A stretch of 32,051 nt of DNA from Candidatus Nomurabacteria bacterium (GTDB taxonomy: Bacteria; Patescibacteriota; Minisyncoccia; Phycocordibacterales; UBA9973), in NCBI GenBank assembly GCA_026395955.1, contig JAPLXR010000008.1, positions 69,179-101,229 of the forward strand, given 5' to 3'. The notes below the pieces were generated by a model. That model did not search any database and had not been told where the DNA came from. It was given only the letters and a program-made list of their open reading frames with translations. Numbering within the stretch: position 1 is the first letter of the stretch; each line of letters begins with the position of its first letter. Both the position numbers and the translations under genes were made by a program. Below are positions 1-32,051 of the stretch, piece after piece.

Positions 1-199
1 CAGCAATAAAAACTCCATCAGCTTTTTCCCATTCTTTTTTATCTAAAGTTTTATTCCAAACAGCATTTTCATATGGACGAGCAAAAGTATAAGGCCCAAA
101 TCTTTCGAGTTTTTGTCCTTCTCCTGTATCGAGTAATTCATAATCACTCTTTGTCTCTGTATAAAATATTTTTATACTATTTTTATTTTTTGTTTCCAT
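1..199 (-). CDS. RlmI-like class I SAM-dependent methyltransferase, N-terminal part
   Basis: Only the first 66 codons are inside the window; the gene continues past the left edge. The visible protein has the segment YELLDTGEGQKLERFGPY followed by a short RP-containing stretch and a tryptophan. This is the typical N-terminus of SAM-dependent methyltransferases annotated as 23S rRNA (cytosine-C5) methyltransferase, RlmI/RlmK type. The methyltransferase fold itself lies outside the window, so the target cannot be judged. The ATG at 199 lies inside the end of tsaC (17 nt overlap), which implies translational coupling as the last visible gene of the ychF-SET-tsaC operon. The family call rests on the N-terminal motif alone. 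Confidence 0.7.
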   Translation of the reverse strand, partial: METKNKNSIKIFYTETKSDYELLDTGEGQKLERFGPYTFARPYENAVWNKTLDKKEWEKADGVFIA

Positions 200-764
200 T
201 ACTTTTTAGTTTACCACGAAGGACCTCAATTTCGCCATTTTTATTTATCTTAATTAAAGTCGAAGGTTTAGATTTCAAAGTTCCACCAGCTACATAAAAA
301 TCTACATTGTCACCAAAATATTTCTTGGCTTCTTTTATATTACTAGCAGGTATCATACCTTGAGGATTCGCACTAGGCGCTACGAGTGGGCCAGTTTTTT
401 TAATTAATTCTATTAAAGACTTTTTATTTGGTAGCCTAAACGCAATAGCATTTTCTCCCCTATGTAAATATTTATATTTTGAACAGGATAAAATAACACT
501 CACCTTCCCAGGCCAAAACTTTTCTAACATCCTTACAAACTCCAGTTTGTAAGGATGTTGTATTCCAAATTTTTCTAAATCTTTAATACTAGAAATTAAA
601 ACTATAAATGGTTTATTTTCATCTCGTCCTTTTATTTTATAAATTTTCTCTACTGCTTTTTTAGAAAAAGCACTGCCGACAATCCCATACAGCGTATCTG
701 TCGGTATTATTCCAATTCCGTCTTTTTTTAGGCTTTTTATTACGCCTTTCAAAATATACTCCAT
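183..764 (-). CDS. tsaC: Threonylcarbamoyl-AMP synthase (TsaC/YrdC/Sua5 family)
   Basis: This enzyme makes threonylcarbamoyl-adenylate from threonine, bicarbonate and ATP, the first step of t6A37 modification of ANN-decoding tRNAs in the cytoplasm. The 193-residue protein is the length of a single-domain TsaC/YrdC protein. Visible motifs are PTDTLYGI near residue 21, KGRDENKPF near residue 45 (the KxR and KP residues bind substrate), and SANPQG near residue 131. The start lies 12 nt after the SET gene's stop, and the gene overlaps the downstream methyltransferase by 17 nt, so it sits in the middle of an operon. Inside the coding sequence, at 526-559, there is a perfect 16-bp inverted repeat with only 2 nt between the arms, which is unusual for coding DNA. 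Confidence 0.93.
   Translation of the reverse strand: MEYILKGVIKSLKKDGIGIIPTDTLYGIVGSAFSKKAVEKIYKIKGRDENKPFIVLISSIKDLEKFGIQHPYKLEFVRMLEKFWPGKVSVILSCSKYKYLHRGENAIAFRLPNKKSLIELIKKTGPLVAPSANPQGMIPASNIKEAKKYFGDNVDFYVAGGTLKSKPSTLIKINKNGEIEVLRGKLKSNGNKK
526..559. repeat. Perfect 16-bp inverted repeat inside tsaC
   Basis: Positions 526-541 (AACATCCTTACAAACT) are the exact reverse complement of 544-559, with only CC between them. In the tsaC mRNA this would fold into a very stable hairpin in mid-gene, in the codons for the segment HPYKLEFVRML. There is no T-run directly after it in the transcript, so it is not an obvious intrinsic terminator. Confidence 0.9.
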
Positions 765-776
765 GGCTGATATTTT

Positions 777-1190
777 TTATTTATATAAATGTTTTTCATT
801 ACCACATTTACATCCTTGAGGTTTTATATGTTCTTTATAGAAATCTTTACCGTAATCATAGCCGAGCTCTTCGCCTTTTGCTATTTTCTTTTTTGTAAAA
901 ATAAAAATTCTTTTATTTTTAATTTCAACTTCACAGTTTGGCTTACAATTATGATTTATATATCGAGCAGTGTTTTTTCTATTTGTTCCATCTATAGTTA
1001 GATTTTTATTTATTTCAAACAAATACATCCCCCCACGAGCAAAGGCTTCTTTTTCTGTCATTGCTTTACCTACATATTCAATGACAAATGTACCCTTATC
1101 AAGATCTGCATCTGCAACAAGCCCGAGTCCTGCTTTCGTCTTTTTTGTTTTTACTTTCGCTGGTTTTAATTTTTGTATATCGAATTTCAT
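777..1190 (-). CDS. SET-domain protein-lysine methyltransferase
   Basis: A compact 137-residue protein that is almost only a SET domain, the fold that transfers methyl groups from S-adenosylmethionine to lysine side chains. Visible motifs are GLGLVA at residues 21-26 (SAM-binding), NHNCKPNC at 79-86 (the conserved NHxCxPN signature), and GYDYG at 110-114 (catalytic tyrosines). A CKCG segment at 127-130 resembles the cysteine-rich post-SET tail. The first 20 residues are lysine-rich. It lies between ychF (8 nt gap) and tsaC (12 nt gap) in one minus-strand operon, which hints at a ribosomal or translation-factor target. The substrate cannot be read from the sequence. The family is known mainly from eukaryotes but is also scattered in bacteria, including Chlamydia. 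Confidence 0.9.
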   Translation of the reverse strand: MKFDIQKLKPAKVKTKKTKAGLGLVADADLDKGTFVIEYVGKAMTEKEAFARGGMYLFEINKNLTIDGTNRKNTARYINHNCKPNCEVEIKNKRIFIFTKKKIAKGEELGYDYGKDFYKEHIKPQGCKCGNEKHLYK

Positions 1191-1198
1191 AAGATTGA

Positions 1199-2200
1199 TT
1201 ATATTCTAAACTCTATTACATCTCCATCTTTTACAATATATTCTTTTCCTTCTGTGCGGACCTTGCCTTTTCCTTTTGCTTCAGGATAACTTCCTGCATC
1301 GAGTAAGTCTTTCCAAAAAACAACTTCTGCACGGATGAATTTATCTTTAAAATCAGTATGTATAGCCATACCTGCGACTGGTGCTGTACTATTTTTATGT
1401 ATAGTCCATGCACGAGTTTCTTCTACCCCGGTAGTAAAATATGTTTCCAAACCCAGAAGTTCATAACTTTTTTTAATAAGGTCTTCTAATCCTTTTTCAA
1501 AAATAGCATCTATTTGCACATACATTCCTGGTATTTGTGATGCAACCTTATCGATAACATTTTCTGCAACCTCTGAAGCATTAAGAGCATACAGTATCGG
1601 CTTCATAGAAAGTAAATGCATACTTTTTATTATTTCACTTTCTTTTTCATCTAAAATAGTTTCACTAGCGAGGTGTGATTCTGAAAGTGTCTTTTCTACT
1701 TTTACTAAAACATCATGTTCAGCGACAGCTACTTTGTCTCCCCTTTTTACATCTTTTTGTAAATTTGAAATTCTTTTTGTTACAGTTTCCAGATCAGCTA
1801 AAATTAATTCTAAATTAATTATTGAAATATCTTGCAATGGATCAACTTTATTCGCGACATGTATGATATCTTTATCTTCGAATACACGCACGACTTCGAG
1901 TATTGCATCCACTTCACGAATATTTGAGAGAAATTTATTTCCGAGACCTTCACCTTTACTTGCCCCTGCGACAAGTCCTGCAATATCTACGAATTCTACA
2001 ACTGCTGGAATGGTACGATTTGTTTTAGAAAAATCAGCGAGCTTATAAAGTCTTTCGTCTGGTACAGGTACAATACCGACAGATGGATCAATAGTACAAA
2101 ATGGATAATTCTCTGCTGGGACACCCTTTTTAGTGAGCGCATTAAAAAGCGTCGACTTGCCGACGTTTGGTAAACCTACGATTCCGATTGATAATGACAT
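1199..2200 (-). CDS. ychF: Ribosome-binding ATPase/GTPase YchF (OLA1 family)
   Basis: A P-loop protein of the Obg/TRAFAC class that binds ribosomes and, in characterised members, prefers ATP. The G1 motif GLPNVGKST lies at residues 8-16, followed by the NYPFCTIDPSVG segment typical of YchF and the G3 motif DIAGLVAGASKGEGLG. Where GTPases have NKxD the protein has LNASE, consistent with the NxxE variant that explains ATP preference. The C-terminus is a TGS domain ending in VKDGDVIEFRI. At 333 residues it is slightly shorter than the usual 360. It is the first gene of an operon with the SET gene, tsaC and a methyltransferase. The start is supported by a -10 box only 6 nt upstream of the ATG. 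Confidence 0.95.
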   Translation of the reverse strand: MSLSIGIVGLPNVGKSTLFNALTKKGVPAENYPFCTIDPSVGIVPVPDERLYKLADFSKTNRTIPAVVEFVDIAGLVAGASKGEGLGNKFLSNIREVDAILEVVRVFEDKDIIHVANKVDPLQDISIINLELILADLETVTKRISNLQKDVKRGDKVAVAEHDVLVKVEKTLSESHLASETILDEKESEIIKSMHLLSMKPILYALNASEVAENVIDKVASQIPGMYVQIDAIFEKGLEDLIKKSYELLGLETYFTTGVEETRAWTIHKNSTAPVAGMAIHTDFKDKFIRAEVVFWKDLLDAGSYPEAKGKGKVRTEGKEYIVKDGDVIEFRI

Positions 2201-2206
2201 GAATAA

Positions 2207-2235
2207 AATATAGCAAAATTAAGATAAAAAGTCAT
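2207..2235 (-). promoter_or_regulatory. Promoter of ychF operon, likely leaderless
   Basis: On the minus strand an extended -10 TGCTATATT (2215-2207) lies 6 nt before the ATG at 2200, and a partial -35 ATGACT (2235-2230) lies 17 nt upstream of the -10 hexamer. Transcription would begin at or beside the start codon, leaving no room for a Shine-Dalgarno site. Confidence 0.7.
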
Positions 2236-2402
2236 TAATCATTACTCAACTTGAAACCAATATATATTCCTAATATTGCACCCAAAGAGCTAAAAATAAT
2301 AGATGAAAAAGAAAAAGCATCTGCTCCCCACAAAGTAGGTATATATCCCCCGAGAGTAGAGCCTATTATAGTGCCTATAAAGATTAAAGATTTAGAATTC
2401 AT
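2235..2402 (-). CDS. Small hydrophobic membrane protein (55 aa)
   Basis: A 55-codon ORF from the ATG at 2402 to TAA at 2235, filling most of the gap upstream of ychF. It starts MNSKSLIFIGTIIGSTLGGY and has two short hydrophobic stretches (residues 5-23 and 33-51) rich in glycine and small residues, separated by a PTLWGADAFSF loop. It looks like a small two-helix inner-membrane protein. No function can be named. The clean alternation of hydrophobic segments argues that it is a real gene rather than chance, but it is short and no strong promoter is visible. Confidence 0.6.
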   Translation of the reverse strand: MNSKSLIFIGTIIGSTLGGYIPTLWGADAFSFSSIIFSSLGAILGIYIGFKLSND

Positions 2403-2440
2403 CTTTAAATGATAACATAGTTTATATAAATAAACCTTGA

Positions 2441-2469
2441 TTGACTTTTTATCATGTGAATGCTAATAT
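2441..2469 (+). promoter_or_regulatory. Promoter of the 97-aa gene
   Basis: -35 TTGACT (2441-2446), a 17-nt spacer, then an extended -10 TGCTAATAT (2461-2469). The predicted start is near 2476, giving a leader of about 27 nt before the ATG at 2503. Confidence 0.75.
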
Positions 2470-2502
2470 AAATTTTAGATAAATTGAACATAAATATTAA
2501 AG

Positions 2503-2796
2503 ATGGAACAAATAATAGAAACAGTTGAATTAGATACCTTGAAAGGAAAATCTCTTAACTTCACAAAACTAAGTATTGAAATTAATCATGCAGAAAATGC
2601 AGAAATTTTATACAAAAAAGACAAAGTAACAATTTCTAAATCAACAGTACATAAAAACATGTACCATATTACGAAAGAAAAAGGTGCGATAAAAAATATT
2701 CCTAAAAATTTAGATGTAAAAATAGGCGGAGTAGCCTTGGACAAACTTTCAAAAGAAATATTTCATGGTGTACTTCATCTTGATTTAAAATCTTAA
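2503..2796 (+). CDS. Hypothetical 97-aa protein
   Basis: I do not recognise this protein. It is soluble, charged and lysine-rich, without a signal peptide or membrane segment, and has a mixed alpha/beta look: an N-terminal acidic stretch (MEQIIETVELDTL), a central KDKVTISKSTVHKNMYHITKEKG segment with strand-like alternation, and a C-terminus ending GVLHLDLKS. It has its own consensus promoter at 2441-2469 and its own terminator at 2824-2850, so it is a complete monocistronic unit. It is convergent with the malic enzyme gene. Confidence 0.75.
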   Translation: MEQIIETVELDTLKGKSLNFTKLSIEINHAENAEILYKKDKVTISKSTVHKNMYHITKEKGAIKNIPKNLDVKIGGVALDKLSKEIFHGVLHLDLKS

Positions 2797-2823
2797 AATT
2801 TAAAATACAAACAAACCCATATA

Positions 2824-2850
2824 ACCTCGGAATCATCCGGGGTTTTTATT
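2824..2850 (+). terminator. Intrinsic terminator after the 97-aa gene
   Basis: Seven-bp stem ACCTCGG (2824-2830) with CCGGGGT (2837-2843), one G-T pair, followed by a T-rich run. The run reaches the end of the convergent malic enzyme gene. Confidence 0.8.
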
Positions 2851-3997
2851 TTATGGCTTTAGAAACAACGATAGCTACATTTTTATCAAAAATACTTGGA
2901 ATTATTTTATCTATAGTTGGATTTTTAACTAATTTTGCAAGTGCTATAGAAGCTTTAACCAACATAGTATCTGTAATATCTATTACTTTATGATCGAGTG
3001 CTCCACGGAAAATACCAGGAAAACCAAGGGCGTTATTTAATTGATTTGGAAAATCAGACCTACCTGTAGCTACGATAAAGGCTCCAGCTTTTTTAGCAAT
3101 GTCAGGCATTATCTCTGGTATTGGATTTGCTAATGCAAAAATAATTGGTTTTTTATTCATACTTTTTATCATTTCAGAATTCAAAACTCCACCTTTTGAG
3201 ACACCTATAAAAACATCAGAACCTTTTATAATATCAACTAACTCCCCTTTTATTTTTTGTTTATTAGTTTTTTTAGATAAGATTATTTTTTCTTCATTTA
3301 AATTTTCTCTACCTTCATATATTGCTCCATGGCTATCTATAACTATTATTTCAGCAAAACCATATTCAAGTAGCATTTTTGTAATAGCTATACCTGCTGC
3401 ACCCGAGCCATTTACAATTATTTTTATATTCTTATTTTTTTCTATATTTTTATTATTACAAACTTTTAATGCATTAATAAGTCCTGCAAGCACGACCATC
3501 GCTGTACCATGCTGATCATCATGCATTATTGGAATATTTAATTCTTTCTTTAATCTCTCTTCAATTTCAAAACAACGAGGAGCAGAAATGTCTTCTAAAT
3601 TTATCGCACCAAAAGATGGAGCGATGGCTTTAATAGCTTGAATTATTTCTTCTGTATTTTGAGTAGATAAAACTATCGGAAAAGCATCTACATCAGCAAA
3701 ACTTTTAAAAATTGCTGCTTTACCCTCCATCACAGGCAAAGCTCCTTCAGGACCAATGTTCCCAAGTCCTAGCACAGCTGAACCGTCTGATATAACAGCC
3801 ACCATATTCCCTCGTGCAGTAAAATTATTTGTTTCTTTTTTATTATTAGCTAAATATGTAGATACATCTGCAACTCCAGGAGTATATATCAAAGACAAAT
3901 CTTCTTTATTTTTAATCTTTAATTTAGAAATTATTTCTATTTTTCCACGAAGTTTTTTATGAAGCTTTAAAGCCTCTTTTGAAATATTTTTTTTCAT
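2846..3997 (-). CDS. Malic enzyme (oxaloacetate-decarboxylating malate dehydrogenase)
   Basis: Converts malate to pyruvate and CO2 with reduction of NAD(P). At 383 residues it matches the short bacterial/archaeal malic enzyme lacking the phosphotransacetylase-like domain of MaeB. The N-terminal part carries YTPGVADV with the catalytic tyrosine and then LGLGNIGPEGALPVMEGKAA with the catalytic lysine. NLEDISAPRCFEIE and HDDQHGTA hold the metal ligands. The Rossmann segment VNGSGAAGIAI follows near residue 195. The gene begins 3 nt after the 71-aa gene and lies downstream of an NDH-2-like flavoprotein, so malate-derived NADH and its reoxidation may be co-expressed; that link is an inference. NAD versus NADP preference cannot be decided. 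Confidence 0.93.
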   Translation of the reverse strand: MKKNISKEALKLHKKLRGKIEIISKLKIKNKEDLSLIYTPGVADVSTYLANNKKETNNFTARGNMVAVISDGSAVLGLGNIGPEGALPVMEGKAAIFKSFADVDAFPIVLSTQNTEEIIQAIKAIAPSFGAINLEDISAPRCFEIEERLKKELNIPIMHDDQHGTAMVVLAGLINALKVCNNKNIEKNKNIKIIVNGSGAAGIAITKMLLEYGFAEIIVIDSHGAIYEGRENLNEEKIILSKKTNKQKIKGELVDIIKGSDVFIGVSKGGVLNSEMIKSMNKKPIIFALANPIPEIMPDIAKKAGAFIVATGRSDFPNQLNNALGFPGIFRGALDHKVIDITDTMLVKASIALAKLVKNPTIDKIIPSIFDKNVAIVVSKAIK

Positions 3998-4000
3998 ATA

Positions 4001-4216
4001 TTAAGCGAGTTTCTGTAAATCACTTTGATATTTTCTCATTATTTCCATTGAGGCTGATTGTTGACTTTGACCACTCTTTATTTTTTGTTGAATTTCTTCT
4101 CCTATTTTTTTAAAAAGTCCTGGGTCTTTTTCCATCATATTTAAAACCATGTCTATTTGCTGTTCAGACATTCCTTGATTTTTTAACATTTTCTTCAATA
4201 ATAGATTTTTAAACAT
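4001..4216 (-). CDS. Small helical hypothetical protein (71 aa)
   Basis: I do not recognise a named family. The 71 residues are predicted helical, methionine- and glutamine-rich (MLKNQGMSEQQIDMVLNMME, then KIKSGQSQQSASMEIMRKYQ), with no signal peptide or membrane helix. It lies 26 nt after the NDH-2-like gene and 3 nt before the malic enzyme gene on the same strand, so all three are probably one transcript. Similar tiny helical proteins are frequent in patescibacterial genomes, usually without known function. Confidence 0.7.
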   Translation of the reverse strand: MFKNLLLKKMLKNQGMSEQQIDMVLNMMEKDPGLFKKIGEEIQQKIKSGQSQQSASMEIMRKYQSDLQKLA

Positions 4217-4242
4217 TTTTTTATATATTAATATTAATAAAT

Positions 4243-5454
4243 TTATTCTACCTTTAATTTTCTATATTTCCAACCTTTAAAGAATAAACCAAATAATTTT
4301 GGTAATGATAAGATTTGATAGAAAAATACAAAGTCAATCACATGCCTTACAACATAAGCAAAAAATCCATAGAAACTAATATTACCAGCGGAAAATACAC
4401 CCCAATCAATACCTACTGGTATTGAAAAAGCTACATTTTCTGGTTTATAAATTTTCGTATTTTTATTTGAAGAATGATTCGCAATAACTTCGGCTACATA
4501 TTTTGCATTATGAATAGCCGTCTGAGCGAGACCTGTATATTGTGTATTTGCAATATCACCAATAATAAAAACGTCTTTCATATCTTTTGCTTCTAAATAT
4601 TCATTTACTTCTACTTTCTTACGTGGAGAAAATTGCAAACCAACTATTTTAGGTATCAAACTATTTAACTGTGTACCTGCAGTCCAAATAACTGTCTTTG
4701 ATCTAATAGACATACCCTTAATGAAAACTTGTTCCACTTCTTCCTTCTCCATTGTACGATTTAGAAAAACATTTATTCCTATTGATCGAAGTCTAGACAA
4801 AATTCGAGCTGAAACTTTTTCCGGTAATGTTGGTAATAAACGTGAACCACCTTCTACTATATCAATCGTAATAAGTGAAGGATCTACTTTGTATTCTTTT
4901 GCAAGATCACGCATAAAATATGCCAAGTCTCCAGCAACTTCGATACCAGAAGGCCCACCGCCGACAACTATCACATGGAATTGAAAAATTAAATCACCTT
5001 TTTCTACTTTTTCATGTTCTTCAAAAAGAGACACAATATGTTTCTTTAAAGTTAAGGCCTCTTCAACTGATTTAAAACCAAAAGAAAGTTCTGCAATACC
5101 TGGAAGATTAAAATATGTAGTTTCACTTCCTAAAGCGACAACGACAGTATCATAAGTTAAAGATTTACCATTTTTTGTATCTACTTTTTTATTTTGTAAA
5201 TCTATATTTATAACAGGATCAATAATAAGCTCAACTTTTTTAGGAAGTATTTCACTAAGTGAAATTGAAACTTCAATAGGACTAGCACCTGTAACTACAC
5301 GATAAAGACCTGGATAATATTGAAAGTTATCTCTATCTGAAATTAAAGTAATTTTTGTATTTTTTAAATTCTTTTTAACCAAAGAAATTGCTGTCTGTAT
5401 CCCACCAAAACCACCCCCGATAATAAGCACTCTTTTTTCTATATTTTCTTGCAT
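4243..5454 (-). CDS. NDH-2-type FAD/NAD-dependent oxidoreductase
   Basis: A two-dinucleotide-binding flavoprotein like type II NADH dehydrogenase, which passes electrons from NADH to quinones at the membrane without pumping protons. The FAD-binding motif LIIGGGFGGIQTA is at the N-terminus, the second Rossmann motif VIVVGGGPSGIEVAG near residue 170, and the FAD-contacting VFIIGDIAN near residue 305. The C-terminus (FFYQILSLPKLFGLFFKGWKY) is amphipathic, as in membrane-attached NDH-2. I chose ATG 5454, not the in-frame ATG at 5472, because an extended -10 box (5469-5461) overlaps the upstream codons and ends 6 nt before 5454. Quinone use is not proven; patescibacteria usually lack a full respiratory chain. 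Confidence 0.88.
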   Translation of the reverse strand: MQENIEKRVLIIGGGFGGIQTAISLVKKNLKNTKITLISDRDNFQYYPGLYRVVTGASPIEVSISLSEILPKKVELIIDPVINIDLQNKKVDTKNGKSLTYDTVVVALGSETTYFNLPGIAELSFGFKSVEEALTLKKHIVSLFEEHEKVEKGDLIFQFHVIVVGGGPSGIEVAGDLAYFMRDLAKEYKVDPSLITIDIVEGGSRLLPTLPEKVSARILSRLRSIGINVFLNRTMEKEEVEQVFIKGMSIRSKTVIWTAGTQLNSLIPKIVGLQFSPRKKVEVNEYLEAKDMKDVFIIGDIANTQYTGLAQTAIHNAKYVAEVIANHSSNKNTKIYKPENVAFSIPVGIDWGVFSAGNISFYGFFAYVVRHVIDFVFFYQILSLPKLFGLFFKGWKYRKLKVE

Positions 5455-5460
5455 ATGTAC

Positions 5461-5469
5461 ATTATAGCA
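5461..5469 (-). promoter_or_regulatory. Extended -10 of NDH-2 operon, leaderless type
   Basis: TGCTATAAT on the minus strand (5469-5461) stands 6 nt upstream of ATG 5454. No good -35 is visible. A transcript would begin at the start codon, which also fixes the start choice. Confidence 0.75.
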
Positions 5470-5584
5470 CAAATAAAAAAGCTTAGAAAATAAGGTTATT
5501 TGACAAAAGTGTAAGATTTTATCATCTCACCCGTCATAATACATAGATAGCACAAATATAATAACAATTATAAAAAAATAAATT

Positions 5585-5701
5585 ATGGAAAATCAAATTA
5601 TTGAATTCGTAAAACACTTTGGTTTATTTATCGCAGCAGGATCAGGAATGATACTTTTAGCATTAGTTACAACTCACTTTCAATTAAAAAGAAAGAAGTA
5701 A
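5585..5701 (+). CDS. Tiny single-helix membrane protein (38 aa)
   Basis: A 38-codon ORF with start MENQIIEFVKHFG, one hydrophobic helix (about residues 13-31, LFIAAGSGMILLALVTT) and a basic tail QLKRKK, ending TAA. The layout suggests one transmembrane helix with the lysines in the cytoplasm. It is directly followed by a strong terminator (5709-5747), and TATAAT-like sequence lies about 13 nt upstream, supporting a real small gene. No function can be assigned. Confidence 0.6.
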   Translation: MENQIIEFVKHFGLFIAAGSGMILLALVTTHFQLKRKK

Positions 5702-5708
5702 ATAAGAA

Positions 5709-5747
5709 AAACCCAACTCTAAAATAGAGGCGGGTTTCTTTTTTTTA
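5709..5747 (+). terminator. Intrinsic terminator after the 38-aa gene
   Basis: Nested stem AAACCC...GGGTTT enclosing CTCTA...TAGAG, followed by CTTTTTTTT. Confidence 0.85.
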
Positions 5748-5802
5748 CTTTTATTACATAGTATACTTAATGTAAGAAAATTAAATCTGAAACGTCATAT
5801 AT

Positions 5803-6315
5803 ATGGAAGCAAAAAATGAAAATTTAACAGAATCTTTTAGTAAAGCATACGATGATTTTTCTGATGCAATATTTAGATATTGTCACTACAAAACATCTAA
5901 TCGTGAACTTGCATTAGATTTAACAGCAGATACTTTTACTAAAACATGGGAATACATTGCTGACGGTAAAAAAATAGATAATTTGAGGGCTCTTTTATAT
6001 AGAGTTGCCAATAACCTAATTATTGACTATCATCGAAAGAAAAAAGAGTCTTCGCTGGATTCTTTAACAGAACAAGGTTTTGATATATCTACAGAAAATA
6101 CAAAAGAAAAATACGAAGATAATTTTGATAACAAGAAAGCAATGGAAGCAATCCAAGAATTAGATGAAAATTATCGAGATATAATAATAATGAGATATGT
6201 AGATGATTTATCAATAAAAGAAATTGCAAAAATATTAAACGAAAAAGAAAACAATATATCAGTAAAAATACATAGAGCATTGGATAAATTAAAGAAAATA
6301 TTAGGTGAAGAATAA
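5803..6315 (+). CDS. ECF-type RNA polymerase sigma factor
   Basis: A 170-residue sigma-70 family factor with only regions 2 and 4, as in extracytoplasmic-function sigma factors. Region 2 covers about residues 15-80 (DAIFRYCHYKTSNRELALDL, DTFTKTWEYI, LLYRVANNLIIDYHRKKK). Region 4 covers about residues 110-165, with RDIIIMRYVDDLSIKEIA and a helix-turn-helix ending in KIHRALDKLKKIL. The next gene starts 5 nt downstream and encodes a membrane DUF5667 protein, the usual place for a cognate anti-sigma partner. I could not find a second ECF-type promoter upstream that would prove autoregulation; a TATACT-like -10 lies near 5770. The regulon is unknown. Confidence 0.92.
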   Translation: MEAKNENLTESFSKAYDDFSDAIFRYCHYKTSNRELALDLTADTFTKTWEYIADGKKIDNLRALLYRVANNLIIDYHRKKKESSLDSLTEQGFDISTENTKEKYEDNFDNKKAMEAIQELDENYRDIIIMRYVDDLSIKEIAKILNEKENNISVKIHRALDKLKKILGEE

Positions 6316-6320
6316 ATAAA

Positions 6321-7178
6321 ATGAAAGAAGAAAAATTCAACAACTTAATACACAAAATTAAAGAAAATAAAATGACTTCTTTAGAAAAATCAATTACAAA
6401 ACACAATGTAATGTCTTTTGTACACAACAATCCTATTGCTGTAAAAAAAGTTTCTCCTAAAGTAAAATCTCCTTATTATTCTTCCTTTTCATTTGGACAT
6501 ATTAGCAAATTAGTAGGTGTAGCTATGTTAATAGTTGTATTAGGTATAGGTGGTATTTCTGGAGCTTCTGCTTCTGCCCTACCTGGTGATGCTCTATATC
6601 CTGTAAAAACAAATATAAAAGAGAAAATAGAAGAAGCTATATCTTTTACTCCAGAAGCTAAAATAGCATACAGAAAAAGAATCATAGAAACTCGTTTACA
6701 AGAAACAGAAGATTTATTGAATTTAAATAAATTAACTCCTCAAACTCAAATTGAACTAAATACAAATATTGAAAATCAAACAAAAGAAATAAAAAATAAT
6801 TTAGCTGAAATAAAGAAAGTAAGACCTGATGTAGCAAAATTTCAAGAACAAGAACTAAATCAAGATATCGTTATTCACAGAACAAGAATAGATAAACTAT
6901 TAGAAAAAATACAAAACAAAGATACAAAAATAGAAAAAAATACACTTAAAACAAATAATAATATAGAAACAAAAGTACAAGAAATAAAAAACATTAAAAT
7001 AGATAATCATGTTATAAAACAAAACCTAAATACTAATATTGATTATTCGTCTAATACTTCAAAATCATTACCTAAAGATTTAGCACCAGAAGAAAAGCTC
7101 CTTCTTCGTAAGAACCAAACAGACAAGACTGCAAAAGAAATTAAAATAGACCAGAAAATTATTCCTGTTAAATTATAA
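6321..7178 (+). CDS. DUF5667 membrane protein, probable partner of the ECF sigma factor
   Basis: A 285-residue bitopic membrane protein. Residues 1-62 are cytoplasmic and charged, a transmembrane helix covers about 63-82 (KLVGVAMLIVVLGIGGIS), and the DUF5667 signature ALPGDALYPVK follows at 86-96. The rest is long, helical, lysine/glutamate-rich and outside the cell. The position 5 nt after an ECF sigma gene and the membrane topology suggest an anti-sigma role, but there is no recognisable zinc-binding anti-sigma domain in the cytoplasmic part, so this is an inference. The last 45 codons overlap, on the opposite strand, the last 44 codons of the lamin-tail gene. Confidence 0.82.
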   Translation: MKEEKFNNLIHKIKENKMTSLEKSITKHNVMSFVHNNPIAVKKVSPKVKSPYYSSFSFGHISKLVGVAMLIVVLGIGGISGASASALPGDALYPVKTNIKEKIEEAISFTPEAKIAYRKRIIETRLQETEDLLNLNKLTPQTQIELNTNIENQTKEIKNNLAEIKKVRPDVAKFQEQELNQDIVIHRTRIDKLLEKIQNKDTKIEKNTLKTNNNIETKVQEIKNIKIDNHVIKQNLNTNIDYSSNTSKSLPKDLAPEEKLLLRKNQTDKTAKEIKIDQKIIPVKL

Positions 7179-8560
7179 TTATTTGAATTTACAGAATTAA
7201 CTACTCCAGCAGATAAATCTGCATTACTTTCTTGATTAGTATTATTTTGAACATCATTTAATGGTTGTTCTGTGTTACTAGTATTTGAAATTTTTGGAAT
7301 ATAAACCGTAGGAATATATTTTATAGAATTTCCATAATCAAAAACTGTCTCATTTGTCGGTGATAATAATTTTAAATTATCTTTATCTATAAAATCTAAG
7401 CCTGTAATTTTAGAAGATACTAATAGTTTTTTGCCTGATGGAATAATAGTATTTTTAGGAAAATGAAAATATTTATTATTAGATGAAAGAGACCAACCTG
7501 AAATATCAGCTTCAAAATCAGAACTGTTAGTTAATTCAACAAAAAAGTCGTTTATATCTCCAGTATTAGAAATATAAACGACAGTGGATGAAATTTTTAT
7601 AATTACTTTATCATTTGCATCAGGTGTGTCTGTAAAATGATTAGGATAATGTTCTAAAATAACTGTGTACTCTCCTGGATAATAATAAGTGTGAGTAAAT
7701 TTCTCATTATTTGTAACTTCGACTTCTCTAGAATCTCCATCACCAAAATTCCATAAATATCTACCATCATAGAGCTGTTTTGAAATAGAACCAATAAAAC
7801 CAAAAGTTTCAGCCTTAAAATTTATTGGAATATTTATAAATCCATTATTTTTTGTTGTAACTTTTGTTTTAATTGTTTGTATTTTCTCTTCTTTTGTACT
7901 AGAACCAGACGATGTGTGACTACTCGTAGAAGAACCACTACCAGAACCAGAAGTATTGTCACCAGAAGACCCAGTATCATTCGTATTTCCATTTCCATCT
8001 CCAGAATTATTGCCATTATTATCTGCAACATGAGCGACATTTTCTAAACCAGGAGTAATATTTCCAGGAATCCAAGAACCATTTATTTTAGATAACGAAG
8101 TATTGCTATCTTTACTACCACCCAAACTAGTATCATAAGTCACAGAATCTAAAATAACTTTATTTGGATCTGAAATTCCTACATAGGTATTATAACTAGA
8201 TGAATCATCTGGCAAAGAAAGCACTGAAGCACTAAAAATCTTTCCAGAAAAATTTAACCAATCATAACCACTAGAAATACTTTTAGCTATAATTGCATAA
8301 CTATTAGACAATAAAATTGAATCACTCCCTTGTTTCAAAGAAAATGGACTAGAGCTTTGACAAGCTGAGTCTTTACAAAATCTATACTTGGTCAAATCAA
8401 CAGGATCTGAACCGGAATTATAAATTTCAATCCATTCATAATTACTCCCATTTACAGGAGCATACATAATCTCATTTATTTTTATATCAGCCGAAGCAAA
8501 ATGAGAAAAAGAGAAAAAAGTAATAATATAAACCAAAACCAAAAGTATCTTTTTAGACAT
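7043..8560 (-). CDS. Lamin-tail-domain/PKD surface protein with C-terminal membrane anchor
   Basis: A 505-residue secreted, membrane-anchored protein. Residues 1-24 form a signal peptide ending FASA. A first lamin-tail (LTD) domain follows (IKINEIMYAPVNGSNYEWIE). Then come a Ser/Gly/Asn/Thr-rich flexible linker (about 176-225), a PKD-like domain (YLWNFGDGDS, HTYYYPGEYTVILEHYP), and a second LTD-like domain (ISNTGDINDFFVELTNSS, LSSNNKYFHFPKNTIIPSGK). A second low-complexity stretch precedes a transmembrane helix at about 463-482 with the basic stop RRRSF. LTD-PKD proteins of this layout are common on patescibacterial cell surfaces. The 3' end overlaps the DUF5667 gene by 136 bp, and the anchor helix is encoded inside the overlap. 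Confidence 0.87.
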   Translation of the reverse strand: MSKKILLVLVYIITFFSFSHFASADIKINEIMYAPVNGSNYEWIEIYNSGSDPVDLTKYRFCKDSACQSSSPFSLKQGSDSILLSNSYAIIAKSISSGYDWLNFSGKIFSASVLSLPDDSSSYNTYVGISDPNKVILDSVTYDTSLGGSKDSNTSLSKINGSWIPGNITPGLENVAHVADNNGNNSGDGNGNTNDTGSSGDNTSGSGSGSSTSSHTSSGSSTKEEKIQTIKTKVTTKNNGFINIPINFKAETFGFIGSISKQLYDGRYLWNFGDGDSREVEVTNNEKFTHTYYYPGEYTVILEHYPNHFTDTPDANDKVIIKISSTVVYISNTGDINDFFVELTNSSDFEADISGWSLSSNNKYFHFPKNTIIPSGKKLLVSSKITGLDFIDKDNLKLLSPTNETVFDYGNSIKYIPTVYIPKISNTSNTEQPLNDVQNNTNQESNADLSAGVVNSVNSNNYNLTGIIFWSILISFAVLSVWFLRRRSFSSGAKSLGNDFEVLDE

Positions 8561-8580
8561 GATGATGTTGTTATTTAACT

Positions 8581-8604
8581 ATTATAATATGTTATAATTA
8601 TAAC
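8581..8604. promoter_or_regulatory. Back-to-back promoters between the lamin-tail and pfkB-family genes
   Basis: On the plus strand an extended -10 TGTTATAAT (8590-8598) lies 9 nt before the kinase ATG at 8608. On the minus strand TATAAT (8586-8581) lies 20 nt before the lamin-tail ATG at 8560. The plus -10 is part of the perfect 14-nt palindrome GTTATAATTATAAC (8591-8604), which could serve as an operator or as a symmetric -10. Confidence 0.6.
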
Positions 8605-8607
8605 AAT

Positions 8608-9612
8608 ATGATAGAAAACAACAAAATTGAATTTTTAGCAATTGGGGATATCGTAATAGATGCTTTTATAAAGCTAAATGATGCTCATGAACATAAAGGT
8701 TTAGATGGAGAACAAAGTGATGAATTATGTTTACGCTTTGGAGACAAAGTACCTTATGAATCTGTAGACGTCCTATATGCTGTGGGTAATAGTCCAAACG
8801 CTGCTGTATCTGCATCACGACTTGGTTTACGTACTGCTCTATTATCAACTATCGGTGATGACAGAAACGGTCAAGAATGTTTAGAATCTCTTAAAAAAGA
8901 TAATATATTAACTGAATACATGAAAACTGATGCTGATAAAAAAACAAATTACCACTATGTACTTTGGTATGGAGTTGAGAGAACTATTCTAATTAAACAC
9001 GAAGCATTTAATTATCATTTACCTTCTATGCCAGAAGTTGGATGGATTTATCTTTCATCAATGGCAGAAAATTCTCTAGATTATCATGATGAAATTGCAG
9101 AATATTTAAAAGCTCACCCAGAAACAAAACTCGCTTTTCAGCCAGGGACTTTTCAAATGAAACTCGGTACTGAAAAATTAAAAGATATTTATTCTCGTAC
9201 TGAGATATTTTTCTGCAACTTAGAAGAAGCAGAAAGAATTTTAAACATACAAAATAAAGACATTAAGGTATTAGTAAAAGGTATTCATGATTTGGGACCG
9301 AAAATTGTAGCTATCAGTGATGGACCAAAAGGTGCCTATGCTTCAGATGGTAAAGAAATATATTATGTTCCTATGTATGATGATGGTAATCCTCCATTTG
9401 AGAGAACTGGCGCTGGTGATGCTTTTTCTTCTACTTTTACAGTAGCAATAGCACAAGGTAAAACAATACAAGAAGCTTTGTTTTGGGGACCTATTAATTC
9501 TATGAGTGTCGTAAAATATGTCGGTGCACAAAAAGGTTTGCTAGCAAAGGATAAATTGGAAGAATATTTATCAAAAGCACCTGAAAATTATAAAGTTCAA
9601 AAATTAGTTTAA
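8608..9612 (+). CDS. PfkB-family carbohydrate kinase (ribokinase-like)
   Basis: Phosphorylates a sugar or nucleoside with ATP in the cytoplasm. The 334 residues show the N-terminal ribokinase-type segment (LAIGDIVIDAFIKL), the sugar-binding glycine region (GNSPNAAVSASRLGL) near residue 61, and the anion-hole/catalytic signature RTGAGDAFSSTF near residue 267, which contains the catalytic aspartate. An acceptor such as ribose, fructose or a nucleoside cannot be chosen from sequence. Neighbouring transketolase, rpiB and rpe-like genes make a pentose or pentose-phosphate role attractive. The gene has its own near-leaderless promoter and is followed 21 nt later by a small coiled-coil gene. Confidence 0.9.
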   Translation: MIENNKIEFLAIGDIVIDAFIKLNDAHEHKGLDGEQSDELCLRFGDKVPYESVDVLYAVGNSPNAAVSASRLGLRTALLSTIGDDRNGQECLESLKKDNILTEYMKTDADKKTNYHYVLWYGVERTILIKHEAFNYHLPSMPEVGWIYLSSMAENSLDYHDEIAEYLKAHPETKLAFQPGTFQMKLGTEKLKDIYSRTEIFFCNLEEAERILNIQNKDIKVLVKGIHDLGPKIVAISDGPKGAYASDGKEIYYVPMYDDGNPPFERTGAGDAFSSTFTVAIAQGKTIQEALFWGPINSMSVVKYVGAQKGLLAKDKLEEYLSKAPENYKVQKLV

Positions 9613-9633
9613 TTAATAATTTATATTAAATAT

Positions 9634-10023
9634 ATGGAAGAAAAAAAATTTGTAACAAGTGCTGAAATAATGTCTATAGATAAAAAAAATTTAAAAGACA
9701 AATTAGAAAAAGAAAAATTTGATAAAGAAATAATAAACAAATTAGAAACTCTTTTGGATCTAAAAAGTAAGGCTGATATTGTTGAAGACAATATTAAAGA
9801 AGCAGGAAGTGTTGATGAATTTAATAAATTAAAAGATGATTTTAAAGAAATAAATGATAAAATTCTTAATTTAGACACTGAAATAAGAAGAATATATAAA
9901 GAAACTAGAAATAATATTTATTCCTTTGATGAAATCATTTTAAAATTAAAAGAAATATCTGATTTAAAAGAAATAGAAGAAAGAGAAGAAGATGAAACTT
10001 ATAGAAAAATAAGACAAAACTAA
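9634..10023 (+). CDS. Coiled-coil hypothetical protein (129 aa)
   Basis: Not recognised. It is almost entirely Lys/Glu/Asp/Ile/Leu with a heptad-like pattern (KNLKDKLEKEKFDKEIINKL, EEREEDETYRKIRQN) and no membrane segment, so a long alpha-helical coiled coil is likely. It lies 21 nt after the kinase gene on the same strand and may be co-transcribed. A TATATT sequence 6 nt before the ATG could also give a leaderless transcript of its own. Its last 4 nt overlap the convergent transketolase C-subunit gene. Confidence 0.7.
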   Translation: MEEKKFVTSAEIMSIDKKNLKDKLEKEKFDKEIINKLETLLDLKSKADIVEDNIKEAGSVDEFNKLKDDFKEINDKILNLDTEIRRIYKETRNNIYSFDEIILKLKEISDLKEIEEREEDETYRKIRQN

Positions 10024-11033
10024 TTTTTTCTACTTAAGACTTTTTTCACTTTTTCTTTTATAGCATCTTTGCCCATACCATAATGTTCTATGAGCTCATC
10101 TTGAGTTCCTGATTGACCGAATTTATCATTTACACCTATGAATTCTATCGGCACAGGGTAATTTTTAGCGAGTACTTCGGCTACAGCACTTCCCATTCCC
10201 CCAGCTATTTGATGTTCTTCGACTGTGACTATTGCACGAGTTTCTTTTGCGAGAGTAACTATCGCTTCACTATCTATTGGCTTGATAGTTGCTAAATTCA
10301 TAACTTTTATTTTTATTCCTTCAGCTTCAAGTTCTTTTGCAACCATTATCGCACGATATAAAAGTGCACCTGTCGCTATGATACCGACTTGTGCTAGACC
10401 CATATCAGGCATCCAATATATTTCTGACTTCCCTATTTTAAAAGGAGTTTCTTCGGTTGTAATTATTGGAGTTTTTTCACGAGCAAGACGTAAATATGTC
10501 GGACTTTTTGTTTTTGCTATTTCAATAGTTGCGCGCTTTGCTTCAAGTGCATCACAAGGAGAAATTACATCGAGGTTTGGTATTACACGAGTAATAGCAA
10601 TGTCTTCGATGGCTTGATGAGTACCTCCATCTGGGCCAACAGAAATACCAGCATGACTACCGATAATTTTTACAGGGCGATCATTGTAACAAATACTTGT
10701 ACGAATTGGCTCCCAATTTCTTCCTGGTGAAAACATCGCATAGCTAGACATAAAAGGGATTTTCCCCATTGCAGCCATACCACTCGATACTGTCGCCAGA
10801 TTTTGTTCTGCTACGCCGACTTGGACAAAACGTTCAGGAAATTTTTCTTTAAATAAATGCATTTGTGTACTCTCAGTCAGATCAGCACAAAGAGCGACAA
10901 CATTTTTATCTGCTTCTCCTGCTATCACTAAACCAAGGCCGAATCCTTTTCTGATCGGAACTTGTTCGACATCTTCGTTAAATATTTTAGTATTAAGTTT
11001 TAAATTTGGATTAAGCATACTATTGATGTTCAC
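10020..11033 (-). CDS. Transketolase, C-terminal subunit
   Basis: Carries the pyrimidine-binding and C-terminal domains of a transketolase split over two genes; with the N-terminal subunit it moves two-carbon units between pentose and triose/hexose phosphates using thiamine diphosphate. The 337 residues include the catalytic glutamate motif RFVQVGVAEQNLATVSSGMA (V-A-E-Q-N), then MSSYAMF, HAGISVGPDGGTHQ with conserved histidines, and a transketolase C-domain (ATIKPIDSEAIVTLAKET). It overlaps the upstream N-subunit gene by 14 nt, which implies coupled translation and fixed stoichiometry. Split transketolases are usual in archaea and in many patescibacteria. A 1-deoxyxylulose-5-phosphate synthase role is unlikely because neither half carries that enzyme's characteristic extra segments. 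Confidence 0.93.
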   Translation of the reverse strand: MNINSMLNPNLKLNTKIFNEDVEQVPIRKGFGLGLVIAGEADKNVVALCADLTESTQMHLFKEKFPERFVQVGVAEQNLATVSSGMAAMGKIPFMSSYAMFSPGRNWEPIRTSICYNDRPVKIIGSHAGISVGPDGGTHQAIEDIAITRVIPNLDVISPCDALEAKRATIEIAKTKSPTYLRLAREKTPIITTEETPFKIGKSEIYWMPDMGLAQVGIIATGALLYRAIMVAKELEAEGIKIKVMNLATIKPIDSEAIVTLAKETRAIVTVEEHQIAGGMGSAVAEVLAKNYPVPIEFIGVNDKFGQSGTQDELIEHYGMGKDAIKEKVKKVLSRKN

Positions 11034-11916
11034 TAATTATTTGTCCGCCAAGTGTGCGAAGTTCTGCTAATGCGACAGCGCCTTGCTCGGCTTTTTTAAT
11101 TTTGTCTTCTGGACCTGCTCCGGGTGGATTTCCATGCCAACGATAATCCCTCTCGAATTCTTTTACTCCTTTCCCAGGAATTGTGTGTGCAATTATTACC
11201 GTCGGCTTCTCATATATAGCCTGAGCTTGTTCTACGGCCTCATTTAAAGCTTGAAAGTCGTGACCGGAAACTTCTATAACATGCCAATTAAAAGCTCGCC
11301 ATTTGTCAGCGAGAGACTCCAAAGGCATCACGTCTTCTGTGTATCCTTCGATTTGAATATTATTTCTATCTACAATAGCAATTAAATTCCTTAATTTATT
11401 TTTTCCTGCGAGCATTACAGCCTCCCAGTTTGAACCTTCATCGAGTTCACCATCACCCAGGAAACAATAAATATATTTCTCTGTATTTACTACGTTATCC
11501 ATCCTGTCAGCGAGTGCCATACCGACAGATTGACCAAGGCCGAGGCCGAGCGGACCAGAAGAAGTTTCTACATATGGTAAATATTCACGATGTGGATGAC
11601 CTTGTAAACGTGTGCCAAATTTCCTCAAAGTTTTAAGTTCTTCGACGGGGAAATATCCTGCATGTGCCATCGTCGCATAAAGTACAGGACAGATGTGACC
11701 ATTTGAAAGGACTAACCTATCACGCTCTGGCCAAGTAGGATTTTTCGGATCATGTTTTAAAATATGAAAATAAAAAAGAGTAAAAACATCCGCCATACCG
11801 AGCGGTCCTGCAGTGTGGCCAGACTTCGCTTCGATTAATGACTCAATAATAGATATGCGAATATCATTCGCCTTTTTTTCTAAATCTAAAATTTTTGATT
11901 GGGTTAGAAAACTCAT
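11020..11916 (-). CDS. Transketolase, N-terminal (TPP-binding) subunit
   Basis: The thiamine-diphosphate-binding half of the split transketolase. In its 298 residues the segment SGHTAGPLGMADV near residue 32 and the nearby HDP belong to the substrate/TPP channel. GHPHREYLPYVETSSGPLG is the typical middle motif, and GDGELDEGSNWEA...IVDRNN (about residues 153-187) is the GDG-N27-NN thiamine/Mg site. It leads a two-gene operon with the C-subunit. An extended -10 TGATATAAT 6 nt before the ATG suggests a leaderless message. With gap, rpiB and rpe-like genes nearby, the segment covers most of the non-oxidative pentose phosphate route; transaldolase is not present in this window. Confidence 0.94.
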   Translation of the reverse strand: MSFLTQSKILDLEKKANDIRISIIESLIEAKSGHTAGPLGMADVFTLFYFHILKHDPKNPTWPERDRLVLSNGHICPVLYATMAHAGYFPVEELKTLRKFGTRLQGHPHREYLPYVETSSGPLGLGLGQSVGMALADRMDNVVNTEKYIYCFLGDGELDEGSNWEAVMLAGKNKLRNLIAIVDRNNIQIEGYTEDVMPLESLADKWRAFNWHVIEVSGHDFQALNEAVEQAQAIYEKPTVIIAHTIPGKGVKEFERDYRWHGNPPGAGPEDKIKKAEQGAVALAELRTLGGQIISEHQ

Positions 11917-11922
11917 ACTTTT

Positions 11923-11931
11923 ATTATATCA
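11923..11931 (-). promoter_or_regulatory. Extended -10 of the transketolase operon, leaderless type
   Basis: TGATATAAT on the minus strand (11931-11923), 6 nt upstream of ATG 11916; no clear -35. Confidence 0.7.
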
Positions 11932-11950
11932 TATATGTAAAATTGGGAAA

Positions 11951-11989
11951 TAAAAAAAGGCCGTTTCCAAAATAAATTGGTCGTGCCTT
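11951..11989 (-). terminator. Intrinsic terminator after the 160-aa gene
   Basis: On the minus strand AAGGC pairs with GCCTT around an inner CCAA...TTGG stem, followed by TTTTTTTA. Confidence 0.7.
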
Positions 11990-11994
11990 AAATT

Positions 11995-12477
11995 TTATTT
12001 AATTCTTAACAAATTAAATATAAATGAAACAGTTTCTTCATCATTATCAGGCCAATCACCTAATTCAGCATAAATAACAGCTTCAGTACCTTCACCTTCA
12101 GTCCATAATTTATTTACAGTTGTAATAAAATCATCTTTTGACATTTCTATTTTTTCAAACATAGATTTATCAACTGTTGTTACTGTAGTACCAAACATAA
12201 TACCACTAGAAGTCCATTTTATCGCACCTTTAAGATAAAGACCCGGACACATGAAAGATCTTATAGCAATACGAAGTGGTTTATAATTATGATTATCAGT
12301 TCTTTTAATAAGAAAATCTGAAATCTCATTATGCATCTCATTCAAAAGTTTATACTTTTCTTTTGAAAGAATATCATCTAAAAGTTCACGAGCTTTAATA
12401 AGTCCTAAGACTGTTCCTGCTTTCTGTATGTTATCATCTCCGACTTCATACTTTTTAAAAATATCTACTTTGTACAT
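11995..12477 (-). CDS. Hypothetical 160-aa protein
   Basis: I do not recognise this protein. It is soluble and acidic at the C-terminus (ELGDWPDNDEETVSFIFNLL), has no signal peptide or membrane helix, and shows a mixed alpha/beta pattern with a Gly/Thr-rich centre (IKWTSSGIMFGTTVTTVDKS). It is monocistronic, with a strong consensus promoter (12588-12559), a leader of about 74 nt and its own terminator. The long leader and an 11-bp palindrome beside the -35 suggest that expression is regulated. Confidence 0.75.
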   Translation of the reverse strand: MYKVDIFKKYEVGDDNIQKAGTVLGLIKARELLDDILSKEKYKLLNEMHNEISDFLIKRTDNHNYKPLRIAIRSFMCPGLYLKGAIKWTSSGIMFGTTVTTVDKSMFEKIEMSKDDFITTVNKLWTEGEGTEAVIYAELGDWPDNDEETVSFIFNLLRIK

Positions 12478-12558
12478 TGTTATTAAATTGTTTTAGTTAA
12501 AAATATAAGTTAATTATCAGTCGTTTTAACCGATGAACTGGCTAACGAATCTAAATAC

Positions 12559-12588
12559 AGTATAGCATATTATATGCATGTTTGTCAA
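12559..12588 (-). promoter_or_regulatory. Strong promoter of the 160-aa gene
   Basis: On the minus strand -35 TTGACA (12588-12583), 18-nt spacer, extended -10 TGCTATACT (12567-12559). The predicted start is near 12552, giving a leader of about 74 nt. Confidence 0.85.
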
Positions 12589-12589
12589 T

Positions 12590-12616
12590 CACTTGCTAGG
12601 CAAGACCTAGCAAGTG
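12590..12616. repeat. Perfect 11-bp inverted repeat abutting the -35 box
   Basis: CACTTGCTAGG (12590-12600) and CCTAGCAAGTG (12606-12616), 5 nt apart, end one base from the TTGACA of the 160-aa gene promoter. There is no T-run on either side, so it reads as a protein-binding site rather than a terminator. Confidence 0.75.
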
Positions 12617-12628
12617 TAGATTAAAAAT

Positions 12629-12654
12629 AAAAAAAAGGGAGTTTATTCCCTTTT
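12629..12654 (-). terminator. Intrinsic terminator of the gap-rpiB-rpe operon
   Basis: On the minus strand AAAGGGA...TCCCTTT forms the stem and TTTTTTTTA follows, directly after the stop of the 68-aa gene. Confidence 0.8.
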
Positions 12655-12860
12655 TAAATTGTGATATAGGTATTGGCTAACCTATTCCAATCTATGTCTT
12701 TTCTTTCTAAAGTTTTTTCTTGCTCTTCTCTACATTCTGCCATTTTATTCTGCATTTCTGGAGAATTAAAATCAATATTTTTAATTCGAGCAATATGTTC
12801 TTCAAGATTAAAACCTTTAACAAAAATGTCAGACATTTCTAATTTCTTTTGTTTTGCCAT
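12654..12860 (-). CDS. Small hypothetical protein (68 aa)
   Basis: Not recognised. A charged, helical 68-residue protein (KGFNLEEHIARIKNIDF, QNKMAECREEQEKTLERKD), soluble, with no metal or membrane motif. It starts 36 nt after the rpe-like gene and ends at the operon terminator, so it is probably the last cistron of the gap-rpiB-rpe operon. Confidence 0.65.
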   Translation of the reverse strand: MAKQKKLEMSDIFVKGFNLEEHIARIKNIDFNSPEMQNKMAECREEQEKTLERKDIDWNRLANTYITI

Positions 12861-12896
12861 GATATTTAATTTTAGATTGTTTCTAATTAAAGATTA

Positions 12897-13607
12897 TCAC
12901 AAAGCTTCAAACATCTCAACAGTACCTATGATATCCGTAGTTTTGAAGATAGCGGAGCCGATGACGAGACGATCAGCACCTGCGTTTATGAGGTCCATCG
13001 CTGTGTCTGTATTTACAGAACCATCAACACTGATAGTTATTTCAGAAAATTTTTCTCTTAGTTTTTTTATTTGATCGAGAACTCTTTCATCAAAATCTTG
13101 TCCTTGCATACCCACGTGTTCGATACCCATGCATTGCATAAAATCAATATGTGGTACGATTGGAAAAATACTTTCTATTGGAGTTGTAGTTTTGATAGCG
13201 ACACCTATTTGAATAGTCTCACGAATATACATATCCATACCTTCTAGGAAATCACGAAATAACTCAAAGTCCCTTTGTGCTTCCAAATGAAAGACAACTC
13301 TCTTTGGTCCAAAACGAGTATATAAATCAAAATTTTCAACTGCATCACAAACCATGAGGTCGAGTTCGAAATCAATATCTTCCCAAAAAGGCATACCCTC
13401 TCTTTCTTCTAAAATAGCTTGTGCATGATAGTCTAATTCAGCAACTTCTCTGTCGGAACCATTTGAACGGAAAGGCCAAGTGTAATGTCCTGTATAAACT
13501 CCATCACAGATGTCTACCTGAACAATAGGAACAACTCCGCGTACAAGCGCGATTTTGTTTTTTAAATCATCGTAACTTTTTGTAAGTATTGTAGGTATTA
13601 TTTCCAT
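12897..13607 (-). CDS. Ribulose-phosphate 3-epimerase-like TIM-barrel protein
   Basis: A 236-residue TIM-barrel protein of the Rpe superfamily, which interconverts ribulose 5-phosphate and xylulose 5-phosphate. Recognisable parts are IIPTILTKSYDDL at the start, VQVDICDG (Rpe: HxDVMD), LDLMVCDAVENF (Rpe: VHLMV), VVFHLEA, ISVDGSVN with the second catalytic aspartate, and the phosphate-binding end AGADRLVIGSAIF. Compared with classical Rpe, the two metal-ligand histidines are replaced (Q in VQVD, D in LDLM) while both aspartates remain. The enzyme may use another metal site or another substrate. It lies in the gap-rpiB operon, which favours a pentose phosphate role. Confidence 0.8.
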   Translation of the reverse strand: MEIIPTILTKSYDDLKNKIALVRGVVPIVQVDICDGVYTGHYTWPFRSNGSDREVAELDYHAQAILEEREGMPFWEDIDFELDLMVCDAVENFDLYTRFGPKRVVFHLEAQRDFELFRDFLEGMDMYIRETIQIGVAIKTTTPIESIFPIVPHIDFMQCMGIEHVGMQGQDFDERVLDQIKKLREKFSEITISVDGSVNTDTAMDLINAGADRLVIGSAIFKTTDIIGTVEMFEAL

Positions 13608-13620
13608 TTTATTATTTTAG

Positions 13621-13656
13621 ACTCACCACTTTCTGCTATCGCTAAGAGTGGTGAGT
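13621..13656. repeat. 10-bp inverted repeat between rpiB and the rpe-like gene
   Basis: ACTCACCACT (13621-13630) and AGTGGTGAGT (13647-13656) are perfect arms with a 16-nt loop. The downstream arm reaches the stop codon of rpiB, and the rpe-like ATG lies 14 nt beyond the other arm. There is no T-run in the direction of transcription, so it is an intercistronic mRNA stem rather than a terminator. Confidence 0.7.
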
Positions 13657-14096
13657 TATTTATCTAATTCATTATTTCTTCTAATATGTCTTTCATCGTT
13701 GGAAGCTTCAGTTTCGAGAAATACTTTTACAGCTTCTTTTGCTTGGTCTTCTGTTACGAACCTTGCACCGATAGATAATATATTTGCATTATTATGTTCG
13801 CGAGAAACTCGTACCACTTCGGAAGTTCCACCATAGTATTCACACGCACGTACTTTTTTTACTCGATTTGCATCAATCGCTTCTCCCTGACCTGAACCAC
13901 CGAGAACAATTCCGCGGCTCGTCTCATCTCCTGCTACACTTTCTGCAACTGGATGAATAAACGTCGGATAATCATCTGATGGATCAAGAGTAAAAGCTCC
14001 TTTGTCTATGACTTCATATTTAAGTCCACCCAAATATGTTTTGAGTTTTTCTTTTAATTCATATCCTGCATGATCCGCGCCGATGTATATTTTCAT
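13656..14096 (-). CDS. rpiB: Ribose-5-phosphate isomerase B
   Basis: Interconverts ribose 5-phosphate and ribulose 5-phosphate. The 146-residue protein starts with the RpiB/LacAB signature MKIYIGADHAGYELKEKL. It has VLGGSGQGEAIDANRVKKVRAC around residue 65, then SREHNNANILSIGAR. The glutamate in GSGQGE in place of the E. coli-type cysteine resembles the actinobacterial (Mycobacterium) form, where a glutamate acts as the base. It is followed by an intercistronic hairpin and the rpe-like gene, and preceded 6 nt upstream by a small membrane protein gene. Confidence 0.93.
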   Translation of the reverse strand: MKIYIGADHAGYELKEKLKTYLGGLKYEVIDKGAFTLDPSDDYPTFIHPVAESVAGDETSRGIVLGGSGQGEAIDANRVKKVRACEYYGGTSEVVRVSREHNNANILSIGARFVTEDQAKEAVKVFLETEASNDERHIRRNNELDK

Positions 14097-14102
14097 AAGT
14101 AA

Positions 14103-14288
14103 TTATCTAGTTACAAGAATTTTAACAAATTTAAATGGTGTATACATGAAATTTAAACCACAACCATGCTCCTGACAAAAAACTTCTTGTTCTGGAGTTT
14201 TTGGTAATACATCTGAAGGAATAATTGGTAAAAAGAAAAATATTAGCAAAAATATGGAAACTAAAATTATAATTGTTGTTTTTTTCAT
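14103..14288 (-). CDS. Small membrane protein (61 aa)
   Basis: Starts MKKTTIIILVSIFLLIFFFL, one strong N-terminal hydrophobic helix (about residues 4-22), then a short extracytoplasmic part with two cysteines (EVFCQEHGCGLNF). Not recognised. It starts 2 nt after gap and ends 6 nt before rpiB, so it is locked into the operon. The two cysteines could form a disulfide outside the membrane; that is an inference. Confidence 0.7.
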   Translation of the reverse strand: MKKTTIIILVSIFLLIFFFLPIIPSDVLPKTPEQEVFCQEHGCGLNFMYTPFKFVKILVTR

Positions 14289-14290
14289 AT

Positions 14291-15313
14291 TTATTTACTT
14301 CCTGTTTTAATAACATGATCTACTAACGTATGTGTATACCCCATCTCATTATCATACCAGCCCATCACTTTTACGAGATTTCCACCGACGACGCGAGTGA
14401 GGTCAAGCTGTGCTATTGAAGCATGTGATTCACCGAGGATGTCTGATGACACAAGTGCTTCTTCGGTGACTGCAAAAATAGTACTCCATTTTGGATCCAT
14501 CGCTGCTTTTTTAAAAATATCATTTACTTCTTGTGCAGTAGTTTCTTTTTTAGAGATAAAAGTAATATCAACGATACTTCCTGCTGATACTGGTACACGC
14601 ATTGAGATACCATCAAAAAGATTTGTTAATTCTGGAAATGCTTTTGTCACTGCTATAGCAGCTCCTGTAGAAGCTGGAACAATATTCTGTGCTGCAGCGC
14701 GACCTTCACGAAAATCTTTTTTATTTGGACCGTCGACAATGCCTTGTGAAGCAGTATATCCGTGTACAGTATTTAAAACCGCTTTTTCGATACCAAGTGC
14801 TTCGTGGAGGATCGCGATGAGCGGACTCGCTGCGTTTGTCGTACAAGATGCATTACTTGTCACAGCACAAGTTCCGAATTTGTCTTCATTTACTCCGAGT
14901 AAGATTGTTTCGCCCTGCACGCTTCCGTCACCTTCTTTTGCTGGAGCAGAAATAACTACTTTTTTCGCACCGGCTTTCACGTGAGCATTCGCTTTATCAA
15001 AAGTTACAAAGAGACCTGTTGATTCTACAACTACGTCCACAGCCATAGCACCCCAAGGCAAGTTTGCAGGGTCTTTTTCTGCTAAAACTTTTACAACTTT
15101 TCCATCAATAACGAGTTCTTGACCATTTGCTTTAACATCATGATTCCAAGTCCTGTATACTGTGTCGTGTTTTAAAAGGTATGCGAGGTTTGCGACATCT
15201 CCCAGGTCATTCACTGCTACTATCTCGATCTCTGGGCGTTCCCATGCGATTTTCAAAAAAGCTCTTCCTATTCTCCCAAAACCGTTTATTCCTACTTTTA
15301 TTGTATTTGCCAT
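14291..15313 (-). CDS. gap: Glyceraldehyde-3-phosphate dehydrogenase (type I)
   Basis: Oxidises and phosphorylates glyceraldehyde 3-phosphate to 1,3-bisphosphoglycerate with NAD in glycolysis. The 340 residues show the NAD site KVGINGFGRIGRAFL at the N-terminus, the active-site block SNASCTTNAASPL with the catalytic cysteine, the HGYTASQGIVDGP region with the catalytic histidine nearby, and the C-terminal GWYDNEMGYTHTLVDHV. It is the first gene of a five-gene operon running to the terminator at 12629-12654. Its promoter at 15343-15372 gives a leader of about 23 nt. Confidence 0.97.
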   Translation of the reverse strand: MANTIKVGINGFGRIGRAFLKIAWERPEIEIVAVNDLGDVANLAYLLKHDTVYRTWNHDVKANGQELVIDGKVVKVLAEKDPANLPWGAMAVDVVVESTGLFVTFDKANAHVKAGAKKVVISAPAKEGDGSVQGETILLGVNEDKFGTCAVTSNASCTTNAASPLIAILHEALGIEKAVLNTVHGYTASQGIVDGPNKKDFREGRAAAQNIVPASTGAAIAVTKAFPELTNLFDGISMRVPVSAGSIVDITFISKKETTAQEVNDIFKKAAMDPKWSTIFAVTEEALVSSDILGESHASIAQLDLTRVVGGNLVKVMGWYDNEMGYTHTLVDHVIKTGSK

Positions 15314-15342
15314 AATTTTTTTATATAAATTTTAATGAGTTT

Positions 15343-15372
15343 ATTATAGCAATAAACAAGGAATATCAACAA
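15343..15372 (-). promoter_or_regulatory. Promoter of the gap operon
   Basis: On the minus strand -35 TTGTTG (15372-15367), 18-nt spacer, extended -10 TGCTATAAT (15351-15343). Confidence 0.7.
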
Positions 15373-15378
15373 GTTTAA

Positions 15379-15792
15379 TTATTCATGCAAAATAGTTTGA
15401 TTTGTAGTTTTGATTTTTAAAGCTACTTTGCGAACAGCCAAATAAGCACTCAAACCAAATATAGAAAAAGTAAATGTTAAACCAGCCCAACCAAACGGAG
15501 TATTTTTTACGTCTACACCTCTTAGATTATTTCTCTTAACATCTCTAAAAACAAAACCAGCTGCTATCGAGTTAAAACAAACAACAGAAACTAGCCAAAA
15601 CACAAAACCAAGGATTCCTCCGAAAGAAAAAATTAAAAAAGAATACAAAGCAATGATTAAACCGATTAAAAGAAAATAATATAAGAAATATAAAACAATA
15701 TCTCCAAAATTACTACTCTTTTCTTGTGACGAACTTTCTCCTACATTATTGCTAATATTCTCCACTGTTTTTATTACTTTAAATATATCCAT
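15379..15792 (-). CDS. Hypothetical polytopic membrane protein (137 aa)
   Basis: Not recognised. After a polar, serine-rich N-terminus (ENISNNVGESSSQEKSSN) there are two long hydrophobic helices (about residues 32-55 and 57-80) and a third shorter one (about 103-122, WAGLTFTFSIFGLSAYLAVR), so it is an integral membrane protein with about three helices. It has its own promoter, TGATATAAT 6 nt before the ATG, back to back with the rsmE promoter. Confidence 0.75.
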   Translation of the reverse strand: MDIFKVIKTVENISNNVGESSSQEKSSNFGDIVLYFLYYFLLIGLIIALYSFLIFSFGGILGFVFWLVSVVCFNSIAAGFVFRDVKRNNLRGVDVKNTPFGWAGLTFTFSIFGLSAYLAVRKVALKIKTTNQTILHE

Positions 15793-15798
15793 ATTAGG

Positions 15799-15833
15799 AT
15801 TATATCAAAAATCAAAATAAAATGTGCTAGAAT
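15799..15833. promoter_or_regulatory. Divergent leaderless promoters of the membrane protein gene and rsmE
   Basis: Only 48 bp separate the two start codons. Minus: TGATATAAT (15807-15799), 6 nt before ATG 15792. Plus: TGCTAGAAT (15825-15833), 7 nt before ATG 15841. Neither has a good -35; both have the extended -10 TG. Confidence 0.75.
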
Positions 15834-15840
15834 AAAAAAT

Positions 15841-16536
15841 ATGAAAATTCACAGATTTATAGACAATTTTGACTTGAGTGGAAATGAAGTTGAAATCACT
15901 GGCGAAATTGCGCATCAGATGGCAAAGGTACTGAAGCTTGAAATCGGTGAGCAAGTGGAACTTTGTGATGGAAAAGGCACAAATGCACAAGGAAAAATAA
16001 AAACGCTTAGTAAGAACTCTACTATAGTTGAGATAGAGAAAATAGTGAAAGAATCCCCTGCACAAAAAAGCGTGACGCTTTTTTGTGCAGTATTAAAAAA
16101 AGAAAACTTTGAACTCGTGGTTCAGAAAGCAACAGAATGCGGAGTAGACAAAATAATCCCTATCATTACTACCCGTACAATAAAAATGGGGCTCAATATG
16201 GAACGTTTACAGAAAATAGCTCGTGAAGCATGCGAGCAATCACAGCGCAGTATTTTACCGGAAGTTTTAGAACCAGTTTCTTTTGAAGAAAGTTTAGGAC
16301 TAGCAAAAGAAGATGACATAAATATCATCTTCGACGCAAGTGGAGAAGACTTCGCACATACTGCTATCGCAAAATCTGCGAAACAAGGAATTTGGATCGG
16401 TCCCGAAGGTGGATGGACTCCAGAAGAAATGCAATTAGCTGAAAAAAATAATTTTAAAAAAATGTCCCTCGGTACAAATATCCTCCGCGGAGAAACTGCC
16501 GCAATTATTGCAACCTATTTAGTTAAAAATAGGTAA
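15841..16536 (+). CDS. rsmE: 16S rRNA (uracil-1498-N3)-methyltransferase RsmE
   Basis: Methylates U1498 of 16S rRNA using SAM. The 231 residues have an N-terminal PUA-like domain (MKIHRFIDNF, GEIAHQMAKVLKLEIGEQVEL) and a SPOUT (trefoil-knot) methyltransferase domain with KATECGVDKIIPI, REACEQSQRSILPEV and the knot motif WIGPEGGWTPEEM followed by LGTNILRGETAAI. A perfect 15-bp inverted repeat at 16058-16090 lies in the coding region between the two domains. The gene is monocistronic and convergent with the outer-membrane-type protein gene, sharing a hairpin terminator. Confidence 0.95.
   Translation: MKIHRFIDNFDLSGNEVEITGEIAHQMAKVLKLEIGEQVELCDGKGTNAQGKIKTLSKNSTIVEIEKIVKESPAQKSVTLFCAVLKKENFELVVQKATECGVDKIIPIITTRTIKMGLNMERLQKIAREACEQSQRSILPEVLEPVSFEESLGLAKEDDINIIFDASGEDFAHTAIAKSAKQGIWIGPEGGWTPEEMQLAEKNNFKKMSLGTNILRGETAAIIATYLVKNR
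16058..16090. repeat. Perfect 15-bp inverted repeat inside rsmE
   Basis: CTGCACAAAAAAGCG (16058-16072) and its exact reverse complement (16076-16090) are separated by only TGA. The downstream arm contains TTTTTT. It lies at the PUA-SPOUT domain boundary, in the codons for PAQKSVTLFCA. Confidence 0.9.
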
Positions 16537-16565
16537 AAAAAATGCGTTACTTTCGTAACGCATTT
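16533..16565. terminator. Shared terminator between rsmE and the outer-membrane-type gene
   Basis: Perfect 11-bp stem AAATGCGTTAC (16540-16550) and GTAACGCATTT (16555-16565). On the minus strand it is followed by a run of eight T, a strong terminator for the minus gene; the plus-strand T-run is weaker. Confidence 0.85.
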
Positions 16566-16570
16566 GTCCT

Positions 16571-17224
16571 TTATGGACTGAACTGACTTTGATTGTACCC
16601 AGGGCAACAATCTTTTTCTTCTTTTTTCGGTTTACCATTATTACCAAAAAGTAAATTAATACCGCACTCAAAACTACATCTAAAATTAGTATTTCGAGTC
16701 GATATGTCTTTCACCGGCATCGGGGTCCAAATACATCCTGGATTCGCAGTAGTGTAAAAATTAAATCTTCCAATTCGAAAATTTAATCCTAACTGAAAGC
16801 TCCCGACCATTTTGTCGGTAATAGCAGAACTGTCTACAATGTTTTCAAACTTAGTTCCATTGTTAGTGTGGAATACTGTTCGATAGTTATATTCAAGACC
16901 ATACTTGAAGTCTAATTCATAACTATTCTTTTGACATTTATTCCCTTCTATAAGCGGAGCTAAACAACCTATTTCAGCACCGACATTTGCTTTGTAAGCA
17001 ACAACAATACCAAAATAAAAATTCCTGTCGAATTTGTAAGTATTTTTGATGTTATTCAAACTTACTCCAAAAACTCCTCCATAATATTCTTCAGAATTAT
17101 ATTTCCAGCCACCATACATATGGGCTGTTTTCGTAAAAAATGGACTTGTAGAACCTTGTCCAACAGAAGGTTTTGTTACAAACATTAAGCCGGTAACTAA
17201 AGCTATTAAAACACATTTTTTCAT
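16571..17224 (-). CDS. Outer-membrane beta-barrel-like secreted protein
   Basis: A 217-residue protein with a clear signal peptide (MKKCVLIALVTGLMFVTKPS, ending near VGQG). The rest alternates aromatic and polar residues in strand-like stretches (AHMYGGWKYNSEEYYGGVFG, NFYFGIVVAYKANVGAEIG, LEYNYRTVFH, VGSFQLGLNFRIGRFNFYTT, CSFECGINLLFG). This resembles small outer-membrane beta-barrels of Bacteroidota. The C-terminus does not end with a classical aromatic barrel residue but with a Cys/Pro tail. Patescibacteria are thought to lack a typical outer membrane, so the gene stands out; transfer from a Bacteroidota host is a plausible inference. Function is unknown. Confidence 0.65.
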   Translation of the reverse strand: MKKCVLIALVTGLMFVTKPSVGQGSTSPFFTKTAHMYGGWKYNSEEYYGGVFGVSLNNIKNTYKFDRNFYFGIVVAYKANVGAEIGCLAPLIEGNKCQKNSYELDFKYGLEYNYRTVFHTNNGTKFENIVDSSAITDKMVGSFQLGLNFRIGRFNFYTTANPGCIWTPMPVKDISTRNTNFRCSFECGINLLFGNNGKPKKEEKDCCPGYNQSQFSP

Positions 17225-17333
17225 TGACTTAAGTTTTTGTTTTTATTGTACTTATTTTTCTTAATTATACACAATTAGCTTTAAAATTTAAGTAAATTAA
17301 GGATTATTTTATGTTATTATTAGAGAACAAAAT

Positions 17334-20300
17334 ATGAGTTCAAAATTTATACATTTGCATACACATTCACACTATTCCCTACTAGACGGACTTTCAAAAG
17401 TCGAGGATATGGTACGCATTGCGAAAGAGCACACTATGCCAGCTATGGCTATAACAGATCACGGCAATATGTATGGTGCAATAGAATTCTATAAAGAATG
17501 TAAAAAAGCTGGAATTAAACCTATCATCGGTTGTGAAGTTTACGTCGCCGAAAGAAAATTAACAGATAAAGAACCAGGTATCGATAATAAAAGATACCAC
17601 CTTATTCTCCTCGCAAAAAATCTGAAAGGTTATAAAAACTTAATGCGTATAGTAAGTATCGCAAACCTCGAAGGGTATTACTACAAACCTCGTGTCGATG
17701 AAGAAATGCTGAAAACTTATAGCGAAGGTATCATTGCTCTTTCTGGCTGTATGGGAGGAAAACTTTCTCGTGCAATTCTCGCCGATAATATGGAAAAGGC
17801 AGAAGACATTATTCGCCAACATCAAGACGTTTTTGGTAAAGAAAATTATTTTATAGAAATACAAAGTCATCCACATATAGATAGAGACAAAGAGCTTCGC
17901 GATAAACTCATCGCCTTGGCAAAAAAATTTGATATACCTGTCGTTGCTACACAAGACTCACATTACCCTTGTAAAGACGATCACAAAGCTCACCACACAC
18001 TACTGCAAGTGAATACGGGGACAGATGGAAAAGATTCTAGCAAATTTGAATTCTCTGATGATGACTTTTCTCTGATTGATGAAAAAACTGCAAAAGAATA
18101 TTTCAAAGATGCACCAGGCTCAGTAGAAAATACTTCTATCGTCGCTGATATGTGCGAAGATTATGAAATAGAACTCGGTGTTGCTTATTTCCCCAATTTC
18201 CCTATTGAGGGAGACCGTGACCCAAATGAAGTTTTAAAAGAACAAGCTTATGCTGGTTTTGAATTTAGAAAATTACCACAAAGTAAAGATTATACAGACA
18301 GACTCGAATACGAGCTCGCTATTATTAAACAAAAAGGTTATCCGACATATTTTCTAGTTGTGGGAGACCTCCTACGTTATGCTCGTGAAAATGAAATTTT
18401 GACAAACATCAGAGGATCGGTGGCTGGATCACTCACAACTTATCTCATCGGTATTACGAATGTTGACCCTCTCGTATACAAACTTCCTTTCGAACGTTTT
18501 CTAAACCCTGAACGTCCATCATTGCCTGATATCGACATGGACTATGCCGACAACAGACGTGATGAAATGATTGCTTATGCAAAACAAAAATACGGAGCAG
18601 ACCGTGTAGCACAAATAGGAACATTCGGTACAATGATGGCCAAAGGTTCTGTGCGTGATGTGGCTCGCGCTCTCGGATATGAATATGCTATCGGTGATAG
18701 AATTTCAAACTTAATCCCTATGGGTTCACAAGGAATGCCGATGACCATCAAACATGCAATGGAAATAGTTCCTGAGCTTGAAAAAGCATATAAAAAAGAA
18801 GCTATCACAAAAGAAATTATTGACCTCGCTAAAAAAATGGAAGGTTGCGTTCGTCATGTTTCCGTTCATGCGGCGGGTATCGTTATCGCACCGAAACCTT
18901 TATATGAATTTACACCTATACAATACGACCCGAAAGGTGGAGATGTTATTACTCAATACGACATGTATCAGATAGAAGACGTCGGTCTTCCAAAATTCGA
19001 CTTCCTCGGTATTAGAAATTTATCTATTCTCGCTGATGCTGTAAAAATCGTTAAAAAAATTCACAATATAGATGTGGACTTAGACAATGTCGATGTTGCT
19101 GATAAAAAAACTTTTGAAATGCTCGCTCGTGGAGAAACTATGGGACTCTTCCAATTAAACGGCGGAGGTATGACTGCTTATTTGAAACAATTGAAACCTA
19201 CAACTATTCACGATATCAATGCGATGGTCGCCCTTTATCGTCCTGGACCTATTCAATTCATTCCGTTATACATCGAACGTAAACACAATCCACGCCTAGT
19301 AAAATACATGGACCCAGCACTCGAACCAATTTTAAAACAAACTTATGGTGTGCTCGTTTACCAAGATGACTTGCTTCTCATCTCTATTCACATCGCAGGA
19401 TATTCTTGGGGAGAAGCTGATAAATTCCGTAAAGCTGTCGGTAAAAAAATTCCAGAAGAAATGGCTAAACAAAAAGATCACTTTATAACTGGTTGTGTGG
19501 AGCATAGTAAATGGCCATTAAAGAAAGCTCAAGAACTCTGGAACCAGATTGAACCTTTCGCTGCATATGGATTCAATAAAGCTCACTCTGCGTCTTATGG
19601 GCGTGTTGCTTATCAAACAGCATATATGAAAGCGAACTTCCCTGTCGAATATATGTGTGCGATTCTCACAGCAGAATCCGGTGATGTAGAAAAAATTGCA
19701 GAAATTACTCACGAATGTGAGCAGATGAAAATAAAAGTTCTACCTCCAAATATCAATGAAAGTTTCAAAGGCTTCACTTGTATCGATAGTAATACTATTC
19801 GTTTCGGTTTATATACTATTAAAAATTTCGGTTCTGATATCGGTGATGCAATTATTGAAGAAAGAAAAAAGAATGGAAAATTTAAAAGTATCACTGATTT
19901 CCTCGACCGTGTAAAACATAAAAATGTAAATAAGAAATCTATGGAAGCACTTATCAAAACAGGTGCAATGGATGAATTCGCCGAGCGTGGAACTTTACTT
20001 TTCAATCTAGAAAATATGCTCGAATACAATAAAGAAAGTGGTAAACAGTCAGCAGACCAAGGCTCACTCTTTGGTGGTATTTCCGCAGAAACGTTACCGT
20101 CATTCAAATTGAAACCAGCCGAAGATGCAGCACCTGCCACGAAACTTATCTGGGAAAAAGAATTGCTAGGACTTTATATCTCTGGTCATCCACTCGACCG
20201 TATTCGAGAGAAATTAGAAAAGAGAGAAGTTAATATAAAAAGAATAAAAGAACATTTGACCAATGGATACCCTGTCACTATCGCAGGTATTATCGAAACT

Positions 20301-20510
20301 GTGCGTAATGTAACCACAAAGAAAAATCAACCAATGGCTTTTATCCGTATTGCTGATTTTTCTGGATCTATCGAAGCCGTCGTTTTCCCTAAACTTTATA
20401 AAGACGTCGCTGAAATAATAAAAGCTGAAAAATGCGTCGCCCTCACTGCCAAAGTCTCTATTCGTAACGATGAAAAAACTCTAGCTATCGAAGCAATCAA
20501 GGAAATATAA
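17334..20510 (+). CDS. dnaE: DNA polymerase III subunit alpha
   Basis: The replicative polymerase. The 1058-residue protein begins with a PHP domain (FIHLHTHSHYSLLDG, AITDHGNMYG). It has the palm with the metal-binding aspartates in PDIDMDYAD (D401 and D403), RGSVAGSLTTYLIGI, GTFGTMMAKGSVRDVARALG, VHAAGIVIAPKPL, and the fingers region GYSWGEADKFRKAVGKK. C-terminal are the helix-hairpin-helix region (PPNINESFKGF) and an OB domain (GIIETVRNVTTKKNQPMAFI). It is about 100 residues shorter than E. coli DnaE because the tail after the OB fold is short. The ATG follows a TGTTATTAT -10 by 13 nt, a short leader, and a clear terminator follows the stop. Confidence 0.97.
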   Translation: MSSKFIHLHTHSHYSLLDGLSKVEDMVRIAKEHTMPAMAITDHGNMYGAIEFYKECKKAGIKPIIGCEVYVAERKLTDKEPGIDNKRYHLILLAKNLKGYKNLMRIVSIANLEGYYYKPRVDEEMLKTYSEGIIALSGCMGGKLSRAILADNMEKAEDIIRQHQDVFGKENYFIEIQSHPHIDRDKELRDKLIALAKKFDIPVVATQDSHYPCKDDHKAHHTLLQVNTGTDGKDSSKFEFSDDDFSLIDEKTAKEYFKDAPGSVENTSIVADMCEDYEIELGVAYFPNFPIEGDRDPNEVLKEQAYAGFEFRKLPQSKDYTDRLEYELAIIKQKGYPTYFLVVGDLLRYARENEILTNIRGSVAGSLTTYLIGITNVDPLVYKLPFERFLNPERPSLPDIDMDYADNRRDEMIAYAKQKYGADRVAQIGTFGTMMAKGSVRDVARALGYEYAIGDRISNLIPMGSQGMPMTIKHAMEIVPELEKAYKKEAITKEIIDLAKKMEGCVRHVSVHAAGIVIAPKPLYEFTPIQYDPKGGDVITQYDMYQIEDVGLPKFDFLGIRNLSILADAVKIVKKIHNIDVDLDNVDVADKKTFEMLARGETMGLFQLNGGGMTAYLKQLKPTTIHDINAMVALYRPGPIQFIPLYIERKHNPRLVKYMDPALEPILKQTYGVLVYQDDLLLISIHIAGYSWGEADKFRKAVGKKIPEEMAKQKDHFITGCVEHSKWPLKKAQELWNQIEPFAAYGFNKAHSASYGRVAYQTAYMKANFPVEYMCAILTAESGDVEKIAEITHECEQMKIKVLPPNINESFKGFTCIDSNTIRFGLYTIKNFGSDIGDAIIEERKKNGKFKSITDFLDRVKHKNVNKKSMEALIKTGAMDEFAERGTLLFNLENMLEYNKESGKQSADQGSLFGGISAETLPSFKLKPAEDAAPATKLIWEKELLGLYISGHPLDRIREKLEKREVNIKRIKEHLTNGYPVTIAGIIETVRNVTTKKNQPMAFIRIADFSGSIEAVVFPKLYKDVAEIIKAEKCVALTAKVSIRNDEKTLAIEAIKEI

Positions 20511-20513
20511 AAA

Positions 20514-20550
20514 TAAAAAGACCGCTCTCTACTGAGCGGTCTTTACTTTT
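20514..20550. terminator. Bidirectional terminator between dnaE and the helical-repeat gene
   Basis: Perfect 11-bp stem AAAGACCGCTC (20517-20527) and GAGCGGTCTTT (20534-20544), followed on the plus strand by TTTACTTTTA and on the minus strand by TTTTTATTTTTA. Confidence 0.9.
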
Positions 20551-21553
20551 ATGCTTCTATTAATAGATTATGATTAACTTTCTTTGCAATCATATCCCAC
20601 ACAACCATATCTTTTGCCTTATTACCAATATAAAATAATTCACTTATGCTAAATTCTATTTCTTCAAAAACATAATTCCATAAAATAATATTATTAGTTT
20701 TGATACAGACTCTCAATAAAATTTCTTTTTTCAAATCTTTAAAATTAATTCTATTAGTCAAGATCTCTATAAGGTGATTATCCACATTAAGCAGATACAT
20801 ATATCTAAGTAACTGATTTTGCTTAATATTTTTTTCAATTATTATATTTTCCACTACAATTGAATCATGTATCTTGCTGCCAATCTTCAATGCTTCTTTA
20901 ACATCAAAATTTTCGAAATCGAGCTTCTGAACAATTTCATACCATACACTCCTATTATCCGCGAAGTTACCGATAGTAAGCAGTTCTTCCTGACTCAAAC
21001 GAAAATGGCGAATAATCATTGTGTAAATATGAAGATTATTTATCTCCTCACCTATTTCTAAAGCACGTTCCTTTGATATACTTTTCCATTTAATTCTGCG
21101 ACTGATAGCTTCCCATAAATCATATCTATTTACAATATGACCAATCTGAATAAGGTGTTTTGTGATCATACCTGGGATAGCAATGACATCTAATGCTAAA
21201 GGCAATACGTTCTCCTTCTGCAATAGAGGTATTATCTTTTTAAAATGCTTCTTGTCTATCTTTTTAGTTTCAAAAATAAGTTTCCATAGTGAGAGTTGAT
21301 TGGCTTCTTTCCCCAATTTAATCAATTGAGAAGTATTCAATTTACCTGTCATTATGATAGGTTCCCAAATAAAAGCAACCTTAGCCTTACGTCCAACTTT
21401 AATAAGCTCATCAGCAGTAAGATCTGTAGTTATTAATTTTTTAACAATTGTTGTCCAAACTTCAGGATTACTTTTACGAAGCCCAATCTCAATCATTTGG
21501 TCAAATTTTAATCTTCCTGATTCAACAAGAAATATAGCTGTTTTATTTTCCAT
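20549..21553 (-). CDS. Helical-repeat hypothetical protein (334 aa)
   Basis: Not a family I can name. The protein is built from about nine copies of a roughly 30-36-residue unit with the pattern L-x-x-x-(E/Q)-L-(I/L)-x-(I/V)-G-x-x-A-x(5)-W-x-x-I. Examples are TADELIKVGRKAKVAFIWEP, TSQLIKLGKEANQLSLWKLI, SQEELLTIGNFADNRSVWYE and SISELFYIGNKAKDMVVWDM. This suggests an alpha-solenoid scaffold in the cytoplasm. I start it at ATG 21553. The in-frame TTG at 21622 overlaps a TTGACA promoter element, which makes the upstream part non-coding. It is convergent with dnaE. Binding partners are unknown. Confidence 0.75.
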   Translation of the reverse strand: MENKTAIFLVESGRLKFDQMIEIGLRKSNPEVWTTIVKKLITTDLTADELIKVGRKAKVAFIWEPIIMTGKLNTSQLIKLGKEANQLSLWKLIFETKKIDKKHFKKIIPLLQKENVLPLALDVIAIPGMITKHLIQIGHIVNRYDLWEAISRRIKWKSISKERALEIGEEINNLHIYTMIIRHFRLSQEELLTIGNFADNRSVWYEIVQKLDFENFDVKEALKIGSKIHDSIVVENIIIEKNIKQNQLLRYMYLLNVDNHLIEILTNRINFKDLKKEILLRVCIKTNNIILWNYVFEEIEFSISELFYIGNKAKDMVVWDMIAKKVNHNLLIEA

Positions 21554-21620
21554 GTGTATATTTATATTAAAGAATTTATATCTGACCTGAAGATACCATT
21601 TTAGTATAAAATTGTCAAAC

Positions 21621-21650
21621 AAAAAATCACCTCTTTCAAGGTGATTTTTA
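21621..21650 (-). terminator. Intrinsic terminator of the lysozyme-like gene
   Basis: AAAAATCACCT (21622-21632) and AGGTGATTTTT (21639-21649) form a perfect stem that overlaps the stop codon of the minus gene and is followed by TTTTTTG in its direction. Confidence 0.8.
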
Positions 21651-22343
21651 TACAGTCTTATTTGGAGTTATGTCTGAAGTACTTACGTCTTCCGGACCGA
21701 TCATGTTCATGATATTTATAACTTCTTCTGGATATTTTTTAATTACAGTATTGTATTTACGTAAAATCTGATAAGTAGTCTTTCCTTCATAGTACTGGTC
21801 AGTACTATCCATATTACCACCCAAATGAGCAGCAACGATTTCAATAGCTTGTTCATCAGAATCAAAAGCAATATGACAAGAACCCCAGCCAAAGAAAGAG
21901 TGTGCGACACGCTTACAAGCCATTTTACCTGCATTAGATTCACGAGTAGCAATAGCAGGCAAAAGGCGCCAGTCCAAGCCGTTTTTATCGGCTTCAACTG
22001 CCATTTTCATACCTAAACCAGCTAATGGTGCACTTCTCTTTGTAAAGTAAGCATCAATAGCATCTGCTTGTAACTGTAAAGTTTTAGTCTTATCATCAGT
22101 AGCTTGGTTAAGAGCTAATAGTGACTCGACTCCATTATTCATTTTTTGGACCAATATACTTTGTGGACTTTCTACTTTAGGAGTTACCATAGATGTGTTA
22201 AGACCTGTTACTGGTAGAAGTACCAAACCGAATGCAAAGCGTATTAGATTATTATGTTTCATATTCAAGCGGTTATGCTCCGCAAAACCCGTATCAATCA
22301 AAAAGTCCTTATTAATTAGGGTTACACCCTGTAACAAGGACAT
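21648..22343 (-). CDS. Lysozyme/glucosaminidase-like exported protein
   Basis: The C-terminal half (about residues 105-215) resembles lysozyme-superfamily wall hydrolases: EADKNGLDWRLLPAIATRES (with a candidate catalytic glutamate in RES), FFGWGSCHIAF, and EIVAAHLGG...YYEGKTTYQILRKYN. A hydrophobic N-terminal export or anchor segment lies at about 34-48 (FAFGLVLLPVTGL). Two starts are possible. ATG 22343 sits 6 nt after an extended -10 and would be leaderless. ATG 22262 would give a conventional signal peptide (MKHNNLIRFAFGLVLLPV) and leave an 80-nt structured leader. I list the longer form because its promoter spacing matches other genes here. The likely role is peptidoglycan remodelling. 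Confidence 0.72.
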   Translation of the reverse strand: MSLLQGVTLINKDFLIDTGFAEHNRLNMKHNNLIRFAFGLVLLPVTGLNTSMVTPKVESPQSILVQKMNNGVESLLALNQATDDKTKTLQLQADAIDAYFTKRSAPLAGLGMKMAVEADKNGLDWRLLPAIATRESNAGKMACKRVAHSFFGWGSCHIAFDSDEQAIEIVAAHLGGNMDSTDQYYEGKTTYQILRKYNTVIKKYPEEVINIMNMIGPEDVSTSDITPNKTV

Positions 22344-22349
22344 ACCTAT

Positions 22350-22378
22350 ATACTAGCATATTGGGTTTCAAAAGTCAA
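22350..22378 (-). promoter_or_regulatory. Promoter of the lysozyme-like gene
   Basis: On the minus strand -35 TTGACT (22378-22373), 17-nt spacer, extended -10 TGCTAGTAT (22358-22350), 6 nt before ATG 22343. Confidence 0.8.
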
Positions 22379-22430
22379 TAGTTAAACAACACTTTTTTGG
22401 TCTGTCAAATCGAAGATATGTTGATAAATA

Positions 22431-22481
22431 AGGCTATTTTTACTGTTCTTATTTGACAAAATAGCCTAAAATATGGATAAT
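22431..22481 (+). promoter_or_regulatory. Promoter with flanking inverted repeat driving a candidate small RNA
   Basis: -35 TTGACA (22453-22458), exact 17-nt spacer, -10 GATAAT (22476-22481). A perfect 10-bp inverted repeat, AGGCTATTTT (22431-22440) and AAAATAGCCT (22458-22467), brackets the -35 and enters the spacer, which is the geometry of a repressor operator. Confidence 0.75.
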
Positions 22482-22485
22482 ATTA

Positions 22486-22571
22486 GCTCTGGGGATAAAG
22501 ATTTGACGGGTTTTATCTTTTGGATACTTCCCTAGCCCGGCCAAGGTTCAACCTTGGCCGGGCTTTTTATC
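22486..22571 (+). ncRNA. Candidate structured small RNA (about 85 nt)
   Basis: A consensus promoter ends at 22481 and a perfect 13-bp GC-rich terminator stem (22534-22546 with 22552-22564, then TTTTT) follows only about 50 nt later. The transcript has no credible ORF. Its body can fold: TGGGGA near the 5' end pairs with TCCCTA before the terminator, enclosing a GATAAA...TTTATC (or AAAGAT...ATCTTT) hairpin with loop GATTTGACGGG. It could be a free small RNA or an attenuating leader of the AAA-CYTH gene, which starts 67 nt further on. No known family was recognised; the first 20 nt only loosely recall a tmRNA 5' end. Confidence 0.6.
22534..22571 (+). terminator. Strong intrinsic terminator of the candidate small RNA
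   Basis: AGCCCGGCCAAGG (22534-22546), loop TTCAA, CCTTGGCCGGGCT (22552-22564), then TTTTAT. It is the most GC-rich hairpin in the window. Confidence 0.92.
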
Positions 22572-22637
22572 AAAAATTGACCCAGCTACTGATATATGAT
22601 ACTTTGTAGTTAGATATAAACTTAATTCTTTAACAAA

Positions 22638-23777
22638 ATGAGCAATTTTAAAAAATTCTGCATTGACGGAGGTCCATGTTCTGGAAAAACAACACTACTA
22701 TCAATTTTAATTGAAAAAATGATAAAACTTGGGTTTATACCAGTAATGGTCCCCGAAGCTGCAACATTACTTATAACGAACGGAATTAATCCAAAAAACA
22801 GACAAATGATTCCTTTTCAAAAGGAAATTGTAGCTATGCAAATTAACAATGAAGACTTCTTCAAAAGAAATGCTTTAGAAATTGCAAAAAATCTACAATT
22901 ACCTCCAGTAATGTTTTGCGATAGAGGAATATTAACAGGTGCTGCGTATTTACCAGGTATTGGCGGAGATGGTTATTTTTATGAAAAAGTTTTAAAAGAT
23001 TTTGGATTAAAAATTGAAAAAGTTAGAGTTCGTTATGATGCAGTAATTCATATGGTAACTGCAGCTGATGGTGCTGAAGAATTTTATACTTTATCAAATA
23101 ACAATGCTAGAACTGAAACGGCAGAAGAAGCCAGAGCTTTAGACAAAAAAACTCAAGATGTTTGGGTTGGACATCCACATCTAAGAGTAATACCGAATGT
23201 AGATATACACGGTAATAAAATAACATTTGAACAAAAAATCAACAATGTTATTGCTGAAGTATTAAGTGTACTTGGCTACCCTATTCCACTAGAAATAGAA
23301 GAAAAATATGTTTTAAAAACATTCGACAAAAAAGTTCTTACTGATTTAGGAATAAAATGTGAAGGTATCAATATTGAACAAACATATTTAGTAAATGAAA
23401 ATCCTTTAATAACAGAAAGAGTGAGAAAAAGAACTTATCTAGGTTCAAGTTCTTATTTCCATACAGTAAAAATGGATTCACCTGAAAATGGAGGAAGAGT
23501 TGAAATAGATCATCCAATTTCTAAATCTGAATATTATGCTTTGCTCTTACGAAGAGACTTAACTAGACATACAATATACAAAGTACGCTATTGTTTTCTT
23601 TGGAAAAATCAGTACTTTGAAGTTGATGTGTTTAGCGGACATAACAAAGGGCTTGTTTTACTTGAAAGAGAAAAAACAAATGTGAATGAGTCAACGTTTT
23701 TACCTGACTTCCTTCAAATAGAGAAAGATGTAACAAATGATAAAAAATATAGCAATGCAATGCTTGCTCTAAACTAA
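22638..23777 (+). CDS. AAA (P-loop) NTPase fused to a CYTH triphosphate tunnel domain
   Basis: A 379-residue two-domain protein. Residues 1-215 are a P-loop NTPase/kinase-like domain with Walker A GGPCSGKTT at 11-19, VPEAATLL, and the Walker B-like PVMFCDRGIL. Residues 219-375 form a CYTH/triphosphate tunnel metalloenzyme domain starting with the diagnostic ExExK-type motif EIEEKYVLK, followed by ITERVRKR and later RYCFLWKNQYFEVDVF. CYTH proteins act on triphosphate or nucleotide substrates with divalent metal. In plants a uridine-kinase-like domain is fused to CYTH (TTM proteins), so a nucleotide- or polyphosphate-processing role is plausible, but the substrate is unknown. It lies downstream of the candidate small RNA and ends at a strong terminator. 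Confidence 0.88.
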   Translation: MSNFKKFCIDGGPCSGKTTLLSILIEKMIKLGFIPVMVPEAATLLITNGINPKNRQMIPFQKEIVAMQINNEDFFKRNALEIAKNLQLPPVMFCDRGILTGAAYLPGIGGDGYFYEKVLKDFGLKIEKVRVRYDAVIHMVTAADGAEEFYTLSNNNARTETAEEARALDKKTQDVWVGHPHLRVIPNVDIHGNKITFEQKINNVIAEVLSVLGYPIPLEIEEKYVLKTFDKKVLTDLGIKCEGINIEQTYLVNENPLITERVRKRTYLGSSSYFHTVKMDSPENGGRVEIDHPISKSEYYALLLRRDLTRHTIYKVRYCFLWKNQYFEVDVFSGHNKGLVLLEREKTNVNESTFLPDFLQIEKDVTNDKKYSNAMLALN

Positions 23778-23779
23778 CA

Positions 23780-23815
23780 AATCCCCGAAACTGTAATAGT
23801 TTCGGGGATTTTATT
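23780..23815. terminator. Bidirectional terminator between the AAA-CYTH gene and secA
   Basis: Perfect 13-bp stem AATCCCCGAAACT (23780-23792) and AGTTTCGGGGATT (23798-23810), followed by TTATTATTT. Confidence 0.9.
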
Positions 23816-23819
23816 ATTT

Positions 23820-26300
23820 CTATGCTCCGTGGCAATGTTTGTATTTTATTGTAGTACCGTCTTCTTTTATTTTTCCACAAGGACAAGGGTCATTACGGCC
23901 AACTTCACTAGAATCAGAAAAATCATTTTGTGGAGTTTTATTACCTACTAATACAACTTGAGGTTCTTCTGCTACAGTTGCTTGAACGTTTTGAACGTTC
24001 TCAACATTCATATTTTCAATCATAGAAAAAACTTGTTCTTTAAATGTAAATTCCATTTCGCGGAACATTTTCAAACCTTCTTTTTTATATTCAATAATAG
24101 GTTCACGCTGACCATAAGCACGGAGGTTCACAGAAGAACGTAAATAATCCATAGCTTCGATATGTTCCATCCATAAAGCATCTGTAGTATACAATGCAAT
24201 ACGACGTACTGTTTCATAAAAATTATCTTCGCCTACTTTTGAAAGTTTATTTTCAATTATTTTATCAGCACCTTCAACACCATCAGATATCTCTTTCAAA
24301 ATATTTTTAATTTCTTCTTTATCAGAGAAAAGCATCTTTTGGCGACGAGCATAGATAGTCTGACGTTGACGGTTCATAACATCATCATATTCGAGAGTAT
24401 TTTTACGAGAATCAAAATGGAAACCTTCTATCTTTGCTTGAGCATTTTCTAAAGTTTTAGAAATAAATTTATTTGCAATTGGTTGATCTTCAGGAATACC
24501 GAAACGTCCCATCATAGACTTGATCCTTTCCGCACCGAAAACACGCATTAGATCGTCTTCTAGTGATACGAAGAATTGTGTCGCACCTGGATCCCCCTGT
24601 CTACCAGAACGTCCACGAAGCTGGTTGTCTATTCTGCGTGCTTCATGGCGTTCAGTTCCGAGAACAAAAAGACCACCGACACTTTTTACTTTCTCATATT
24701 CTTCTTTTGTTGCAGGATTTCCTCCGAGTTTGATGTCGATACCACGACCAGCCATGTTTGTAGCAATAGTCACAGCACCTAGGCGTCCAGCTTGAGCAAT
24801 AATCTCTCCTTCTTTTTCATGATTTTTAGCATTAAGTATTGTGTGTTGAACTCCTTCTTGTTTTAAATACACAGAAAGTAACTCGTTTTTCTCAATAGAT
24901 ATAGTACCGATAAGTACAGGAGTACCTAAAGTATTTAATTCTTTTATTTTTCTGGCAATCGCTTGGAATTTTCCTTTTTCAGTTTGGAAAATAACATCTC
25001 CATGATCAATACGTGTCACAGGACGATGAGTAGGAATAACAATAACGTCTAAACCATATACTTTCAAAAATTCTTCGGATGAAGTTTCAGCTGTTCCTGT
25101 CATACCAGAAAGCTTTTTGTAAAATCTAAAATAGTTTTGGAAAGTAATAGAACCAGATGAACGAGTTTCTTTTTCAATCTTTACTCCTTCTTTCGCTTCG
25201 ATAGCTTGGTGTATGCCTTCACTCCAACGACGTCCTGGTTGTAATCTACCTGTAAATGGATCCACAATAATAACCTCACCTTCTTTGACTACATAGTCTT
25301 TATCTTTTTCAAAAATAGCCATAGCCTTTACTGCTGTTTCTAAATGGTGAACATATTTAATTCCCTTTTCTGTATAAATATTTGAAATACCGAGTAAGTC
25401 TTCAGCTTTTGTAATACCTTCATCTGTCAGAGAAATAGCTTTTAATTTTTCATCTACTTTAAAATCAGTATCTTTTTTCATTTTACGGGCAATTTCTGCA
25501 AATTGCATATAAAAATCCTCTGAATCACCTGATGGTGAAGAAATAATAAGCGGTGTACGAGATTCATCTATTAAAATAGAGTCAACTTCATCGACAACAG
25601 CATAAAAATGACCACGTTGAACGAGTTGATCTTTTGATGTAGCTAGATTGTCTCGCAAATAATCGAAACCATATTCGTTGTTTGTACCATAAGTAATATC
25701 TGCTTCATAAGCCTCTCGACGTGAACATGGTTTCAAAAAATCATAAATAATTTTAAATTGACCTACGACATCTCTTTCTTTGTCTTCTTCTTTGTGTGTA
25801 GGGTCGTATTTATAAGAAACATTTTGTGAATTCACAATTCCAACAGACAAACCTAAAAAATTATAAATTTGTCCAATAAGTACAGCATCACGACGAGCAA
25901 GGTAATCATTCACAGTAACGACATGCACACCCTTACCCATAAGTGCATTTAAATACACAGGCAAAGTAGCAACGTTTGTCTTTCCTTCTCCTGTTTTCAT
26001 TTCAGCAATCTTTCCAGAATGTAATACCAAACCTCCAATAAGCTGAACATCATAATGTCTTTCATTTAGACATCTCTTTGAAGCTTCACGAACGAGAGTA
26101 AAAGCTTCAGGTAAAATACTATCTAAAGTTTCTCCTTTATTTAGTCTATCTTTAAATTCAGCTGTTTTCTTTGGAAAATCCTCATCTTTCAAGTCTAAAA
26201 CAGTGCTCTCTAAAGCATTTATTTTCTTAACTATTTTGTCAGCATCTTTAATAAATGAAGAGCTTGCATTTCCAAACATATTTTTTAATCCGAATACCAT
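23820..26300 (-). CDS. secA: Preprotein translocase ATPase SecA
   Basis: Drives Sec-dependent export through SecYEG by ATP hydrolysis. The 826 residues include Walker A MKTGEGKTNVATLP near residue 105, the DEAD-like VVDEVDSILIDESRTPLI, TGTAETSSEEF, and the second motor domain with TNMAGRGIDIKLGG and GRSGRQGDPG. The C-terminal zinc-binding tail CPCGKIKEDGTTIKYKHCHG keeps the CxC...CH ligands. I chose ATG 26300, not 26327, because an extended -10 (TGCTAATAT, 26316-26308) lies within the upstream codons and ends 7 nt before 26300. The signal peptides of the secreted proteins in this window depend on this pathway. Confidence 0.97.
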   Translation of the reverse strand: MVFGLKNMFGNASSSFIKDADKIVKKINALESTVLDLKDEDFPKKTAEFKDRLNKGETLDSILPEAFTLVREASKRCLNERHYDVQLIGGLVLHSGKIAEMKTGEGKTNVATLPVYLNALMGKGVHVVTVNDYLARRDAVLIGQIYNFLGLSVGIVNSQNVSYKYDPTHKEEDKERDVVGQFKIIYDFLKPCSRREAYEADITYGTNNEYGFDYLRDNLATSKDQLVQRGHFYAVVDEVDSILIDESRTPLIISSPSGDSEDFYMQFAEIARKMKKDTDFKVDEKLKAISLTDEGITKAEDLLGISNIYTEKGIKYVHHLETAVKAMAIFEKDKDYVVKEGEVIIVDPFTGRLQPGRRWSEGIHQAIEAKEGVKIEKETRSSGSITFQNYFRFYKKLSGMTGTAETSSEEFLKVYGLDVIVIPTHRPVTRIDHGDVIFQTEKGKFQAIARKIKELNTLGTPVLIGTISIEKNELLSVYLKQEGVQHTILNAKNHEKEGEIIAQAGRLGAVTIATNMAGRGIDIKLGGNPATKEEYEKVKSVGGLFVLGTERHEARRIDNQLRGRSGRQGDPGATQFFVSLEDDLMRVFGAERIKSMMGRFGIPEDQPIANKFISKTLENAQAKIEGFHFDSRKNTLEYDDVMNRQRQTIYARRQKMLFSDKEEIKNILKEISDGVEGADKIIENKLSKVGEDNFYETVRRIALYTTDALWMEHIEAMDYLRSSVNLRAYGQREPIIEYKKEGLKMFREMEFTFKEQVFSMIENMNVENVQNVQATVAEEPQVVLVGNKTPQNDFSDSSEVGRNDPCPCGKIKEDGTTIKYKHCHGA

Positions 26301-26307
26301 GAGCTGT

Positions 26308-26316
26308 ATATTAGCA
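26308..26316 (-). promoter_or_regulatory. Extended -10 of secA, leaderless type
   Basis: TGCTAATAT on the minus strand, 7 nt upstream of ATG 26300; no clear -35. Confidence 0.7.
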
Positions 26317-26340
26317 TAAATTGACATTTTTTGCGAGTTA

Positions 26341-26378
26341 TATAAAAAAAATAAAAACCCCGATTACTCGGGGTTTTT
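26341..26378 (-). terminator. Terminator between the Lys/Ala peptide gene and secA
   Basis: AAAAACCCCGA (26353-26363) and TCGGGGTTTTT (26368-26378), followed on the minus strand by TATTTTTTTT. Confidence 0.9.
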
Positions 26379-26390
26379 ATAAAGAAGAGA

Positions 26391-26462
26391 CTAAGCTCTT
26401 TTCTTTGCAGTTTTCTTTGCTGCTTTCTTTGCTACTTTCTTTGCTTTCTTTTTTGCTGCCAT
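26391..26462 (-). CDS. Tiny Lys/Ala-rich histone H1-like peptide (23 aa)
   Basis: A 23-codon ORF, ATG 26462 to TAG 26391, with the composition MAAKKKAKKVAKKAA plus KKTAKKRA: eleven lysines and eight alanines, with KKxA/KKA repeats. This is the composition of the C-terminal tails of histone H1 and of bacterial H1-like proteins that bind DNA. It is closely followed by a strong intrinsic terminator, which supports expression as a separate unit. DNA or RNA binding is an inference from charge. No obvious promoter is visible close by. It is far shorter than typical H1-like proteins, so it could also be a remnant. Confidence 0.65.
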   Translation of the reverse strand: MAAKKKAKKVAKKAAKKTAKKRA

Positions 26463-26679
26463 AAAATTTTTATTGAAATTAAATTTTTAATTAGTTTTGC
26501 AATAAAACGACCTTAGAAAAAAATTTATAAAATATTTTTCTAAAAAATAATTATTGCAAAGAACTATATTAATTATCTCGCATAAAAAATATTAATACAA
26601 TACTTTTTTAACAAAACTGTGGATAACTTTTTAAAAAAAATATTTATAAAATTAAAAATTAAAAACAAAATAAATATTT

Positions 26680-26787
26680 AATAAAAACTTTTTTATTTTT
26701 TAGAGACTTGGGAGCGCGACGGCGCGAGCACGAGGAATTTTTCAGCAGAAAAATATCCGTACTCTAAAAATGAAAAAGTTTTTAATT
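26680..26787. repeat. Imperfect 26-nt inverted repeat enclosing a GC-rich structured core
   Basis: The outer arms (26680-26705 and 26762-26787) share AAAAACTTTTT and TTTTTAGAG in inverted orientation, with only a few mismatches or shifts. The 56-nt core (26706-26761) is sharply richer in GC than the surrounding DNA and holds CGCGACGGCGCG and a hairpin GGAATTTTTC...GAAAAATATCC. It has no plausible gene. It looks like a dispersed repeat, a miniature mobile element or an RNA domain. Confidence 0.65.
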
Positions 26788-26796
26788 ACAAACAAA

Positions 26797-26914
26797 AAAA
26801 TCGCCTTCATTTGAAGCGGGTCATGGCTAACCTCCAACATATGTGCCTATGTGAGTGCGATAACCCGCTACAGATAAAAACGATTCTGTATATAAATATA
26901 CGATATTTACTTGT
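26797..26914 (-). ncRNA. Candidate small RNA or leader (about 118 nt)
   Basis: On the minus strand an extended -10 TGCTATAAT (26929-26921) predicts a start near 26914. A small hairpin CTTCAAATGAAG with flanking CG pairs and ATTTTTTTG ends transcription near 26797. The middle can form GCGGGT...ACCCGC enclosing an ACATA...TATGT hairpin. The 3' ACCCGC arm overlaps the base of the terminator stem, so the two structures compete, as in attenuators. A mini-ORF (ATG plus four codons, peptide MTRFK) preceded by GGAGG lies in it. No known family was recognised. Confidence 0.5.
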
Positions 26915-26920
26915 ATTTAA

Positions 26921-26929
26921 ATTATAGCA
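26921..26929 (-). promoter_or_regulatory. Extended -10 for the candidate RNA at 26797-26914
   Basis: TGCTATAAT on the minus strand. The region upstream is the terminator of the UbiA-family gene; no good -35 is present. Confidence 0.6.
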
Positions 26930-26930
26930 T

Positions 26931-26966
26931 AAAAATAAAAAACCCATAGCAATATATACTATGGGC
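26931..26966 (-). terminator. Intrinsic terminator of the UbiA-family gene
   Basis: CCCATAG (26943-26949) and CTATGGG (26959-26965) form the stem. On the minus strand TTTTTTATTTTT follows. Confidence 0.85.
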
Positions 26967-26984
26967 CCTTTAAATAAGCTTATT

Positions 26985-27824
26985 TTAAAATTTACCAACA
27001 CATGGTAAACAAGATAAAGAAATAATAACTATAAAAATACCTATATCTAATGTTAATTTAGATACATCTTTGTCTCTGCCTGAATTCTTTGCAAAGAATA
27101 ACATGTAACCGGATGCAAAAAAACAAAAGATACCAACATAATAAAAAGTCATTATCAATAATTTTTCTGGAGGTAAAAATATTGCTATCAATCCTGCTGT
27201 AAAAATTAATATTCCAGCCAATTTTAAACCATTCTGATCTGTAATCCTTCTCTGAGTGAAAATTGTTTGCTTGTAATTAAGATCATTATTTCTATCTTCA
27301 TAATCTTTTATTACTTCCCTACCAAGAATTAATAAAAATACAATCAAAAAAAGCATTATTGAAATAGAATAATATTCTTCCATAGAAACAAATAATAATG
27401 GTGATGCACTTATAAGAGCGGTAATCATTGACGGTATGAATACTAATTTTCTTGAATATGAATAAAATACCCCAACAGAAATACAAATAATTAATAAAAC
27501 AAATTGCGGTATATTAATCACGGAATATTTGTAACAAATAACAATGACAAGTACAACAATTTCCCATAATAAATACAGTGCTCCTTGTAATTCTTTTGCA
27601 TGATTAAAAGCAAAATATTTACCTTTTCTTTTGTCGTTATCTCTGTCGTGATAGTCGTTTTGTATCATTGTAAGGCAAGCAATACAAAATACAATAAATA
27701 CTATGAACCAATTTGTTGTTTTATTTACCATAGCATAACCGACATGAACTAAAAGGCCTGCTGGTATAGTCATAGAAAGTCTGAGACTTTTAATAACTTC
27801 TTTAAAGATAGATTCTTTTTCCAT
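26985..27824 (-). CDS. UbiA-family prenyltransferase
   Basis: An integral membrane protein (279 aa, about eight or nine hydrophobic helices) with the two aspartate-rich motifs of UbiA prenyltransferases: NDYHDRDNDKRKGK near residue 56 (NDxxDxxxD) and GREVIKDYEDRNND near residue 168 (DxxxD). These bind the Mg-diphosphate of a prenyl donor. The family attaches prenyl chains to quinone rings, haem, or glycerol phosphates. The acceptor cannot be told. A quinone or lipid role would fit with the NDH-2-like protein in this window, but that is speculation. The C-terminus ends LSCLPCVGKF with two cysteines. It is monocistronic with its own terminator. Confidence 0.85.
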   Translation of the reverse strand: MEKESIFKEVIKSLRLSMTIPAGLLVHVGYAMVNKTTNWFIVFIVFCIACLTMIQNDYHDRDNDKRKGKYFAFNHAKELQGALYLLWEIVVLVIVICYKYSVINIPQFVLLIICISVGVFYSYSRKLVFIPSMITALISASPLLFVSMEEYYSISIMLFLIVFLLILGREVIKDYEDRNNDLNYKQTIFTQRRITDQNGLKLAGILIFTAGLIAIFLPPEKLLIMTFYYVGIFCFFASGYMLFFAKNSGRDKDVSKLTLDIGIFIVIISLSCLPCVGKF

Positions 27825-27891
27825 ATTTAATTTTATTTACAATGAATGAATTTTTCTTTAGATTAACACGAAAATATAGATTAAACAAGAA

Positions 27892-27925
27892 CCTCACCCC
27901 AGCCCTCTCCTTGTAAATGAGAGGG
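27892..27925. repeat. REP-like palindromic element
   Basis: CCTCACCCC followed by CCCTCTC (27903-27909) and GAGAGGG (27919-27925). This CCTCACCCnnnCCCTCTC...GAGAGGG pattern is reminiscent of dispersed REP-type intergenic repeats in other bacteria. Only one copy is visible here. Confidence 0.5.
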
Positions 27926-27937
27926 AGTTTCATAAAC

Positions 27938-27963
27938 AAAAAATCCCCTTGCGGGGACTTTTT
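27938..27963 (-). terminator. Terminator of the candidate RNA divergent from rnpB
   Basis: AAAAAATCCCC, TTGC loop, GGGGACTTTTT. Minus-strand transcription leaves TTTTTT after the stem. Confidence 0.85.
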
Positions 27964-28013
27964 GGGCACTTATGTTGTTCATTAATAATGTAAGGAAACA
28001 TCCTCACACTCAC
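27938..28013 (-). ncRNA. Candidate small RNA (about 76 nt) divergent from rnpB
   Basis: A full promoter (TTGCTT, 17 nt, TGCTATACT; 28048-28020) predicts a start near 28013, and an intrinsic terminator ends at 27938. The 5' part folds into GTGAGGA...TCCTTAC, then about 26 nt of open sequence, then the terminator hairpin. A 23-codon ORF beginning with the ATG in this hairpin is possible but reads past the terminator and has no ribosome-binding site. The next gene in this direction (UbiA family) starts more than 110 nt beyond the terminator. Confidence 0.55.
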
Positions 28014-28019
28014 AAATAC

Positions 28020-28048
28020 AGTATAGCATACCCTAAATAAAAAAGCAA
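28020..28048 (-). promoter_or_regulatory. Promoter of the candidate RNA divergent from rnpB
   Basis: On the minus strand -35 TTGCTT (28048-28043), 17-nt spacer, extended -10 TGCTATACT (28028-28020). Confidence 0.75.
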
Positions 28049-28059
28049 GTCTTTTACCA

Positions 28060-28088
28060 TTGCAATATATCTAAATGTATTGTATGAT
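28060..28088 (+). promoter_or_regulatory. Promoter of rnpB
   Basis: -35 TTGCAA (28060-28065), exact 17-nt spacer, -10 TATGAT (28083-28088). The P1 helix of RNase P RNA starts 6 nt further on, at 28095, so promoter and RNA 5' end agree. Confidence 0.8.
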
Positions 28089-28094
28089 ATATTT

Positions 28095-28386
28095 ACAGGT
28101 GTCAGACAGTTGCGCTCTACTTTTGTAGAGTGAGGAAAGTCCGAACACACAGTGATTCAATTCACAAATGTAGAGGGTAATTCCCTCCCGTAGCGATACA
28201 GAGTTGCGAACAGAAACGACCCGGTTAAGTCCGGCTGAAACGGCTAAATACTTACACGTGTGCAAGATCGTGCTTTGGCTTCGGCCATTGAGAATCGCTT
28301 GAGCCTCCGAGTAATTTGAGGCCTAGATAGATAACTGTCGATTTCCCTTTTAGGGATTGAACAAAATTCGGCTTATAGGCACCTGT
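28095..28386 (+). ncRNA. rnpB: RNase P RNA (bacterial type)
   Basis: The catalytic RNA that trims the 5' ends of pre-tRNAs. P1 is formed by ACAGGTG (28095-28101) with CACCTGT (28380-28386). The conserved core GAGGAAAGTCCGAACAC follows near 28130, GGGTAATTCCCTCCCG near 28175, ACAGAAACGACC near 28212, the GGCTGAAACGGCTAAA block near 28233, and the signature 3' core AACAAAATTCGGCTTATAGG near 28360. At 292 nt it is compact compared with the roughly 377 nt of E. coli. A terminator follows at once. Confidence 0.96.
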
Positions 28387-28397
28387 ATAAAAATGAG

Positions 28398-28430
28398 AGT
28401 CCCACCCCTTAAAAGGTGGGATTTTCTTTT
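28398..28430 (+). terminator. Intrinsic terminator of rnpB
   Basis: TCCCACC (28400-28406) and GGTGGGA (28415-28421) with an inner CCTTAAAAGG, then TTTTCTTTT. Confidence 0.9.
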
Positions 28431-28445
28431 ATATAAAATTGCAAT

Positions 28446-28480
28446 AAAAATCCCCGACACATTACTGCATCGGGGTTTTA
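28446..28480. terminator. Terminator downstream of the T9SS-tagged gene
   Basis: AATCCCCGA (28449-28457) and TCGGGGTT (28470-28477). The minus-strand T-rich flank serves the 28497-31541 gene. Confidence 0.8.
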
Positions 28481-28496
28481 AAATTATTATTTATTA

Positions 28497-31400
28497 CTAT
28501 TCTTTGATTACCTTTTGGTTTGAAATTCCATCCGAATTTTTCACACGGATAAAATACACACCATTCGCTAAATCACTTCCGAACAAAACAAAGTTTCCAT
28601 CTTTTACATTTTTATATTCTTGAACTGTTTGCCCAAGCATATTTAAAAGATTTACATCATTATTTTGATTTTCCAATACAATAGTAAAATCTGCACTGGA
28701 AGGATTCGGGAAAATTTTTAATTCTTTGCCTTTCTGATATTCTTCAATACCTACAAATACTTGGCTACTAAATGAACCCTGGCAACCATTTGCATCGATT
28801 GCAGTTACAGTATAATTAGTAGAAGTTATGTAGGTCATTGATTGGCCTGTACCTCCTGGATTCCAGTTATAAATATACGGTGCTGTTCCTCCTGTTGCAT
28901 GAGCAACAACAACTCCTCCTCCAACACTTTGTGGAAAAACAGTTGGTGCCTGCAATTGAATAACAATTGGACTTACAGCTGTATTACTACAGCCAGTCGA
29001 TGGATTTGTTACAGTCACTGTATAAGTTCCTGATTGTGTCACATTAGTAACTTGTCCATTTGTGAAGTTGCTCCATGCATAAGTATTACTACTTGATCCA
29101 TTTGCAATTAATTGCAAAGAAGTTCCTTCACAAAATTGTGAATTACCATTTACTGTTATAAAAACAGTTGGTAAAGGATTAGCTGAAACATTTTCACTTG
29201 TTGAAGTTGCTGAGCATCCATTCATTCCTGTTACGGTTACTGTATAAACTCCTGATACCTGTGCATTTAAAATTTGAGAGGTTGATCCGTTGCTCCATAA
29301 ATACGAAGCACCTGGACTAGCCTGTAAATTTACACCCTGACCAGCACAAAAAGTTGTACCACTCAAAGGAGTTATATTTGCAGCAGGTAAAGATTTTACT
29401 GTAACTGAAGTTAAAGTACTTGTTGATGAACATCCATTTGCATCAGTAATAGTTACTCCGTAATTCCCTGTTGTTGTTACAACAATTGAAGGATTTGTGT
29501 CTGTGTTATTCCACAAATAATTATATGGACCACCAGTAGCACTTAAAACTACATTACTATTAGCATATGCACAAAAAATTATTGGACCACCAGCACTAAT
29601 TGTAGGCACTGGAGGCAATGGATTTACAGTAACTGTCATTGATGGAGCAGTATTACTACATCCATTAATAGTAACAACTAATACAACGACATGATTTGCA
29701 TTCACAGTTATCGCTGAAGTTGTTCCAAGTACAGTAGAACCATCGTACCACGCATTACTACCCGTTATTGATGAAGGACTAGTTAAAGTAACAGCTCCAC
29801 CTGAACAGAAACTCGTAGGACCATTAGCTGAAATTACAGCATTAGGTATTCCATTTACAGTTACTATTGTTGATGTTGAAGCAGTGCCTCCACAACTATT
29901 TGTTCCAACCACTGTATAAGTAGTGGTAGTTGTAGGAGAAACAGAAAAATTATTTCCTGTCATAGCTATTCCGTTTAAAGAATAACTGCTTGCTCCATTT
30001 GCAATTAAGGTCGTTGTTTGTCCTAAGCAAATCGAAGGTGAAGCATTACTTACTGTGACTATTGGAATTGATGACACCGTTATGGTGACACTAGCTGTAT
30101 TAGAACTAGTACATGTACCATTTACTGCTTGAACTGTATAAGTCCCAGCAGATGAAACAGCAATAGAATCTAAATTACCTCCAGTAGACCAAACGTAAGA
30201 CGTTCCACCTGAAGCATACAATGTTACAGAACTTCCAGGGCAAATGCTCTGGCTAGGAGTTGTAATACTTACAACAGGTATAGGATTCACCGTCACTGTA
30301 ACTGTACTTGTCCCAGAGCAACCACTTGTCGTACCTGTTACGGTATACGTAGTAGTTGATATTGGATTTACAGAAATAGAATGAGATATTGATCCAGTTG
30401 ACCATAAATAAGTGTTTGCTCCAGTAGCAGTCAATGTTGTTGTTTGTCCAGCACATATAGTGCTATTGCTAACATTTACAGTAGGAGCTCCAGTAACTGT
30501 CACTGTTGTTGTGTGTGAGTTACTACATCCGTTTGCATCAGTCCCAACTACTGTATAAGTAGTGGTAGTTGTAGGAGAAACAGAAAAATTATTTCCTGTC
30601 ATAGCTATTCCGTTTAAAGAATAACTGCTTGCTCCATTTGCGATTAAAGTTACAGTCTGACCAGAACAAATTGTCTGGTTTGAACTAGTAGCAATTACTG
30701 GTAGTTGATTTACAATTACATGAATTGTATCCAAAACATTTGGACAAGTACCAAGTATAATAGAAACTACATAATTGGTACTATAACTTGGAGTAACGTG
30801 TAACGAATCATAATGCGAGCCATTCGGCCAATTATAAGACGTTCCACCTGAAGCATACAATGTTACAGAACTTCCACGACAAATAGTTTGTGTAGGAGAA
30901 ACAGTAACATTAGGAGCAGAATTTACTGTAATGGTTTTTATTGTTGTTCCACTGCATGCATCACTCGTCCCAGTAACGGTATAAGTTGTTGTTGATGCAG
31001 GAGAAACAGTAACACTAGTACCTGTAAAAGGTACCCCATCAAGTAAAAAATTTGTAGCACCACTAGCAGTTAACAAAACAGAACCTCCATTACAAATAGT
31101 TGTAGTGGGGGCTGTTACGTTAATAACAGGTGAAATACAATCTGCAGTAAAATACATTGTGTCACTATTTACTATAATGAAACCTGGATTGAAACCCGAA
31201 GGATATCCAATCAGAATATCAAAATGTAAAGAATAACTGTGACCTGGAGTTGTTGTAAAAATTGCATTAAATACTCCGGCAGTATCCGTTGAGGAAAAAG
31301 AGTTTGGTACTGTTTGTGCTGTTAATGGTTGATTTAAAGTTAAATCCATTCCATTAAAGACAAAAGACATACTCGTATGTCCTGTAGGAACTCCGCCAAA

Positions 31401-31541
31401 AGTAATAGCGGTATTTACTGAATTCGCTGTTACAGCAGGCACAATAGTGTGCGATGTATCAGCGTGACAAAACCAGATTTGTGCTGTGGAGGTCATGAGC
31501 GTGGTCAATAACATTCCGATAACCATAATAACTTTTTTCAT
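28497..31541 (-). CDS. Secreted Ig-like repeat protein with T9SS type A sorting domain
   Basis: A 1014-residue secreted protein. Signal peptide MKKVIMVIGMLLTTLMTSTA; a first domain of about 120 residues; then about ten repeats of 75-90 residues with the pattern (T/S)IC-x-G-x-(T/S)-V-T-L-x-A-x-G-A-x-x-Y-x-(W/L), then TTTYTV-x-(G/A)-x-(N)GC, typical of Bacteroidota adhesin-like proteins. The last 75 residues are a T9SS type A sorting domain: LKIFPNPSSADFTI, LLNMLGQTVQEY, LANGVYFIRVKNSDG, and the basic end QKVIKE. In Bacteroidota this tail sends proteins through the outer membrane and anchors them to the surface. No T9SS machinery is in this window. The gene is visibly less AT-rich than its neighbours. 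Horizontal acquisition is the likeliest explanation. Confidence 0.92.
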   Translation of the reverse strand: MKKVIMVIGMLLTTLMTSTAQIWFCHADTSHTIVPAVTANSVNTAITFGGVPTGHTSMSFVFNGMDLTLNQPLTAQTVPNSFSSTDTAGVFNAIFTTTPGHSYSLHFDILIGYPSGFNPGFIIVNSDTMYFTADCISPVINVTAPTTTICNGGSVLLTASGATNFLLDGVPFTGTSVTVSPASTTTYTVTGTSDACSGTTIKTITVNSAPNVTVSPTQTICRGSSVTLYASGGTSYNWPNGSHYDSLHVTPSYSTNYVVSIILGTCPNVLDTIHVIVNQLPVIATSSNQTICSGQTVTLIANGASSYSLNGIAMTGNNFSVSPTTTTTYTVVGTDANGCSNSHTTTVTVTGAPTVNVSNSTICAGQTTTLTATGANTYLWSTGSISHSISVNPISTTTYTVTGTTSGCSGTSTVTVTVNPIPVVSITTPSQSICPGSSVTLYASGGTSYVWSTGGNLDSIAVSSAGTYTVQAVNGTCTSSNTASVTITVSSIPIVTVSNASPSICLGQTTTLIANGASSYSLNGIAMTGNNFSVSPTTTTTYTVVGTNSCGGTASTSTIVTVNGIPNAVISANGPTSFCSGGAVTLTSPSSITGSNAWYDGSTVLGTTSAITVNANHVVVLVVTINGCSNTAPSMTVTVNPLPPVPTISAGGPIIFCAYANSNVVLSATGGPYNYLWNNTDTNPSIVVTTTGNYGVTITDANGCSSTSTLTSVTVKSLPAANITPLSGTTFCAGQGVNLQASPGASYLWSNGSTSQILNAQVSGVYTVTVTGMNGCSATSTSENVSANPLPTVFITVNGNSQFCEGTSLQLIANGSSSNTYAWSNFTNGQVTNVTQSGTYTVTVTNPSTGCSNTAVSPIVIQLQAPTVFPQSVGGGVVVAHATGGTAPYIYNWNPGGTGQSMTYITSTNYTVTAIDANGCQGSFSSQVFVGIEEYQKGKELKIFPNPSSADFTIVLENQNNDVNLLNMLGQTVQEYKNVKDGNFVLFGSDLANGVYFIRVKNSDGISNQKVIKE
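29911..30002. repeat. 92-bp exact direct repeat, copy 1
   Basis: Identical to 30550-30641, offset 639 bp (213 codons, in frame). It encodes the tail of one Ig-like repeat (NGASSYSLNGIAMTGNNF and the following TTTTYTV segment). Confidence 0.93.
30550..30641. repeat. 92-bp exact direct repeat, copy 2
   Basis: Second identical copy. A further shared stretch of about 40 bp (from GACGTTCCACCTGAAGCATA, near 30199 and 30838) has the same 639-bp offset, so a 213-residue block was probably duplicated. Confidence 0.93.
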
Positions 31542-31670
31542 TTTTTCTTTTTTTAATTATTGATTTATTGTCTATTTTTTAGTTAATTAAAAAATCTAAG
31601 CATCTTTTCAAATGAAAAAATTATTTTCGTCAGAAAAACAAAGAATTTTCAAAGAACATTTACTAGGTAT

Positions 31671-31700
31671 AGTATAGCATACTTGATACCTATTTGTCAA
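31671..31700 (-). promoter_or_regulatory. Promoter of the T9SS-tagged gene
   Basis: On the minus strand -35 TTGACA (31700-31695), 18-nt spacer, extended -10 TGCTATACT (31679-31671). The predicted leader is about 122 nt. The architecture equals that of the 160-aa gene promoter at 12559-12588. Confidence 0.8.
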
Positions 31701-31720
31701 GCACTCTATATGTGTAGGTA

Positions 31721-31749
31721 TTGACTTTTAAATTCGGTTGTGATAATAT
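31721..31749 (+). promoter_or_regulatory. Promoter of the right-end secreted protein gene
   Basis: -35 TTGACT (31721-31726), 17-nt spacer, extended -10 TGATAATAT (31741-31749). The leader is about 53 nt and contains AAAGGC...GCCTTT, able to form a stem just before the start codon. Confidence 0.8.
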
Positions 31750-31808
31750 ATAGGTTATATAAATAAAAAATCCAAAAAGGCGGGAAAACATTATAAATAA
31801 AGCCTTTA

Positions 31809-32051
31809 ATGAAATTTATGAAAAATATTACAAAAAAATTAATAGCAGTCTTCTCTTTAGTCACAATTTTTAGTTTTGGGGCAAATTTTGCTTTTGCAGC
31901 AGGTCCTATTCTCTCAAACACAGGACCAAGTTCACCAGCTAACACTGTAACTCTAGGTGGAGCATATTCTAATACTACAGGTGGTGCCACAACTACATGG
32001 TTTGATATTGCTACAAGTAATTCAAATCTTGTTTCTGGTAACTCTCAAGTA
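31809..32051 (+). CDS. Secreted surface protein, N-terminal part
   Basis: An open reading frame of 81 codons that leaves the right edge. It starts MKFMKNITKKLIAVFSLVTI, a signal peptide with basic N-terminus and hydrophobic core, probably cleaved after FAFAA. The mature part is rich in Thr, Ser, Asn and Gly (NTGPSSPANTVTLGGAYSNT, TTTWFDIATSNSNLVSGNSQ), like extracellular beta-rich repeat proteins. ATG 31809 or 31818 are both possible starts. It is transcribed divergently from the T9SS-tagged gene. Function is unknown. Confidence 0.75.
   Translation, partial: MKFMKNITKKLIAVFSLVTIFSFGANFAFAAGPILSNTGPSSPANTVTLGGAYSNTTGGATTTWFDIATSNSNLVSGNSQV

Follow-up and report, generated by a model that had tools for sequence, protein, structure and literature searches.

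To our knowledge, little is known of DNA packing or cell-cycle timing in the ultra-small Patescibacteria; within the open-licence library searched, we found no publication on Lys-rich nucleoid proteins, histone H1-like proteins, or comparable small proteins of Patescibacteria (Candidate Phyla Radiation) and none on DnaA-box-linked transcription in Patescibacteria. In E. coli, the small open reading frame (ORF) of SecM lies directly upstream of secA and exerts leader control. The Lys/Ala peptide ORF described here (KA) shares with it the small size and the same-strand position directly upstream of secA, but KA shows no export signal and has its own terminator, no conserved arrest-like block was seen among 70 KA peptides of the genus, and the secA gene near KA has a -10-like element of its own. 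For the Burkholderia-type H1-like proteins of NF038053 and for AlgP of Pseudomonas, we know of no DnaA-box promoter or secA linkage. Hc2 (HctB) of Chlamydia trachomatis is 165–237 aa long and varies in size through gain and loss of repeat units (PMC2848022). KA peptides resemble Hc2 in their Lys-rich H1-type repeats and their length variation, whereas they measure only 13–80 aa. They also resemble the NF038053 proteins and AlgP (PMC9239181) in being H1-like bacterial proteins, although the NF038053 model, at 195 positions, is far longer.

We analysed a 32,051-nt stretch of DNA (the window) from a Candidatus Nomurabacteria assembly of 699 kb that is 94.9% complete [Table 1]. The sequence-only reading of this window had described a 23-residue, histone H1-like Lys/Ala micro-ORF with a dedicated terminator, and both parts of that description hold, as the frame runs intact from ATG to TAG, is conserved among relatives, and is followed by a hairpin and T run. 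Pfam and NCBIfam scans of the 23-aa peptide gave no match, and neither did the HU fold (PF00216). Eight longer members from the order gave nothing significant: one weakly matched PF07382 (HC2; cut-off 40 bits) at E = 1.5 and 9.3 bits, and two of the eight matched NF038053 (cut-off 80 bits) at E = 3.2 and 4.8, with 7.4 and 8.0 bits. KA peptides nonetheless display HC2-type traits, namely a Lys/Ala-rich, disorder-promoting composition and length variation; by profile the KA peptide is outside the known H1-like families, though alike in make-up. Genes of this class are missed by profile libraries because they are short and low in complexity. We also considered the peptide as a replacement for HU and rejected this, since HU (PF00216) is encoded as a separate gene in 72 of the 80 genus genomes and KA is thus not making up for the lack of a nucleoid protein.

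Table 1. Features of the KA locus, with positions counted along the window.
Feature	Coordinates	Strand	Basis
Perfect DnaA box TTATCCACA, 44 nt upstream of TGCGAGATAAT	26618..26626	minus	sequence match
-35 element TTGTAT, 17 nt from the -10	26595..26600	minus	position read by eye; ATTGT conserved in 65-locus consensus
-10 element GATAAT within conserved TATGCGAGATAATTAA	26572..26577	minus	sequence, consensus
5' untranslated leader of the KA mRNA	26463..26565	minus	start point inferred from the -10
Leader hairpin, 5' arm, TTGCAATAA	26551..26559	minus	covariation, 36 leaders
Invariant GGTCG directly ahead of the 3' arm	26508..26512	minus	leader comparison
Leader hairpin, 3' arm, TTATTGCAA	26497..26505	minus	covariation
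KA peptide ORF, 23 aa, MAAKKKAKKVAKKAAKKTAKKRA	26391..26462	minus	ATG...TAG frame, 23 codons
Intrinsic terminator-like hairpin separating the KA ORF from secA	26351..26380	minus	13 pairs, then T run
Extended -10-like element of secA, TGCTAATAT, beyond the terminator	26308..26316	minus	read by eye
secA, conserved downstream neighbour of the KA ORF	23820..26300	minus	homologues downstream in relatives

The KA gene is real and conserved. Searching by the SecA N-terminus, we located secA in 76 of the 80 genus genomes, at 77 places, and inspected the upstream sequence of every one of them (30 loci and 47 stretches). The earlier reading had proposed looking in relatives for short Lys/Ala ORFs upstream of secA, with breakage or absence there counting against the gene. 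Such an ORF was found on the secA strand at 71 of the 77 places, 70 of them complete and one (G100) cut by a contig edge with its in-frame tail present; it was absent at only five (G008, G017, G027, G065, and G089), and the call in G006 is undecidable. With one detector applied to both strands of the genus stretches, 73 Lys/Ala ORFs were counted on the secA strand and none on the opposite strand; the occurrence of the KA ORF upstream of secA is far beyond chance. The 70 complete ORFs encode 13–34 aa, begin mostly with MAAKKK (45/70) or MAKKKK (19/70), and end mostly with KKRA (55/70). G040 retains the gene, although secA lies about 1.5 kb away. A contig search with the ORF DNA pattern returned 17 matches, with titles naming Nomurabacteria, Staskawiczbacteria, Paceibacterota, Parcubacteria, Patescibacteria, and 'uncultured bacterium'. 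One of the matches, a contig carrying the KA-secA locus of the genus, is titled as a Burkholderiales MAG (L185) and is probably a mislabelled record.

Beyond the genus, SecA was searched in 128 genomes of the order and found in 119, and the upstream DNA was read in 109 of these (29 loci and 80 stretches); as one of them, G094, belongs to the genus, 108 others were counted. A KA-type ORF of 13–80 aa precedes secA in 67 of the 108 genomes, spanning 50 of 79 families, and is missing from the secA-upstream DNA of the other 41. These order-level ORFs contain H1-tail-like motifs such as AAPKKK and TTRRK, and the strand control on the order stretches gave 71 KA-type ORFs on the secA strand vs. 2 on the opposite one. 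At the level of the class, four of nine genomes carried a KA-type ORF, three of these more than 450 nt from secA. In other classes, none of 30 genomes, drawn from the better-scoring phylum matches (SecA was found in 230 of 239 phylum genomes), had one upstream of secA. A pattern search for MAAKKK starts matched in 105 of 397 order genomes; of the 30 loci fetched, four (L156 and L166–L168) turned out to be the beginnings of long proteins unrelated to KA, L154 has a frame of 7 codons, L163 is truncated at the edge of the locus, and all others are short KA frames with secA downstream in most.

The openness of so purine-rich a frame is no proof of coding because stop codons need T, and other signatures of translation were examined. 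Where ORFs of the genus differ in length, the frame is preserved and both ends are kept, the start as well as the KKRA terminus. ORF pairs of equal length, which are not independent pairs, differ 605 times at the third codon position, 310 times at the second, and 234 times at the first. Lysine is encoded by AAG in 61% of cases vs. 13% in 22 genes of the window, and the mean longest A run in KA ORFs is 6.3, vs. 10.3 if Lys codons were used as in the genome. The codon use and the excess of third-position substitutions indicate that the ORF is translated, and the scarcity of long A runs speaks for a product that is needed and smoothly translated. Purines predominate at third positions (GCA for 79% of Ala; CGA for 54% of Arg vs. 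6% in window genes), and the ORF may therefore be constrained at the RNA level too; this choice, CGA included, exceeds what avoidance of A runs needs. In composition, the 70 genus peptides comprise 57% Lys plus Arg and 25% Ala and lack D, E, F, W, Y, L, and I altogether, whereas their interior residues vary and have no fixed positions. Composition held over lengths of 13–80 aa is the pattern expected of a disordered polyelectrolyte.

The KA gene looks like a transcription unit of its own, comprising a DnaA box, promoter, leader hairpin, ORF, and terminator, of which the box, the promoter, and the leader RNA had gone unmentioned in the earlier reading. A terminator-like hairpin lies within 130 nt of the KA stop at 54 of 70 genus loci, vs. 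1.2 expected from shuffling, at a stop-to-stem distance of 4–62 nt (median 13 nt). Past it, a loose TGnTAnnnT-type -10-like pattern precedes secA in 69 of 70 genus stretches, a raw count with no shuffle baseline; the ATG at 26300 is judged the likelier secA start over that at 26327. Upstream of the ORF, the genus consensus from 65 loci contains the block GTTATCCACA...ATTGT...TATGCGAGATAATTAA. The motif TTATCCACA, the canonical DnaA box, was found at 64 of 70 genus KA loci; among the six without it is one where the upstream sequence extends for just 42 nt. Its offset to TGCGRGATAAT is 44 nt (52 loci) or 45 nt (nine loci), which places the box 49–50 nt before the -10 at 61 of 70 loci. Outside the genus, TTATCCACA lies within 350 nt, always in forward orientation, at 49 of 71 KA loci of the order and class, and the box-bearing loci span 40 families of the order. 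In these, TATAAT or GATAAT follows 47–51 nt past the box at 39 of 49 loci vs. 3 of 30 other TTATCCACA sites; the chance expectation of such 9-mers in the 32-kb window is 0.3.

The same motif occurs at dnaA itself. Upstream of seven dnaA genes of the genus, we found TTATCCACA in four, TTATTCACA in one, and weaker variants only in two; in the five with a box (L369–L372 and L374), it lies 69–77 nt before the start. Its presence there strengthens the case for the motif being a DnaA box, and at these promoters it is likely an autoregulatory one. The dnaA promoter, with TTATCCACA or TTATTCACA preceding its TATAAT -10, thus resembles that of KA, although the distance from box to -10 is 62–63 nt at dnaA and 49–50 nt at KA. 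Genome-wide, TTATCCACA is not enriched in the source genome (12 matches vs. 11 with the reversed control) and is enriched in all seven relatives counted. DnaA domain IV was not found in the source assembly, which is 94.9% complete, and is present in all seven relatives searched. The KA locus was also considered as a replication origin and rejected: in G094, the 388 kb read contain no cluster of three TTATNCACA within 1 kb, and there is no skew minimum at the locus. The box is present at other genes as well: in G093 and G094 (L200 and L193), a gene for an MscS-like membrane protein, named by eye, has TTATCCACA upstream of its promoter, and its leader holds GGTCG as the KA leader does; this is possibly a second gene under the same control.

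Between promoter and ORF, the leader carries a stem near its 5' end and GGTCG, which is present in all 65 genus leaders with a recognised -10. The long-loop class, 36 leaders out of the 65, was aligned with no recourse to pairing; in this alignment, all eight pairs of the stem show changes on both sides, with 16 double-change cells vs. 2.1 in shuffles and 96.5% of positions paired, and slid versions of the stem drop to 17–76% pairing. A gap-free MAFFT alignment that misplaced the 5' arm gave 70% pairing and 14 double-change cells vs. 4.8 shuffled, and 16 such cells when slid by -3. The other 29 leaders are short, vary little in the stem, and are outside the pair count; a covariance model built from them matched 39 of the 80 genus genomes, at one place each, and all 39 matches lie at the secA/KA locus by comparison of coordinates by hand. 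Long-loop leaders, including that of the source genome, are mostly missed by this short-leader model. Outside the genus, GGTCG occurs in 38 of 49 box-bearing leaders of the order and class, and the best stem around it, convincing in some, beats shuffles at the 5% level in only 15 of those 38; support for the stem is thus good within the genus and only partial beyond it. Rfam gave no match above gathering at the KA locus, with only weak sub-threshold matches across 26300–27000.

Conservation across the order, the promoter with its DnaA box, and the folded leader together suggest a minimal protein that binds DNA or RNA and goes unrecognised by the annotation libraries searched. A nucleic-acid-binding role, which the earlier reading had proposed, would agree with the composition and with the DnaA-box promoter. 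It is with middling confidence that we regard KA as a stand-alone micro-gene of Nomurabacteria/Paceibacteria encoding a nucleic-acid-binding polycation, with a DnaA-box promoter, leader control, and its own terminator. Because composition is conserved and the interior is not, the product is most readily explained as binding nucleic acid electrostatically, as H1-like bacterial proteins do. Transcription would start from a sigma-70-type promoter with a single DnaA box at a fixed upstream position; if DnaA acts there, output would follow DnaA and hence the replication cycle. The folded leader with its invariant GGTCG would add a second, RNA-level control, which suggests feedback, and the mRNA would end at its own terminator ahead of secA. 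The peptide, very short, disordered, and H1-tail-like, would accumulate and bind by charge, its likeliest task being to aid in neutralising and packing the chromosome. Against this nucleoid reading, the secA neighbourhood is left unexplained by a nucleoid role, and Lys/Ala richness would also suit binding to RNA, the ribosome, polyphosphate, or membranes. Further points against the reading are the presence of HU in most genus genomes, the secA places without KA (5 of 77 in the genus, and 41 of 108 genomes in the order), and, in the source genome, the missing DnaA domain IV and the lack of TTATCCACA enrichment. The link between KA and secA is real; it may amount to no more than a gene order that became fixed, or both genes may require similar timing.

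The ribosome is the partner in one alternative that we consider possible, if unlikely: a ribosome- or RNA-associated microprotein, i.e., a short basic peptide that fills an rRNA cleft and does not pack DNA, on the model of the ribosomal microproteins bTHX, bS22, and eL41. The size, charge, and near-universal presence of KA in the genus would fit, as would the Arg-rich, ribosomal-looking members such as those ending in KRRR (7/70). Unlike the three models, however, KA peptides vary from 13 to 80 aa around an interior with no fixed positions, and those of the genus offer no hydrophobic or aromatic anchor. A DnaA-box promoter would be unexpected for a ribosomal microprotein; conversely, the fixed geometry of the box makes replication-linked expression likely, which favours DNA over the ribosome as partner. 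The conserved position directly upstream of secA and the T-run hairpin close behind the stop (median 13 nt) also recall SecM and pyrBI leader control, in which case KA would be a leader peptide whose translation decides termination at the hairpin before secA. We find this quite improbable, as secA appears to have its own -10 past the hairpin, the stop-to-stem distance (4–62 nt) and the ORF length (13–34 aa) both vary in the genus, and a nearly purine-only ORF would, by sequence reasoning, give no antiterminator arm. Codon choice keeps A runs short, contrary to what a stalling peptide would call for, and G040 has kept the gene about 1.5 kb from secA. Still less credit is given to the view that the locus makes a regulatory RNA whose ORF is incidental: the covarying hairpin, the invariant GGTCG, and the mostly purine third positions (GCA 79%, CGA 54%) hint at RNA constraint, but length changes keep the frame, N- and C-terminal residues are fixed, and substitutions are in excess at third positions.

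A protein-level alternative came from the sequence-only reading, which had paired the peptide, as candidate substrate, with a SET-domain lysine methyltransferase encoded at 777–1190 on the minus strand, on the precedent of the Chlamydia SET protein and H1-like proteins. The domain is real (PF00856, E = 5.7e-24), the peptide is rich in the target lysine, and G040 has a 49%-identical SET gene upstream of KA on the same strand. The pairing finds no echo in distribution: a SET protein occurs in 15 of the 80 genus genomes (E ≤ 1e-3), and five of 80, the source genome included, encode one with at least 52% identity, whereas the peptide is present at 71 of 77 places, and among 160 loci scanned the two genes are close in one genome only (G040, two overlapping loci). 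The precedent itself is contested: according to PMC2904774, NUE of C. trachomatis left Hc1 unmethylated in vitro, while an earlier report for C. pneumoniae, cited there, is in its favour. We therefore judge it very improbable that KA is the substrate of this enzyme, and the nucleic-acid-binding polycation is the reading that we prefer. The SET protein has a Cys-containing tail and is patchy in the genus.

Found in 50 of 79 families of the order, with a DnaA-box promoter and a covarying leader, the KA gene would offer a direct handle on DNA packing and cell-cycle timing in ultra-small bacteria. Should it pack DNA, the peptide would rank with the smallest nucleoid proteins; should the ribosome be its partner instead, it would represent a new ribosomal microprotein specific to this lineage. 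Going further, we can conceive of KA as a gene-encoded counter-ion of the chromosome that is coupled to replication and belongs with the smallest of histone-like systems, kept across an order of ultra-small bacteria. Its DnaA-box promoter, fixed in geometry, would scale output to the activity of DnaA, and the GGTCG leader could tune that output by sensing free polycation or by being bound by the peptide; this fuller picture is speculative, and we would not expect it to hold in all its parts. Elsewhere in the window, an element of about 85 nt resembling a hairpin RNA lies at 26800–26885 on the minus strand, with core TCGCACTCACATAGGCACATATGTTGGAG and a predicted consensus fold of -34 kcal/mol; it has no Rfam match at gathering, the core ACATAGGCAC occurs in 68 of 77 genus secA-upstream stretches, and the element directly precedes secA in the five genus genomes that lack the KA peptide. 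A class A RNase P RNA lies at 28094–28391 on the plus strand.

What the first reader, a model, noticed from the sequence alone, without database searches (positions are those of the whole stretch)
28497..31541. T9SS-sorted Bacteroidota-type adhesin in a patescibacterial gene context
The C-terminus carries the full type A sorting signature (FPNP, GQTV, LANGVYFIRV, KVIKE) of the type IX secretion system, which needs an outer membrane and a Bacteroidota machine. The flanking genes (split transketolase, DUF5667, lamin-tail protein, compact rnpB) look patescibacterial, and the gene is driven by a promoter of the same form as other local genes. Either the gene was taken from a Bacteroidota host and reused as a surface adhesin, or the tail has a new function here, such as binding the partner cell.
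Basis: partly seen in the sequence, partly recalled or inferred. Interest (0 to 1): 0.85.

Follow-up and report, generated by a model that had tools for sequence, protein, structure and literature searches.

The report
Host-addressed adhesins in tiny epibiont bacteria
A tiny bacterium in which no type IX secretion system was found carries, and its lineage has long kept, large sticky proteins ending in the tag that Bacteroidota-type bacteria use to mount proteins on their own surface, so the tag may be meant for a partner cell's machinery.

Summary
Window 28497-31541 (minus strand) encodes an intact 1014-aa protein: Sec signal peptide, ten Ig_7-type repeats, full type A T9SS sorting domain. It sits in a clean 0.7-Mb Candidatus Nomurabacteria genome with its own promoter, terminator and native codon usage. 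The genome has three such genes; 15 of 60 sampled genomes of the genus have hits over the TIGR04183 cut-off, against about 2% elsewhere in the phylum. No Omp85, SprA or PorU-type peptidase was found (only the Omp85 control rang).

It is not a stray transfer. Tail genes recur in the same slots between orthologous core genes, one at a type IV pilus locus. Carriers cluster on the SecA tree. In two slots tails are 47-73% identical where bodies are 20-42%. The region-B glycine and GxY are invariant in 46 of 46 tails. Signal peptides follow the Bacteroidota 'Q-rule' (43 of 48), although 18 of 19 genomes lack a detectable glutaminyl cyclase. Tail flavour differs between species.

Best reading: adhesins addressed to a partner's T9SS. 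Selection on the tail is well supported; use by a partner's machine is inferred.

The parts
28497..31541 (-). CDS P0001, 1014 aa, secreted Ig_7-repeat adhesin with type A T9SS sorting tail
31482..31541 (-). Sec signal peptide, residues 1-20, ends ..TSTA|Q (Q-rule)
   Evidence: heuristic prediction, not SignalP
31122..31481 (-). N-terminal domain, residues 21-140, no Pfam match; homologues in G010 (33% over P0001 1-419) and alone, without a tail, in G036 (34%)
28956..31121 (-). ten Ig_7-type repeats, about residues 141-862; stretches of 131 nt (90% identical) and 94 nt (79%) recur at 639-nt spacing, so there has been internal duplication
28752..28955 (-). SprB/PKD-like repeat, about residues 863-930 (by eye)
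   Evidence: sequence
28506..28715 (-). type A T9SS C-terminal sorting domain, residues 943-1012 (PNP, LG, GVYF, KVIKE)
31671..31700 (-). promoter-like site TTGACA-N18-TATACT
   Evidence: consensus match only
28452..28475 (-). intrinsic terminator-like hairpin of P0001
   Evidence: consensus match only
28094..28391 (+). rnpB, convergent neighbour
31809..32051 (+). start of a divergent native surface protein, cut by the contig end; 43% over 74 aa to G042 L112:3564-6107, which sits beside an Ig_7 gene in the same arrangement

Best explanation
P0001 is a secreted Ig-repeat adhesin of a probably epibiotic Nomurabacterium. Its two ends are written in the export language of Bacteroidota-type bacteria: a Q-rule signal peptide and a type A T9SS tail. 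SHOWN: gene, tail and context are real; no outer-membrane assembly protein was found; species of the genus carry tail genes in shared slots, one beside type IV pilus genes; in two slots the tail is the best-conserved part of the protein. INFERRED: the family entered from a T9SS-bearing partner lineage and its tail is now kept as an address label. The protein reaches the partner and its tail is bound by that cell's T9SS shuttle and attachment complex (PorV, PorU), which retains it on, or links it to, the partner's surface, where the Ig repeats, possibly with the epibiont's neighbouring FN3/CARDB surface proteins, hold the two cells together. Two routes are open: (a) export by the epibiont's own Sec and docking from outside; (b) delivery into the partner's cytoplasm, then the partner's own Sec, signal peptidase, glutaminyl cyclase and T9SS. 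Route b would explain why Gln at +1 is retained although 18 of 19 tail-bearing genomes lack a detectable M28-family cyclase.
For: Tail intact with its known functional motifs (motif requirement in PMC11285876). No Omp85 in 19 tail-bearing genomes, control valid; no SprA_N in 100 genomes and no Peptidase_C25 in 19, no control rang. Tails over the cut-off in 15 of 60 genus genomes against 8 of 377 elsewhere in a phylum sample. SecA tree: 9 of 10 rows of one clade carry tails, 0 of 15 of another (Fisher 5e-6, which counts related rows as independent). Slots shared by several species, and the nusA slot without a tail gene in relatives. Tails 47-73% identical where bodies are 20-42% in slots II and III. 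Region-B Gly and GxY in 46 of 46 tails. Tail identity within a genome for body-unrelated pairs 0.45 against 0.33 between genomes, 0 of 5000 permutations, G093 left out. Gln after the signal peptide in 43 of 48 tail proteins against 6 of 22 native ones (p 3e-7); M28 family absent in 18 of 19, control valid in 14 of 14. Native codon usage of P0001. CTDs are not always exchangeable between species (PMC11285876), which could explain flavour differences.
Against: No partner cell is known for this species. No Bacteroidota genome could be searched here, so donors, ages of transfer and a tree of tails with Bacteroidota references are missing. With all genomes included, the within-genome agreement of tails is weak (330 of 5000 permutations; G093's tails are mixed), and G000's own tails share only 27-28%. 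In slot I the tail is no better conserved than the body (32% against 33%), and G022 also carries a tail of another flavour. I know of no experiment in which a foreign CTD protein added from outside is taken up by a T9SS attachment complex. Surface proteins of the neighbouring kind are also common in tail-less genomes, so they need not be dedicated partners. Repeated replacement from partner bacteria would also keep tails and Gln.
Confidence: 0.45

Rival explanations
1. Borrowed adhesin whose tail works at home: the protein is exported by the epibiont's own Sec, and the beta-sandwich tail serves as an ordinary binding or anchoring module on the epibiont's own surface (S-layer, pilus or surface glycan).
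For: Slots beside native surface proteins and pilus genes; tail conserved in slots II and III; no own T9SS found.
Against: Does not explain the retained Q-rule without a cyclase, nor retention of motifs that the T9SS needs, nor why flavour differs between species in the same slot.
Confidence: 0.25
2. Recurrent passive transfer: epibionts keep taking up partner genes for secreted repeat proteins; these work as adhesins or not at all, and the tail is a passenger that has not had time to decay.
For: Both ends carry donor signatures; three tail flavours that resemble different FCB phyla (assignment from memory); patchy presence.
Against: Same slots in several species, bodies at 20-42% with tails at 47-73%, clustering on the species tree, native codon usage of P0001.
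Confidence: 0.22
3. Tail proteins act on the partner's T9SS instead of being cargo: free tails occupy PorV or the translocon and dampen the partner's surface secretion.
For: In the murI slot, two species carry a 119-120 aa protein that is little more than a signal peptide and a tail.
Against: Most tail proteins have large bodies; the two tail-only proteins share just 27% in the tail.
Confidence: 0.05
4. Assembly or binning artefact: Bacteroidota sequence in a patescibacterial bin.
For: The right flank is only 0.5 kb before a contig end.
Against: Tail genes inside contigs up to 336 kb in many species, between orthologous patescibacterial genes; contamination 0.23%.
Confidence: 0.02

Closest known systems
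Type A T9SS cargo proteins (gingipains, F. johnsoniae RemA/ChiA; Por_Secre_tail PF18962 / TIGR04183)
   Same: Sec signal peptide, long body, 70-residue C-terminal domain with the conserved motifs
   Different: Encoded in a Nomurabacterium in which no T9SS part and no outer-membrane assembly protein was found; nothing known in the cell could read the tail
Ig_7-repeat adhesins of Bacteroidota, incl. Aureispira grappling hook protein GhpA (9flp; phmmer E 3e-61) and SprB-like proteins
   Same: Tandem Ig_7 / CHU_C-associated repeats
   Different: Far shorter, other cell type; the GhpA match is to repeats only
Tir-intimin of enteropathogenic E. coli (from memory), as a functional analogy
   Same: A bacterium supplies a protein that is mounted on the partner's surface and used for attachment
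   Different: No homology; here the sorting would be done by the partner's T9SS, and this is inferred only
Patescibacterial attachment structures: type IV pili (PMC12206443) and giant surface proteins
   Same: Slot II lies between nusA and the pilB-pilC-pilin genes, next to giant surface proteins
   Different: No foreign sorting tail was found described for them in the papers searched

Membership tests
Type A T9SS cargo | C-terminal domain matching Por_Secre_tail above the curated cut-off | tested here: met
Type A T9SS cargo | Motifs needed for function (region-B / L-beta3-beta4 glycine, C-terminal motif) | tested here: met
   Glycine present in 46 of 46 tails, KVIKE end in P0001; equating this glycine with RgpB G699 is by motif position, not by structure
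Type A T9SS cargo | Sec signal peptide | tested here: met
   heuristic
Type A T9SS cargo | Seven-stranded beta-sandwich fold | tested here: inconclusive
   AlphaFold2 from a single sequence gives seven strands but pLDDT 55.7
Type A T9SS cargo | Encoded in a cell with outer-membrane assembly (Omp85) | tested here: not met
   No Omp85 in 19 tail-bearing genomes, own genome included; control rang in 7 of 14
Type A T9SS cargo | T9SS translocon and sortase in the same genome | tested here: inconclusive
   SprA_N 0 of 100, Peptidase_C25 0 of 19; no control genome rang, so absence is likely but not proven
Bacteroidota Q-rule secretome | Gln directly after the SPase I site | tested here: met
   P0001 TSTA|Q; 43 of 48 tail proteins (heuristic cleavage sites)
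Bacteroidota Q-rule secretome | Glutaminyl cyclase (M28 family) in the same genome | tested here: not met
   Absent in the own genome and in 18 of 19; controls rang in 14 of 14
Nomurabacteria / Patescibacteria (organism) | Closest relatives of neighbouring genes and genome size | tested here: met

The most novel reading that the evidence does not exclude
Epibiotic Patescibacteria send adhesins into T9SS-bearing partner bacteria, which process them with their own Sec, signal peptidase and glutaminyl cyclase and mount them on their own surface with their own T9SS, giving the epibiont a self-supplied receptor. The tail is a species-matched address label that is swapped when the partner changes.
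Probability: 0.2. Interest if true: 0.95.

Novelty: new variant of a known kind. Interest (0 to 1): 0.8.

Why it matters
How ultrasmall epibionts recognise and hold their partners is largely unknown, and partners are unknown for nearly all of them. If the tail is an address label, its flavour would point to the partner's phylum from sequence alone, and host specificity would become directly testable with existing T9SS genetics in Flavobacterium. It would also be a case of one bacterium using the protein-sorting signal of another.

Tried and rejected
A plasmid locus as a Bacteroidota centre for genome searches was not accepted, so SprA and PorU had no positive control. The genome-contig scan used a fused query (parts of P0001 plus RsmE); all four hits came from the RsmE part. 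A single-sequence AlphaFold2 model of the tail was too poor to search with. A strict partnership between tail genes and fam-1 surface proteins was rejected as co-occurrence: relatives of one are in 54 of 60 genomes; only adjacency remains, and I did not test it against a null. Tail identity does not depend clearly on slot (61 against 60%; the slot labels there also pool II with III, so this comparison is crude). Within-genome agreement of tails misses 5% when G093 is included. Chimera, recent import by codon usage, and 'genome is Bacteroidota' were rejected. Literature searches found no report of T9SS tails in Nomurabacteria; the library holds open-licence papers only.

Full report
WHAT IS THERE. 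The minus-strand ORF 28497-31541 encodes 1014 residues: a Sec signal peptide ending TSTA|Q, an N-terminal domain without a Pfam match, ten Ig_7-type repeats, a SprB/PKD-like stretch (by eye), and a type A T9SS sorting domain at 943-1012 (PF18962 E 2.9e-10; TIGR04183 52.3 bits against a cut-off of 23). By sequence it matches PDB chains of T9SS sorting domains (8glj, 8glk) and, through its repeats, the Aureispira grappling-hook protein. It has a near-consensus promoter and a terminator of its own, and its codon usage is that of its neighbours (GC3 0.17).

WHOSE GENOME. The window lies at the end of contig C9 of a 699-kb assembly in 10 contigs (completeness 94.9, contamination 0.23). The RsmE gene of the window has its four named relatives in Candidatus Nomurabacteria, and SecA is 74-80% identical throughout the genus. 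The genome holds three TIGR04183 genes on three contigs.

NO OWN MACHINE FOUND. Omp85 is absent from all 19 tail-bearing genomes tested, the own genome included, with a ringing control. SprA_N is absent from 100 genomes and Peptidase_C25 from 19, but no control genome rang for either, so these two are strong hints only.

NOT A STRAY GENE. In a sample of 100 relatives, 18 have hits over the cut-off, 15 of them among the 60 genomes of the genus, own included. In an even sample of the phylum the figure is 10 of 380, of which two are in this genus. One genome of another family has ten tails (G093), another four (G301). On a SecA tree, one clade of ten rows has nine tail-bearing rows and another of fifteen has none (Fisher 5e-6). 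Support is modest, one species (G012) appears twice because it has two SecA genes, and related rows are not independent.

FIXED SLOTS. Tail genes lie between orthologous core genes in several species: slot I, ssb/rpsF and EF-P/recA (G000, G058; G012 has the ssb side on a short contig); slot II, nusA and the pilus/tpiA genes (G003, G007, G022, G028, G033, G058, some with one side only, and G012 with Bacteroidia-like tails); slot III, eno-ppdK-YtxH and an M10-like or Hsp20-like gene (G003, G006, G022, G028; G007 shares the right side only); slot IV, murI (G022, G029). In slot II, relatives without a tail gene there show nusA followed by native surface proteins and/or the pilB-pilC-pilin genes (for example G001, G008, G027, G040, G045, G046, G052, G054). 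Gene names here are mostly from sequence by eye.

THE TAIL IS THE CONSERVED PART. In slots II and III, bodies share 20-42% and tails 47-73% (a few slot II body figures rest on fewer than 35 aligned residues), while core genes of the same loci share about 52-85% on average. In slot I the tail is not better conserved than the body. The first and third residue of PNP, the region-B glycine and GxY are kept in 46 of 46 tails, the Asn of PNP in 45. The region-B glycine and the C-terminal motif matter for T9SS function in P. gingivalis (PMC11285876).

FLAVOURS. Tails fall into a Bacteroidia-like kind, an Ignavibacteria-like kind (NYPNPFNP...TKKM) and, in G301, a Cloacimonadota-like kind (assignment to phyla from memory). 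Body-unrelated tails within one genome are more alike (0.45) than between genomes (0.33; 0 of 5000 permutations) if G093 is left out, 54 of 5000 if G301 is left out too; with all genomes it is 330 of 5000. CTDs are known to be incompatible between some species (PMC11285876), so flavour could reflect the partner.

Q-RULE. In Bacteroidota most SPase I substrates expose Gln (mean 71%; Ignavibacterium album 77%, Cloacimonas 24%; PMC5837995). 43 of 48 tail proteins have [ASTGP]Q after the signal peptide against 6 of 22 native secreted proteins from the same loci (p 3e-7, hand-chosen control set; an automatic scan gave 30 of 42 against 14 of 140). The M28 family, to which the type II glutaminyl cyclases belong (from memory), is absent from 18 of 19 tail-bearing genomes (control 14 of 14). 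That a cell without the enzyme keeps the residue hints that another cell's pathway processes the protein, or that the genes are renewed from such cells.

NEIGHBOURS. P0001 is divergent from the start of a native surface protein cut by the contig end; its 81 residues are 43% identical over 74 to a surface protein of G042, which itself lies next to an Ig_7 gene. FN3, CARDB or DUF11 surface proteins lie next to tail genes in many loci, but relatives of one are in 54 of 60 genomes of the genus.

READING. That gene, tail and context are real is close to certain. That selection keeps the tail in this genus is well supported (about 0.8, my estimate). That the tail is read by a T9SS-bearing partner is the best explanation I can offer (0.45); an adhesin with a home-use tail (0.25) and passive renewal from partners (0.22) remain open.

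Noticed in passing
16571-17224 (-): 217-aa protein with a Q-rule signal peptide, by eye like an outer-membrane beta-barrel; no Pfam or PDB match; among 100 relatives an 88% identical copy only in G036, which also has the P0001 N-domain alone.
   Followed up: partly
L043:1829-2188, L060:1481-1843: 119-120 aa proteins made of little more than a signal peptide and a T9SS tail, beside murI in two species.
   Followed up: partly
L036, L040, L048, L050, L037 and the nusA-pilus slot in L152-L170: Native surface proteins ending in a shared motif (K/N)xPxYxE[NDRKQ] beside the type IV pilus genes; possibly a pilus- or envelope-anchoring signal.
   Followed up: no
L052-L056 (G093): Ten tail genes in one genome of another family, partly in tandem clusters with further secreted Q-rule proteins without tail.
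   Followed up: partly
L103-L106 (G301): Four tails of one Cloacimonadota-like flavour (assignment from memory) in a distant patescibacterial family.
   Followed up: partly
L124, L151 (G012): Two different SecA genes on two short contigs of one genome: duplication or a mixed bin.
   Followed up: no
L035:8588-9550, L039:7667-8632, L046:8493-9440: Secreted or membrane protein that looks by eye like an M10 metalloprotease, conserved beside the slot III tail gene.
   Followed up: no
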